Shown piece by piece: positions 1 through 48,333 of a stretch of 48,333 nucleotides of DNA. Every line of letters starts with the position of its first letter. Position 1 is the first letter of the stretch. The notes under the pieces are model-generated. The model did not search any database. It was not told the DNA's origin and saw only the letters and a list, made by a program, of their open reading frames with translations. Source of the DNA: Candidatus Chloroploca asiatica (GTDB taxonomy: Bacteria > Chloroflexota > Chloroflexia > Chloroflexales > Chloroflexaceae); NCBI RefSeq assembly GCF_002532075.1, contig NZ_LYXE01000102.1, positions 1 to 48,333 on the forward strand. The letters run 5' to 3'. The position numbers and the translations under genes were made by a program.

Positions 1-168
1 ACAGGCCGGGGGCCGGATCCGGTGTACGGGCACCCCTTGCGGGTGCCCTGGCGGGTACAGGCCGGGGGCCGGATCCGGTGTACGGGCACCCCTTGCGGGT
101 GCCCTGGCGGGTACAGGCCGGGGGCCGGATCCGATGTACGGGCACCCCTTGCGGGTGCCCTGGCGGGT
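1..168. repeat. three tandem copies of a 56-bp GC-rich repeat
   Basis: Units start at 1, 57 and 113 and differ by one visible base (GGTGTACGG versus GATGTACGG in the third). Each holds the hairpin GGGCACCC-CTTGC-GGGTGCCC. The last copy runs into a tail, GTGCATTCACGGAAG followed by ATGCAATCGCCCT (about 168-194), that also follows or precedes the related copies near 25.1, 46.7 and 47.0 kb. The array touches the window edge, so more copies may lie upstream. The open frame through it is a by-product of the 56-bp period and is not a gene. Confidence 0.95.
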
Positions 169-319
169 GCATTCACGGAAGATGCAATCGCCCTACGCCG
201 TTTGCCGCTTTCTATTGCTAAAAACGGTGTTCTGTGGTACACTTGTTCGTGTGCAAGGCACGAAGCTGGTTCGCCAGTGGAAACGGTTGAAACGCACCTT
301 GAAAACTGAATCTTGCCGG

Positions 320-495
320 TTCCGTTCGGGAATCCTCGAACGGGTAAAAGGTTCAAGGTCGTATGCTTCTGCATCTGCATGCGCTGTCGGGTTCGCTCGA
401 CAGGGCCTTTGTCAGGAGGCCGAACGTCTCGGATACGAACCTTCGGGTTTGTAGCGCCAGGGACAAGCCCAATCGTTTACGATTGGGTAACTGAC
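320..495 (+). mobile_element. IS200/IS605-like right end with folded, possibly omegaRNA-like sequence (remnant)
   Basis: Several small hairpins follow each other: GTTCG..CGAAC near 325-341, CTGTCG..CGACAG near 384-401, GGCC..GGCC near 402-421, CGAACC-TTC-GGGTTTG near 436-451, and finally CCCAATCG-TTTA-CGATTGGG at 468-487 followed by TAACTGAC. A terminal stem preceded by CAAGCC and followed by GGGTA.. is the arrangement I know from right ends of IS200/IS605 elements, where the transposon RNA (omegaRNA) is also encoded. No TnpA or TnpB coding sequence is recognisable upstream, so this would be a solo end. The assignment rests on pattern memory only; another structured RNA or plain terminators are possible. 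Confidence 0.4.
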
Positions 496-644
496 GAAAC
501 GGAACGCAGCCTGAAGCGCTGTTGCACTAAATGATACATTGTATCGTTTCCGTACTGAGAGATAGTATCATTATTCTGTTGTTCTTGTCAACACTGAGAG
601 CAACTATCAGCAGGGCAAGCGCAGCTTCCTGCCGTGGCCGTGAA

Positions 645-700
645 CGGCCCGCGTCGGCAGCCAAGGTCACGGCGGTGACCTTGGCTGCCGACGCGGGCCG
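645..700. repeat. 26-bp perfect inverted repeat with 4-base loop
   Basis: Arms 645-670 and 675-700 are exactly complementary, with loop GGCG at 671-674. The arm begins CGGCCCGCGTCGGCAGCC. There is no T-run after it and no neighbouring intact gene whose end it would mark, so a simple Rho-independent terminator is unlikely. It could be a REP-like or foldback element. Confidence 0.9.
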
Positions 701-867
701 GCTTTGCACACGGTAGCCGAGGCGTTGACGCCGACGGCAGGGGCGGATGGCGCGTTCTGATGCGCTGCATGCGCATGGGCGTGCGTTGACGATCTTCGCA
801 CCGCTCGCGCCACGCACGCAAGGCCCGGATCATGTCGCTGCTCCGGCCTTGCGCCGAGGTTCGTGGG

Positions 868-1344
868 ATGAACCCCATCCATGCGGAGGCCGTCGCGGTG
901 AGCGGCATCGATGCAGAAATCGTCCGCAAGCCGATCAAAAACCTCCATCTAGGTGTGTACCCGCCCGATGGACGGGTTCGCGTTGCGGTACCGATACGCA
1001 TCGACGACGATGCTGTTCGCCTCGCCGTCATCACCAGGTCACGATGGATTCGCAAACAGCGACGACAGTTTGATGCACAGGAGCGCCAATCCCGACGCGA
1101 AATGGTCTCAGGAGAGAGCCATTATGTAGAAGGACGGCGCTGCCGCCTCCATGTCGTCGAGCATGACGGGCCGGCCAGTATATTGCTGCCAAATAACTGC
1201 TTTATCGAGTTAAAGGTGCGTTCCGGCAGCACGCGCGAACAGCGCGAAGCGGTGCTGCAACGCTGGTATCGTAAACGACATTGGCGGCTCCACCGCGAGG
1301 AACTCAATCGACAGCCTCTCCCACACAAAGATTGGAGCTACTAA
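868..1344 (+). pseudogene. YgjP/DUF45-type M48 metallopeptidase, catalytic core deleted
   Basis: The frame encodes 158 residues from the ATG at 868. Its first ~120 residues look like the N-terminal half of the YgjP-like (DUF45) zinc metallopeptidases often found beside type I restriction genes: an IDAEIVRKPIKN strand, VRVAVP, and ITRSRWIRKQ. After residue ~135 (LQRWYRK) the protein jumps directly to RHWRLHREELN and ends PLPHKDWSY, which is how these proteins normally finish. The part in between, which in the family carries the HExxH zinc site and the WG-containing segment, is absent while the frame is kept. It therefore cannot be an active peptidase. No hsd genes are nearby. Family call from memory of the pattern. 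Confidence 0.65.
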
Positions 1345-1345
1345 G

Positions 1346-1802
1346 TTAGCGCTGCCAGGAAGTACGAAAACCCAGTTCGCGAATCAGCGTGAATGTATTG
1401 CACCATTGAACGCCCAGGCTTGTACAAACATCGGGCACTTTGCGATTTTGTCGTTTCCGTGCTGGTCTGGAAACCTCTACCGTGACAACACACCGTGGAG
1501 GCACTGCAAGCGCATAGGCTACGAGAAACGGATCGCGCCCGATTTTGCTCAAGCTCATCATCGTTCAAATCGTGGGCATACCCTTGCTTTACTACGTGTT
1601 GCACTAAATCCAAACGCGCCTCTTCTTCTAACTGCAAGGTAGAGGTGTGCTTTTTGAGCCACTCTACTAGCGGATCGTTCCGCCCAACTGTAATCTCCTC
1701 CAAAATTTCAAAGGGCATCTTTACGCGATTTTGTTGTCCGAGATGCAACAACCAGTCCCAAAACTCGGGAACTACGTCTATCGAGGTGATGAGTTGTGTT
1801 TG
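1346..1802 (-). pseudogene. DUF4411 (PIN-like) toxin-type gene, N-terminally truncated and frameshifted
   Basis: On the minus strand one frame reads from about 1802 through VVPEFWDWLL, PFEILEEITVGRNDPLVEWL and ends near YAHDLNDDELEQ; a second frame continues from about 1545 with IGRDPFLVAYALA and CVVTVEVSRP and stops at 1346-1348. Joined, they give the order of motifs of a DUF4411 protein, a PIN-fold family usually found with an HTH/ImmA-IrrE antitoxin. A stop codon (1803-1805) precedes the frame without a start, and the usual N-terminal LLDAN-type strand carrying the first acidic active-site residue is missing. No antitoxin gene is visible. It ends one base from the end of the convergent YgjP remnant. 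Confidence 0.6.
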
Positions 1803-2018
1803 TCACTGCCACCTGGTCACAGCACGTGTGAGCTTCCGCCTCCTTCCCTGAATGATCGCGCCCTTTGCTTGGCCTTCGGGTGGGCCGCTATGGATGCGGC
1901 CAGGCCGTCAGCAGTACATTTAGCGCGCCGATGCGGAGGGGCCCGCCGTCGCAACATGAGCGGGGGATGGCGCGGAAGCGGGTGCGGGGGATCGGGGTGG
2001 TGTGCGCTGCGGCTCCGC

Positions 2019-2216
2019 TCAAAATCGCCCCACCACCCCCACCACCCCGGCCAACCCGAGCAGGTGCAAACCCACCAACAGCCAGAAGATCATCTGGTAG
2101 GCCCCCTTCCGGGTTTTGTGGACAAAGACCTCCTCGCCGCCCTGTTCCGGGGCAAGGAAGCCATAGCCCTGCGCGGCCTTCCAGGTACGGATGACTCCGC
2201 GCTGACGGCGAGCCAT
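2019..2216 (-). pseudogene. cold-shock domain/DUF1294 membrane protein with its middle deleted
   Basis: A 65-residue frame starts at the ATG at 2216-2214. The first ~29 residues (RGVIRTWKAAQGYGFLAP, GGEEVFVH) are the beginning of a cold-shock (CSD) nucleic-acid-binding domain. Directly after VFVH comes KTRKGAYQMIFWLLVG and a hydrophobic end, which matches the C-terminal end of DUF1294 (HKTRK..FQ..FWL..). In known CSD-DUF1294 proteins more than 100 residues lie between these parts. The fusion point at a shared H-K suggests an in-frame deletion. A small functional membrane peptide cannot be excluded, but loss of function is more likely. Confidence 0.55.
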
Positions 2217-2270
2217 GCTGCGCATCACACACATCGGTATGTGCTTGCGCTGCGACAGGCTGCGTTGCCC

Positions 2271-2299
2271 TTGCGGGCATACTTAAGGAGTGATATACT
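2271..2299 (+). promoter_or_regulatory. probable promoter of marR-ABC-lon
   Basis: TTGCGG (2271-2276), 17 bases, then TATACT (2294-2299) preceded by an extended -10 TG (2291-2292). A start of transcription near 2306 leaves about 40 bases to the marR ATG, room for an autoregulatory MarR site, although I see no clean palindrome. Confidence 0.5.
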
Positions 2300-2346
2300 A
2301 AATGTTGTTGATTATCTAGAGGGTCGAGGAATAGTCAGGATAGCCC

Positions 2347-2850
2347 ATGACCCAGGTCCATCGTGAGCAGCATGCGGAAGGTGAACGGACGCCGTTTGAT
2401 GAGATTGAACGCTCGCTGATGCAGATCAGTTGGCTGGCCCAACGCCAGTTTATGCAGTTGCTCGATGACGAGCGCTTTCGGTTGACGGTGCCGCAGTTTT
2501 ATACGTTGCTTCACCTTGAACCGCTTACCGAGGCCTGCAAGATGTCTGATCTTGCCGAGGCGACGCATCAGTCGGCTGCTTCGTTGACCGGGGTCGTTGA
2601 CCGGCTTGATGAAAAACAATTAATTGAACGGGTGCGCGATGCAAAAGATCGCCGCCAGGTGATGGTGGCAGTGACCACCTACGGGCGTGAGCTTGTCGCA
2701 GAGATCAAGCAGGCCCGTCGTGAACAGATGCAAATGGCGCTCGCTCACCTTGCTGAAACTGAAATTGAGGCGTTGATGGTATTGCTTGATCGAGTTTTGT
2801 CGGGTATGGCGCGTACCCTCGAACGTGCTGAGGGTGGTCGGCTCGCATGA
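2347..2850 (+). CDS. MarR-family transcriptional regulator
   Basis: A 167-residue winged helix-turn-helix regulator. The recognisable MarR core runs from about residue 45 to 117: LTVPQFYTLLHL, MSDLAEATHQSAASLTGVVDRL (helix-turn-helix, ~66-88), then the wing RDAKDRRQVMVAVTTYG (~98-113). The helices before residue 40 and after 118 would form the dimer interface. The ATG at 2347 follows a good promoter and the last codons overlap the start of the ABC exporter gene (ATGA), so the two are translationally coupled. MarR proteins in this position usually repress the adjacent exporter and respond to a small lipophilic or phenolic ligand; the ligand cannot be read from the sequence. Confidence 0.9.
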   Translation: MTQVHREQHAEGERTPFDEIERSLMQISWLAQRQFMQLLDDERFRLTVPQFYTLLHLEPLTEACKMSDLAEATHQSAASLTGVVDRLDEKQLIERVRDAKDRRQVMVAVTTYGRELVAEIKQARREQMQMALAHLAETEIEALMVLLDRVLSGMARTLERAEGGRLA

Positions 2851-4736
2851 AACGCTCTCTTCCGGTTGCTCGTCGCGCTAGCGACGCTCGCCCGGCTGAT
2901 GCGCCACGCCAGCGTGTTGCGTTGGCTGAGCTATCAGGCGTAAGCTGGCGGCGTTTGCTGGGCTATGTCGCTCCTTACCGCTGGTGGATGATCCTTGCCC
3001 TCGTGGCAATGCTCATTGCTACTGGCGTTGGCCTTGTTTTGCCGCTCGCCGTTGGTCAGTTGATTAATGCGATTGTCGCCGACGGCTTTGCGTTTAACCT
3101 CAATCAGGTTGCCATCTTGCTGGTGGTCGTCGTGCTGGTGCAGTCCTTCTTTACGCTGATCCAGAGCTATACGCTGTCGTTTGTGGGTGAACGGGTGGTG
3201 AGCGATCTGCGCATCCAGACCTATACCCATTTGCAGAGCCTGTCGCTCGGATTTTTCAATAGCCGTCGCACTGGCGAAATTACGAGCCGGGTGACGAATG
3301 ATGTAACCTTAATTCAGACGACCGTGACGACAAACCTGGCGACCCTGCTTGGGTCGGTTGTCCAGTTTGTTGGGGCCTTGATCCTGATGCTCATGGTCTC
3401 GTGGCAGTTGACGGCCCTGGCGTTGCTGCTGGTGCCTGCCATTACGATGCTGGCGATCTTCTTTGGTCGCAAGCTCCGGCGGCTCTCGACGTCGGTGCAG
3501 GATCGCCTCGCCGACGCGTCGAGTGTGCTGGAAGAGACGGTCGCGGGGGTGCGGGTGGTGAAGTCGTTTGCCCGCGAACCGTATGAGATTGGACGCTTTA
3601 CCGAGGCGATCGAGACGACCTTTCAGACAGCGATGAGCCGCGCGCGCGTCCGTGCAACCTTTGAACCGTTGATCGGCTTTGCGGCCTGGGGCACCCTGGT
3701 GCTGGTACTCTGGTCTGGAGGCCGGTTGGTGCTGGAGGGAAGTTTGTTGCCGGGTGATCTGGTGACGTTTCTGCTCTATGCCGGGGCGATCAGCGGCACG
3801 CTGGCCTCGTTCTCCGGACTCTTTAGCCAGTTGCAACAGGCGCTTGGGGCGGTTGCACGGGTCTTTGAATTGCTCGATACGCCGCCCGAGATAACCGACC
3901 GACCTGATGCCGTGGTGCTGTCGACGCTTGCTGGCCGTGTAACTTTCGATGACGTTACCTTTGCCTATCCGAGCGAGGCTCCGTCTGATGACGCGCAAGC
4001 CCCGCCCCCTGCGGCACCAGCGGTGCTCAAAACCTTCAGTCTGGATGTGCGTCCTGGCGAAGTGGTGGCCCTGGTTGGCCCGAGTGGGGCTGGCAAGAGC
4101 ACCATCGCGAGTCTGGTGCCCCGCTTTTATGATGTGCAACAGGGGAGCGTGCGGATTGATGGCTATGATGTCCGTGAGGTGACCCTGGAGAGTTTACGGG
4201 CACAGATCGGCATTGTCCCGCAGGAAACGCAGCTTTTTAATGGAACCATTGCCGAGAATATTCGGTATGGGCGGCTTGAAGCGAGTCAGGAGGAGTTGGA
4301 GGCGGCTGCACAGGCGGCAAATGCTCACGAGTTTATTGAGCAGTTGCCTCAGGGCTATGCCACTCCGGTTGGGGAACGTGGGGTGAAGCTCTCGGGTGGG
4401 CAGCGCCAGCGTGTGGCGATTGCCCGGGCGATCCTCAAAGATCCGCGCATTCTCATTCTTGATGAAGCAACGAGCGCCCTTGATAGTGCGAGTGAGCGTC
4501 TCGTGCAAGAGGCCCTTGAACGCTTGATGCACGGGCGAACAAGTCTGATCATTGCCCATCGTCTCAGTACAATTAAACGTGCCGACCGCATTGCGGTGAT
4601 CGTCGCCGGTGAGCTTGTCGAACTAGGCAGCCATGCCGAATTGGTGGCTCAGGGCGGGCTCTATGCCCGACTGTATGCCCTTCAGTTTCGCCCCGAAGAC
4701 CAGGAATTACTACCGTTGCTCGCTGAATTGACCTAA
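2847..4736 (+). CDS. ABC exporter half-transporter (MsbA/LmrA type)
   Basis: A 629-residue fused permease-ATPase. After a ~35-residue cytoplasmic start, six membrane helices span about residues 45-325 (ABC_membrane domain; coupling segment NSRRTGEITSRVTND at 138-152). The nucleotide-binding domain has Walker A GPSGAGKST (411-419), Q-loop VPQETQLF (Q459), signature LSGGQ (515-519), Walker B ILILDE (535-540) and a switch histidine in IIAHRLST. A proline/alanine-rich insertion at ~376-392 lies just before the Walker A strand and is unusual for the family. It probably works as a homodimer, exporting a lipid or drug. The gene overlaps marR by four bases, and lon starts 15 bases after its stop codon. 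Confidence 0.93.
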   Translation: MKRSLPVARRASDARPADAPRQRVALAELSGVSWRRLLGYVAPYRWWMILALVAMLIATGVGLVLPLAVGQLINAIVADGFAFNLNQVAILLVVVVLVQSFFTLIQSYTLSFVGERVVSDLRIQTYTHLQSLSLGFFNSRRTGEITSRVTNDVTLIQTTVTTNLATLLGSVVQFVGALILMLMVSWQLTALALLLVPAITMLAIFFGRKLRRLSTSVQDRLADASSVLEETVAGVRVVKSFAREPYEIGRFTEAIETTFQTAMSRARVRATFEPLIGFAAWGTLVLVLWSGGRLVLEGSLLPGDLVTFLLYAGAISGTLASFSGLFSQLQQALGAVARVFELLDTPPEITDRPDAVVLSTLAGRVTFDDVTFAYPSEAPSDDAQAPPPAAPAVLKTFSLDVRPGEVVALVGPSGAGKSTIASLVPRFYDVQQGSVRIDGYDVREVTLESLRAQIGIVPQETQLFNGTIAENIRYGRLEASQEELEAAAQAANAHEFIEQLPQGYATPVGERGVKLSGGQRQRVAIARAILKDPRILILDEATSALDSASERLVQEALERLMHGRTSLIIAHRLSTIKRADRIAVIVAGELVELGSHAELVAQGGLYARLYALQFRPEDQELLPLLAELT

Positions 4737-4751
4737 AAGTGAGGAGAATTG

Positions 4752-7223
4752 ATGTCTACCAACAAACGTCGTGCTTCCGTTGAGCCCACTACGATCCCTG
4801 AAGAGGCGCTTCCTGGCATATTGCAACCAGATGAGCCGCTGCTCGAAGGGCGAGATCTGCCTCTGGTTGTGCTGGGTGAAATGGTCATCATGCCCCATAT
4901 GACGATCCCGCTGCAGGTTCCCCCTGGTAAATCGTACCGGGCGATGGAACAGGCCTGGCAAGAGGATCACCACGAGGTATTGCTGATTTTTGTCCGTGAA
5001 TATGAGCTTGATGGCTATAAGAGTTCAACTCCGCAGAAATTGCCGCCGATCGGGGTGATTGCGCGGCTCGATGAGTTTGCCAAGTTGCAAGATGGTACGG
5101 CGCGCGTGATCCTCGAGGGGTTGCATCGTGCCGAGATCCAGGGGGCGCTTCAGGTCACACCCTTTTACCGGGTGCGCTGTATCCCTGCCTTTGATTCCGA
5201 AACGGGAGGCATGGAAGTTCACGCCCTGATGGATACAGTCAAGCAACAGGTTGATGAGTTTGTTGATCACCTTGGTGAGGTGCCGCAAGAGGCGGTGCAG
5301 TTTGTGCATCGCATTGATCGCGCCGGGCACCTGGCCGATATTGTGACCTGGGGGCCGGCCTTTGATTTCAAAGACCGCCTCGAAGTCTTGAATACGCTCG
5401 ATCCGCTCGAACGCTTGCGCAAAGCCCACTTTGTGCTGGCTCGCCAGCTCGAGTTGCTCAAGCTGCGCGCCAAGATCCAGCAGGATACCAAAGAGGTGCT
5501 CGACCAGAGCCAGCGCGAATATTTTCTGCGTGAGCAGATGCGCGTTATTCGGCGCGAACTCGGTGAAGACGATGATAGCGATGATCCCATTGATGAGTTG
5601 CGCCGCAAGATCAATGAGATGGAAGCCCCTGAGTACGTGAAGAGTCAGGCGCTCCACGAGGTGAAGCGGCTGGCGCAACAGGGCATGAACAGCCCTGAGG
5701 CCGGGGTGATCCGGACGTACCTTGACTGGTTGACGAATTTGCCGTGGGGCGAAGAGCAGCACGGTGAGATTAGCATTGTCGAGGCGCAGAAGGTGCTTGA
5801 TGAGGATCACTATGGCCTCGAAAAGGTCAAAGAGCGGATCCTTGAGTACCTGGCCGTGCGCAAGCTCGCCGGCAACAAGATGCGTAGTCCGATCCTCTGT
5901 TTTGTTGGCCCTCCTGGGGTGGGCAAGACGAGCCTCGGGCGCAGCGTTGCACGGGCCCTTGATCGCCAGTTTATCCGCACGAGCCTCGGTGGTGTGCGCG
6001 ATGAGGCCGAGATCCGTGGACATCGCCGTACCTATATTGGGGCGATGCCGGGCCGCATTATCCAGGGCATCAAATCGGTCAAGTCGAACAGCCCGGTCTA
6101 TGTGCTCGACGAGGTGGATAAGGTTGGCACCGATTTCCGTGGCGATCCGACGTCAGCGTTGCTGGAAGTGCTTGACCCTGAGCAGAACAGTACGTTTTCG
6201 GATCACTATCTTGAAATACCTTTTGATCTGAGTAAAGTCATCTTCATTGCGACGGCCAACCAACTTGAGCCGATCCCTGGCCCGTTGCGTGATCGGATGG
6301 AGATTATTGAGATCGGGGGGTACACTGAAGACGAAAAACTCGAAATTGCGCGGGGCTTCCTTATTCCCAAGCAGCGCGAGTTTCACGGTCTCGAAGCTGA
6401 ACAACTGACAATCAGCAGCGACGCGGTGATCAAGCTCATCCGGGAGTATACCCGCGAAGCCGGGGTGCGCAACCTTGAACGTGAAATCGCGAGTCTCTGC
6501 CGCAAAGTTGCCCGCAAGGTCGCTGCGGCCAGCGAGCCTGGGACAGAAGGCGGGCCAACATCTTTTGCTATCGACGAGAGTGATGTTGCCACCTATCTTG
6601 GCCCCGAGCGTTTCACCTTCGGGCTTGCCGAAGAGCGGGACGAAATTGGGGTCGCAACGGGCGTCGCTTGGACAACCGCCGGCGGCGATATCCTCAGCAT
6701 TGAGGTGTTGCCGGTCAAAGGCAAAGGTGGGTTGCAACTCACCGGGCAACTCGGCGATGTGATGAAAGAGAGTGCGCAGGCAGCAGTAAGCTATGTGCGT
6801 TACCGTGCGACCGAGCTTGGCATCGATCCAAACTACTTTGAAGAGCACAATATTCACATCCATATTCCCGAGGGAGCCGTACCTAAGGATGGACCTTCGG
6901 CGGGGATCACCCTAACCACCGCGCTGATCAGCGCAATGACGGGCAAACCCGTCCGCCGTGACGTCGCCATGACCGGCGAAGTCACCTTGCGGGGCAAAGT
7001 TCTGGGCATTGGCGGCTTGAAAGAAAAGACCCTTGCGGCGCATCGGGCTGGCATTCGCACCTTCATTCTGCCCAAAGAGAATGCCAAAGACATCATTGAC
7101 CTGCCAGCGAAGGTACGGAACGACCTGACCCTGATTCCCGTTTCGTCAATGGATGAAGTGTTGAAAATTGCGCTGACTGGTGTTCCCAGCGACGTGCCAG
7201 TCGTGGCGGTGCCTGTTGCGTAA
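4752..7223 (+). CDS. lon: ATP-dependent Lon protease
   Basis: An 823-residue LonA-type protease: N-terminal substrate-binding domain to ~residue 245, a coiled segment rich in charged residues, AAA+ module with Walker A GPPGVGKT (386-393) and Walker B VYVLDE (449-454), then the protease domain with catalytic Ser716 in DGPSAG and Lys759 in GGLKEK, separated by 43 residues as in E. coli Lon. It degrades misfolded and some regulatory proteins in the cytoplasm. The ATG at 4752 is preferred over the TTG three bases earlier because GAGGAG at 4741-4746 sits at a proper distance. No CIRCE or other heat-shock operator is obvious; expression may come from the marR promoter, which is an unusual arrangement. 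Confidence 0.97.
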   Translation: MSTNKRRASVEPTTIPEEALPGILQPDEPLLEGRDLPLVVLGEMVIMPHMTIPLQVPPGKSYRAMEQAWQEDHHEVLLIFVREYELDGYKSSTPQKLPPIGVIARLDEFAKLQDGTARVILEGLHRAEIQGALQVTPFYRVRCIPAFDSETGGMEVHALMDTVKQQVDEFVDHLGEVPQEAVQFVHRIDRAGHLADIVTWGPAFDFKDRLEVLNTLDPLERLRKAHFVLARQLELLKLRAKIQQDTKEVLDQSQREYFLREQMRVIRRELGEDDDSDDPIDELRRKINEMEAPEYVKSQALHEVKRLAQQGMNSPEAGVIRTYLDWLTNLPWGEEQHGEISIVEAQKVLDEDHYGLEKVKERILEYLAVRKLAGNKMRSPILCFVGPPGVGKTSLGRSVARALDRQFIRTSLGGVRDEAEIRGHRRTYIGAMPGRIIQGIKSVKSNSPVYVLDEVDKVGTDFRGDPTSALLEVLDPEQNSTFSDHYLEIPFDLSKVIFIATANQLEPIPGPLRDRMEIIEIGGYTEDEKLEIARGFLIPKQREFHGLEAEQLTISSDAVIKLIREYTREAGVRNLEREIASLCRKVARKVAAASEPGTEGGPTSFAIDESDVATYLGPERFTFGLAEERDEIGVATGVAWTTAGGDILSIEVLPVKGKGGLQLTGQLGDVMKESAQAAVSYVRYRATELGIDPNYFEEHNIHIHIPEGAVPKDGPSAGITLTTALISAMTGKPVRRDVAMTGEVTLRGKVLGIGGLKEKTLAAHRAGIRTFILPKENAKDIIDLPAKVRNDLTLIPVSSMDEVLKIALTGVPSDVPVVAVPVA

Positions 7224-7525
7224 GAAGTTTGGGAAATACATAGTCTGATGATTTGACGCAAAGGCGCAAAGGCGCAAAGGGCGTTTGCGTCCCTGGGAGC
7301 GCGGGCGTCCCGCCCGCTTCGGGAGCAACAGCGGGTGGGACGCCCGCGCTCCCAGGGGCGTCGCCTGCTCCTGCGGCTGATAGAGCATCTCTTACGGCAA
7401 CAGCGGGCGTCCCGCCCGCGAACCCAGAGCCGTGCTGGCGCAAACCGCCAGCACCAACAAGCTTCTTGGTGGTGGCAAAGCCGCCACTAACCCGTCTCTA
7501 GCATAAATAAAAAAAGGAAGCACCT
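7224..7525. repeat. intergenic repeat cluster between lon and the SDR gene
   Basis: No gene here. From left to right: a GACGCAAAGGCGC repeat (7248-7280), a 27-bp inverted repeat (arms 7291-7317 and 7331-7357, 26 of 27 positions complementary) built on GGGAGCGCGGGCGTCCC, a third half-copy of it at about 7401-7426, then two small hairpins, GTGCTGGCG..CGCCAGCAC (7431-7453) and GTGGTGGC-AAA-GCCGCCAC (about 7470-7490). A related sequence lies at 28455-28512. The cluster likely ends the lon transcript and resembles REP-type palindromes. Confidence 0.85.
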
Positions 7526-8380
7526 ATGGAAAATAAAATTGTCCTGATCACAGGAGCCAGTTCCGGCATTGGCCGGGTGACGGCCCGCGAACTTGCCCAT
7601 ATGGGCGCGACGGTTGTGCTTCTCGGACGGAATCGTGAGCGCACCGAGGCTGCCCGTGATGCGATCATTGCGGAGACGGGGAATGAGAAAGTTGACTTTA
7701 TCCTCGCCGATTTTGCGTCGCTCGACGCGGTGCGTTCCGCCGCCGATGAGTTCAAGCGCCGTTACCAGCGCCTTGACGTGCTGGTCAATAATGCCGGCCT
7801 CTACCTTGACGAGAGGCAGGTCAGCGTGGATGGCTACGAGATGACCTTTGCGGTCAACCATCTGGCGACCTTTTTGCTGACCGACCTGCTGCTCGAAACG
7901 CTCAAGGCGAGCGCCCCCTCACGCATTGTGACGGTCTCGTCGGGAGCGCATATGGCGGGCGGTGTGCGCTTCGATGACCCGCGGGCGATGCGTGGCTACA
8001 ATGGCTTCCGTGCCTACGCTGACTCGAAACTTGCCAATATTCTCTTTACCTACGAGCTCGCACGGCGACTCGAAGGAACTGGCGTCACGGCTAACTGCCT
8101 GCACCCCGGGGCCGTCAACTCGAACTTCGCCGCCGAGACCAAAGGGCTCTTTGGCGTCTTCTTCAACCTGGGGCGCATCTTTATGCTGAGCCCTGAACAG
8201 GGGGCCGCCACCTCGATCTATCTGGCCTCATCGCCTGAGGTCGACGGTGTTACCGGCAAATATTTTGCCAAACGTACCGCGCAGACCAGTTCGCTCGCCT
8301 CGTATGACCGTGGCGCCCAGACACGCCTCTGGGAACTGAGCGAAGAACTCGTGCGCAACGATACGCCCATTATGCTCTAA
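7526..8380 (+). CDS. short-chain dehydrogenase/reductase (retinol-dehydrogenase-like SDR)
   Basis: A 284-residue classical SDR with cofactor motif TGASSGIG (9-16), NNAG (88-91), the catalytic serine in VTVSSGAH and YADSK (Tyr164, Lys168). The residue after the second beta strand, LLGRNRERT, carries arginines that favour NADP(H), as in the RDH/WWOX-like group. The substrate is not predictable. A ribosome site AAAAGGAAG lies 7-15 bases before the ATG. It stands alone between a repeat cluster and the pspC-like gene. Confidence 0.88.
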   Translation: MENKIVLITGASSGIGRVTARELAHMGATVVLLGRNRERTEAARDAIIAETGNEKVDFILADFASLDAVRSAADEFKRRYQRLDVLVNNAGLYLDERQVSVDGYEMTFAVNHLATFLLTDLLLETLKASAPSRIVTVSSGAHMAGGVRFDDPRAMRGYNGFRAYADSKLANILFTYELARRLEGTGVTANCLHPGAVNSNFAAETKGLFGVFFNLGRIFMLSPEQGAATSIYLASSPEVDGVTGKYFAKRTAQTSSLASYDRGAQTRLWELSEELVRNDTPIML

Positions 8381-8478
8381 GCTTTGTTGCAACTATCTCA
8401 GTTGCGTATCGTCATATGGGCAAGTGAAGAACAGTGGCCTTCGTTGAGTGAAGGTCACCACAAGCAAGGAGCCTACTC

Positions 8479-8760
8479 ATGGAGAATCGTTTGGTACGCA
8501 GTTCCAGCAATCGTATGCTTGGTGGGGTATGTGGCGGTCTGGCCCGGTATTTCAATATTGATGCGACGATTGTGCGGCTGGTCTTTGTGCTCGCCGTGCT
8601 GAGCGGCCTTAGCCCGTTGCTCTATCTGATCCTCTGGATTGTGATGCCCGAGGAGGGTCGCGTGCAGAGCAGTGCGCAGAACACGCTTCAGCCCCCGGTT
8701 GATCCGACGGGCGAGTGGCAGTACGACCCCTACACCGGCCAGCCCGTCAAGAAGCAGTAA
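8479..8760 (+). CDS. PspC-domain membrane protein
   Basis: A 93-residue protein consisting almost entirely of a PspC domain: SSNRMLGGVCGGLARYFNI (about 9-27) followed by DATIVRLVFVLAVL and a long hydrophobic helix ending ILWIVMPEE (about 30-60), then a hydrophilic tail with proline, tyrosine and a C-terminal lysine pair. PspC-type proteins sit in the inner membrane and take part in envelope-stress or membrane-anchoring functions; in many bacteria this domain occurs alone, as here. The ribosome site AAGGAG is at about 8466-8471. A perfect hairpin terminator follows its stop codon. Confidence 0.88.
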   Translation: MENRLVRSSSNRMLGGVCGGLARYFNIDATIVRLVFVLAVLSGLSPLLYLILWIVMPEEGRVQSSAQNTLQPPVDPTGEWQYDPYTGQPVKKQ

Positions 8761-8774
8761 GTTAGCAGAAATGT

Positions 8775-8823
8775 TGACCGCACACAAAAAAGCCAGCTAC
8801 GCTGGCTTTTTTGTGTGCGGTCA
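8775..8823. terminator. bidirectional hairpin terminator, 23-bp stem
   Basis: Arms 8775-8797 and 8801-8823 are exactly complementary, loop TAC. The stem contains A6 on the left and T6 on the right and lies between the convergent ends of the pspC-like and DUF507 genes, so it can stop transcription from both sides. Its cap AGC-TAC-GCT is shared with other hairpins in the window. Confidence 0.93.
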
Positions 8824-8828
8824 GCTTG

Positions 8829-9128
8829 TTACAGAATATACCCTTTTTTGCGGGCGAGCTCCTCTTTGTGTTTGCGAAAGAGGATATCGCGTTCAGTGCC
8901 TTTGATTTCGCGGCTATAGGTGGCGAGCACCTTCTCTACCTCGGCGTCAAGCTCTTCTTCGCGGCGCAGATCTTCGACGATGAAATCAAAGATGGCCTTG
9001 ACCCGGGCAGCGCGCCCGACACCAGTTTTGGCCCCGACTGACTCGCGGTAGGCAAGCAGGTTGCCCTGGGCCAGTTCATCATGCAAACGCTCGGCGATCC
9101 GGCGTACCTTATCTTCTGATAAGCGCAT
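8829..9128 (-). CDS. DUF507 family protein
   Basis: A 99-residue, highly charged, mostly helical protein starting MRLSEDKVRRIAERLHDEL, the typical beginning of the DUF507 family. The middle part (RVKAIFDFIVEDLRREEELD, then VEKVLATYSREI) and the end RKHKEELARKKGYIL also fit; DUF507 proteins usually end with a lysine-rich motif before a terminal hydrophobic residue. No function is established. There is no signal peptide or membrane helix. It is transcribed alone on the minus strand, with GGAG about 7 bases upstream of the ATG. Confidence 0.82.
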   Translation of the reverse strand: MRLSEDKVRRIAERLHDELAQGNLLAYRESVGAKTGVGRAARVKAIFDFIVEDLRREEELDAEVEKVLATYSREIKGTERDILFRKHKEELARKKGYIL

Positions 9129-9148
9129 CGCTTCTCCTTACTTATCCT

Positions 9149-9207
9149 ATGGCAGATTGCAGCTTGCCGTGCATGACGTTCCACTGCGCTCTGGCAGCAA
9201 TCCTGAT
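9149..9207. repeat. dispersed repeat, copy 1 of 2
   Basis: ATGGCAGATTGCAGCTTGCC and the following TGCATGACGTTCCA..GCGCTC recur at 12237-12300 as ATGTCAGATTGCAG..TTGCC..CATATGACGTTCCA..GCGCTC, with a 15-base insertion there. Both copies lie upstream of a gene on the plus strand. The role is unknown. Confidence 0.55.
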
Positions 9208-9276
9208 GATACGTGTCGGGGGAACCTGACACGGGGGCATTATACCATTTCACATAGACCTTGTCTGGATCGTGTA

Positions 9277-9318
9277 TACTCTGTGGGCAAAACCAAGCTG
9301 GTTTTTGCCCACAGAGTA
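9277..9318. terminator. hairpin with AGC cap upstream of moxR
   Basis: Arms 9277-9295 and 9299-9318 (TACTCTGTGGGCAAAA..) pair except for one bulged base, loop AGC. It ends 37 bases before the moxR start codon, so it lies in the leader or directly upstream of it and may act as an attenuator or as a barrier against transcription from upstream. Confidence 0.7.
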
Positions 9319-9355
9319 CGTAGGGGGCGGGGGCTCGCATCAAGGAGAAAAGAGC

Positions 9356-10318
9356 TTGCAGCAATTGAGTCGTGACCGTGTGCAGGTGCTCAGTGACCTG
9401 GTGGGTCGGGTGCGGGCGAGTGTAGCGCGGGTGATGGTGGGCAAAGAGGAATTGATTGATCGCTTGTTGGTCGCGATGCTTTGTGAAGGCCATGTGTTGC
9501 TGGAAGATGTGCCAGGCACGGGCAAGACGACGCTGGCGCGTGCGCTGGCCGCTTCGCTTGGCTGCACGTTTCAGCGCATTCAGTGTACCCCGGATGTATT
9601 GCCTTCGGATATGACCGGGCTTGCGTTTTTCAATCAGAAGATCGGGGAGTTTCAGTTTCGCGAAGGGCCGCTTTTTGCGCAGGTTGTGTTGACCGATGAG
9701 ATTAATCGGGCGACGCCGCGAACCCAGAGTGCGCTGCTCGAGGCGATGCAAGAGCAGACGGTGACGGTTGATGGGGCCACCCGCCCGTTGCCGCGCCCGT
9801 TTCTTGTGCTGGCGACCCAGAATCCGGTTGAACTCGAGGGGACGTTCCCGCTGCCTGAAGCACAACTCGACCGCTTTTTGCTCAAACTTGAGCCGGGCTA
9901 TCCAAGCCTTGAGGAGGAAGAAGCGATCCTGGTGCGCTTTGAACGAAGCAATCCGCTGAACGACCTGACGCCGGTGCTCACTGCAGCGGAGGTTCTGCAG
10001 ATGCAGGCGGAGGTGCGCATGGTTGCGGTGACGCCAGAGGTGCGGCGCTACCTGGTCGAACTGGTACGCGCCACCCGCACCCATCCCGAGATTGAGCTTG
10101 GGGCGAGTCCCCGCGGTTCGTTGGCACTCTATCAGACGGCGCAGGCATATGCGGCGCTGCGTGGACGTACCTTTGTGTTGCCCGACGACATCAAAGTGAT
10201 GGCCCCGGTGGTGCTCGGCCATCGGTTGATGCTGACCGCCGAAACGCGCCTGCGACGGCGCAAGAGTAGTGCTTTGATCGCCGAGATTCTTGAACAGATC
10301 CCGGTACCGGTGGAATAA
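9356..10318 (+). CDS. MoxR-family AAA+ ATPase
   Basis: A 320-residue protein if started at the TTG at 9356, which has a strong AAGGAGAAA site at 9342-9350. An earlier GTG at 9272 would translate through the hairpin at 9277-9318 and adds 28 residues with no family similarity. The AAA+ core shows Walker A VPGTGKTT (52-59), Walker B VVLTDEINRATPRTQ (~110), sensor LATQNPVE and a DRFLLKLEPGYP segment, followed by the helical lid domain. MoxR ATPases act as chaperones that insert cofactors or mature complexes, normally with DUF58 and von Willebrand factor A partners. Those partners are not adjacent here; the next gene is an acyltransferase. Confidence 0.9.
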   Translation: MQQLSRDRVQVLSDLVGRVRASVARVMVGKEELIDRLLVAMLCEGHVLLEDVPGTGKTTLARALAASLGCTFQRIQCTPDVLPSDMTGLAFFNQKIGEFQFREGPLFAQVVLTDEINRATPRTQSALLEAMQEQTVTVDGATRPLPRPFLVLATQNPVELEGTFPLPEAQLDRFLLKLEPGYPSLEEEEAILVRFERSNPLNDLTPVLTAAEVLQMQAEVRMVAVTPEVRRYLVELVRATRTHPEIELGASPRGSLALYQTAQAYAALRGRTFVLPDDIKVMAPVVLGHRLMLTAETRLRRRKSSALIAEILEQIPVPVE

Positions 10319-10343
10319 GACTAGAAATTCACCCGAGGGTACA

Positions 10344-10940
10344 ATGCCGTATTCAGTATCATCAACTGGCCGTAAGACGTTGTTCCAGAACTTTTGCATC
10401 ATCCTGCTTGCGTTCAGGGGATGGCGGGCTGAAGTTGCCGCACCGTTGCCAAAGCAGTGTGTGATCATTGGTGCGCCCCATACGACATGGTTTGATCTGA
10501 TCTTGACCTGGCTTTTGATGGGGGCCACAGGGGTTCGGTTTCGTTGGATCTCGAAAGCTGAACTCTTTCGCCCACCGCTCGGTTGGCTATTGCGTGCGCT
10601 GGGGGGGATGCCAGTTCTACGTGGGGCACGGGCCAATTTTGTTGTGCAGATGGTGGAGAAATTTGCCCAGTATCCAGACCTGCGGATCGCGATTGTGCCC
10701 GAAGGGACGCGCCAGTATATTGATCATTGGAAGACCGGCTTTTACTATATTGCGATGGGTGCCGGGGTTCCTGTTGTGCTCGGGTATGCTGATTACGCCA
10801 AGCGTCGGATTGGCCTTGGCCCCATCGTTATGCCGACGGGTGATATTGACGCTGATTTCGCGGTCTACCGCGCCTTTTATGCCAATGTGACCGGCGCGAT
10901 TCCGTCACGGCAGGGCGAGATACGGCACGTGAGAGACTAG
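10344..10940 (+). CDS. PlsC-like lysophospholipid acyltransferase
   Basis: A 198-residue protein with the acyltransferase motifs: APHTTWFDL (motif I, HxxxxD; ~47-55), RWISKAELF and an arginine block around GGMPVLRGARANF (motif II), and VPEGTR (motif III). It lacks a long N-terminal membrane anchor but has hydrophobic stretches near 15-25 and around the first motif. It should transfer an acyl chain to a lysophospholipid or related alcohol at the membrane. The ATG at 10344 has GAGGG upstream; the frame remains open further upstream into the end of moxR but without family similarity there. It is 25 bases from moxR, likely the same transcript. Confidence 0.85.
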   Translation: MPYSVSSTGRKTLFQNFCIILLAFRGWRAEVAAPLPKQCVIIGAPHTTWFDLILTWLLMGATGVRFRWISKAELFRPPLGWLLRALGGMPVLRGARANFVVQMVEKFAQYPDLRIAIVPEGTRQYIDHWKTGFYYIAMGAGVPVVLGYADYAKRRIGLGPIVMPTGDIDADFAVYRAFYANVTGAIPSRQGEIRHVRD

Positions 10941-10964
10941 GGCCTGAAGCTTGGAACTGGGGGC

Positions 10965-10992
10965 TTGACAGCCCCCAAAAATATGCTACACT
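10965..10992 (+). promoter_or_regulatory. promoter of the ROK regulator/sugar locus
   Basis: TTGACA at 10965-10970, 16 bases, TACACT at 10987-10992, preceded by an extended TGC. The -35 lies at the loop of a small hairpin GGGGGCT-TGAC-AGCCCCC (10959-10976). This is the best promoter match in the window. Confidence 0.72.
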
Positions 10993-11007
10993 CTTTTGTA
11001 AGTTTAT

Positions 11008-11028
11008 TGAACTATCTAAATAGGTTCA
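11008..11028. promoter_or_regulatory. candidate ROK operator
   Basis: An imperfect inverted repeat TGAAC-TAT...ATAG-GTTCA directly downstream of the promoter and just before the ROK start codon. Its AT-rich, palindromic character and its position fit autoregulation by the ROK protein. There is only one copy here, so support is limited. Confidence 0.35.
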
Positions 11029-11038
11029 GGGCGAAACC

Positions 11039-12232
11039 GTGGATCCGTTGCTCGAAAAGGCGACCCGCCAGCACACCAAAGAGCACAACAGTCGGCTGTT
11101 GTTGCGCACGATCTATGAGTACGGCGCGATTAGCCGGGCTGATCTGGCGCGTCTGACGCAGTTAACGCGGGCGACGGTTTCGGACGCGGTGGGCGAGTTG
11201 CTTGAGCGTGGCTTGCTTGAGGAGGTCGGTCACGGGACGGTCGGGATCGGGCGGACGCCGATTTTGCTCAGTGTGGTCGCAGATGCGCGCCAGGTGGCGG
11301 CGATCAGTGTGACCAATGAGCGTGTCGTGGGGGCGCTCGTCAATCTGCGCGGTGAGTTGCGGGCTTCTGTGACGCTGGATGTGCCTTTGTGCGATGGTGA
11401 CGCCATTCTGGAGACGATCTATGCGGTGGCAGACCAACTCCGACGTGCGGCGGAATATCCCCTGCTTGGCATTGGCATCAATACGCCAGGTCTGATCGAT
11501 GTTGAGCGCGGGACGGTGGTGCGAGCCGTTGATTTCGGCTGGGTTGATCTGCCTTTGCGCACACTGGTGCAAGAGCGCTGTCAGTTGCCGGTCTATCTGG
11601 CGAATGATAGCCATAGTCTGGCCTTGGCCGAGTATATGTTTGGTCAGGCTCAGGGTACCCCCGATCTGATTGTGGTCAAGGTTGGCAATGGCATCGGGGC
11701 GGGCATTGTGCTCGGTGATCGTTTGTATACGGGTGAAGGCAATGGGGCCGGTGAGATTGGCCATCTGGTGGTCGCCGAAGATGGCCCGTTGTGCAAGTGT
11801 GGCAATCGCGGTTGCCTGGAGACCGTGGCGAGTAGTGCGGCGATCCTGCGGCAGGCGCGTGAGTTGCGTTTGACCCAGGCCTCGGCACTTTCGGCCGAGC
11901 CAACGCTGGAGGAACTGGCGCACCTGGCCCAGGCTGGTGATCCGCTGGCGCGGGCGGTGATTGCCGAGGCCGGGCGTTATCTCGGCATTGCGCTGGCGAG
12001 TCTGGTGAGCGTGCTGAATATTCGGCGGGTGCTGATTACTGGCCAGGTGGCCCCGCTTGGTGAACTGTTGCGTAAGGCGGTTGTGACCAATCTGGCCCGG
12101 CGTTGTCTGCCGGCCCTTGCCCGGGCTACTGTCGTCGAAGTTGTGGCCCTTGGCCCAGATGCGCCGCTGCTCGGCGCGGCAGCGCCACTTTTGACATTTG
12201 AATTGGGGATTGAACGCCTTTCGCGGCCATAA
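11039..12232 (+). CDS. ROK-family transcriptional regulator (NagC/XylR type)
   Basis: A 397-residue protein: N-terminal winged helix (NSRLLLRTIYEYGAISRADL.. LTRATVSDAVGELLERGLL, ~17-60) followed by a ROK sugar-kinase-like domain. The ROK signature with zinc ligands is present: GEIGHLVVAEDGPLCKCGNRGCLE-type segment, with the CxCGxxGCxE cluster, near residues 238-261. A sugar-binding region GIGINTPG and an ATPase-like DFGW segment are seen in the first lobe. GTG start at 11039. It heads the amino-sugar/mannoside locus and probably represses it until a sugar or sugar phosphate (for example GlcNAc or GlcNAc-6-P) binds. The gene order, not the sequence alone, supports that role. Confidence 0.92.
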   Translation: MDPLLEKATRQHTKEHNSRLLLRTIYEYGAISRADLARLTQLTRATVSDAVGELLERGLLEEVGHGTVGIGRTPILLSVVADARQVAAISVTNERVVGALVNLRGELRASVTLDVPLCDGDAILETIYAVADQLRRAAEYPLLGIGINTPGLIDVERGTVVRAVDFGWVDLPLRTLVQERCQLPVYLANDSHSLALAEYMFGQAQGTPDLIVVKVGNGIGAGIVLGDRLYTGEGNGAGEIGHLVVAEDGPLCKCGNRGCLETVASSAAILRQARELRLTQASALSAEPTLEELAHLAQAGDPLARAVIAEAGRYLGIALASLVSVLNIRRVLITGQVAPLGELLRKAVVTNLARRCLPALARATVVEVVALGPDAPLLGAAAPLLTFELGIERLSRP

Positions 12233-12236
12233 TACC

Positions 12237-12300
12237 ATGTCAGATTGCAGATTTTGGATTGCTGATTGCCGCATATGACGTTCCAAGGCGCTCGGGCCGC
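12237..12300. repeat. dispersed repeat, copy 2 of 2
   Basis: Related to 9149-9207 (CAGATTGCAG, then TTGCCG, then ATGACGTTCCA, then GCGCTC), with an extra ~15 bases. It occupies most of the gap between the ROK gene and the epimerase gene. Confidence 0.5.
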
Positions 12301-12360
12301 CCTACCGATGCGGATCGCTCAATTCCAATTGGTCTAACACGTGGATCACACATAGAGGCA

Positions 12361-13527
12361 ATGATGCTAGAGGCTTATGCAGAGCGCTACCGGCGCGATC
12401 TCGTTGACGCGGTGATTCCTTTCTGGCTCCGCCATGCGCTCGATCATGAGCACGGTGGCTACTTTACCTGTCTCGATCGCGATGGCACGGTCTATGATCC
12501 GCGTAAATATATGTGGCTCCAGGGCCGTGCCGTCTGGATGTTCGCCCGGCTCTATCGTGAGCTAGCACCACGTGACGAGTGGCTGGCGGCGGCGCGGCTT
12601 GGGGTGGATTTTATCCGCCGCTATGGGCGCGACGCCGAGGGCCGGATCTTCTTTAGCCTGACCCGTGAGGGCCAGCCTTTCTTTTTTCAGCGCAAGCCGT
12701 ATGCGGCCGTCTTTGTGCAGATGGGCTTGTTTGAGTATGGGCTGGCGACGGGTGATCAGGCATGCCTTGATGAGGCCGTGGCGCTCTTCTGGCGCATTGT
12801 GGCATGGATCGAGCAGCCGACGTTGCTTGGGCGTCCGGTCTTGCCCGGTCAGGTTGCGGTGAGTCAACTGGCGGATCGGTTGGTGGTAGGCATGATGGCG
12901 CTTGAGTTGGCCCGTCAGCTTGATGATCCACGCTATGACGAGGTGCTGCGTGCGACGGTGGCCGGAGTGCTGCGTCACTATGATCCCGCACACCGGGTCT
13001 TTCGTGAGGTCGTGGCGCACGACGGACGTGATCTGACGGCGCTTCCCGAGGGGCGGCTCTTTAGCCCAGGGCACACGATCGAGACGGTCTGGATTCTGCT
13101 GCAGATGCTCGCCCGCAACCCCGACGCCCAGGCGCAGCAGGTTGCGTTCACGGCTCTGGCGGGGGCGCTTGAACTGGGCTGGGACACGCAGTACGACGGC
13201 CTCTTCTATTTTATGGATCTCGCGGGGCGTCCGACGCTCCAACTTGAGGCGACGATGAAGCTCTGGTGGCCGCATGCCGAGGCGATCTATGCGCTGGTAC
13301 TGGCCTATACCCTCACCCGCGAGGCGCACTGGCTCACCTGGCTCGAGCGGGTGGATCGTTATACTTACACCCATTTTGTTGATCCGGTGCATGGCGAGTG
13401 GTTTGGGTACTGCGATCGACGGGGCGATCTGGCGTTGACGAGCAAAGGTGGCAATTACAAGGGCTTCTTCCATGTGCCGCGCGCGTTGCTCTTTAGTCTC
13501 CAGGCGATCGATCGGATGAGGGATTAA
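12361..13527 (+). CDS. AGE-family epimerase/isomerase (N-acylglucosamine 2-epimerase type)
   Basis: A 388-residue alpha/alpha-barrel protein. Family marks: WLRHALDHEHGGYFTCLDRDG near the start, KYMWLQGRAVWMFARLY (~41-57), SPGHTIETVWILL (~236), WWPHAEAIYALVLAY (~301) and GGNYKGFFHVPRALLF at the end; the conserved histidines for proton transfer lie in the H-T-I-E and W-P-H-A-E motifs. Likely it interconverts N-acetylglucosamine and N-acetylmannosamine, or glucose/mannose-type sugars; related cellobiose and mannose epimerases share the fold, so the substrate is open. The ATG at 12361 follows an AGAGGC site. The DUF4127 gene starts three bases after its stop codon. Confidence 0.86.
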   Translation: MMLEAYAERYRRDLVDAVIPFWLRHALDHEHGGYFTCLDRDGTVYDPRKYMWLQGRAVWMFARLYRELAPRDEWLAAARLGVDFIRRYGRDAEGRIFFSLTREGQPFFFQRKPYAAVFVQMGLFEYGLATGDQACLDEAVALFWRIVAWIEQPTLLGRPVLPGQVAVSQLADRLVVGMMALELARQLDDPRYDEVLRATVAGVLRHYDPAHRVFREVVAHDGRDLTALPEGRLFSPGHTIETVWILLQMLARNPDAQAQQVAFTALAGALELGWDTQYDGLFYFMDLAGRPTLQLEATMKLWWPHAEAIYALVLAYTLTREAHWLTWLERVDRYTYTHFVDPVHGEWFGYCDRRGDLALTSKGGNYKGFFHVPRALLFSLQAIDRMRD

Positions 13528-13530
13528 TGC

Positions 13531-15069
13531 ATGAAGTTTGGTTTTATTCCCCTTGATGAGCGACCGGCGAATACGCGCTATCCAGTGATGGTGGCGGCGA
13601 TTGCGGGTGCCGAGGTGCTGCTGCCGCCACCGGCGGCGCTGAGTAAGCGACGCAAGTCGGGCGATGCCCAGATGTTGGCGGCCTGGTTGACGGCAACGGC
13701 CCCGCAGCTTGATGGGCTCATTGTGGCGCTCGAACAACTCGGCTATGGTGGCTTGATCGCTTCGCGCATCTCTGATGAGCCGGTGGCGGTCGTGTTGAAC
13801 CGTCTCGAAGTCTTGCGAACGGTGCGCTCGCTCGCGCCACGCCTGCCGATCTATGCCTTCAATGTGGTCACCCGGGTTTCCAACGCGAATGATGCGGTCG
13901 AAGAGCCGGACTACTGGGCCGCGTATGGTGAACGGCTCTATGCGCTGTCGCAGTTGCTTGATCGGCATGGGCGTGGCGAAGCGGTTGACGAGGCCCTGGC
14001 GGCAGCCGAGGCGTCAATCCCGGCGACGTACCGACGCGATCTGCTCGCCCGGCGGCTCCGCAACCATACCGTCAATCTTGCGGCCCTCGGCCTACTGGAT
14101 GACGGCACGCTTGACTTGCTGGTGCTCAGTTCTGACGATACGAGTCCGGCTGGCTTGCCCTCGCGGGAAAAGGGATGGCTGGCGAGTTGGGGCGCATTGC
14201 TGGGAAACCCGGGCGATTCGCTCCACAAGGCCACGGCAACCCCTTCCCTCTTGATGTACCCCGGTGCCGATGAGGTGGGGTCGGTGCTGGTCGTGCGGCT
14301 ATTGAATGAGCGGGCCGGGGTGTCCCCAGCGGTGACGGTAACGTATGCGCCATTGGAAGGGGCCGAGCAGGTGGCAGCCTATGAAGATGGCCCGATCCGG
14401 CTGACCGTGGCGCGCCAAGTGGCGGCTGCGAGAGGTCATTTGGTCGAGCGTGACGCGCCGATCTGGTTGGGGGTGAATGCACCGGTAGCGCGACGGGCCG
14501 AGTGGGATGCGGCGCATGCAGCAGAGGAGAAGACCGCACGCCTCCCCGCATTGAACAGGCTTGCTGATGAAGCGGCCTGCCGACTGGCGATGGGGCAGGC
14601 GGTTGCCATTGCCGATGTCGCCTACCCGAATGGGGCCGACCCGGCGCTGATGGAGGTGCTGAGTGAGCGGATCGCATTGGCCCAACTGACGGCCTACGGG
14701 GCCTGGAATACCGCTGGCAATACGATTGGCACCACGCTAGCGCAGGCGTTTGCCGCCCAATTGATCAGCACACCGGCCGGGGCGGTTGCCCACGAACGAC
14801 TGCTGCTGCACCGCCTGGTCGAGGATTGGGGCTATCAACATCTGGTGCGCGCCGACGTGCGAGCCTGGCTCACCCAGCAGACCGGCCACCACGATCCCAT
14901 CACCCCGGCGTGGGCCGAGCTAGCGCAGCAACGTAGCGCAACAGGACTCGCACATTTTCTCGCCACGTTACCAGACTTTGCCAAACGCTATCGCCTCGAT
15001 CTGGATAGTGTCCGGTTTCCCTGGGGGCGCACCTTCGAGGTTGATTTTGACCTGGAAGCCATTGTTTGA
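13531..15069 (+). CDS. DUF4127 family protein
   Basis: A 512-residue protein opening MKFGFIPLDERPANTRYP, the hallmark of DUF4127 (IPLDxRPxNxxYP). Other conserved-looking blocks are LDGLIVALEQLGYGGLIASR, LLVLSSDDTSPAGLPSRE (about 195-212), PGADEVGSVLVVRLLN, a YPNGAD segment and WNTAGNTIGTTLAQA (~391-405). No signal peptide or membrane helix. No biochemical role is known to me. The blocks of D, R, N and G residues look like an active site, and tight linkage to an AGE epimerase and a glycan importer suggests a carbohydrate-related enzyme; that is inference. Confidence 0.85.
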   Translation: MKFGFIPLDERPANTRYPVMVAAIAGAEVLLPPPAALSKRRKSGDAQMLAAWLTATAPQLDGLIVALEQLGYGGLIASRISDEPVAVVLNRLEVLRTVRSLAPRLPIYAFNVVTRVSNANDAVEEPDYWAAYGERLYALSQLLDRHGRGEAVDEALAAAEASIPATYRRDLLARRLRNHTVNLAALGLLDDGTLDLLVLSSDDTSPAGLPSREKGWLASWGALLGNPGDSLHKATATPSLLMYPGADEVGSVLVVRLLNERAGVSPAVTVTYAPLEGAEQVAAYEDGPIRLTVARQVAAARGHLVERDAPIWLGVNAPVARRAEWDAAHAAEEKTARLPALNRLADEAACRLAMGQAVAIADVAYPNGADPALMEVLSERIALAQLTAYGAWNTAGNTIGTTLAQAFAAQLISTPAGAVAHERLLLHRLVEDWGYQHLVRADVRAWLTQQTGHHDPITPAWAELAQQRSATGLAHFLATLPDFAKRYRLDLDSVRFPWGRTFEVDFDLEAIV

Positions 15070-15251
15070 ACGGCTACAGAAAGGGGGTGATGGTCACTCA
15101 CCACGTAGGAGAAACAAATACCTAGGAACCAAGTTACTGGCTGTTTTTTTGTCGTGCGATGCCAGGCGTGCGGGGGACGACATCCTTGATGTTGTAGGCC
15201 CCTTGCCAAGCAACGTACCGCCGACCACAAAGTATGAGGAGCAAGAGTCCT

Positions 15252-16652
15252 ATGATTCGCAAGCGAAGTGTTGCGTTCACCATCTTTCTGACCATGTTCG
15301 CCATGATCCTGGTTGCCTGTGGCGGAGCCGCCCCGGCGGCCCAGGCCCCCGCTGAACCCCAGGTTGTTGTGCAGACCCAAGTTGTCGTACAGACCGAGGT
15401 TGTGGAACAGCAAGTGGTGGTCACCCCAACCCCTGGACCAAACCCCGAGGCCGTGATGGAGGTTGAGGAAGGGGCCACGGTCACCTTCTGGACCTTCTTC
15501 CTCTCGCCGACGTTCGATGAGTATATCCAGAGCACCATCGCCCGCTTCAACGAAGCCTATCCGGGCGTCACGGTGAAGTGGGAAGATCGTCAGGCCACGC
15601 TCCAGGAAGAGTACCGCAACAGCCTGGCTGCCGGCAATGCCCCCGATGTCGTCAACGTCCCGACGGGTTGGGTGCAAGAATTTGCCCAGAACGATCAACT
15701 GCTGAGCATGAGCGAAGTGTTGCCCCCAGCAGTGCAGGCGCAGTACTTCGCTGATCTGTTCAACCAGACCAATGTTGGTGGTGCGAGTTTCCAGGTGCCC
15801 TGGTACCAGGCGGTTGACGCCTATCTGGCCAACACCGACGTACTCGAGAACGCCGGGTATACCATGGACGATCTGCCCACGACCTTCGACGAGCAGAAGC
15901 AATTCTGTCTCGACTTCTACGAGGCGAGTGGCATCCCGTGTGGCTTGCGTATGCAGACCGGCAACCTGTTGCAGACAATGGCCTACGAGGGCAATGTCGA
16001 AGTGATGAATGCCGACGGCACCGCCTTCACCTTCGACTCACCCGAAGCGGTACAGTGGTTGCAGGACTATGTTGATCTGAACGAGGCCGGGGCGATCCAC
16101 CGTGACCTGATCCTGTTGAACGACGCCGATGACCGCATTGGCCTGGAGCGTTTCACTGCGGCGCAGATGCCCTTCTATGTAACCGGCCCGCAACTGATCC
16201 GTCTCGTACGCGAGGGCAACCCTGGTCGCTATGGCTACCTGGCCCTGGCCCCGCGGGCAATTGGGCGTTCGGGGGCCTTGCCTCCCGTCTCGATGTCGAT
16301 TGTCGTAAGCCAGAGCACCGCGTATCCCAAGGCAGCAGCGGCGCTGGCGGCCTTCTTCTCGAACCCACAGAGCATGCTCGAATTTTCCAAGCTCGTCGCG
16401 ATCTACCCCTCGACGCCAGCGAGTTACGAAGATCCCTTCTTCACGCAACAGCCAGTCGCGATCGAAGATCAGATCCGCCCGCTGGCCGAAGGCATTATTT
16501 CGCAGCAAAAGAACATTTTGCCCGAAATTCCACGTCCGGCTGAAGTGAACGACATTGTCCGCCAGGCGATTGAGGGGGCCATCTTTGGTGGTGCCGATCC
16601 GCAGACCGTCCTGAGCGACGCGGTACAGCAGGCCAATGGCTTGATTCGGTAG
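15252..16652 (+). CDS. ABC transporter sugar-binding lipoprotein
   Basis: A 466-residue family-1 extracellular solute-binding protein. The N-terminus is a lipoprotein signal: positive start, hydrophobic TIFLTMFAMIL, then the lipobox LVAC with Cys23. A low-complexity Q/V/T/P linker follows (about 30-75), then the mature domain (VTFWTFFLSPTFDEYIQSTI, FNEAYPGVTVKWED). It would be tethered outside the membrane and hand an oligosaccharide to the two permeases downstream. ATG 15252 is preferred to an in-frame ATG at 15234, since AGGAG at 15236-15240 serves the later one. A 182-base gap separates it from DUF4127. Confidence 0.93.
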   Translation: MIRKRSVAFTIFLTMFAMILVACGGAAPAAQAPAEPQVVVQTQVVVQTEVVEQQVVVTPTPGPNPEAVMEVEEGATVTFWTFFLSPTFDEYIQSTIARFNEAYPGVTVKWEDRQATLQEEYRNSLAAGNAPDVVNVPTGWVQEFAQNDQLLSMSEVLPPAVQAQYFADLFNQTNVGGASFQVPWYQAVDAYLANTDVLENAGYTMDDLPTTFDEQKQFCLDFYEASGIPCGLRMQTGNLLQTMAYEGNVEVMNADGTAFTFDSPEAVQWLQDYVDLNEAGAIHRDLILLNDADDRIGLERFTAAQMPFYVTGPQLIRLVREGNPGRYGYLALAPRAIGRSGALPPVSMSIVVSQSTAYPKAAAALAAFFSNPQSMLEFSKLVAIYPSTPASYEDPFFTQQPVAIEDQIRPLAEGIISQQKNILPEIPRPAEVNDIVRQAIEGAIFGGADPQTVLSDAVQQANGLIR

Positions 16653-16662
16653 CTTTCGCCTA

Positions 16663-16736
16663 CATCCCCCGCATACGCGGGGATGGATTGAACTTGTGCT
16701 GGAAAAAGCCAGCTACGCTCGCTTTTTCCAGCACAA
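16663..16736 (+). terminator. two hairpins between binding protein and permease genes
   Basis: First, CATCCCC..GGGGATG (16663-16685) with a short loop; second, a 16-bp stem (16694-16709 with 16721-16736, TTGTGCTGGAAAAAGC) whose cap is AGC-TAC-GCT after one C-C mismatch. Placed right after the binding-protein gene, such hairpins can stop part of the transcripts or protect the 3' end so that more binding protein than permease is made, as in maltose-type operons. Confidence 0.72.
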
Positions 16737-16770
16737 ACTGCCGGGGGTGAGGACATAAGCCCTCAAAGAT

Positions 16771-16834
16771 CGCGCTTATGCTGGCAAAAATGACCAGCAT
16801 CCCATAGGTTTTAAGGGCGGAAACGAGAATAATC
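16771..16834 (+). repeat. leader-like element, short version
   Basis: TTATGCTGG..CCAGCAT, then ATAGGTTTTAAGGGCG and AAACGAGAA, immediately before the permease start codon. The same order of blocks is found at 44361-44455 before another ABC gene, with a much longer stem there. Confidence 0.5.
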
Positions 16835-17713
16835 ATGAGCAACACGTTACGCTCGCGCCTGACCCCGTATCTCTTTTTGCTGCCGGCGCTGCTCTTTATG
16901 GCGACCTTTACGCTCTATCCGTTAGTGAGTGTTGGTTATCTGAGTTTCACTGAGTACAACATTTTGCGCCCGGCTCAGCCGGTGGGTCTGGCCAATTACC
17001 AACGTCTGATTGGTGACGGGGTCTTCTGGCTCTCGTTGCGCAACTCGTTTACCTACTTGCTGGTGACGCCGGTGATCATTGTGAGTGCGATTACCCTGGC
17101 GATCATTGTCAACCGCCCCTTACTGGGCATCGGGGTCTTTCGGGCGCTCTACTATATCCCGGTGATTACGGGGGCGGTGGCGGTTGGGATCGCCTGGCAA
17201 TTCCTTTTTGATGGAAGTGGCGGACCGATCAATGGCATGCTGCTCTCGGCGGGGATGATCGAAAAGCCGATCATCTTTCTGACCGAGCCGGCCTGGACGT
17301 TGCCAATCGCGATGATGATGACGACCTGGATGGGTGTTGGGTACTATATGGTCGTCTTTCTCGCCGGGTTGCAATCGATCCCTGAGGATCTCTATGATGC
17401 GGCGCGCATCGACGGATGCAATGAATTTCAGAAGCATTGGCATATCAGTGTGCCAGGATTGCGCCCATCGATTGTCTTTGTGGCCGTGATTTCGAGCCTC
17501 AGTGCGCTCAAAGTCTTCGATGAGATCTATGTGCTCACGAATGGGACGGGTGGCATTCTCAATAGCGGTTCAACGATGGTGTTTTACCTCTGGAAGCAGG
17601 CTTTTCGCTTGCAGAATGTTGGCTACGCCTCGGCGATTGCGATGGTCTTGCTGGTGATCACCCTGACCTTCTCGATCATTAATGTGCGGATGCTTGAGCG
17701 AGGGGAAGGATAG
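16835..17713 (+). CDS. sugar ABC transporter permease, MalF/UgpA type
   Basis: A 292-residue membrane protein with six predicted helices (for example LTPYLFLLPALLFMATFTLYP at ~9-29, LLVTPVIIVSAITLAIIV, YYIPVITGAVAVGIAWQFLF) and the cytoplasmic EAA loop IPEDLYDAARIDGCNEFQKH (~184-203) that docks to the ATPase. It pairs with the next gene product. The start at 16835 is supported by the hydrophobic N-terminus, though the ribosome site is weak. The next gene starts 10 bases after its stop codon. Confidence 0.93.
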   Translation: MSNTLRSRLTPYLFLLPALLFMATFTLYPLVSVGYLSFTEYNILRPAQPVGLANYQRLIGDGVFWLSLRNSFTYLLVTPVIIVSAITLAIIVNRPLLGIGVFRALYYIPVITGAVAVGIAWQFLFDGSGGPINGMLLSAGMIEKPIIFLTEPAWTLPIAMMMTTWMGVGYYMVVFLAGLQSIPEDLYDAARIDGCNEFQKHWHISVPGLRPSIVFVAVISSLSALKVFDEIYVLTNGTGGILNSGSTMVFYLWKQAFRLQNVGYASAIAMVLLVITLTFSIINVRMLERGEG

Positions 17714-17723
17714 GAGGATCTGG

Positions 17724-18596
17724 ATGAGCACAGTTGCTGAGCCGATGTCCACAGGCCGGATACGCTCCGTTCGTCCCGCGTGGACGCGCAATCTCTTCTG
17801 GTATGGCTTGTTATTGCTGGCGAGTATTGTGACGGTGTTGCCATTTCTCTGGTTGCTGATGACGGCGTTGAAGGGGCCGAGTGACGCAGTTTTTGGCTTT
17901 CCACCGCAGTTTCTACCGCGTGAGCCAACGCTGGCGAATTTTACCCGCGTCTGGAATCAATTGCCGATCTGGCGCTTTTTTGTGAATAGTCTGTTTGTGG
18001 CTGCGCTAACCGTGACGCTCAATGTGACGGTTTCGTCGCTAGCGGCCTATCCGCTTGCCAAGATGAACTTTCCCGGGCGCGAAGTAATCTTTTATCTGTT
18101 GTTGGCGACGTTGATTGTGCCGGCAGAACTGACCTTTATTCCTGGTTATATTTTAGCAGTGCAGGTCTTTCAGTACTACGATACGCTCTGGGCACTGATT
18201 TTTCCAAGTGTCTTTAGCGCTTTCAATATTTTTCTGTTGCGCCAGGCGTACAAGACAGTGCCGAATGATCTGATTGATGCGGCGCGCATCGATGGGGCGA
18301 ATGAGTTGCGGATCTGGTGGTCGGTGCTGACGCCGACGATCCGGCCCTCGCTGGCGACAGCGGCGGTCTTTACGGCGGTCACGTCGTGGAACGCGCTGCT
18401 CTGGCCGTCACTGATGCTGCGTACGCGGGAACTGTATACGTTGCCAGTGGGGTTGATGGCCCTCCGGGGGATGTTTACCGCCGATTTTCGCCTGATCGCC
18501 GCTGGGGCGGTGATGGTGATCATCCCGATTCTGATCGCCTTTATTTTTGCGCAGCGCTACTTTGTCGCCGGGCTTTCGGGTGCGGTGAAGGGGTAG
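17724..18596 (+). CDS. sugar ABC transporter permease, MalG/UgpE type
   Basis: A 290-residue membrane protein with six predicted helices and the EAA loop VPNDLIDAARIDGANELRIW (~193-212). The start at 17724 follows a near-perfect TAGGAGG at 17711-17717. Together with the preceding permease it forms the heterodimeric channel. No ATPase gene is present in this locus; such importers commonly share one ATPase (MsmX/UgpC-like) encoded elsewhere. An ATPase at 44461 in this window is of the LolD/MacB type and is not a fit. Confidence 0.93.
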   Translation: MSTVAEPMSTGRIRSVRPAWTRNLFWYGLLLLASIVTVLPFLWLLMTALKGPSDAVFGFPPQFLPREPTLANFTRVWNQLPIWRFFVNSLFVAALTVTLNVTVSSLAAYPLAKMNFPGREVIFYLLLATLIVPAELTFIPGYILAVQVFQYYDTLWALIFPSVFSAFNIFLLRQAYKTVPNDLIDAARIDGANELRIWWSVLTPTIRPSLATAAVFTAVTSWNALLWPSLMLRTRELYTLPVGLMALRGMFTADFRLIAAGAVMVIIPILIAFIFAQRYFVAGLSGAVKG

Positions 18597-18614
18597 GCAG
18601 CGGCCAGGGGTTGT

Positions 18615-21341
18615 ATGCAACGACGTGCGCATTATATTCTTTCGAGCCACTGGGATCGTGAGTGGTATCGTCCGCTGCAGCATTTTCGCTCGGCGCTGGT
18701 GGCGTTGCTCGATGAAGTGCTTGAGGCGCTGGCAACAGGCCAGTTGCATGGGCCGTTTACGACTGACGGCCAGGTGATTATGCTCGAGGATTACCTCGAG
18801 GTGCGCCCCGAGCGCCGCGCCGAGGTTGAGGCGCTGGCCCGCGCCGGGTTGCTGGTCGTTGGCCCCTGGTATACCGTGCCGGATGAGTTTTTGGTGTCGG
18901 GTGAGGCGCTGGTGCGCAATCTGCGCTATGGGTGCGAGGTGGCGCGACGGTTTGGGGCGGTGCCCTCGTCGGCGGGTTGGGTCTGTGATCAGTTTGGGCA
19001 TATTAGTCAGTTGCCGCAGATCTTTGCTGGCTTTGGGTTGCGCGGGGTTTTTCTCTGGCGCGGGGTCAACTTTGCGGCGGGGCGGCATTTTCACTGGCGT
19101 GGGGCCGATGGTACGGTTTTGCCCACCTACCGTTTTGGCCGCGGGGGCTATTCGGCTTTTGCGTTTGAGGTGCGCGCTGCCGATGATCCGGGGCGGCGCG
19201 TCAGTACCGCCGAGGCGCGTATGCGTCTAGAGGCTTACCTTGCTGCCGAGGCCGCAGTGACGGCGGTTGCGCCACTGCTCGTCTTTGATGGCGGCGATCA
19301 TCTGGCCTGGGATGCGACGGTTTATGAGGCCGTGACGGCCTATAGCCAGGATGCCGGTGCGCCCTTTGCGTTGATCCCTTCGAGCCTTGATGCGTACCTT
19401 GACGACCTGCTCGCTGATCCTGCGGCGATCACCGCGACGATCACTGGTGAACTGCGCGAGCCGGGTCTGCCGCCGCGGGCCGAGAACGAGGCCTGGCTCA
19501 TTCCGGGCGTGCTCGCGAGTCGCGTGCCGCTCAAGCAGGAAAATGCCGCTTGCGAGACGCTGCTCACCCGCTGGGCCGAGCCGTTCAGCGTCTGGGCGGC
19601 GCGTGCGCTGGGGAGGCCCTATCCGCACCAGTTGCTCGAAATTGCCTGGCGCTGGCTGCTCCAGAACCATCCCCACGACTCGCTTGGCGGCTGTAGCATT
19701 GATCTGGTGCATCGCGATATGCACTACCGCTTTAGCCAGTGCCGCCAGATTGCCGATCTGCTTGCTACCGAGGCGACCAGGGTGATCGCGCTGGCAATTG
19801 AGGGCGATGTGGCCTCCGACGAGGTGCGGGTGGTGGTCTTTAACCCGCTGGCTCAGCCGCTGAACGAGACGGTTGAGCTTACCCTCGATCTTCCGCATAC
19901 CTGGCCGGCTTTCACCGAGTTCTTTGGCTTTGAGGATCTGCCGGCCTTTCGCATCTACGATCCGGTGGGGAACGAGGTACCGTATCAGCGCCTAAGCCAG
20001 CGCCTCGGGGTGACACGAACGCGCCTCGATCCGCACAAGTTCCCGCAGGGAGTTCAGGTGAATGAGGTGCGCGTGAGCCTGCCGCTGGCCCTGCCGGCCC
20101 TTGGCTATGTGAGTCTCACCGTGCACCCTGGCGCGCTCGACCCGCTGCTGCCCCACCAGAGTCCACGCCCGATCGCCCAGCCAACGCGCCATCCCGGACG
20201 TGGGTTGGCGACCAGCGCTCGTGCGATGGCGAACGAGTTGCTTGAGGTTGTTATCGCGCCTGATGGAACCTTGCACCTGCATGATCGTCGTAATGGGGCT
20301 ACCTACGAACACCTGTTGAGCTTTGAAGATTGCGCCGACATTGGCGATGGTTGGTTCCACGGCCTGGCCGTTGCCGACGCGGCGCATAGTTCGTGTGGGG
20401 CCGCGACGAGCGTGGCTCTGGTACATAACGGCCCATACGTGACGACATTCCGCCTGCGGACGGCGCTACGTGTGCCCGAGCGTTTTGATTTCGTGCGTGG
20501 AACGCGCGCCGAGACGCTGACAACGCTGGAGCTTGATACGCTGGTGAGTCTGCGGCCCGGCTGTGCGCGGGTGGAAGTCGCAACGAAGGTGCGCAACACG
20601 GCGTGTGACCATCGGTTGCGCGTCCTGTTGCCGAGTGGCACAGACGCCGTCACCTATCTGGCTGATGGCGCGTTTGATGTGCTCGAACGACCGGTGGCGG
20701 TGCGTGCCGACGCGCATACCTACCGTGAATTGGAAGTTGAAGGCCGCCCCCAACAGAATTGGAGCGCAGTCTACGCAGCAGGGCGCGGCCTGGCCGTCGT
20801 TGCGCCGGGTCAACTGGAAACGGCGGTGCTCGATCGGCCTGACCGCCCGCTCGCCCTGACGCTCTATCGGAGTACCGGGCGCACCGTGTTGACCGACGGA
20901 GAGCCGGATGGGCAACTGTTGGGCGAGCAACTTTCCGTACGTTACTGGCTGGTGCCACTGAGTGACGCCCCTGACCGGGCCGCCCTCGGCGCGTTGGCGC
21001 AGCAGTTGGCCGCTGGATTGCGCACGAGTCAGTGTACGGCTGGCGATAGGCCCGTTATGCAACCGGCGCAACGCCTGCCGCTCAGCGCTAGCCTGTTGCG
21101 CCTGAGCGGGGGGGCCGTCTTGAGTAGCCTCGCGCAGACAGCGTTGGGGTTGGAGGTACGGATCTTCAACCCTGAAGAGGCTGCGATCACGGCGACGTTG
21201 CATGTGCCTACGACGATCCGCCAGGCCCAGCGGGTGAATCTGGCGGGTGAGCCGGTTGAGGCACCGGTGCCAGTGCGCGAGGGTGTGTTTGACGTGGTGA
21301 TGAGGGCCAAGCAGATTGTGAGCCTGCGGTTAGCGGGGTAA
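18615..21341 (+). CDS. GH38 alpha-mannosidase
   Basis: A 908-residue glycoside hydrolase family 38 enzyme. The zinc and active-site motifs are visible: SSHWDREWY (His12, Asp14), WVCDQFGHISQLPQI with the nucleophile Asp125, and HPHDSLGGCSIDLVHRDM (near 354-371) holding further zinc/active-site residues; the C-terminal half is the usual beta-rich region. GH38 enzymes hydrolyse alpha-mannosides from N-glycans or mannoglycerate-type compounds. There is no signal peptide, so the substrate is imported first. It starts 18 bases after the permease gene. Some bacterial GH38 members act on modified mannosides, so the exact linkage is open. Confidence 0.9.
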   Translation: MQRRAHYILSSHWDREWYRPLQHFRSALVALLDEVLEALATGQLHGPFTTDGQVIMLEDYLEVRPERRAEVEALARAGLLVVGPWYTVPDEFLVSGEALVRNLRYGCEVARRFGAVPSSAGWVCDQFGHISQLPQIFAGFGLRGVFLWRGVNFAAGRHFHWRGADGTVLPTYRFGRGGYSAFAFEVRAADDPGRRVSTAEARMRLEAYLAAEAAVTAVAPLLVFDGGDHLAWDATVYEAVTAYSQDAGAPFALIPSSLDAYLDDLLADPAAITATITGELREPGLPPRAENEAWLIPGVLASRVPLKQENAACETLLTRWAEPFSVWAARALGRPYPHQLLEIAWRWLLQNHPHDSLGGCSIDLVHRDMHYRFSQCRQIADLLATEATRVIALAIEGDVASDEVRVVVFNPLAQPLNETVELTLDLPHTWPAFTEFFGFEDLPAFRIYDPVGNEVPYQRLSQRLGVTRTRLDPHKFPQGVQVNEVRVSLPLALPALGYVSLTVHPGALDPLLPHQSPRPIAQPTRHPGRGLATSARAMANELLEVVIAPDGTLHLHDRRNGATYEHLLSFEDCADIGDGWFHGLAVADAAHSSCGAATSVALVHNGPYVTTFRLRTALRVPERFDFVRGTRAETLTTLELDTLVSLRPGCARVEVATKVRNTACDHRLRVLLPSGTDAVTYLADGAFDVLERPVAVRADAHTYRELEVEGRPQQNWSAVYAAGRGLAVVAPGQLETAVLDRPDRPLALTLYRSTGRTVLTDGEPDGQLLGEQLSVRYWLVPLSDAPDRAALGALAQQLAAGLRTSQCTAGDRPVMQPAQRLPLSASLLRLSGGAVLSSLAQTALGLEVRIFNPEEAAITATLHVPTTIRQAQRVNLAGEPVEAPVPVREGVFDVVMRAKQIVSLRLAG

Positions 21342-21343
21342 AT

Positions 21344-22945
21344 ATGACCTTGCGGCACCTTCAAGCGGAAGTGGAAGAAGCGATGCAACGTGAAGATCAG
21401 ATCAGCCAGCGGCTCTTGCTCTGGTTTCAGGGGTATGAGGCTCCGGCAGCGTTGCTGGAATTTGTGCGGCAGCACCCGATCGGAGGCGTGACGCTCTTTC
21501 GCAAGCTCAACCTGGCGACACCGCCGCAAGTGCGGGCGCTCACCGGGGCACTCCAGGCTGCAGCGCGGGCGGCAGGGCAACTGCCGCTGCTGATCTGTGC
21601 CGATCAAGAGGGTGGGCAGTTGCAGGCGGTGGCGGGGGCGACGGCGTTTCCGGGCAACATGGCGCTGGGCGCGACGGGTGATGCAGGACTGGCCCGGCGG
21701 GTCGGGGCGGCACTTGGCCGCGAACTGGCGGCGCTTGGGGTCAACGTCAATTTTGCCCCGGTCGTTGATGTGCAGAGCAATCCGGCCAATCCGGTGATTG
21801 GGGTTCGTTCGTTTAGCGATGACCCCGCGCTGGTGGGGCGCCTTGCGTCGGCGATGGTTGAGGGCTTGCAAGCGAGCGGCGTGGCGGCAACGGCCAAGCA
21901 TTTCCCCGGCCACGGCGATACCGATGTCGATACGCACCATAGGTTGGGCGTGGTGCCGCACGACCTGACGCGGTTGCAGCAACTTGAACTGGCCCCCTTT
22001 GCGGCGACGATTGCGGCTGGCGCACGGCTGGTGATGGCGGCGCATCTGGCGGTGCCGGCGCTGACCGGGCGGGTTGATGTGCCGACGACGCTGGCTCCGG
22101 GGGTGCTGGAAGATCTGTTGCGCGGAACCCTGGGTTTTCGCGGGGTCGTGATCAGCGATGCGCTGAATATGGCGGGTTTTGGCACAGAAGCCGTGTGGAA
22201 CGACCGATTGGTGCAGGCGGCAGCGGCTGGCGTCGATCTGTTGCTGCTGGCGGAACCGAACGATCCTGAGCAGGCGTATGCGACCCTGCTGGCCGCGGCG
22301 CAGGCTGGTCACCTCGCCCCGGCGAACCTGGAGGCTGCCGCCGAGCGGGTGACGGCGCTCAAGCGCTGGCTGGCGACCCAGGAGCAACCCGATCTGGCGG
22401 TCGTCGGATGTGCCGCACATCAGGCGCTTGCGGCTGAGGTCGCGGCGCGGGCGATCACGCTGGTGCGCGATCGGGTTGGTCGTCTGCCGTTGCGTTTGCC
22501 TGCCGAGGCCCGTCTGGTTGTGGTTACGCCTGAACTGGCCGACCTGACGCCTGCCGATACCTCGAGCTACGAACGCTGCGCATTGGGCGCGGCGATCCGT
22601 CGTTACCATGCGCACACCGATGAACTCGTCATCGCAGCAGACCCATCGGCGGCTGAGGTGGCTGCGCTAAGCGCGGAACTGGCCGACTATGATCTCGTGA
22701 TCATCGGGACAATCAACGCCACCACGCGGCCCGGTCAGGCGGCGCTGGTCGAGGCGCTGGTGCAGCAAGGGGTGCCTGTGGTTGCGGCAGCGCTGCGGCT
22801 GCCCTACGATACCATGGTCTACCCGGCAGCCCCAACCTGTCTCTGTACCTACAGCATCGCTCTGCCCGCGCTCACCGCGCTTGCTGACACCCTCTTTGGC
22901 CGTGCGGATGCACCAGGTCGTTTACCAGTGCAGAGCAGCGCCTAA
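21344..22945 (+). CDS. GH3 beta-N-acetylhexosaminidase (NagZ-like) with C-terminal extension
   Basis: A 533-residue protein. The (beta/alpha)8 domain has ADQEGGQLQ (~86-94), AKHFPGHGDTDVDTHHRLG (~184-202), the loop with the acid/base Asp-His pair typical of NagZ-type GH3 enzymes, and the nucleophile Asp272 in VISDALNMAGFG. About 180 residues after ~350 form the second GH3 domain with a hydrolase-like SSYERCALG..DELVIAA and DYDLVIIGTINATT, a layout close to two-domain NagZ proteins. It should release beta-linked GlcNAc in the cytoplasm (no signal peptide). The start is three bases after the GH38 stop codon; translation is coupled. Confidence 0.9.
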   Translation: MTLRHLQAEVEEAMQREDQISQRLLLWFQGYEAPAALLEFVRQHPIGGVTLFRKLNLATPPQVRALTGALQAAARAAGQLPLLICADQEGGQLQAVAGATAFPGNMALGATGDAGLARRVGAALGRELAALGVNVNFAPVVDVQSNPANPVIGVRSFSDDPALVGRLASAMVEGLQASGVAATAKHFPGHGDTDVDTHHRLGVVPHDLTRLQQLELAPFAATIAAGARLVMAAHLAVPALTGRVDVPTTLAPGVLEDLLRGTLGFRGVVISDALNMAGFGTEAVWNDRLVQAAAAGVDLLLLAEPNDPEQAYATLLAAAQAGHLAPANLEAAAERVTALKRWLATQEQPDLAVVGCAAHQALAAEVAARAITLVRDRVGRLPLRLPAEARLVVVTPELADLTPADTSSYERCALGAAIRRYHAHTDELVIAADPSAAEVAALSAELADYDLVIIGTINATTRPGQAALVEALVQQGVPVVAAALRLPYDTMVYPAAPTCLCTYSIALPALTALADTLFGRADAPGRLPVQSSA

Positions 22946-22963
22946 CGTGAAAGAAACAAATCT

Positions 22964-24001
22964 ATGACTCTCCTCGAAGAAATTCGTGAACAACCTGCCG
23001 TGCTGCAGGGTCTGCTTGATCATGCCCGCACGCAGGTCGCAGCGGTCGCCAACGCGATCCGTGCGCGTCGGGTACAATATGTGTATCTCGTGGCCCGTGG
23101 TACCTCAGAACATGCTGGCATCTATGGGCAGTATGTGTTCGGGGCTTTCAATGGTCTCCCGGTTGCCCTTGGAGCTCCCTCGCTCTTTACCGTTTACGAA
23201 CGCCCGCCACAGGTCGCCAACGCGCTGGTCGTCGGCGTCTCGCAGTCGGGGCAGTCACCTGACATTGTCGCCGTCCTGGCTGAAGGCCGAAGGCAGGGTG
23301 CCTTGACGTTGGCGATTACCAACGATCCCCAGTCGCCGCTAGCCGAGGCTGCCGAATTGAGCCTGGCGATCCAGGCTGGCCCCGAGCGAGCGGTGGCCGC
23401 AACCAAGACCTACACGGGTGAATTGATGCTCTTTGCGATGCTGTCCGCCGCGCTCGCCGACGACCCCGCGATGTGGGTGGCGCTAGAGCGGGTACCGGCC
23501 GCCGCTGCCGAGGCGCTGCTGCTTGACCCTGAGATTGTGGCGGCAGCTGAGCATTTTCGGGCGATGCGTGAATGTGTTGTGCTGGGGCGCGGCTTTCACT
23601 TTGCGACCGCCCTCGAATGGTCGCTCAAACTCAAGGAACTGGCCTATGTCATTGCCGAACGTTACTCAACCGCAGAATTTCAGCACGGGCCAATTGCGTT
23701 GGTCGAGCCAGGCTTTGCGATACTGGCTGTCGCCCCGACCGATCCTGGTCTTGCCCCGGTGCGTGACCTGCTCATACGGATGCGCGCAAACCAGGGGGCG
23801 CAGTTGCTGATACTTTCGGATGATCCAGCGACGCTGAAAGAAGCAACGGTGGGGTTGCGGCTGCCCACAGGCGTGGCACCGTGGCTGATGCCGCTTGTGA
23901 GCATCATCCCTGCCCAGCTCTTTTGCCACCATCTTACGATCGCCCGCGGGCTTAATCCGGCTACGCCACGTGGGCTGAACAAAGTTACGTTGACACACTA
24001 A
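22964..24001 (+). CDS. SIS-domain sugar-phosphate isomerase/deaminase (GlmS/AgaS-like)
   Basis: A 345-residue protein with two SIS domains: YLVARGTSEHAGIYGQY and VVGVSQSGQSPDIVAVL in the first (~41-105), CVVLGRGFHFATALEWSLKLKELAYV and AEFQHGPIALVEPG (~200-245) in the second. It lacks the N-terminal glutaminase domain of GlmS, so it more likely acts as an isomerase or deaminase on glucosamine-6-phosphate or a similar amino-sugar phosphate. It would feed GlcNAc-derived sugar into fructose-6-phosphate. The downstream gap carries a MITE-like unit that begins next to its stop codon. Confidence 0.88.
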   Translation: MTLLEEIREQPAVLQGLLDHARTQVAAVANAIRARRVQYVYLVARGTSEHAGIYGQYVFGAFNGLPVALGAPSLFTVYERPPQVANALVVGVSQSGQSPDIVAVLAEGRRQGALTLAITNDPQSPLAEAAELSLAIQAGPERAVAATKTYTGELMLFAMLSAALADDPAMWVALERVPAAAAEALLLDPEIVAAAEHFRAMRECVVLGRGFHFATALEWSLKLKELAYVIAERYSTAEFQHGPIALVEPGFAILAVAPTDPGLAPVRDLLIRMRANQGAQLLILSDDPATLKEATVGLRLPTGVAPWLMPLVSIIPAQLFCHHLTIARGLNPATPRGLNKVTLTH

Positions 24002-24002
24002 T

Positions 24003-24148
24003 GTAGTCTGTCAACGAAGCTTCCCGATGATTTGACGCAAAGATTTGACGCAAAGGCGCAAAGGTTTTTGCGTAGGTGAGCGTAACCCTTCGCGTCTTCG
24101 CGTGAGCTTCTTTGAGTTTGGTACTAGACCACTTCGTTGACAGACGAC
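24003..24148. mobile_element. MITE-like 146-bp unit with 17-bp terminal inverted repeats
   Basis: GTAGTCTGTCAACGAAG (24003-24019) and its near-exact complement at 24132-24148 (16 of 17) flank ~110 bases containing two GACGCAAAG repeats. It encodes nothing. No target duplication is evident. It begins one base after the SIS gene stop codon and could equally act as an intercistronic long-range hairpin. Confidence 0.55.
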
Positions 24149-24167
24149 TGAGGCAAGGAATAAGGAC

Positions 24168-24980
24168 ATGATCTTCCATTCCCTGAACGAACTAAGCCAC
24201 ACCTACAACCATGTCTACCTCTCGCCGCACCTCGATGACGCAGCGCTCTCGTGTGGCGGGGCGATCAGTGCGCAGCACCGTGCGGGGCAGCGCGTGCTTG
24301 TCGTGACCCTCTGCACCGCAACGCCGTCGCCGGAAGGTTCATTCAGTGAACTCGCGCAGGCCTTTCATACCGCCTGGGGGCTCAGTCCTGCCGAGGTTGT
24401 GGCGACCCGGCTCCGTGAGGACGAGGCAGCCCTGGCATTGCTCGGCGCTGATGGCCTGTGGGCTGGTTGTCTCGATGCCATCTATCGTCACCCGACGGCC
24501 TACACCAGTCGGACAACCCTCTTTCATCAGCCTGCTGCCGACGACCCCTTGCATGCCGAGCTCACGACGCTGCTGATCGCTCTCCGCGAGCGTCTGCCCG
24601 AGGCGGCCTTTTATGCACCACTGGGGATCGGGGCACATGTCGATCATCTGTTGACCTATACTGCGGCGCGTACCGTGGTAGGGACGAACCTCATCTACTA
24701 TGAGGACATCCCATATGCGATGCGTCCCGGCGCCCTCGCCGAGCGACGTGCAAGAGTTGACATAACGTTGAATAAGCAAATCATTGCGATAGACGCAACG
24801 CTTGACATTAAACTGGCTGCGATTGCGGCCTACACGAGCCAGATGGTCGAATTGGCCCAGAGCCAACTCGGGCTGACGGTAGATGACGTAACCGACGCGA
24901 GTGCGGCGCTGACCGCTGCGATCGCTGCGTATGCGCATCAGGTAGGGGGGGCGCTGCCCGCCGAGCGGATCTGGGTATAG
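24168..24980 (+). CDS. PIG-L family deacetylase
   Basis: A 270-residue LmbE/PIG-L-type zinc deacetylase. SPHLDDAALSCGG (about 19-31) holds the metal ligands His and Asp-Asp; the third histidine motif is AHVDHLLTY near ~160, preceded by APLGIG. Members remove acetyl groups from GlcNAc on inositol lipids, chitobiose or bacillithiol/mycothiol precursors. In this locus it most likely deacetylates a GlcNAc-containing breakdown product. AAGGAATAAGGAC upstream supports the ATG at 24168. No signal peptide. Confidence 0.88.
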   Translation: MIFHSLNELSHTYNHVYLSPHLDDAALSCGGAISAQHRAGQRVLVVTLCTATPSPEGSFSELAQAFHTAWGLSPAEVVATRLREDEAALALLGADGLWAGCLDAIYRHPTAYTSRTTLFHQPAADDPLHAELTTLLIALRERLPEAAFYAPLGIGAHVDHLLTYTAARTVVGTNLIYYEDIPYAMRPGALAERRARVDITLNKQIIAIDATLDIKLAAIAAYTSQMVELAQSQLGLTVDDVTDASAALTAAIAAYAHQVGGALPAERIWV

Positions 24981-25090
24981 GCCCGCTACTTTATCGCATA
25001 AGACGGCTTTTTTGACGTAAAGACATGGTTTCAAAAGGGCCGGATCAGCTTGACCCTCGACGCGGAGTGCCGACTTATGAATATTCAATC

Positions 25091-25230
25091 GTACACCGGG
25101 CCCAGCCCCCGGCCCTGTAAGGGGCACCCCTTGCGGGTGCCCGTACACCGGGCCCAGCCCCCGGCCCTGTAGGGGCACCCCTTGCGGGTGCCCTGGTGGG
25201 GTGCATACACGGAAGATGCAATCGCCCTGG
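25091..25230. repeat. two copies of the GGGCACCC hairpin repeat with conserved tail
   Basis: Units start at 25091 and 25143 (52-bp period). Each carries GGGCACCC-CTTGC-GGGTGCCC. The tail GTGCATACACGGAAGATGCA and ATCGCCCTGG follows at 25201-25230, as at the left end of the window. The SGNH hydrolase gene begins 25 bases later. Confidence 0.93.
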
Positions 25231-25254
25231 CTGAGCCGGAAATGGTATAACTCT

Positions 25255-25818
25255 ATGCAACCATCATCACTTCCACAACCCTCACCCGTACGCCGCGTCG
25301 TCTTCTTTGGCGACTCGCGGGCGGACTGGTGGCTTACACCGAACCTGGACGGTTTACGTTTTCTCAACGCCGGGGTGCCGGGCGGCAGTGCGACCTACCT
25401 GGCGCGCCATTTCACCCGCATGGTCGAGCCATTGCACCCCGATGTGATCGTGCTGCAGCTTGGCGTCAACGATCTCGCAGGTGGATCGCCGGGCCTCGCC
25501 ACGCAACACGCCGTGTTTGCCGCGATCGCAACGGTCACCACCGAGGCACGGCGCATCGCTGCGCCGGTCGTTCTCACCACGATCTTCCCGTTGGCCCGCG
25601 GGCCATGGGCCAGTTCGCAGGTTCAGGCCGCGATTCTGGCCGTCAATGCGCGGCTGCCAACCCTGGTAACCGACGGCGTGCAACTGCTCGACAGCGCCGC
25701 CGTGCTCTGCGGGCCAGACGGTTTTGTCTCCAGCCGTTATGCCGACGACGAACTGCACCTGAGTGCCGCAGGCTATGCGATGCTCAACGAGGCGCTGTTG
25801 CGGTTGATCCGGGGGTGA
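25255..25818 (+). CDS. SGNH/GDSL-type hydrolase
   Basis: A 187-residue esterase-fold protein: block I FFGDSRADW (Ser21 nucleophile), a glycine in NAGVPGGSA for block II, block III LGVNDL (Asn), and block V DDELHLSAAGYAML (Asp-x-x-His). It hydrolyses an ester, for example of an acyl or acetyl group on a carbohydrate or lipid; the substrate cannot be read. A putative TATAAC -10 with extended TG lies at 25246-25251, too close to the ATG at 25255, so the annotated start, the promoter, or both are uncertain. The frame stays open 54 bases upstream into the repeat tail. Confidence 0.82.
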   Translation: MQPSSLPQPSPVRRVVFFGDSRADWWLTPNLDGLRFLNAGVPGGSATYLARHFTRMVEPLHPDVIVLQLGVNDLAGGSPGLATQHAVFAAIATVTTEARRIAAPVVLTTIFPLARGPWASSQVQAAILAVNARLPTLVTDGVQLLDSAAVLCGPDGFVSSRYADDELHLSAAGYAMLNEALLRLIRG

Positions 25819-25828
25819 GTGAATAGGG

Positions 25829-25869
25829 AACGGGGGCGTGGGGGAACTTGGTTCCCCCACGCCCCCGTT
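25829..25869. terminator. hairpin terminator, 19-bp perfect stem
   Basis: Arms 25829-25847 (AACGGGGGCGTGGGGGAAC) and 25851-25869, loop TTG, followed by TT. It closes the SGNH hydrolase transcript. Confidence 0.9.
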
Positions 25870-25951
25870 TTCCTTCGTGGTGGTGCGCCTGCCGGCGCAT
25901 CGTGTGCTGATGCAACATCCCGGTATCGTCACTGCGCGCACCAGATGGCGA

Positions 25952-25960
25952 TGGTATAAT
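25952..25960 (+). promoter_or_regulatory. extended -10 promoter of gnd-zwf-opcA
   Basis: TGG followed by a consensus TATAAT (25955-25960). The -35 region is poor, as common for extended -10 promoters. The transcript would start near 25967, 31 bases before the gnd ATG. Confidence 0.6.
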
Positions 25961-25997
25961 AATCCCTAAGCACCAAACAGAATATGGAGAGACTGCA

Positions 25998-26903
25998 ATG
26001 GAGATTGGATTGATCGGCCTGGGCCGTATGGGGGCCAATATGGCGATCCGCCTGCTTCAGGGTGGGCATCGTGTGGTTGTCTATAATCGGACCGTGGCGA
26101 AGGCTGAAGAGCTTGCGGCTGAACACGGCGCAATTGCGGCGACAACGCTTGAAGAATTGGTCGAAGCCCTTCCTTCGCCGCGGATTGTCTGGTTGATGTT
26201 GCCCGCAGGCGAGGCGACCGATGAGCATCTTGCCCAAGTGACGCCCTTGCTGAGTCCTGGTGATATTGTGATCGATGGGGCCAACAATAATTATAAAGTG
26301 AGCATTGCGCACGGTGAGCAACTTGCCGCGCAGGGCCTGCGTTTTATGGATGCCGGGGTCTCGGGTGGGATCTGGGGGCTTCAGGTTGGTTACTGCACCA
26401 TGGTGGGTGGCGATCCTGACACTTTTGCCTATGTCGAGCCGATCTTGCAGACGCTGGCTCCGCCCGAGGGCTATCTGCTCTGCGGGCCGGTGGGCGCGGG
26501 GCACTTCGTCAAGATGATCCACAATGGCATCGAATATGGGATGATGCAAGCCTACGCTGAGGGTTTTGAGATCTTGGAGAAGTCGCGCTACGAGTTTGAT
26601 CTGCAAAAGATCAGCCATCTCTGGAACCAGGGGAGTGTGGTGCGGTCGTGGTTGCTTGAATTGGCCGAGCGGGCGTTTGCCGATGATGCGGATCTTAGCA
26701 AGATCCGGGGGTATGTGCAGGATAGTGGCGAAGGTCGCTGGACGGTGCAAGAGGCGATTGATCTTGATGTGCCTGCGCCAATCATTACGCTCTCGCTGCA
26801 GACCCGCTTCCGGTCACGGCAGGACGACAGCTTTAGTGCGAAGGTGCTGGCGGCCCTCCGCAATCAGTTTGGTGGTCACGCGGTCAAGCAGGCAGATAGG
26901 TAA
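25998..26903 (+). CDS. gnd: 6-phosphogluconate dehydrogenase, decarboxylating (short type)
   Basis: A 301-residue enzyme oxidising 6-phosphogluconate to ribulose-5-phosphate and CO2. Dinucleotide fold GLIGLGRMGANMA (4-16), substrate loop DAGVSGGIWG (~117-126), and the catalytic helix KMIHNGIEYGMMQAYAEGF (~173-191). It is the short form (about 300 residues instead of 470), found with NAD-preferring Gnd of many bacteria and lacking the C-terminal tail domain. GGAGAG ribosome site at 25986-25991. It is followed by zwf after two bases, so both oxidative steps are made together. Confidence 0.94.
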   Translation: MEIGLIGLGRMGANMAIRLLQGGHRVVVYNRTVAKAEELAAEHGAIAATTLEELVEALPSPRIVWLMLPAGEATDEHLAQVTPLLSPGDIVIDGANNNYKVSIAHGEQLAAQGLRFMDAGVSGGIWGLQVGYCTMVGGDPDTFAYVEPILQTLAPPEGYLLCGPVGAGHFVKMIHNGIEYGMMQAYAEGFEILEKSRYEFDLQKISHLWNQGSVVRSWLLELAERAFADDADLSKIRGYVQDSGEGRWTVQEAIDLDVPAPIITLSLQTRFRSRQDDSFSAKVLAALRNQFGGHAVKQADR

Positions 26904-26905
26904 CC

Positions 26906-28438
26906 ATGTCAGATCTGCCCAATCCTTTGCGGCACGGGTTGCGTATTGGGCGTACCCCTGAACCATGTACGGTTGTGATCTTCGGAGCCAGTGGCGATTT
27001 GACGAGCCGCAAACTCGTGCCGGCACTCTATAACCTTGCCCGCGAGCGCCGGTTGCCAGGGGGCTTTTCGGTGGTGGGCTTTGCGCGTCGCCCCTGGGAT
27101 GATGCGCAGTTTCGCCAGGTGTTGCTCGATGGCGTCAATGCCAATTCGCGGAGTGGTGCGGTTGAAACCGAACTCTGGGCCAGTTTTGCCGAGGGCATCC
27201 ACTATCAGCCGGGGAGCTTTGATGATCCGTCCGCGTATGCGCGCCTGGCTGAACGCCTGGCTGAACTCGATCAGCGCCGCGGTACCGGTGGCAATCGCGT
27301 CTTTTACCTCGCGACGCCCCCCGAAGCCTATCCCGACATTATTCGTCAACTTGGCGCTCACGGGCTCAATCAGTCGCCGCATGGTGGCTGGACGCGCATC
27401 ATTATCGAGAAGCCCTTTGGCCGCGATCTCGCCAGTGCCCAGGCCCTCAATCAGCAGGTGCTCGCCGTCTTTGAGGAACCGCAGGTCTACCGAATTGATC
27501 ACTATTTAGGCAAAGAGACGGTGCAAAATATCATGGTTTTTCGTTTTGCCAATGGTATTTTCGAGCCGCTCTGGGATCGTCGTTCGGTGGATCATGTGCA
27601 GATTACGGTGGCCGAGAATCTGGGCGTTGAAGACCGGGGCGGCTACTATGACCATTCCGGGGCTTTGCGCGATATGATCCAGAACCATCTGATGCAACTG
27701 CTGGCGCTCGTCGCGATGGAGCCGCCGGTTTCGTATGATGCCGATGCCGTCCGCGACGAAAAGGTCAAGGTGTTACGGGCCATCCGGCGGATTAGGCCCG
27801 AAGAGGTGGCGACCTATACCGTGCGTGGTCAGTATGACGCCGGGAGCCTGAGCGGTCGTCCGTTGCCTGGCTATCGTGATGAGCGTGGCGTCGATCCGGC
27901 CTCGCAGACCGAGACCTATATCGGGCTGAAGCTTTTTGTCGAGAACTGGCGCTGGGCAGGCGTGCCTTTTTATTTGCGGAGTGGGAAAGCACTCCCGCGC
28001 CGGGTGAGCGAGATTGCGATTCAGTTCAAGACGGTGCCGACGATGCTCTTTGCCGAGACCCCGATGCACGATATCGAGCCAAATGTGCTGGCGATCAAGC
28101 TCCAGCCCGACGAAGGCATTACGCTCAAGTTTGGCTCGAAAGTACCGGGTCAGCCCCAGATTCGCCCGGTGACGATGGATTTCCGCTATGGCACCTCGTT
28201 TGGCGTGGCCTCACCCGAAGCATATGAGCGCCTGCTGCTCGATTGCATGCTTGGTGACAGCACGCTCTTTACGCGGCGCGACGAAGTTGAGGCGAGTTGG
28301 TCGCTGATCACGCCGATCCACCAGGGCTGGTTGGCGTCACCTGCGCAGCCCTTCCCCAATTACGAGGCCGGGAGCTGGGGACCAACCAGTGCCGACGAGT
28401 TCATGGCCCGTGATGGGCGTACCTGGCGGCGCTTGTGA
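26906..28438 (+). CDS. zwf: glucose-6-phosphate 1-dehydrogenase
   Basis: A 510-residue enzyme oxidising glucose-6-phosphate to 6-phosphogluconolactone. The nucleotide-binding motif is GASGDLTSRK (27-36), the active-site motif RIDHYLGKETVQN (~196-208, with the catalytic HYLGK). The dimer domain follows in the C-terminal half. It is two bases behind gnd and its activity is likely assisted by OpcA downstream. The order gnd-zwf-opcA without a lactonase gene is typical of phyla with OpcA. Confidence 0.97.
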   Translation: MSDLPNPLRHGLRIGRTPEPCTVVIFGASGDLTSRKLVPALYNLARERRLPGGFSVVGFARRPWDDAQFRQVLLDGVNANSRSGAVETELWASFAEGIHYQPGSFDDPSAYARLAERLAELDQRRGTGGNRVFYLATPPEAYPDIIRQLGAHGLNQSPHGGWTRIIIEKPFGRDLASAQALNQQVLAVFEEPQVYRIDHYLGKETVQNIMVFRFANGIFEPLWDRRSVDHVQITVAENLGVEDRGGYYDHSGALRDMIQNHLMQLLALVAMEPPVSYDADAVRDEKVKVLRAIRRIRPEEVATYTVRGQYDAGSLSGRPLPGYRDERGVDPASQTETYIGLKLFVENWRWAGVPFYLRSGKALPRRVSEIAIQFKTVPTMLFAETPMHDIEPNVLAIKLQPDEGITLKFGSKVPGQPQIRPVTMDFRYGTSFGVASPEAYERLLLDCMLGDSTLFTRRDEVEASWSLITPIHQGWLASPAQPFPNYEAGSWGPTSADEFMARDGRTWRRL

Positions 28439-28454
28439 ATGCTCAACGAGTTTC

Positions 28455-28512
28455 TGCCCTCTGGGAGCGAGCGCGTCCCGCCCTCGAACGCCCTCCGAGC
28501 GCGGGACTGAGG
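28455..28512. repeat. GGGAGCG-type palindromic repeat remnant
   Basis: CTCTGGGAGCGAGCGCGTCCC, a spacer and CCTCCGAGCGCGGGACT form a degenerate copy of the inverted repeat at 7291-7357. It lies between zwf and opcA. Confidence 0.55.
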
Positions 28513-28520
28513 TGTGACCA

Positions 28521-29693
28521 ATGACCAGTATGACTATGGTTGAGATCGGGGCCATCGAGCATGAATTGCGTCAACTCTGGAGCGAGAGCGCCGAGAAGGC
28601 GCCTGATGGCCAGGCGGTGATCCGTGCCCTGACGCTGAATCTGCTTGCCTGTACGCACGATGCCGAACACGCCGACCGCATGACCGACGCAATCCAGCAG
28701 TTGACGGCGAGCCATCCGAGTCGGGCAATCCTTGCCCTCTTGCAGCCGGATGCCCCTGAACCACGGCTAGACGGCTTTGTGCAAGCCAATTGCCTCTTGA
28801 GTAGGCGCGGGACGCCTCAGGTCTGTGGTGAACAGATTACGCTTGATGCGCGTGGCTCGGCGGTGCAGCAGGTCGTCTCGCTGATCCTAGCTTTGCTCGT
28901 CCCCGACCTGCCCGTTGTGCTCTGGATCAACAACCCTGACCCCTTTGCCGAGCCATTGCTCGCCCGTTTGCGCAGCGTCGTTGACCGGGTGATCGTCAAT
29001 TCGCAGGCCTTTGCGCAACCAACGAGTGCCTTTGTGCAGATGGCCGAGCTAGAGCGGGCCGTGTCATCGGGCGGGTTGGCCTTGCACACCTTTGCGATCA
29101 GTGATCTCACCTGGGCTTCGCTCACCCCGTGGCGCGAACTGACAGCCCAGTTTTTCGATACACGCCCCCTGTTACCACATTTGCGCCGGATCGATCATGT
29201 GACGATCACGTATCAAGTACCAAGCGGTGCAGACAACCCGGTCGCGGGATTATTACTGGCGGGATGGCTTGCGTCGTGTCTCGACTGGATGCCGTTAGAG
29301 GACGCCTTCAGTCTTGAACCAGATCTGATCCGCTTTTACCTACGTCGCCCGGCGGTTGGAGTGGGCACTGGTGCGATCCGCCTCGTCACGCTTGACCTAC
29401 GCCCAGTTGAGGCCGCAAGTGGGGCAACACCTGGCCTCCTTGCCCTGCATCTCGAAGCGCTCGATGGCGTCACCGCGAGTTTCCGCGTTGAACGCGCCGA
29501 GACCCCGGGGTATGCGCTGACCACAGCGACCATCGCTGGAATGGAGCCGATCAGTCGCCTCGCCCGCTGTGAAGAACCGAGCCTCGCCGACCTGCTCGCC
29601 GCCGAACTCCGCCTACGGCATCGCGATCAGACCTTCAGCGATGCGCTGCGAGTGGCCGGGCTGCTCGCTGCTCGTTTAAGGCGGGATATGTGA
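28521..29693 (+). CDS. opcA: glucose-6-phosphate dehydrogenase assembly protein OpcA
   Basis: A 390-residue OpcA-like protein, needed in cyanobacteria and actinobacteria for oligomerisation or redox activation of G6P dehydrogenase. Recognisable stretches are MTMVEIGAIEHELRQLW at the start, ALTLNLLA, SHPSRAILALL (~70-80), PDLPVVLWINNPDPF (~128-142) and RIDHVTITY (~225). Divergence is high, so the call depends strongly on its place after zwf. Its stop codon TGA is the first three bases of a GACGCAAAGGCGC repeat unit, suggesting repeat insertion trimmed or defined the C-terminus. Confidence 0.82.
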   Translation: MTSMTMVEIGAIEHELRQLWSESAEKAPDGQAVIRALTLNLLACTHDAEHADRMTDAIQQLTASHPSRAILALLQPDAPEPRLDGFVQANCLLSRRGTPQVCGEQITLDARGSAVQQVVSLILALLVPDLPVVLWINNPDPFAEPLLARLRSVVDRVIVNSQAFAQPTSAFVQMAELERAVSSGGLALHTFAISDLTWASLTPWRELTAQFFDTRPLLPHLRRIDHVTITYQVPSGADNPVAGLLLAGWLASCLDWMPLEDAFSLEPDLIRFYLRRPAVGVGTGAIRLVTLDLRPVEAASGATPGLLALHLEALDGVTASFRVERAETPGYALTTATIAGMEPISRLARCEEPSLADLLAAELRLRHRDQTFSDALRVAGLLAARLRRDM

Positions 29694-29765
29694 CGCAAAG
29701 GCGCAGCGGCGCGAAGATTTGATCGATCTGCCTGCGCCGCTTTGTGCTTTTGCGCCTTTGCGTCA
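29691..29765. terminator. bidirectional terminator made of inverted GACGCAAAGGCGC repeats
   Basis: TGACGCAAAGGCGCA (29691-29705) and its complement (29751-29765) enclose an inner stem AGCGGCGC..GCGCCGCT and a central GATCGATC-containing loop. It lies between the convergent ends of opcA and secA. Confidence 0.75.
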
Positions 29766-29784
29766 ACCTGAGTCAACCTTTGCC

Positions 29785-32736
29785 TTAACGCTTTTTCCCA
29801 CGAGGCACACTAGAGGGCACCTGCCGCCCGCGACGTACCTCGGCTTGGGCGCCGGCTGGCACGGCCTGCGGTTGGCTTGCCTGCGCAACGGCGGCATGGA
29901 CGGGCTCTGCTCCCTGGCTCTGCGCGGCGATCAGATGGACAAGCTCTTCTTCACGGCCTTCGTGGCAATGCTTGAATTTCTTGCCACTGCCACAGGGGCA
30001 GCGCTCGTTGCGCCCAATATTGGTGAGCTTGCGCTGGGGTTTGGCTGCCAGATTCTGCATCTCGCTGCTGCCGCCCGCCGCCCGCGCCGTGGCGAGGCGG
30101 TTCTTTTGCTCAAGCTCAAGCTGACGCAGGTAGCGTTCGTAGGCAAAGGACTGTGCAATAATCTGATAGACGATATCACGGGTGATATTGTCTTTCAGTT
30201 GATCGAACATCGCAAAGGACTGTTTGCGAAACTCGATCAACGGATCGCGCTGGGCAAACGCCTGCAACATAATGTTCTGGCGCAACTCGTCCATCGCGGT
30301 CAGATAATCGATCCACTGGCGGTCAATCGTGCCGAGCATCATCCGACGCTCGACAAAGCGGATTGTCTCGGCCCCCATCGCCTGTTCGCGCTCTTCATAG
30401 GCGGCCTCGAGTTGTTCAACGAGCCAGATCTCGATCTCATCACGGCTTTTTGTGCTGAGGGTTGCGGGGGTGATCGCCTCAGGCAGGGTCGGATTGATCT
30501 GACGATACTGGCGTAGCAGCGACTCGAGATCCCAACTTGCGGGCCCCTCATCGGGCAGATGCTCATCTACAAGAGCCGCGATCTCTTCGCCGATCATCTG
30601 CAGGATCTGGTCACGAACATCTTTGCCATCAAGGATATCGCGGCGATCCTGATAAATAATCTGGCGCTGCTTATTCATCACATCGTCGAACTCGACGGTA
30701 TGTTTACGCAGATCGAAGTTGTAGCCTTCGACGCGGGTCTGGGCGCTTTCGATTGTACGATCAAGCAGGCCAGCTTCAAGGGGCAGATCCTCATCAAGGA
30801 AGCGATTCATCAGGCCCTTGATGCGATCGACCGGCCCAAAGCGGCGCATCAGTTCATCTTCAAGGGACAGGAAGAAGCGTGATGAGCCAGGATCGCCCTG
30901 ACGACCAGCTCGACCACGAAGCTGGTTATCAATGCGGCGCGCCTCGTGGCGTTCGGTGCCGATAATATGCAGGCCACCAAGCTCACGCACCTGATCACCC
31001 TCGGTCGCCGTCAGCCGCTTAGCCTCTTCGGTCGCCACCTGAACCTGTTCAGGGGTCGCCTCTTCAAACGTGATCCCTTGTGCAGCCAGCAACTCTTCCA
31101 CCAGGCCATCGGGATTGCCACCAAGCAAAATGTCAGTCCCACGACCAGCCATATTGGTTGCCACGGTGACTGACCCCTTGCGTCCAGCCTGGGCGACAAT
31201 CGTCGCCTCTTTGGCGTGGAACTTGGCATTGAGCACGCTATGGTCAATGCCGCGTCGCTTGAGTAACTCACTCACCTTCTCTGAGGTCTCGACCGAGGTT
31301 GTACCAATCAGCACGGGACGGCCCAGTTCATTCAACTCGGCCACCTGACTGACCACGGCATTGAACTTGGCGGCTTCGCTGCGATAGATCTGATCGGGCA
31401 GATCATCGCGTACCGACGAACGATTCGTGGGGATGATCACCACCTCGAGATTATAGATCTTGGCGAACTCTTCGCGTTCGGTATAGGCCGTACCGGTCAT
31501 CCCGGCTAGCTTGCCATACATACGAAAATAGTTCTGAAAGGTGATCGTCGCCAGGGTGACATTTTCATTCTTGACGAGCACGCCCTCTTTCGCTTCAACG
31601 GCCTGATGCAGCCCATCAGACCAGCGGCGACCGGGCATCGAGCGACCGGTAAACTCATCAATAATGACAACCTCACCTTCAGAAGTGACCATATAATCAC
31701 GGTCACGTTGGAAGACAAACTGAGCTTTCAGCGCATTCTCGACAAAATGGGTCTTTTCAAAATGCAGCGGGTCATACAGGCTCTCGCCATCAGGGATTTT
31801 CAAGAGGCGTTCGACATTCTCAATGCCCTGTTCGGTGAGGGTAATGCTTTTGGTCCGTTCTTCGATGAAAAAGTCGCCATCGGGCTCCATGCCCTCTTCC
31901 TTGATCTGCTTGGGCGTCACGCTTGAACGACGTAAATTCTTGACTACGCTGGTCATCTGACGATAGAGATCGGAGGATTTCTGGGCCGGCCCCGAAATAA
32001 TGAGGGGCGTACGCGCTTCGTCAATCAGAATATTGTCAACTTCGTCAACAATGGCAAAATGCAACTCGCGCTGCACCATCTGTTCTTTTTCATACGCCAT
32101 GTTGTCGCGCAGGAAATCGAAGCCAAATTCGTTATTGGTTCCGTAGGTAATATCAGCCGCATACGCTTCACGCCGGGGCACAGGTCGCCAGTGAATGAGG
32201 CGCGTATCTTCGGCATTGGCATTGGGATCAACATACGTCGGGTCAAAGATCGCACTCTGATCGTGCGCAATGAACCCCACCTTGAGCCCGAGGAAATGAT
32301 AGATCGGACCCATCCAGCCTGCACCGACACGGGCCAGGTAGTCGTTGACCGTCACCAGATGGGATCCTTTGCCTTCGATGGCATTGAGATAGAGCGGCAG
32401 CGTCGCGACGAGCGTCTTGCCTTCACCGGTCTTCATCTCGGCAATTTTGCCATCGTGCAACACAATGCCACCGATCAACTGCACATCATAGTGGCGCAGG
32501 CCAATCGTCCGCCGGGCCGCCTCGCGCACCGTGGCAAACGCCTCGGGCAGGATCTCATCAAGCGTTTCGCCCTCGGCAAGACGCGCCTTGAACGCGGCCG
32601 TCTTGCCGGCCAGGGCCTCATCAGACAGCGCCTGATACTCAGGTTCAAGCTCATTTATCTCTTCAACCAGTGGTTGGAGCTCACGGATGGCTTTGTCGTT
32701 GGTATCACCAACGAGCTTTTTGAGCCACTTAAACAT
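29785..32736 (-). CDS. secA: preprotein translocase ATPase SecA
   Basis: A 983-residue SecA, the motor driving proteins through SecYEG. Nucleotide-binding motif MKTGEGKTL (101-109), DEAD-type region VDEVDNILIDEARTPLI, preprotein-crosslinking domain, second nucleotide domain with GRGTD and GRAGRQGDPGSSRF, then the C-terminal zinc motif CPCGSGKKFKHCH near ~911. A low-complexity tail of about 55 residues rich in Ala, Gln, Pro and ending in basic residues follows the zinc motif, beyond the usual SecA end. Ribosome site AAGGAG just upstream of the ATG at 32736. It is the last gene of a minus-strand row and has its own promoter. Confidence 0.98.
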   Translation of the reverse strand: MFKWLKKLVGDTNDKAIRELQPLVEEINELEPEYQALSDEALAGKTAAFKARLAEGETLDEILPEAFATVREAARRTIGLRHYDVQLIGGIVLHDGKIAEMKTGEGKTLVATLPLYLNAIEGKGSHLVTVNDYLARVGAGWMGPIYHFLGLKVGFIAHDQSAIFDPTYVDPNANAEDTRLIHWRPVPRREAYAADITYGTNNEFGFDFLRDNMAYEKEQMVQRELHFAIVDEVDNILIDEARTPLIISGPAQKSSDLYRQMTSVVKNLRRSSVTPKQIKEEGMEPDGDFFIEERTKSITLTEQGIENVERLLKIPDGESLYDPLHFEKTHFVENALKAQFVFQRDRDYMVTSEGEVVIIDEFTGRSMPGRRWSDGLHQAVEAKEGVLVKNENVTLATITFQNYFRMYGKLAGMTGTAYTEREEFAKIYNLEVVIIPTNRSSVRDDLPDQIYRSEAAKFNAVVSQVAELNELGRPVLIGTTSVETSEKVSELLKRRGIDHSVLNAKFHAKEATIVAQAGRKGSVTVATNMAGRGTDILLGGNPDGLVEELLAAQGITFEEATPEQVQVATEEAKRLTATEGDQVRELGGLHIIGTERHEARRIDNQLRGRAGRQGDPGSSRFFLSLEDELMRRFGPVDRIKGLMNRFLDEDLPLEAGLLDRTIESAQTRVEGYNFDLRKHTVEFDDVMNKQRQIIYQDRRDILDGKDVRDQILQMIGEEIAALVDEHLPDEGPASWDLESLLRQYRQINPTLPEAITPATLSTKSRDEIEIWLVEQLEAAYEEREQAMGAETIRFVERRMMLGTIDRQWIDYLTAMDELRQNIMLQAFAQRDPLIEFRKQSFAMFDQLKDNITRDIVYQIIAQSFAYERYLRQLELEQKNRLATARAAGGSSEMQNLAAKPQRKLTNIGRNERCPCGSGKKFKHCHEGREEELVHLIAAQSQGAEPVHAAVAQASQPQAVPAGAQAEVRRGRQVPSSVPRGKKR

Positions 32737-32782
32737 ACTTTCTCCTTGCTAGAGGGGCCAGAACCCCTGGCACTGTTACGCA

Positions 32783-32812
32783 TTATACCTGAGTAGCCGA
32801 GACCGGTGCAAG
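32783..32812 (-). promoter_or_regulatory. secA promoter
   Basis: On the minus strand TTGCAC (32812-32807), 18 bases, TATAAT (32788-32783). It lies in the 79-base gap between the sensor kinase stop codon and the secA start. Confidence 0.55.
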
Positions 32813-32815
32813 CGT

Positions 32816-35800
32816 TTACGCCACCATCGTGTGCAAAGCTCGGGCGAGTTCATCGGCGGTGAAGGGCTTCTGGAGGTAGCAAATCGCCTGGTCGGCCAGC
32901 GCTTGTTGGCGCAGAGCCGTGTCACTATAGCCAGACATATAGATGGTGCGGATGGTAGGGCAGAGTTTCTGGACGGCAACGCCGAGTTGAAACCCGTTCA
33001 GTTTGCCAGGCATCACGACATCGGTGAGGAGCAGGTCAATCGGGGTAGGATGGCTGCGAATGATTGCTAGCGCCGCCTCACCATCACTGGCTTCGAGCAC
33101 CACCATGTCCATGCGGGATAACAACTGGCGCGTCAATTCGCGCACATTCGCATCATCTTCAACGAGCAGAATGGTGCAGGGTTTGGTCTTGCGTGGCTGA
33201 GCCGTCGGATTGGGTGACGCCATGTGCGGTAGTTCTGCGGTGGCAACGACGGGAAGGTAGATCACAAATTGTGTTCCCTGACCGAGCTGGCTCGCAAACA
33301 AAATTTTGCCCCCACTCTGCCGGACAATCCCATGCACCGTTGCCAACCCCAAACCAGTCCCTTTGCCACGTGATTTAGTAGTAAAAAAAGGCTCAAAAAT
33401 ATGATCGCGAGTCTGCTCATCCATGCCCTGGCCGGTATCACGTACGGTCAACACCGCATAGGTGCCGGCCTCTACAGGGGCATACTCGGCTTCCATTGCG
33501 GGGGTAATCGCGCGTTGCGTGGTTGTCAGCGTAATCATGCCTCCATCGGGCATCGCATCGCGTGCATTGATCACCAGGTTCATCACGACCTGCGTCATCT
33601 GCCCGGGGTCAGCCCGTACCAGCGGAAGGTCAGGATCCAAGCTGATCTGAAGTTGGATCCGTTCACCGATCAAACTTCGCAAGAGTTGTTCGATATCAGT
33701 CAGAACTTCGTTGAGACTAATCGTTTCAGTCTGGAGCACCTGGCGACGGCTGAAGGCGAGCAACTGGCGGGTGAGCGTGGCGGCCCGTTCGCCTGACTGA
33801 CGGATCTGGGTGATCGAGGTGCGGAGATCCTCATCGTCAGGTGGGTCACTCAGGATAAGATCGGCCTCGCCCATAATGACCGTCAACAGATTATTGAAAT
33901 CGTGGGCTACCCCGCCGGCCAGTCGGCCCAGGGCCTCCATCTTCTGGCTTTCGCGCAGTTGTTCTTCGGCGCGCATCCGTTCACGCATATCGTGGGCAAT
34001 TGTTGAAATAAACTCGGTCTGCCCATCGGGGGTGCGATGCGCGAGAATCACCTGCTCAACGGGGATCTCGGTACCATCACGGGCATAGATGATCGACTCG
34101 CCTGACCAGATCCCCTCACGCATCACCGTGGGAATCGCCTCGGTACGCAGCCAGGTCAAACGTGAAGGTGGATAGAGGTCAACCACACGCATCGTAGCAA
34201 GATCTTCATTGGGCAAAATGCCGAGCACGTGACGCCCAGCGGTATTGAGGAAGAGAATTTCGCCATCCGGACGGGCCATGCCAACGAGGTCGTTGGTTGA
34301 TTCGATAATCGCGGCGAGCCGGGCATACGCGGCCTCGGCACGGCGGCGATCGGCCAGTTCACGCGAGACTTCTTCGTAGAGGCGGGCATGCTCCATCGCA
34401 ATCGCCGCCTGGGTCGCAAAGATGGCCACGAGGCGGGCATGTTCCACAGTGTAGAAACCGGGTTCGTACTTGTCGAGCGTGATGATGCCGAGTAAGCGAT
34501 CCCCCATCAGCATCGGCACCCCCATCCAGGCGCAGACAGGATTATTGATCGACGGATCGTCGTTGAAGTGCGGATAGCTCTGGATGGCATCATTGAGGAT
34601 CAACGGCGTGCGACTATGGGCAACTTGGGCGTTGGGGGTCGTTCCCGCTTGCAGGCTGAACCGTACGCCGATCAGAGTCTCGGCGTAGTCAAGGCCATAG
34701 CAGCCGATGATCATCGAGGTATCGCCCTGAATCGCTTGCACCGACGCACTATCATAGGGCACAACCTTGCGCAGTTCGCTAAAGATCAGCCCCAGCACCT
34801 CTTCGCGGTTGAGGCTCGCACTCAACATCTGCATCGCTGAGGCAAGGGCCTCGGCCTCGTGCCGACGTTGTTCCGCTGTCGTCAGGGCTGTCTGCAGGCG
34901 GCTCACCGTTTGATCGAGCGTCTGCCCAAGCGCGCGGATCTCGGCGGGGCCAGTCTGCGGAATAGGAATGGACAGATTGCCGGCTCCAATCTGCTCTGCG
35001 GCGGCTGCCAGGTGTTGGATGGGGCGAACAATGGTCATAGAGAGCAGATGGGCGGCACTCAGAGCCACAAGGATGCTGAGGCCGGTGATCAACCCGATAA
35101 CGAGATACGTTTCAGTGACCCCGCCGAGCAGTGTGTTGATCGGCTGCTCGTAGATCAGCGTCCATTGCAACAGACTCCGGCTTGATGGGGACACCCGGGC
35201 AAAGGTAAGCAACTTGCCCGGGGCATCAACTGGCTTAATCAGAATGCCCGCGCTTTGCCCAAGGATCGTCGCCGCACTTTCTGGATGGATCTGATCAAGC
35301 CGACGGACCTGTTCGGTTGAGGTTGTGAGCTGATTCTGCTCAAAGAGAAAGGTGCCATCGTATTCAACGACCGAAACCTCGATGTCTGGTGTCTCGGTAT
35401 GGAGGGTGGCAAACAAGGGCTCCAGCGGCATTTCGAGAACGAGAACCCCGATCGCGGCACCTGAGTCATCAAGATAGGTCGTCGCAAGATCAAGGCGGGG
35501 TGCCTCATTGGTGTCGAACGGGATCCGGGTCATCGTCAGCGGCAACCCGGGGTTGGCCTGCGCCTGGAGGAGAGTACGCTGAAAGCCCGGTGCATCTGCA
35601 CGGTTCCGGAGCTCGGAGACGGGCAGATAGGCCCCCTCAGCGGCCCGCACACAGACCTCTTCATTGCCCGCGACATCGAGCAGACAGAGACCCGTGTAGC
35701 GCCCCTGTGACTGGCGCAGGAACGTGGCAAAACTCTGGATGAGGGACTGAGGATTGTCGTGTTGCGCGACATACTGTTGCAACTCAGCCGACTTGAGCGC

Positions 35801-36016
35801 AATAATCAGGTCACTTCCGCTGGTGACCAATTGACCGTTGAGCAGCGTCGCCTGAGTTTCAAGCAGGCGCAGTTGATCGGTGCTGACCTGTTGCACAATC
35901 ATGGCGCGCACGCGCACCAGCACATAGCCCGAGAGCACAACAATCGGAATGAGCATGACCAGGACAAAGGCGAGGAACAGTTTGCGTTGCAGGCTCAGGT
36001 GGGTTCTCTGGCTCAT
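32816..36016 (-). CDS. hybrid sensor histidine kinase (HAMP-GAF-PAS-HisKA-HATPase-REC)
   Basis: A 1066-residue membrane sensor. A first membrane helix at ~12-34 (LFLAFVLVMLIPIVVLSGYVL), an extracytoplasmic sensing region of Cache type (~35-300), a second helix at ~302-322, HAMP (~323-375), GAF (~395-550), PAS (~560-680), histidine kinase with H-box GGVAHDFNNLL (His ~704), ATP-binding motifs (NLVINARDAMPDGG, DTGQGMDEQ, GKGTGLGLATV), and a C-terminal receiver domain (~945-1066) with phosphate acceptor Asp ~999 in LLLTDVVMPG. It autophosphorylates and passes the phosphate to its own receiver; no output regulator is adjacent. Preceded by the kinase-WD40 gene on the same strand with a 58-base gap. 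Confidence 0.93.
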   Translation of the reverse strand: MSQRTHLSLQRKLFLAFVLVMLIPIVVLSGYVLVRVRAMIVQQVSTDQLRLLETQATLLNGQLVTSGSDLIIALKSAELQQYVAQHDNPQSLIQSFATFLRQSQGRYTGLCLLDVAGNEEVCVRAAEGAYLPVSELRNRADAPGFQRTLLQAQANPGLPLTMTRIPFDTNEAPRLDLATTYLDDSGAAIGVLVLEMPLEPLFATLHTETPDIEVSVVEYDGTFLFEQNQLTTSTEQVRRLDQIHPESAATILGQSAGILIKPVDAPGKLLTFARVSPSSRSLLQWTLIYEQPINTLLGGVTETYLVIGLITGLSILVALSAAHLLSMTIVRPIQHLAAAAEQIGAGNLSIPIPQTGPAEIRALGQTLDQTVSRLQTALTTAEQRRHEAEALASAMQMLSASLNREEVLGLIFSELRKVVPYDSASVQAIQGDTSMIIGCYGLDYAETLIGVRFSLQAGTTPNAQVAHSRTPLILNDAIQSYPHFNDDPSINNPVCAWMGVPMLMGDRLLGIITLDKYEPGFYTVEHARLVAIFATQAAIAMEHARLYEEVSRELADRRRAEAAYARLAAIIESTNDLVGMARPDGEILFLNTAGRHVLGILPNEDLATMRVVDLYPPSRLTWLRTEAIPTVMREGIWSGESIIYARDGTEIPVEQVILAHRTPDGQTEFISTIAHDMRERMRAEEQLRESQKMEALGRLAGGVAHDFNNLLTVIMGEADLILSDPPDDEDLRTSITQIRQSGERAATLTRQLLAFSRRQVLQTETISLNEVLTDIEQLLRSLIGERIQLQISLDPDLPLVRADPGQMTQVVMNLVINARDAMPDGGMITLTTTQRAITPAMEAEYAPVEAGTYAVLTVRDTGQGMDEQTRDHIFEPFFTTKSRGKGTGLGLATVHGIVRQSGGKILFASQLGQGTQFVIYLPVVATAELPHMASPNPTAQPRKTKPCTILLVEDDANVRELTRQLLSRMDMVVLEASDGEAALAIIRSHPTPIDLLLTDVVMPGKLNGFQLGVAVQKLCPTIRTIYMSGYSDTALRQQALADQAICYLQKPFTADELARALHTMVA

Positions 36017-36074
36017 AGTTGTGCCTTATCACACGGTCATTCCACCTTGCCGTGCCATTGCACCATGGCGACAC

Positions 36075-38015
36075 TTAGACGCCTACCGTCCATAAGTACA
36101 GACGCCCGTCGTGGCATCCTGTTGCCAGGAGTTTGCCATCGGGGCTATAGGCGAGCGAGGCGATGCCCGCACGATGTTCTAGGGCAACAGGGATGCGGAT
36201 GCCATCGCTGAGGCGCCAGAAAAAGACTTTTTTATCTTCGCTTCCTGTGACCAACAACTGGCTATTAGGACTAAACGCGATGGCGTGGACAGGCCCACGA
36301 TGTTCTTGAAAAAACTCGATTGGCTTCTGGTCGCTCATCCGCCAGACCTGGACACTCGTATTGCTACTGGCGGCGAGATAGGCGCTATCAGGACTAAAAG
36401 CAACACGAAGAATGAAGGTAGGAAAGCCGCTCAACGAAGGCAAGGGCGACGTATCGCTCACCTGCCAAAGATAGACCGCCCCATCGTAGCCTCCAGCCGC
36501 AATCAGGGTGCCATCGGGGCTAAACGCGACACTATGGACAAACGGGCAGACGAGGGTCTTGATAATCCGCACATACTCGTGATCAACCTCACAGAGGGCG
36601 AGCGAACCACCCCAGCCACCAATCAGCAATTTTGTCCCATCGGGGCTAAACGCAATACTCTCTACCGGGCACCCGGGCAAACGCAACTCACGAATGAAGG
36701 CCCCATCGTTGGCCTGCCAGAGGCGCACCGTCTCATCATCGCTGCCGGTCGCCAAGAGATTGCCATAAGGCGCAAAGGCGACACTCCGCACACTACTGAC
36801 ATGGCCTTTGAGGGTCACGAGAGGGCTATAGCTATTGACCTGCCAGAGCCCGGCGGTATGATCGTCATAGCCAGCGGCGAGCAGATCACCCGCCGGATTG
36901 AAGGCCACTGAACGGATGGGGCTACCGATTGTCAGCATATGCAAGAGCGTTGCTTGAGGATCAAGACTTGACCCGGTGATCGCCTGGCTCTCGCCTGGCC
37001 CGGTCTGAGAAGCAAGCGGATTGCCTGCCGTCACTTGGCCAGGCACCAGGCCGACGATTGGTTCGGGGGCGGCCTCAACCGGGAGTTCCTGCTCGGGGGG
37101 GGGCGCTTCAGCGTTTTCCTGGCGTGATCGCGCACGTTCGCGGGAACTACCCTGATTACGGGCGCGAGCCAGCGCAGTGCGCATCTCGCGCGCCGAGGCA
37201 GGGCGTTCATCGATCATCACAGCAAGGGCGTGTTCGAGCACCCGGGCGATTGGTTCAGACACGTGGGGGGCAAGCGTACGGATTGGCTTGAGCGGATCGG
37301 GTTGCCCACTGATCATGCGCGTCATGCGCGTCATCGCATCAACGGGAAGGGTTCCGGTCAACAGTTGATACATGGTGGCCGCGAGCGAATAGAGATCGCT
37401 GCGTGGGTCAGCCTCGCCATCGCGCATCTGCTCGATTGGTGCATAGGGCGGCGTGAAGCCATAGATCTTGCGGGCATTGGCCGATGCATCAGCCACCTCT
37501 TCAAGATCGATCGCCACCGTCACCCCGCCACGGGCAAGCCCAAAGTCAAGCAGAATAATATCGTAACTCTGGGTGAGTTTCAGGTTTTTGGGCTTAATAT
37601 CACGGTGAAAGACCGGGACGGGGCGGGTATGGAGATAATTCAGCGCATCGAGCAATTGATCGGTCCACCGCAGGATCATGGGCATGGCTTGCGGCGACGC
37701 AAAACGGCGTCCGAGGCGATTGATCTGATTGCCCAGATCCTCACCGTGAATAAACTCCATCACAAGAAACTGCCCCTGGCCCTCGTTGAAATGGTCAATG
37801 ACCCGTGGGAGGGCCTGATGGCGGAGGCGGGCAAGCACCTGCGCTTCATGTTCAAACGCCCGTCGGTAGACGGCATCCTGAAAAAAAGTCTCTTTGAGCG
37901 CCACATCGGTACGCAGACGAAGATCACGGGCGTGATAGACGGCGCCCATCCCGCCTTTGCCGATCTGCTCAACAATTTTATACCGATCCTGGAGAATGGC
38001 CCCCGGCTCAAGCAT
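36075..38015 (-). CDS. Ser/Thr protein kinase with C-terminal WD40 propeller
   Basis: A 646-residue cytoplasmic Hanks-type kinase. Glycine loop GKGGMGAVY (19-27), Lys41 in VALKE, catalytic HRDIKPKN (Asp139), DFGLARGG (157-164) and an APE-like PPYAPIEQM segment. A Pro/Glu/Gln-rich linker (~285-350) follows, then seven WD40 repeats (~360-646), seen as SVAFNPAG, SVAFAPYG, SIAFSPDG, SVAFSPDG, RVAFSPDS, AIAFSPNS and SLAYSPDG, each followed by an LW-type strand. Seven blades make a closed propeller, probably for binding partner proteins. No membrane helix. Common in Chloroflexota and cyanobacteria. Substrates unknown. Confidence 0.94.
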   Translation of the reverse strand: MLEPGAILQDRYKIVEQIGKGGMGAVYHARDLRLRTDVALKETFFQDAVYRRAFEHEAQVLARLRHQALPRVIDHFNEGQGQFLVMEFIHGEDLGNQINRLGRRFASPQAMPMILRWTDQLLDALNYLHTRPVPVFHRDIKPKNLKLTQSYDIILLDFGLARGGVTVAIDLEEVADASANARKIYGFTPPYAPIEQMRDGEADPRSDLYSLAATMYQLLTGTLPVDAMTRMTRMISGQPDPLKPIRTLAPHVSEPIARVLEHALAVMIDERPASAREMRTALARARNQGSSRERARSRQENAEAPPPEQELPVEAAPEPIVGLVPGQVTAGNPLASQTGPGESQAITGSSLDPQATLLHMLTIGSPIRSVAFNPAGDLLAAGYDDHTAGLWQVNSYSPLVTLKGHVSSVRSVAFAPYGNLLATGSDDETVRLWQANDGAFIRELRLPGCPVESIAFSPDGTKLLIGGWGGSLALCEVDHEYVRIIKTLVCPFVHSVAFSPDGTLIAAGGYDGAVYLWQVSDTSPLPSLSGFPTFILRVAFSPDSAYLAASSNTSVQVWRMSDQKPIEFFQEHRGPVHAIAFSPNSQLLVTGSEDKKVFFWRLSDGIRIPVALEHRAGIASLAYSPDGKLLATGCHDGRLYLWTVGV

Positions 38016-38052
38016 TGCAGTGCTTTCCCTACTCTTCTTTTACCGTGCCCTT

Positions 38053-38058
38053 AGTATA
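38053..38058 (-). promoter_or_regulatory. -10 element of the kinase gene
   Basis: TATACT on the minus strand, preceded by GG, about 40 bases before the kinase ATG; no good -35. Confidence 0.35.
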
Positions 38059-38089
38059 CCGCGAAACTGCTACCAATGGATTACCTGCT

Positions 38090-38131
38090 GAAAGCTTCCG
38101 GGAAGCTCTACAAAGCTTCCCGGAAGCTTTC
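38090..38131. repeat. inverted repeat of nested AAGCTTCC motifs between divergent genes
   Basis: Arms GAAAGCTTCCGGGAAGCT (38090-38107) and its exact complement (38114-38131), loop CTACAA. Each arm is itself close to palindromic (AGCTTCC..GGAAGCT), so the DNA offers alternative folds and four copies of one short site. It sits between the divergent kinase and reductase-like genes with a -10 element on either side, a good place for a shared operator. Confidence 0.8.
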
Positions 38132-38134
38132 ATA

Positions 38135-38143
38135 TGGTATACT
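38135..38143 (+). promoter_or_regulatory. extended -10 promoter of the reductase-like gene
   Basis: TGG then TATACT (38138-38143), directly beside the inverted repeat, about 45 bases before the start codon. The -35 region falls inside the right arm. Confidence 0.45.
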
Positions 38144-38194
38144 TCGTGCATAGCAACAGGGTGACCCTCTAAATAATGTCGGAGGCATTGTGCG

Positions 38195-40240
38195 ATGAAG
38201 CGCATTGTAAGTATCAGTCTGGGTTCCTCAGCCCGTGATTATCGTGTAACAACGTCCATTCTTGGTCAGACGATTGAACTTGAGCGACTTGGGGTAGACG
38301 GCAATACAGCGCGTGCTGCCGAGTTAATCCGAGCCTTCGATGGGCGGGTTGACGCAATCGGGCTTGGTGGTTTGACGCCGGTTTTTCGTGTTGGCCGGGC
38401 GCGTTATCCGCATCACGAGGCGATCCAGATTGCGGCTGAGGCGCGTCGCACGCCGGTCGTTGATGGTGGTGTGGTCAAGGCGACGCTCGAGCGCTGGGCG
38501 ATTGCGCAGGCCGTGCGCAAGATTCCGTCGCTGTTGCGCTATCGGCGCGTGTTGATGACCAGTGGCATCGAACGCTATCAGTTGGCGGCGGCGATCAGTC
38601 AGTATGAGCCTGAGCTACGTTTTGCCGATCCGCTGATCCATAGTGGACTTCCCTTTCTCCCCGTGCCGCGCTCGCTCGAACAGCTTGAACTCTATGCGGC
38701 CACCACGCTTCCGGTGACGGCGCTTTTGCCGTACCGCATCTTGCACCCAGTCGCACGTGGACAGGAGGGGCATGATCGTCGTGCAACAGGGCTCTTTGAG
38801 TGGGCCCAGGTGATTGCCGGTGATTTTGCGTTTATTCGCCGCTTTGCGCCCGCCGATCTGACGGGCAAGACGATTATTACCGATGATCCTTCGCCGGCGG
38901 AGATCGAGGAATTGCGCAAGCGTGGGGTGATCACCCTGGTGACGATGACTCCGCCCATCAGTACCGAGCGGCCGTTTCTCGCTGCCGATACGATCGAGGC
39001 GATCATGGTGGCCCTGCAAGAGACCGATGGGCAACCGGGCGAGGCCGATGCGCTCGATTTCATCGCTGCCGCCGGGTGGACGCCGACGGTGCAAGATTTG
39101 AATCCACGCCCGCTGCCGAAATTTGCGTTTGTGATCCACCCGTTGCGTACCAACTTGATTGCGAATGACCCCCGGTTTAGCTGGACACGTTTTTTGCCTG
39201 AGCGCGTGGTTGAGCGGATCGCTGCCCATATGCCACCGCTCTACCTTTCGCGGATCAGGGGAATTCGCTCGATTGCGACCGGCCAGGAGGCGGAAGGTAT
39301 TCTCTTGAGCCTGGGCACGACGCCCCGCGAGATGATGCGCCGTCCGCCGAGCTTTACCTATCGACGCCTCATTCGTGCTGCCCGGATGTCCGAGCGGATG
39401 GGCGCACAACTCATGGGCCTTGGGGCGTTTACTTCGGTGGTTGGTGATGCAGGTATTACGGTGGCCCAGAAAGCCGATATTGGCATTACCTCGGGCAATT
39501 CGTTGACAGTGGCGGCGACGCTCGAAGCGGCCAAGCAGGCGGTCTATTTGATGAAGGGTGGGCGGCCCGACAAGGTTCGCGCCGTTGTCATTGGCGCGAC
39601 CGGCTCGATTGGCGCGGTGTGTGCGCGGTTGCTGGCCCAGGCGGTGCGCGATGTGGTCTTGATTGCGCCGCGCCCCGAGCGCTTGCTCTTGCTGAAGCAG
39701 CAGATCGAGCAGGAGACGCCGGGGGCACGGGTGATCGCGGCGACGCACCCTGATGCCTATGTTGGCGACGCCGACTTGATCATTACGACGACTAGTGCGC
39801 TCACGGGCAAGGTGATCAATGTTGACAAGCTCAAGCCAGGGGCGGTGATCTGCGACGTCGCCCGCCCGCCTGATGTCAAAGAAGCGGATGCGGCCCGTCG
39901 TCCCGACGTGCTAATCGTCGAAAGCGGCGAAATCGTGTTGCCAGGCGAGCCAGATTTCGGCTTTGATATTGATATGCCTCCGGGCACTGCCTACGCATGT
40001 CTTTCTGAAACAGCATTGCTGGCGATGGATGGCAAATTCGAGGATTACACGCTTGGGCGGACGATTGAGATCGACCGGGTCAAAGAGATGTACCGGCTCT
40101 GGCAGAAGCATGGCTTGAAACTGGCTGGCCTGCGTTCTTTTGGGGTCTATGTTACCGACGAAATGATCGCCGAGAAACGACGCCTCGCCGAGGAACTGCG
40201 CCGCGAGCGTGGCTTGCCGCACGAGATCGGCTCGGCATAA
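38195..40240 (+). CDS. two-domain protein with acyl-ACP-reductase-like C-terminal half
   Basis: A 681-residue protein with no signal or membrane helix. Residues ~1-295 (SISLGSSARDYRV, DAIGLGGLTPVF, IIAGDFAFIRR-like segment, KTIITDDPSPAEIEELRKRG) resemble stand-alone Firmicutes proteins that I remember under the doubtful name quinate 5-dehydrogenase. Residues ~309-681 follow the whole layout of cyanobacterial long-chain acyl-ACP reductase (AAR): FAFVIHPLRTN at the start, MGLGAFTSVV, GITSGNSLT, Rossmann motif GATGSIG (467-473), LLLIAR-like strand, VICDVARPPDV, and YACLSETALLAMDG with Cys602 at the position of the acyl-accepting cysteine. A fatty acyl thioester reductase is therefore possible; a different oxidoreductase is also possible. 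Confidence 0.72.
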   Translation: MKRIVSISLGSSARDYRVTTSILGQTIELERLGVDGNTARAAELIRAFDGRVDAIGLGGLTPVFRVGRARYPHHEAIQIAAEARRTPVVDGGVVKATLERWAIAQAVRKIPSLLRYRRVLMTSGIERYQLAAAISQYEPELRFADPLIHSGLPFLPVPRSLEQLELYAATTLPVTALLPYRILHPVARGQEGHDRRATGLFEWAQVIAGDFAFIRRFAPADLTGKTIITDDPSPAEIEELRKRGVITLVTMTPPISTERPFLAADTIEAIMVALQETDGQPGEADALDFIAAAGWTPTVQDLNPRPLPKFAFVIHPLRTNLIANDPRFSWTRFLPERVVERIAAHMPPLYLSRIRGIRSIATGQEAEGILLSLGTTPREMMRRPPSFTYRRLIRAARMSERMGAQLMGLGAFTSVVGDAGITVAQKADIGITSGNSLTVAATLEAAKQAVYLMKGGRPDKVRAVVIGATGSIGAVCARLLAQAVRDVVLIAPRPERLLLLKQQIEQETPGARVIAATHPDAYVGDADLIITTTSALTGKVINVDKLKPGAVICDVARPPDVKEADAARRPDVLIVESGEIVLPGEPDFGFDIDMPPGTAYACLSETALLAMDGKFEDYTLGRTIEIDRVKEMYRLWQKHGLKLAGLRSFGVYVTDEMIAEKRRLAEELRRERGLPHEIGSA

Positions 40241-40244
40241 GGTT

Positions 40245-40293
40245 TGGTCACGTCCCCAAAAACCAGCTTTGCTGGTTTTTGGGGACGTGACCA
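40245..40293. terminator. hairpin terminator, 23-bp perfect stem
   Basis: Arms 40245-40267 and 40271-40293 (TGGTCACGTCCCCAAAAACC..), cap AGC-TTT-GCT, with T5 in the right arm. It separates the reductase-like gene from the alpha/beta hydrolase gene. Confidence 0.9.
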
Positions 40294-40317
40294 GACTGTG
40301 TTTGTGGGCTGCCATCT

Positions 40318-41097
40318 ATGAACACGTTAGAACACATCTGTATTCAACCTGAAGTTCAGCGTTATGCTTCGCCGCTGCTGTTGTTGCACGGGGCGTGGCA
40401 TGGGGCGTGGTGCTGGCACGAGGCAATGCGTGACCTGGCGGCGCGAGGTTTTGTGGTGCATGCCTTTAGCACACGGGGGCATGGGGCGAGTCATCGCCCA
40501 CGGCGCCACTGGCTCACGACGGCGTCTGATTATGGACGCGATCTGATCAATGTGGTGCGGGCGTTGCCGGCACCGCCGATCCTGGTTGGGCATAGCTCGG
40601 GTGGGTATCTCGCGCAACTCTACATGACGGGGCGCTTTGGGCCGGTGCCGCCGCTGGCTGGCGTTGTGTTGCTCTGCAGTTCGCCGGTTGACAGCGTGCG
40701 CTATTTCCTTACTCGGACAACGCCCCCTGAAGCACAGATCGATCCGCGGGCGATGCTGCGCCGCGAGCCCGAGACGATGCGCAAGCTGCTCTTCCGCCCC
40801 GAGATTGACCCCGAAGCGTTGCATGGCTATGTTGCACAGATGGTCGCCGAGCCGCCGCTGGTGACGATGCAGAGCATGGTGTTGCGGCCGCGACCGGCGC
40901 GCAACGCCACGCCTGTAGTCGTCATTGCCGCCGGGCGTGATATGGTCTTTGGCCTCGAAGCGCAGCAGGTCACTGCGGCGACGTATCGAGCCGAACTGAT
41001 TGTCGTGCCTGAGGCCGCACACGACCTGATGCTCGACCCGGACTGGCCGCAGGCGGCGGCGGCGATCGAGCGTTTTGCGCAGATGCTCCCATCCTGA
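40318..41097 (+). CDS. alpha/beta-fold hydrolase
   Basis: A 259-residue hydrolase. LLLLHGAWHGAWCWHEAM carries the oxyanion-hole motif, GHSSGGYLAQLY the nucleophile elbow (Ser ~94), an acidic residue in AAGRDMVFG and His in PEAAHDLMLD complete the triad. The cap domain is small. The HGAWHGAWCW start is like lysophospholipase- and methylesterase-type members of the family. Substrate unknown. It is 24 bases past the terminator, with no clear promoter of its own, and is followed by a perfect hairpin. Confidence 0.88.
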   Translation: MNTLEHICIQPEVQRYASPLLLLHGAWHGAWCWHEAMRDLAARGFVVHAFSTRGHGASHRPRRHWLTTASDYGRDLINVVRALPAPPILVGHSSGGYLAQLYMTGRFGPVPPLAGVVLLCSSPVDSVRYFLTRTTPPEAQIDPRAMLRREPETMRKLLFRPEIDPEALHGYVAQMVAEPPLVTMQSMVLRPRPARNATPVVVIAAGRDMVFGLEAQQVTAATYRAELIVVPEAAHDLMLDPDWPQAAAAIERFAQMLPS

Positions 41098-41103
41098 ATT
41101 TCC

Positions 41104-41158
41104 AATTCTTCCCGCACAAAAAAGCCAGCGTAGCTGGCTTTTTTGTGCGGGAAGAATT
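41104..41158. terminator. hairpin terminator, 26-bp perfect stem
   Basis: Arms 41104-41129 and 41133-41158, loop GTA, cap AGC-GTA-GCT, with A6 and T6 in the arms. The cap is the reverse complement of the one at 8775-8823. The right arm touches the first TetR operator. Confidence 0.93.
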
Positions 41159-41214
41159 GATTGACCAGTCAATCAACATGTGCTACAATCTTGATTGATT
41201 GGTCAATCAAGATT
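41157..41214 (+). promoter_or_regulatory. tetR promoter with two TetR-type operators
   Basis: -35 TTGACC (41161-41166), 17 bases, -10 TACAAT (41184-41189) with extended TG (41181-41182). Operator 1, TTGATTGACCAGTCAATCAA (41157-41176), covers the -35. Operator 2 (41187-41214) has 12-base arms AATCTTGATTGA and TCAATCAAGATT around TTGG and covers the transcription start. Both share TTGATTGA..TCAATCAA. This is a strong case for autoregulation. Confidence 0.88.
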
Positions 41215-41227
41215 GAGGAGAAGCAGT

Positions 41228-41842
41228 ATGCCCCCGCGTGATCAGGATGAATTTGAGCAACGGCGCAGGCAAATCCTTGATGGTGCGCTCGAGGTTTTTG
41301 CCGCGAAGGGCTTTGAGAAGGCAACAAATAAAGATATTGCGACCGCAGCGGGCATCAATTCGCCAGGTTTAATCTATCACTATTTTACTGATAAGGCCGA
41401 TCTATTTCGCCATGTGGTTCAGCATTTTGTGCCCATGATCAGCTTGCTCGATCATCCCGATGATCTGATGCAACGCCCAGCGCGTGAGGTTTTGACGCTC
41501 TTTGCCTCGACGCTGTTGAAGGCGACGGAGAATCGTCAACTCTTTGCGGCCTACAAACTGGTGGTGAGTGAAGCCTTTCGCCGTCCTGCTGTCGCCGAGA
41601 TGGTGAATAAGATTGGGCCGCAACGGGGGATTGGCTTGCTGCGTCGTTACCTCGATCAAGAGATGGCGGCGGGGCGGATGCGCCAGATGGATCCCGGTAT
41701 TGCGGTGCGTCTGTTTGTCGGGCCTTTGCTGGCTTTTGTGATCATGCGCGAGCTCTTTCCCCAGCCTGATGCGGCAACGATCACGATTGAGGCGATGGTG
41801 GAGCATGCCGTAGCGACGTTTTTGCAGACGATGGCGGTCTAG
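41228..41842 (+). CDS. TetR-family transcriptional repressor
   Basis: A 204-residue regulator. The helix-turn-helix is plain: RRQILDGALEVFAAKGFEKAT followed by NKDIATAAGINSPGLIYHYFTDKADLFRHV (about 12-62). The rest is the variable ligand-binding, dimerising domain. The ATG at 41228 is chosen because GAGGAG (41215-41220) lies just in front; an earlier in-frame start at 41195 lies inside operator 2. It very likely represses its own promoter and perhaps the downstream export genes, which follow after a 71-base gap holding a GACGCAAAGGCGC repeat. Confidence 0.93.
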   Translation: MPPRDQDEFEQRRRQILDGALEVFAAKGFEKATNKDIATAAGINSPGLIYHYFTDKADLFRHVVQHFVPMISLLDHPDDLMQRPAREVLTLFASTLLKATENRQLFAAYKLVVSEAFRRPAVAEMVNKIGPQRGIGLLRRYLDQEMAAGRMRQMDPGIAVRLFVGPLLAFVIMRELFPQPDAATITIEAMVEHAVATFLQTMAV

Positions 41843-41868
41843 GGGCAAGACTTTGCCGCTATGACGGG

Positions 41869-41905
41869 TTTTTTGACGCAAAGGCGCAAAGGCGCAAAGT
41901 TTTTA
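41869..41905. repeat. GACGCAAAGGCGCAAAG repeat
   Basis: TTTTTTGACGCAAAGGCGCA and AAGGCGCAAAG precede the permease gene. Related copies: 7248-7280, 24031-24064, 29691-29765 (inverted pair) and a degenerate one near 25005-25025. Confidence 0.85.
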
Positions 41906-41913
41906 AGGTTTGT

Positions 41914-44301
41914 ATGGCTCCACGCTGGTCAAAAGTAGTTCGCGATCTCTTTGCGTATCGTACGCGCACGCTGTTGGTGGTGCTTTCGATTGCAATTGGT
42001 GTGGCGGCATTCGGGGCGATCCTGGCGGGACTGACGATTATTCGCGCTGAGTTGCAGTCGAGTTATCTTGCGGTCAATCCGGCGAGTGCGCTGATCACAA
42101 CGCAGCCTTTTGATGAGGTGTTGCTCGAAAATATTCGGCGGCTGCCGGATGTTGCCGATGCGCAGGGGCAACGTGCGGTGGCGGCGCGGGCGCAGGTTGG
42201 CCCTGACGAGTGGGTTGATCTACAGTTGTTTGTGGTGCCTGATGATGGTCTGATGACGATCAATCTTGTGCGCTCCGAGACGGGGCCGTGGCCGCCGCCT
42301 GATCGCACCGTTTTGATCGAGCGGGCCTCGTTGGACATGACCCGTGCGTCGGTTGGCGATGTGTTGGCTCTGCAACTGGCTGATGGGCCGACACGATCGG
42401 TGCCCCTGGTGGGGCTTACCCACGATTTGAGTTTGCCTCCGGCGGCCATTGCTGGTCAGGCGTTTGGCTATGTGACTGCCGACACGTTGATCTGGCTCGG
42501 TGGCCCTGCCGATGATAATCAGGTGCTGATGACGACGAGCACTGGGCGCGATGATGCCGAGCATATTCAGCGCGTTGCCAGTGAGGTCGAACGGTTGATT
42601 GAACGGAGTGGCCGTGAGGTGCTGGTGATCGATGTGCCGACGCCGTTGCAACATCCTGTTGAACTGGTGCTCGGTACGCTTGTTGCGATTCTGGCGACCC
42701 TTGGTTTGCTGGCGTTGTTGATCAGCGGCTTTTTGATTATTAATACGATCACGGCAATTTTGACCCAGCAAACGCGCCAGATCGGGATTATGAAGGCCAT
42801 AGGGGCACGTACCAGCCAGATCATGGGGCTCTATTTTGTGCTCGCGGCGGGTTTTGGCCTGCTTGCGTTGCTGCTCGCTCTCCCGCTTGGCATGTTCGGC
42901 GGGTATGGCGTGGCCCTGTTTGTTGCTTCGCAGCTCAATGTTACGCTTGAAGGGGTGCGCTGGCCCCTCGAGATTATGGCTTTGCAGGGTGTAGCGGCAG
43001 TGCTGGTACCAATCATTTCGGCGGCAGTGCCGATTCGGGCTACTGCACGGATGACGGTACGCGAGGCGCTGAGTGGCGATACGACACCGCCGCCAGCGCG
43101 GATGAGCCTCTTGAGCCGGTTGTTGAGCGCGGTCGCCTTCATCAAGCGCCCGACGATTCTCGCGCTGCGCAATACGTTTCGGCGGCGTGGGCGGCTTGTG
43201 CGTACGCTCATTGCGCTGTCGCTCGGCGGGGCCGTCTTTGTGAGCGTCATGACGCTGCGGGTCTCGCTCTTTACGACCCTCGACGACAGCATCGCGGCGC
43301 AGCAGTACGACCTGGAAGTCCAGTTAGCGCGCCCTTATCGTGCCGAACGGATCATGCAGGACGTGGCATCGCTGCCCGAGGTGACGCATCTCGAAGCGCT
43401 TGTGCGGGCGCAGGCGTTTCCCGTGCAGCCCGATGGTACGACCGCCGAGATGGTGAACCTGCGGGCGTTGCCTGCCGCAACGAGCCTGTTGGCCCCACGG
43501 ATGTCGGACGGGTACTGGCTTGATCCGGCTGACGAGCGGAGCATTGTGCTCAGCACGAACTATCGTACCAAAGATCCAACCGTTCAACTCGGCGATGAGC
43601 TAACATTGCGGATCAACAATCGTGATACTACCTGGCAGATTACCGGCTTTGTCGAAGAATTTTTGCCGCCCACAACCCCGGCGCTGGGCTATGTGAATCT
43701 TGCGTCCTTCACGCGAGCCTATGGTGGGACGGGGCGGGTTGATGCCCTGCGGATTGCGACGACCGGCCACGATGCTGCCGCGCACGCCGCAGCGACGATG
43801 GCGGTCGAGCAGCGTTTGAACGAGCGTGGCTACGAGGTGCGCCTGATTCGCTCGCGTACCGAAGACCGCGACATTCTTAGTGAGCGGTTCAATGTGCTGA
43901 CCGGGGTGCTGTCGCTGATGGCGGCGATCATCGGTACCGTCGGCGGTCTGGGTCTGGCCGGCACGATGAGCATCAACGTGCTCGAGCGTACCCGCGAGCT
44001 TGGCATTATGCGAGCCGTCGGCGCTTCTGATGGTGCCGTGCAGCAGATGGTCTTTGTTGAAGGTATCACGATTGGCCTGCTGGCCTGGCTCATTGGCACA
44101 CTACTCTCGTTCCCGATGAGCTATGCGATGAGCTATCAACTCGGCATGAGTCTGCTCAATTTGCCGCTCACCTGGACCTACGCGCCGCTTGCCGTTGTCG
44201 CCTGGTTATTCATTGTGTTGTTGATCGCAAGCCTTGCGAGCTATCTTCCCGCTCGCAACGCCACTCGCCTGACCGTCCGTGAGGTATTAGCGTATGAGTG
44301 A
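41914..44301 (+). CDS. FtsX/MacB-type ABC transporter permease
   Basis: A 795-residue membrane protein with two FtsX-like halves. First half: helix at ~17-40 (TRTLLVVLSIAIGVAAFGAILAG), large extracytoplasmic domain, then helices in 270-370 (LATLGLLALLISGFLIINTI). Second half: helix near ~430 (LIALSLGGAVFVSVMTL), another outer domain, then three helices at the end (LMAAIIGTVGGLGLAGTM, ITIGLLAWLIGTLLSFPM, AVVAWLFIVLLIASLASYLP) and PARNATRLTVREVLAYE, the usual C-terminus. It works with the ATPase and adaptor encoded downstream to expel or extract hydrophobic compounds or lipids. Confidence 0.92.
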   Translation: MAPRWSKVVRDLFAYRTRTLLVVLSIAIGVAAFGAILAGLTIIRAELQSSYLAVNPASALITTQPFDEVLLENIRRLPDVADAQGQRAVAARAQVGPDEWVDLQLFVVPDDGLMTINLVRSETGPWPPPDRTVLIERASLDMTRASVGDVLALQLADGPTRSVPLVGLTHDLSLPPAAIAGQAFGYVTADTLIWLGGPADDNQVLMTTSTGRDDAEHIQRVASEVERLIERSGREVLVIDVPTPLQHPVELVLGTLVAILATLGLLALLISGFLIINTITAILTQQTRQIGIMKAIGARTSQIMGLYFVLAAGFGLLALLLALPLGMFGGYGVALFVASQLNVTLEGVRWPLEIMALQGVAAVLVPIISAAVPIRATARMTVREALSGDTTPPPARMSLLSRLLSAVAFIKRPTILALRNTFRRRGRLVRTLIALSLGGAVFVSVMTLRVSLFTTLDDSIAAQQYDLEVQLARPYRAERIMQDVASLPEVTHLEALVRAQAFPVQPDGTTAEMVNLRALPAATSLLAPRMSDGYWLDPADERSIVLSTNYRTKDPTVQLGDELTLRINNRDTTWQITGFVEEFLPPTTPALGYVNLASFTRAYGGTGRVDALRIATTGHDAAAHAAATMAVEQRLNERGYEVRLIRSRTEDRDILSERFNVLTGVLSLMAAIIGTVGGLGLAGTMSINVLERTRELGIMRAVGASDGAVQQMVFVEGITIGLLAWLIGTLLSFPMSYAMSYQLGMSLLNLPLTWTYAPLAVVAWLFIVLLIASLASYLPARNATRLTVREVLAYE

Positions 44302-44309
44302 GTGCTCGA

Positions 44310-44443
44310 CCAAAGCCAGCAAAGAAGCGGAGCTTCAGGGCCGCAGATGCCCAGGTATCCGCGTATGCTGGCGAACATAGTCAGCGAAGCTGACTATGTT
44401 CGCCAGCATACGCCTAGGTTTTTAGGGCGTCAGCCCTAAAAAC
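44310..44443 (+). repeat. leader-like hairpin element between permease and ATPase genes
   Basis: A 25-bp perfect stem (44361-44385 with 44389-44413, GCGTATGCTGGCGAACATAG..), cap AGC-GAA-GCT, is followed by CTAGG and a second hairpin GTTTTTAGGGC-GTCA-GCCCTAAAAAC (44418-44443). A small GAAGC-GGA-GCTTC hairpin precedes it near 44323-44335. The gap interrupts an otherwise tight operon and could lower or delay expression of the ATPase and adaptor. Confidence 0.8.
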
Positions 44444-44460
44444 GAAAGAAAAGAGAAGCA

Positions 44461-45138
44461 GTGATCCAGCTAACCAGGGTGATCAAAGAATATCCCACTG
44501 CAGCCGGCCCCTATCGGGCGCTCAAAGGAGTTGACATAACAATTGAGCCGGGAGAGTTTGTGGCGGTGGTGGGCAAATCGGGGAGTGGCAAGAGCACGCT
44601 GATCAATATGATCACCGGCATTGACCGTTCGACGAGTGGCACCGTTTGTGTTGCGGGAACCGATCTGGGGCGTTTGAGTGAGGGGCAACTAGCGGTCTGG
44701 CGGGGGCGCACGGTTGGCATTATCTTCCAGTTCTTTCAACTCTTGCCGACGCTGACGGTTGCCGAGAATGTGATGTTGCCGATGGATTTTGGCAACATCG
44801 GGCGCCCCCGTGAGCGACGGCAACGGGCGATGATGTTGCTTGAGCAGATGGAGATCAGTGAGCACGCCGATAAGCTGCCGGGTGCGCTCTCGGGTGGGCA
44901 GCAGCAACGGGTCGCGATTGCGCGTTCGCTCGCCAACGATCCGCCGTTGCTTGTCGCCGACGAGCCGACCGGCAACCTCGACTCGCGCACGGCGGACGCG
45001 ATCTTCCACCTCTTCGAGCACCTCGTTGAGCTAGGCAAGACCATTGTGATGGTGACGCACGACACCGATCTGGCGCAGCGGGCCGGACGGTCAATTACGG
45101 TGACCGATGGCTTAATTGTTGCGCCTGGTGGACTATAG
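44461..45138 (+). CDS. ABC transporter ATPase (LolD/MacB type)
   Basis: A 225-residue ATPase with Walker [10 protein letters not shown] (38-46), Q-loop [12 protein letters not shown], signature LSGGQ (143-147), Walker [13 protein letters not shown] (~163-174) and switch MVTHDTDL. The [14 protein letters not shown] and DEPTGNLDS features are those of the LolD/MacB/FtsE family, which fits an FtsX-type permease partner. GTG start at 44461 with AGAGAAGCA in front. The adaptor gene follows 12 bases after its stop codon. Confidence 0.95.
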
Positions 45139-45150
45139 AGGAAGACGAAG

Positions 45151-46650
45151 ATGCGTAAGCTTGTGATTGGGTTGATCGTGATCGTGGTTCTGCTTGGCGG
45201 TGGCATCGTGGTGGCGCAAACGGATTTGTTGAACCCTGCTCCTGCCACAACTTCGACGGCAAGCCCGGTTGACGAGAGTATCGCTACGCCACCTGCCGTG
45301 ATCGCCGATGCACGCGTTGTTCCGGTGGCCGAGGCGCACCTTGCGTTTGAACGCAGTGGAACCGTTGCGGCTGTCCTGGTCGCCGAAGGCGATCTGGTCA
45401 CGCAAGGGCAGGCGCTGGCTCGCCTCGATACCCGTGAACTGGAGTTGCGGGTTGAACGTACACGGGTCAACCTGGAACGGGCGCAGGCGCGTTACAACCA
45501 GGTTGCGGTTGGCGCGGCCCCCGAGGCGATCGCGGCGGCCGAGGCGAGCATTGCACAGGCGGCGGCGCAGCGTTCACAGGTGGTCAGTTCGGTCTCGCGC
45601 CAGGATCTGGCGGCAGCGCAGGCCCAACTCGCCGAGGCACGGGCGGCGCTGGCGGCGCTGCTCGATGGCCCGCAAACGAGCGAGCTTGACCAGGCGCAGG
45701 CGGCGGTTGATCAGGCGCGTACAGTGCTCGATCAGCAACGAACGGTACTTTCGGCAGCCAGAACCACGGCTGAACTGGCGCTGGAGCAGACGGCGAATGC
45801 GCTACGCAATGCCCAGGATAGTTACAGCCGGATCTACTGGGAAAATATTGAACTGGCCGATCGCCTGGATGACGAAGATCTGCCGCAAGCGCGCATCGAT
45901 CAAGAGGCGGCGGCGTTGCGGGCGGTCGAGAATACCGAGCACTCGCTGGCGCAAGCCCAGGTCGCTGTTGAGCAGGCCCAGCAGAACGAGCGTGATGGTT
46001 TGGCGAATGCCGAAGCCCGGCTCCGCGAAGCCGAAGCGCGTCAGGCGCTTTTGGTGGCGGCCCCCACCAATGACCGCATTGCGGCGGCGCGCACCCGCAT
46101 TGCGCAGGCCGAGGCAAATCTTGCCCGTCTCCAGGGCGAGCAGCGCACCAGCCAGATCGCCGTCGCTGCGGCAGGCATTGAGCTTGCCGAGGCCAACCGT
46201 GATCAGGTCAGTGCCGCACCCCGCGAGGTCGATCTTGTTGCCGCCCAGGTTGAAATCAACGCCGCCCAGGTCGATTTGGATCAAGCTCTGCTTGATCTCG
46301 AACGCGCCACGCTCTACGCGCCAATCGCCGGCAGTGTTGCGCAACTCAATCTGACGATCGGCGAAGTGGCCGGCCCTGGCATCCCTGCGCTGATTCTAGC
46401 CGATCTTCAGGCCTGGCAGATTGAAACTGATGATCTGAGCGAACTGGATGTGGTGCGCCTACGTGAAGGTGACGCTGTGATGCTCACCTTTGATGCCCTG
46501 CCCGATCTGGAGCTTCCTGGTCATATCATCCAGATCAAAGCCATCGGGAGTAGTCGCCAGGGTGACATTGTCTACACTGTTGTGATCGAACCCGACCGAT
46601 TTGAGCCACGCCTGCGGTGGAACATGACGGCGGTGATGACTGCTACTTGA
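45151..46650 (+). CDS. HlyD/MacA-type periplasmic adaptor
   Basis: A 499-residue membrane-fusion protein. N-terminal membrane anchor IGLIVIVVLLGGGIVVAQ (~5-22), a Thr/Ser/Pro-rich spacer, first lipoyl half (VPVAEAHLAFERSGTVAAVL..GDLVTQGQALARLDT), an unusually long alpha-hairpin of roughly 250 residues rich in Ala, Gln, Glu (about 100-370), second lipoyl half (LYAPIAGSVAQLNLTIGEVAGPG) and a beta-barrel end. It couples the FtsX-type permease to an outer step. The long hairpin suggests reach across a periplasm-like space. GAGGAAG ribosome site in front. Confidence 0.92.
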   Translation: MRKLVIGLIVIVVLLGGGIVVAQTDLLNPAPATTSTASPVDESIATPPAVIADARVVPVAEAHLAFERSGTVAAVLVAEGDLVTQGQALARLDTRELELRVERTRVNLERAQARYNQVAVGAAPEAIAAAEASIAQAAAQRSQVVSSVSRQDLAAAQAQLAEARAALAALLDGPQTSELDQAQAAVDQARTVLDQQRTVLSAARTTAELALEQTANALRNAQDSYSRIYWENIELADRLDDEDLPQARIDQEAAALRAVENTEHSLAQAQVAVEQAQQNERDGLANAEARLREAEARQALLVAAPTNDRIAAARTRIAQAEANLARLQGEQRTSQIAVAAAGIELAEANRDQVSAAPREVDLVAAQVEINAAQVDLDQALLDLERATLYAPIAGSVAQLNLTIGEVAGPGIPALILADLQAWQIETDDLSELDVVRLREGDAVMLTFDALPDLELPGHIIQIKAIGSSRQGDIVYTVVIEPDRFEPRLRWNMTAVMTAT

Positions 46651-47443
46651 GCAGTGTGCTTCACGCGGAGGCCAGGGCGATTGCATCTTCCGTGTATGCA
46701 CCCGCCAGGGCACCCGCAAGGGGTGCCCGTACACCGGGTTCGGCCCCCGGCCTGGAGGGGCACCCGTCAAAGGGTTTCACCTGCCCTCCGCAAGGCTGCC
46801 TGATGCCGCCCCCAACCGCAGCGGTGCGGGCCACGCCGTGGTTGGCGCAGGAGGATCCAGACCTGGCTTCCCGCGTGCGCGGGAACGACATGGCGGGCCG
46901 TCCCCCCTGTCATGCGCGCAGCATCCCCATGTCATGCCCGCGCAGGCGGGCATCCAGCGGGCCATGGTGGTGACACCCTTTGACGAGGGGCACCCCTTGC
47001 GGGTGCCCTGATAGAGCGTCTTTTTGTATCCGGTTTCGCATGATGCAATCGCCCTGACGGGGAGGCCAACCCAGCTACGCCGGATTGTCCTCCCCGTTTT
47101 CTTGCAGCACGCGAAAAAGTTAATTGTGCATAACCATACAAAAAAAGATCTTCACCAAAGGCGTGATCCCCTTTACCGTGGGCACTCACAGGCCATGATA
47201 TGCTCCGTTTAGTGTTCCCCCACTGCATTCTGCCCCCGTTGACCCGGTGATCATGCGTTCAATGGCGAGCCGATTATGCATCATGGTACGGGTGACGCTG
47301 TCGTATCTCAGGAGCGGAAGCAACCAGCTATGCGCCGGTTGCTTCCGCTCTTGTTGTGTTGCCACTGATGGCCCTATGGATCCTGGCGTCATGGTAGCTC
47401 TACTCGCTCAGCCGTAACCGATGCAAGCCCAGAGGAGACCGTG
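46651..47443. repeat. 793-bp gene-free repeat region
   Basis: No coding sequence is supported. It holds an inverted copy of the GGGCACCC hairpin repeat with its tail (46673-46755), REP-like palindromes TTCCCGCGTGCGCGGGAA (46868-46885) and ATGCCCGC-GCAG-GCGGGCAT (46934-46953), another GGGCACCC copy (46987-47010) with tail ATGCAATCGCCCTGA (47043-47057), an imperfect hairpin with cap AGC-TAC-GC (47057-47097), and a 14-bp hairpin (47312-47325 with 47337-47350) whose loop begins AGCTATGCG. Confidence 0.85.
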
Positions 47444-48333
47444 ATGAGGCAGCGTAGTTGGCTAAGTATGTTGATCGGAGGTGGCCTGTTCGTGCTGGTG
47501 CTGTGCATCATTGCGGCCCGGGCTACCGAGAGCCAGGCCCGTGATGGTATGCGTAGTGGGGTCGCAGACAATGGCGCGGTTTTGCATGAGCCTGATCATC
47601 TTCAAGGCGACCAGGTTGTCCCGAGCAATCTGAGTATCCAGAGCATCGTGCTGGTCAATGGCACGATCAGCACCAATACTACCTGGATCGCAGATAATGT
47701 CTATCTCGTGCAGGGCGTTACTCTTGCCCAGGGTGTGACCCTCACCGTGCAACCGGGCACGGTGGTGAAATTTGCGAATGCCACGAGCTTGGACGTGAAC
47801 GGCACGCTGCTGGCGGAGGGCACGGCAGCGCAGCCGATCTTCTTCACGTCGCTGCGGGATGATACGGTGGGGGGCGATACGAATGGGGATGGCGCCCAGA
47901 GCAGTCCCGCGCCGGGGAGTTGGCAACGCATCCGCTTCACCGCGCAAAGCCAGGGGAGCCGCCTGCGCCATGTGGAAGTGCGCTATGGCGGGAGTTCCTA
48001 CGGACGCAGCCTGGAGGTCTTGACCAGTAACCTGCTGGTGGAAGACAGCACGATTGGCTGGACGGGGGGCCATGGCATCTACAACGCGGGGGTGACGCCG
48101 TCGCTGGCGCACAATACGCTGCGCGAGAATAGCGGCTATGGGATCTACTACCAGGGGGTGGGCACCAGCAGCAGCCTGGGGGTGACGAATACGACCTTCA
48201 TCTCGAATACGAGCGGGGCGATCTACGCCACGCTGACAGATGGGGCGGCGAGCTTCGACCTGACGGGTAGCAGCGCGACCGGCTCGCCCTACAACGGGAT
48301 GCACGTGACGGGCAGTCTCAGCGGCACGGTGAG
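47444..48333 (+). CDS. secreted right-handed beta-helix protein, 5' part only
   Basis: The frame is open from ATG 47444 (GTG at 47441 possible) to the window edge, 296 codons, incomplete. The start is a signal peptide: MRQRSWLSMLIGGGLFVLVL, then AARATESQA as a cleavage region. The mature part shows VTLAQGVTLTVQPGTVVKFA, SLDVNGTLLAEGTAAQPIFF, a DTNGDGAQSS calcium-like loop, and then N/G/S-rich strands (VTPSLAHNTLRENSGYGIY, NTTFISNTSGAIYATL) with the period of parallel beta-helix repeats. It is probably an adhesin- or polysaccharide-lyase-like surface protein. Ribosome site GAGGAGA at 47432-47438. Confidence 0.85.
   Translation, partial: MRQRSWLSMLIGGGLFVLVLCIIAARATESQARDGMRSGVADNGAVLHEPDHLQGDQVVPSNLSIQSIVLVNGTISTNTTWIADNVYLVQGVTLAQGVTLTVQPGTVVKFANATSLDVNGTLLAEGTAAQPIFFTSLRDDTVGGDTNGDGAQSSPAPGSWQRIRFTAQSQGSRLRHVEVRYGGSSYGRSLEVLTSNLLVEDSTIGWTGGHGIYNAGVTPSLAHNTLRENSGYGIYYQGVGTSSSLGVTNTTFISNTSGAIYATLTDGAASFDLTGSSATGSPYNGMHVTGSLSGTV

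Follow-up and report, generated by a model that had tools for sequence, protein, structure and literature searches.

The window, a 48,333-nucleotide stretch of Candidatus Chloroploca asiatica DNA, contains a single uninterrupted reading frame at positions 38195 to 40240 of the forward strand that starts with ATG and encodes a 681-residue protein. The blocks characteristic of acyl-ACP reductase (AAR) follow one another in its second half, FAFVIHP from residue 310, GLGAFTS from 408, GNSLT from 434, GATGSIG from 467 and YACLSET from 600, so that the frame, the blocks and a cysteine at residue 602 are all found as originally claimed. Matches at E 0.001 are present in 53 of 61 genomes searched and were not found in the other 8; 50 of the matches are strong (6e-45 or better), and those in genomes G037, G043 and G058 are short and weak and cover the nucleotide-binding part. 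Differences between the window gene and its relative at locus L037 fall chiefly at third codon positions (364, versus 118 and 56). Given this conservation across genomes and the predominance of third-position differences, the fused ORF is neither a chance frame nor an assembly join; it is real and conserved among relatives. A second copy, 51% identical, is present on another contig of the same genome, and trees reveal two subfamilies of fused genes, paralog 1, to which the window gene belongs, and paralog 2. A hydrophobic C-terminal stretch (19-residue mean of at least 1.2) is found in 7 of 9 paralog-2 proteins, 3 of which reach 1.6; the paralog-2 copy of the window's own genome is without it.

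An alpha/beta hydrolase gene, encoding 259 aa, lies downstream on the same strand (40318 to 41097). A same-strand relative of this gene is next after paralog 1 at 18 of 30 loci (L001 and L003 to L031), and no wax ester synthase (WS/DGAT) gene is found beside paralog 1 at any of the 30, most of which have ~1.5 kb downstream and some less. At L037 and L038 paralog 1 and the hydrolase gene overlap by GTGA, with starts assigned mechanically; overlaps this short, of a few bases, vary with the choice of start. In the window, the two genes are separated by a long, near-perfect inverted repeat (40242 to 40296, without strand), a putative terminator-like hairpin of 27 pairs and -50.8 kcal/mol, which makes co-transcription of the window gene with the hydrolase doubtful. 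A second long hairpin, perfect and likewise without strand, is positioned 3' of the hydrolase gene (41103 to 41159). Further genes that recur nearby (glpX FBPase together with an O-antigen ligase-like protein, and an M23 peptidase) suggest nothing specific.

The two halves of the protein were compared separately. By NCBIfam, phmmer, profile and fold comparison, the C-terminal half (residues 310-681, positions 39122 to 40237, forward strand) is an AAR/PigE-type acyl-thioester reductase module. The best NCBIfam match of the fused protein is PigE (NF053554, 3.4e-53, residues 353-667), with AAR (TIGR04058, 5.2e-14) matching residues 361-642; neither the cut-off of the cyanobacterial AAR equivalog (52.3 versus 449.7 bits) nor that of the PigE equivalog (181.2 versus 850 bits, reductase part only) is reached. 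In phmmer searches of the PDB, residues 360-662 align to 4ppm (E 1.6e-28), named there an aminotransferase, which we take to be PigE, and residues 359-646 align to the AAR structure 6jzq (E 5.9e-10); a profile built from 16 C-terminal halves retrieved 4ppm at 7.5e-61 and AAR at 3.3e-51. An AlphaFold2 model from 13 rows had a mean pLDDT of 86.9 and a pTM of 0.71. When folds were compared (VIA-align 2), the C-terminal half gave a Z of 35.1 with AAR 6jzq (rmsd 2.4, 325 aligned residues, 22% identity) and of 34.0 with the carmabin TAD domain 9e4s, and the first other family followed at 15.8. Placement with shikimate dehydrogenase, named beforehand as the result that would speak against an AAR-type module, was not seen (1nvt, Z 14.2 versus 35.1 for AAR), and the match to PF01488 (shikimate/quinate 5-dehydrogenase), confined to residues 459-564 of the C-terminal half, falls below the gathering cut-off (23.4 versus 24.3 bits).

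In the phmmer alignment, Cys602 (39998 to 40000, forward strand) lies on AAR Cys294, the predicted dinucleotide loop GATGSIG (residues 467-473, 39593 to 39613, forward strand) on GATGDIG, Arg496 on Arg193 and Arg622 on Arg314, with Pro492 and Arg557 at the positions of AAR Arg189 and Tyr247; His315 corresponds to AAR His7 in both the phmmer and the profile alignments. The AAR loop, residues 162-168, and the roles of AAR Cys294, Arg193, Arg314, Arg189 and Tyr247 are taken from excerpts of PMC7089970. Conservation was evaluated over 83 distinct reading frames of the loci: all 82 readable rows retain Cys602 and Glu605, all 83 rows have the loop's three glycines, and His315 is found in 81 of 82; at the position of Arg622, 66 rows have Arg and 12 have Lys. 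Within fused enzymes, the PigE and TamH reductase domains have been reported to be active (excerpts of PMC8341465 and PMC9594044), that of TamH being NADH-specific according to the latter excerpt. The predicted fold (Z 35.1), the loop and the cysteine together support the proposal that residues ~309-660 are a thioester reductase of the AAR/PigE type.

The N-terminal half (residues 1-305, positions 38195 to 39109, forward strand) is Cys-less, with an AAR-like predicted fold and relatives that stand alone elsewhere. No Pfam family matches residues 1-300 up to E 1, no match to this half occurs among the 25 of 38 NCBIfam matches listed, and for two of the stand-alone relatives NCBIfam returned nothing up to 0.01. 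PDB searches with the sequence and with a profile found no relative, the best hit, at E 0.15, being unrelated. Folded by itself with AlphaFold2 (36 rows), the half reached a pLDDT of 92.5, and AAR ranked first in a comparison with 1000 chains (Z 14.3, rmsd 4.8, 248 residues aligned over AAR 1-344), followed by the carmabin domain (13.7 to 12.5) and then by glutamate dehydrogenase and sugar-binding proteins (9.9 and lower); the absence of a family from this list was not counted as exclusion. Foldseek placed a sugar-binding protein first (1.7e-6) and AAR second (3.7e-6), with TM-scores of at most 0.47. By our reading of the models, strands and helices of the N-terminal half followed the order of the C-terminal half except for three helices at 319-344 and strands near 579-587. 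The register of helix starts pairs Asp265 (38987 to 38989, forward strand) with Cys602 and Glu268 (38996 to 38998, forward strand) with Glu605. The column of Asp265, the predicted counterpart of the catalytic cysteine, was read in 102 distinct rows and holds Asn in 92, Asp in 6, Ala in 4 and Cys in none; Glu268 is invariant (102/102). The N-half rows contain no GxxGxxG motif. Most of the 102 rows keep a loop of the form G-x-D-R-W-G, which reads G-I-E-R-Y-Q in the window protein, and Asp145, where the second strand ends.

The suggestion that the halves are duplicates of one another was pursued by sequence and rejected as proven in that way, all comparisons being within the range of shuffled profiles or non-significant. 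With hhalign, A3 against A4 aligned only the shared linker (13 columns) and A2 against A4 gave a probability of 3.2. In a larger hhalign comparison of the halves, the scores were 17.8 in local mode, versus 15.8 +/- 2.7 for 150 shuffled profiles, and 8.2 in global mode, versus 3.4 +/- 2.5 with a largest shuffled value of 16.9 (again 150 profiles); hmmsearch --max between the halves, in either direction, returned nothing below E 0.3. With no significant similarity in sequence, it is the predicted fold that relates the halves, and their common descent is possible. Since the predicted fold of the N-terminal half, taken by itself, appears nearest to AAR, this half is not clearly a foreign domain. 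Of the original remark on the N-terminal domain, the existence of a related stand-alone family is borne out, here mainly in Anaerolineae; that the domain is foreign to AAR is not supported by the fold comparison.

Matches at 1e-10 were obtained in 74 of 400 Chloroflexota genomes drawn. The fused gene is present in 37, 2 of which also have an extra stand-alone N-half; both halves are separate genes in 24, the C-half occurs without the N-half in 8, the N-half without the C-half in 4, and 1 match is weak. Among the eight C-half-only genomes, G190 has an aminotransferase fusion and G289 a distant form; the gene of G016, judged by its place in the tree, is of the fused type and has lost the N-half. 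Fused N-halves form one side of a branch in 200 of 200 bootstrap trees, and two C-only rows are located inside the fused group of the C-half tree, which is read as loss of the N-half. In these trees L181, which could not be split, was entered whole in both, and P2_L042, despite its label, grouped with paralog 1.

Relatives of the N-half were also sought by a contig scan, which returned at least 519 loci. The best 80 of these are nearly all from Chloroflexota, mainly Anaerolineae; Aminicenantes and Neomarinimicrobiota contribute one record each. No stand-alone N-half was found in plasmids or viral contigs. These stand-alone proteins, perhaps those annotated as 'quinate 5-dehydrogenase', as we presume, resemble the window's N-half over residues 1-300 (30 to 39% identity) and differ in being encoded by a separate gene, mostly together with an NTP transferase and a PAP2 phosphatase: relatives of the corresponding L085 genes are present at 72 and 69, respectively, of the same best 80 loci. 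From these 80 loci, 48 genomes were searched for the C-half, and 29 have a match at 1e-10, 27 of them with 1e-130 or lower and the other two being short and weak. Depending on how these two are counted, 19 to 21 of the 48 are without a full C-half, genome completeness being unstated; no C-half match was found in the genomes of the Aminicenantes and Neomarinimicrobiota loci. At 1e-6, none of 11 genomes from the order to which the window belongs has a match to the NTP transferase, against 12 of 14 from elsewhere in the phylum. Both forms can occur together, as exemplified by the genome of the Promineifilum record L174, which has a paralog-2-type fused gene (L207, 68% identical to L178) and a stand-alone N-half. 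The N-half of G331 is 94% identical to named Chloroflexota records.

In Anaerolineae-like genomes, separate C-half genes are clustered with genes for DUF4388, a Ras-like GTPase, an alpha/beta hydrolase, V4R, a hexapeptide protein, a response regulator-GGDEF protein and a multi-GAF protein, annotated at L084 and matched at L078, L080, L082 and L094. This cluster looks like a signalling system. Its hydrolase resembles that of the window only remotely (31.7% identity over 97 residues, E 2e-7). One Chloroflexota genome has an aminotransferase-reductase fusion (L096).

Of 17 genomes with paralog-2 loci (L089 was left out), 7 have a WS/DGAT gene immediately 3' of paralog 2 and in the same orientation (L047, L178, L179, L180, L181, L184 and L185), all in genera g4 and g12. 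The remaining 10 have no adjacent WS/DGAT, in one case (L182) because the contig ends. By ORF coordinates, paralog 2 and the WS/DGAT gene share a 4-base ATGA overlap at L178, L179 and L180. At L178 and L180 the adjacent gene encodes a full WS/DGAT protein; that of L178 passes the TIGR02946 cut-off (394.5 versus 309.95 bits) and carries the HHxxxDG motif as HHCLADG. In a search of 41 genomes, WS/DGAT (PF03007) was found in 11, namely in 11 of 15 with paralog 2 versus 0 of 26 without it (Fisher 4.3e-7, uncorrected for relatedness; paralog 2 was assigned from identities, with G004, G007, G011 and G023 checked). The gene is directly 3' of paralog 2 in four of the 11, and G042, G048 and G051 have two WS/DGAT genes each, none adjacent to paralog 2. 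Four genomes carry paralog 2 without WS/DGAT, the window's genome among them; it and two relatives of the same genus have both paralogs and no WS/DGAT. The wax-ester route originally suggested is favoured by the context of the sister paralog and finds no such context in the window's own genome. As this genome is without a recognised WS/DGAT, the final product of the window gene is uncertain; the neighbouring alpha/beta hydrolase is a candidate, and only that, for the missing ester step.

Other routes from acyl thioesters were also evaluated. No ADO gene is located near the window gene, as had been noted, and PF11266 matches none of the 41 genomes, that of the window included, and 2 of 14 controls, among them Synechococcus elongatus; hydrocarbon synthesis, which had been put forward as one use for the aldehyde, was accordingly rejected as far as ADO is concerned. 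LuxC is present in 3 of 16 genomes and absent in 13, including the window's genome and those that, by labels we assigned on presumed affiliation (Chloroflexus-like, Roseiflexus-like and Herpetosiphon-like), are Chloroflexus-like. Each of the 16 genomes has one gene of the HMG-CoA reductase family, also where WS/DGAT is lacking. A single gene is what is expected for the mevalonate enzyme, and FcrA as an extra gene was rejected on this count. SDR-like PF07993 matches occur in 16 of 16 genomes, none better than 2.5e-16 outside two Herpetosiphon-like ones. The fused protein itself has no PF07993 or HMG-CoA reductase match up to E 1.

We favour, with moderate confidence, the view that the fused protein is a two-domain reductase that converts acyl thioesters to aldehydes and feeds wax-type lipids, with the N-half as its built-in partner. 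By analogy with AAR, PigE and TamH, Cys602 of the C-half would accept the acyl group of an acyl-ACP or acyl-CoA; reduction of the acyl-cysteine by NAD(P)H, bound at the GATGSIG loop, would then release the fatty aldehyde. The aldehyde would be converted to an alcohol and the alcohol to an ester in a wax-type lipid, as the WS/DGAT gene 3' of the sister paralog in some relatives suggests. The Cys-less N-half, with its AAR-like predicted fold, would assist the reductase. On this basis, the fused family is a candidate maker of the wax alcohols of Chloroflexota.

The aldehydes could instead enter a different product, alkylamines as with TamH and PigE, other alkyl lipids or a signal, the pairing with WS/DGAT being a later recruitment in two genera. 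The PigE/TamH module does occur with aminotransferases, once in Chloroflexota as the L096 fusion, the separate C-half adjoins signalling-type genes, and adjacent WS/DGAT genes are limited to g4 and g12; against this, WS/DGAT is confined to paralog-2 genomes among the 41, and no aminotransferase was found in the part of the fused genes' neighbours that was scanned. We regard such a product as unlikely, if not negligibly so. It is also rather improbable that the alcohols come from a different reductase, an FcrA-type relative of HMG-CoA reductase, FarA or an Acr1-like SDR, and that the fused protein does something else. FcrA is reported in ~25% of the bacteria for which wax ester synthesis is predicted (an excerpt of PMC11948995), and HMG-CoA reductase genes, assigned at the family level, and SDR-like matches are present in all 16 genomes, but the former are single and present also where WS/DGAT is lacking, and the latter are no better than the value given above outside the Herpetosiphon-like pair.

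A further alternative concerns the N-half, which might be a second catalytic domain that reduces aldehyde to alcohol, in which case the whole protein would be a novel type of alcohol-forming fatty acyl reductase. The AAR-like predicted fold, the conserved loop with Asp145 and the fact that no gene intervenes between reductase and WS/DGAT at L178 to L180 would all fit. This is nevertheless doubtful, as GxxGxxG is absent, the loop departs from the common form in the window protein, the stand-alone family keeps company with NTP transferase and PAP2 genes, and many genomes with a stand-alone N-half have no full C-half. In its most complete version, a self-contained enzyme in which the Cys602 domain makes the aldehyde and its Cys-less ancient relative, which stands alone elsewhere, the alcohol for WS/DGAT, we consider this idea quite unlikely; if true, a reductase with two AAR folds would add a new architecture to those of FarA, AcrB and FcrA.

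With cyanobacterial AAR (TIGR04058; 6jzq, 6jzu, 6jzy), the window protein shares the fold and the equivalents of Cys294, GATGDIG and His7; it differs in its low identity (22% in the fold alignment), its score below the TIGR04058 cut-off, its fused N-domain, the replacement of Arg189 and Tyr247 and the absence of ADO from the 41 genomes. The reductase domains of PigE, TamH and carmabin TAD (NF053554, 4ppm, 9e4s) provide the best sequence match and have the same cysteine, whereas the window protein has no detected aminotransferase domain and a partner of another kind. Alcohol-forming fatty acyl reductases (FarA, PF07993; FcrA) have the same proposed place in wax ester synthesis, but neither family matches here. 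The protein thus appears to be a known kind of reductase in a new domain union, with a partner family of AAR-like predicted fold that is absent from Pfam and NCBIfam. In the open-licence literature searched, no paper mentions acyl-ACP reductase and Chloroflexus together, and among the matches listed none names a fatty acyl reductase for the wax esters of Roseiflexus and Chloroflexus or deals with such an enzyme in Chloroflexota.

In hot-spring mats, Roseiflexus and Chloroflexus form wax esters that have been measured as a storage pool (PMC4400912, in excerpt), and a putative WS/DGAT of Roseiflexus castenholzii has been published (PMC4520822, in excerpt). The pair of paralog 2 and WS/DGAT is a testable candidate for the source of the fatty acyl reductase activity behind these hot-spring-mat wax esters. 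With the fused protein, the AAR/thioester reductase family would gain a new partner domain, and predicted fold and gene neighbours offer the first clue to what the widespread N-half family may do.

On the window, a single protein combining a protein kinase domain with WD40 repeats is encoded divergently from the fused gene (36075-38015, minus strand). Four hairpins, at positions 8775-8823, 16694-16736, 40242-40296 and 41103-41159, lie between ORFs and have a common core in which an A-run, CCAGC, three bases, GCTGG and a T-run follow one another; their outer stems differ. Allowing up to 3 mismatches, this core has 4 matches in the window versus 0 expected, and one exact form is present at three places in the genome. 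These hairpins are terminator-like, although their stems are very long. There are also four further long inverted repeats (645-700, 7288-7360, 38082-38139 and 44361-44413), 25-31 nt in length with arms separated by 3-11 nt, one of which is located just upstream of the fused gene.

Three proteins encoded by paralog 2, the sister fused gene, carry at their C-termini a hydrophobic stretch and then basic residues, a pattern that resembles a tail anchor (L036, 7005-9287; L046, 3217-5484; L188, 2791-4986). A clear hydrophobic and basic end is absent from the paralog-2 copies of the window genome itself (L050) and of L181.

Relatives of each half are also encoded separately. In L084 (3554-15998), with matching ORFs in L078, L080, L082 and L094, a C-half gene lies in a conserved cluster with genes for DUF4388, Ras-like GTPase, alpha/beta hydrolase, V4R, hexapeptide and response regulator-GGDEF proteins and a protein with ~10 GAF domains, an arrangement that looks like a signalling system enclosing a thioester reductase. 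In another Chloroflexota genome (L096, 6018-8564), the reductase module is preceded by an N-terminal aminotransferase, the same domain order as in the known enzyme TamH. A stand-alone N-half gene is accompanied by NTP transferase and PAP2 phosphatase genes in L085 (7197-9529) and in most of L098-L177. Among the best 80 of at least 519 relatives, a MobA-like NTP transferase is present in 72 loci and the phosphatase in 69, and one Aminicenantes and one Neomarinimicrobiota record also have the unit. The N-half, NTP transferase and PAP2 phosphatase constitute a conserved unit.
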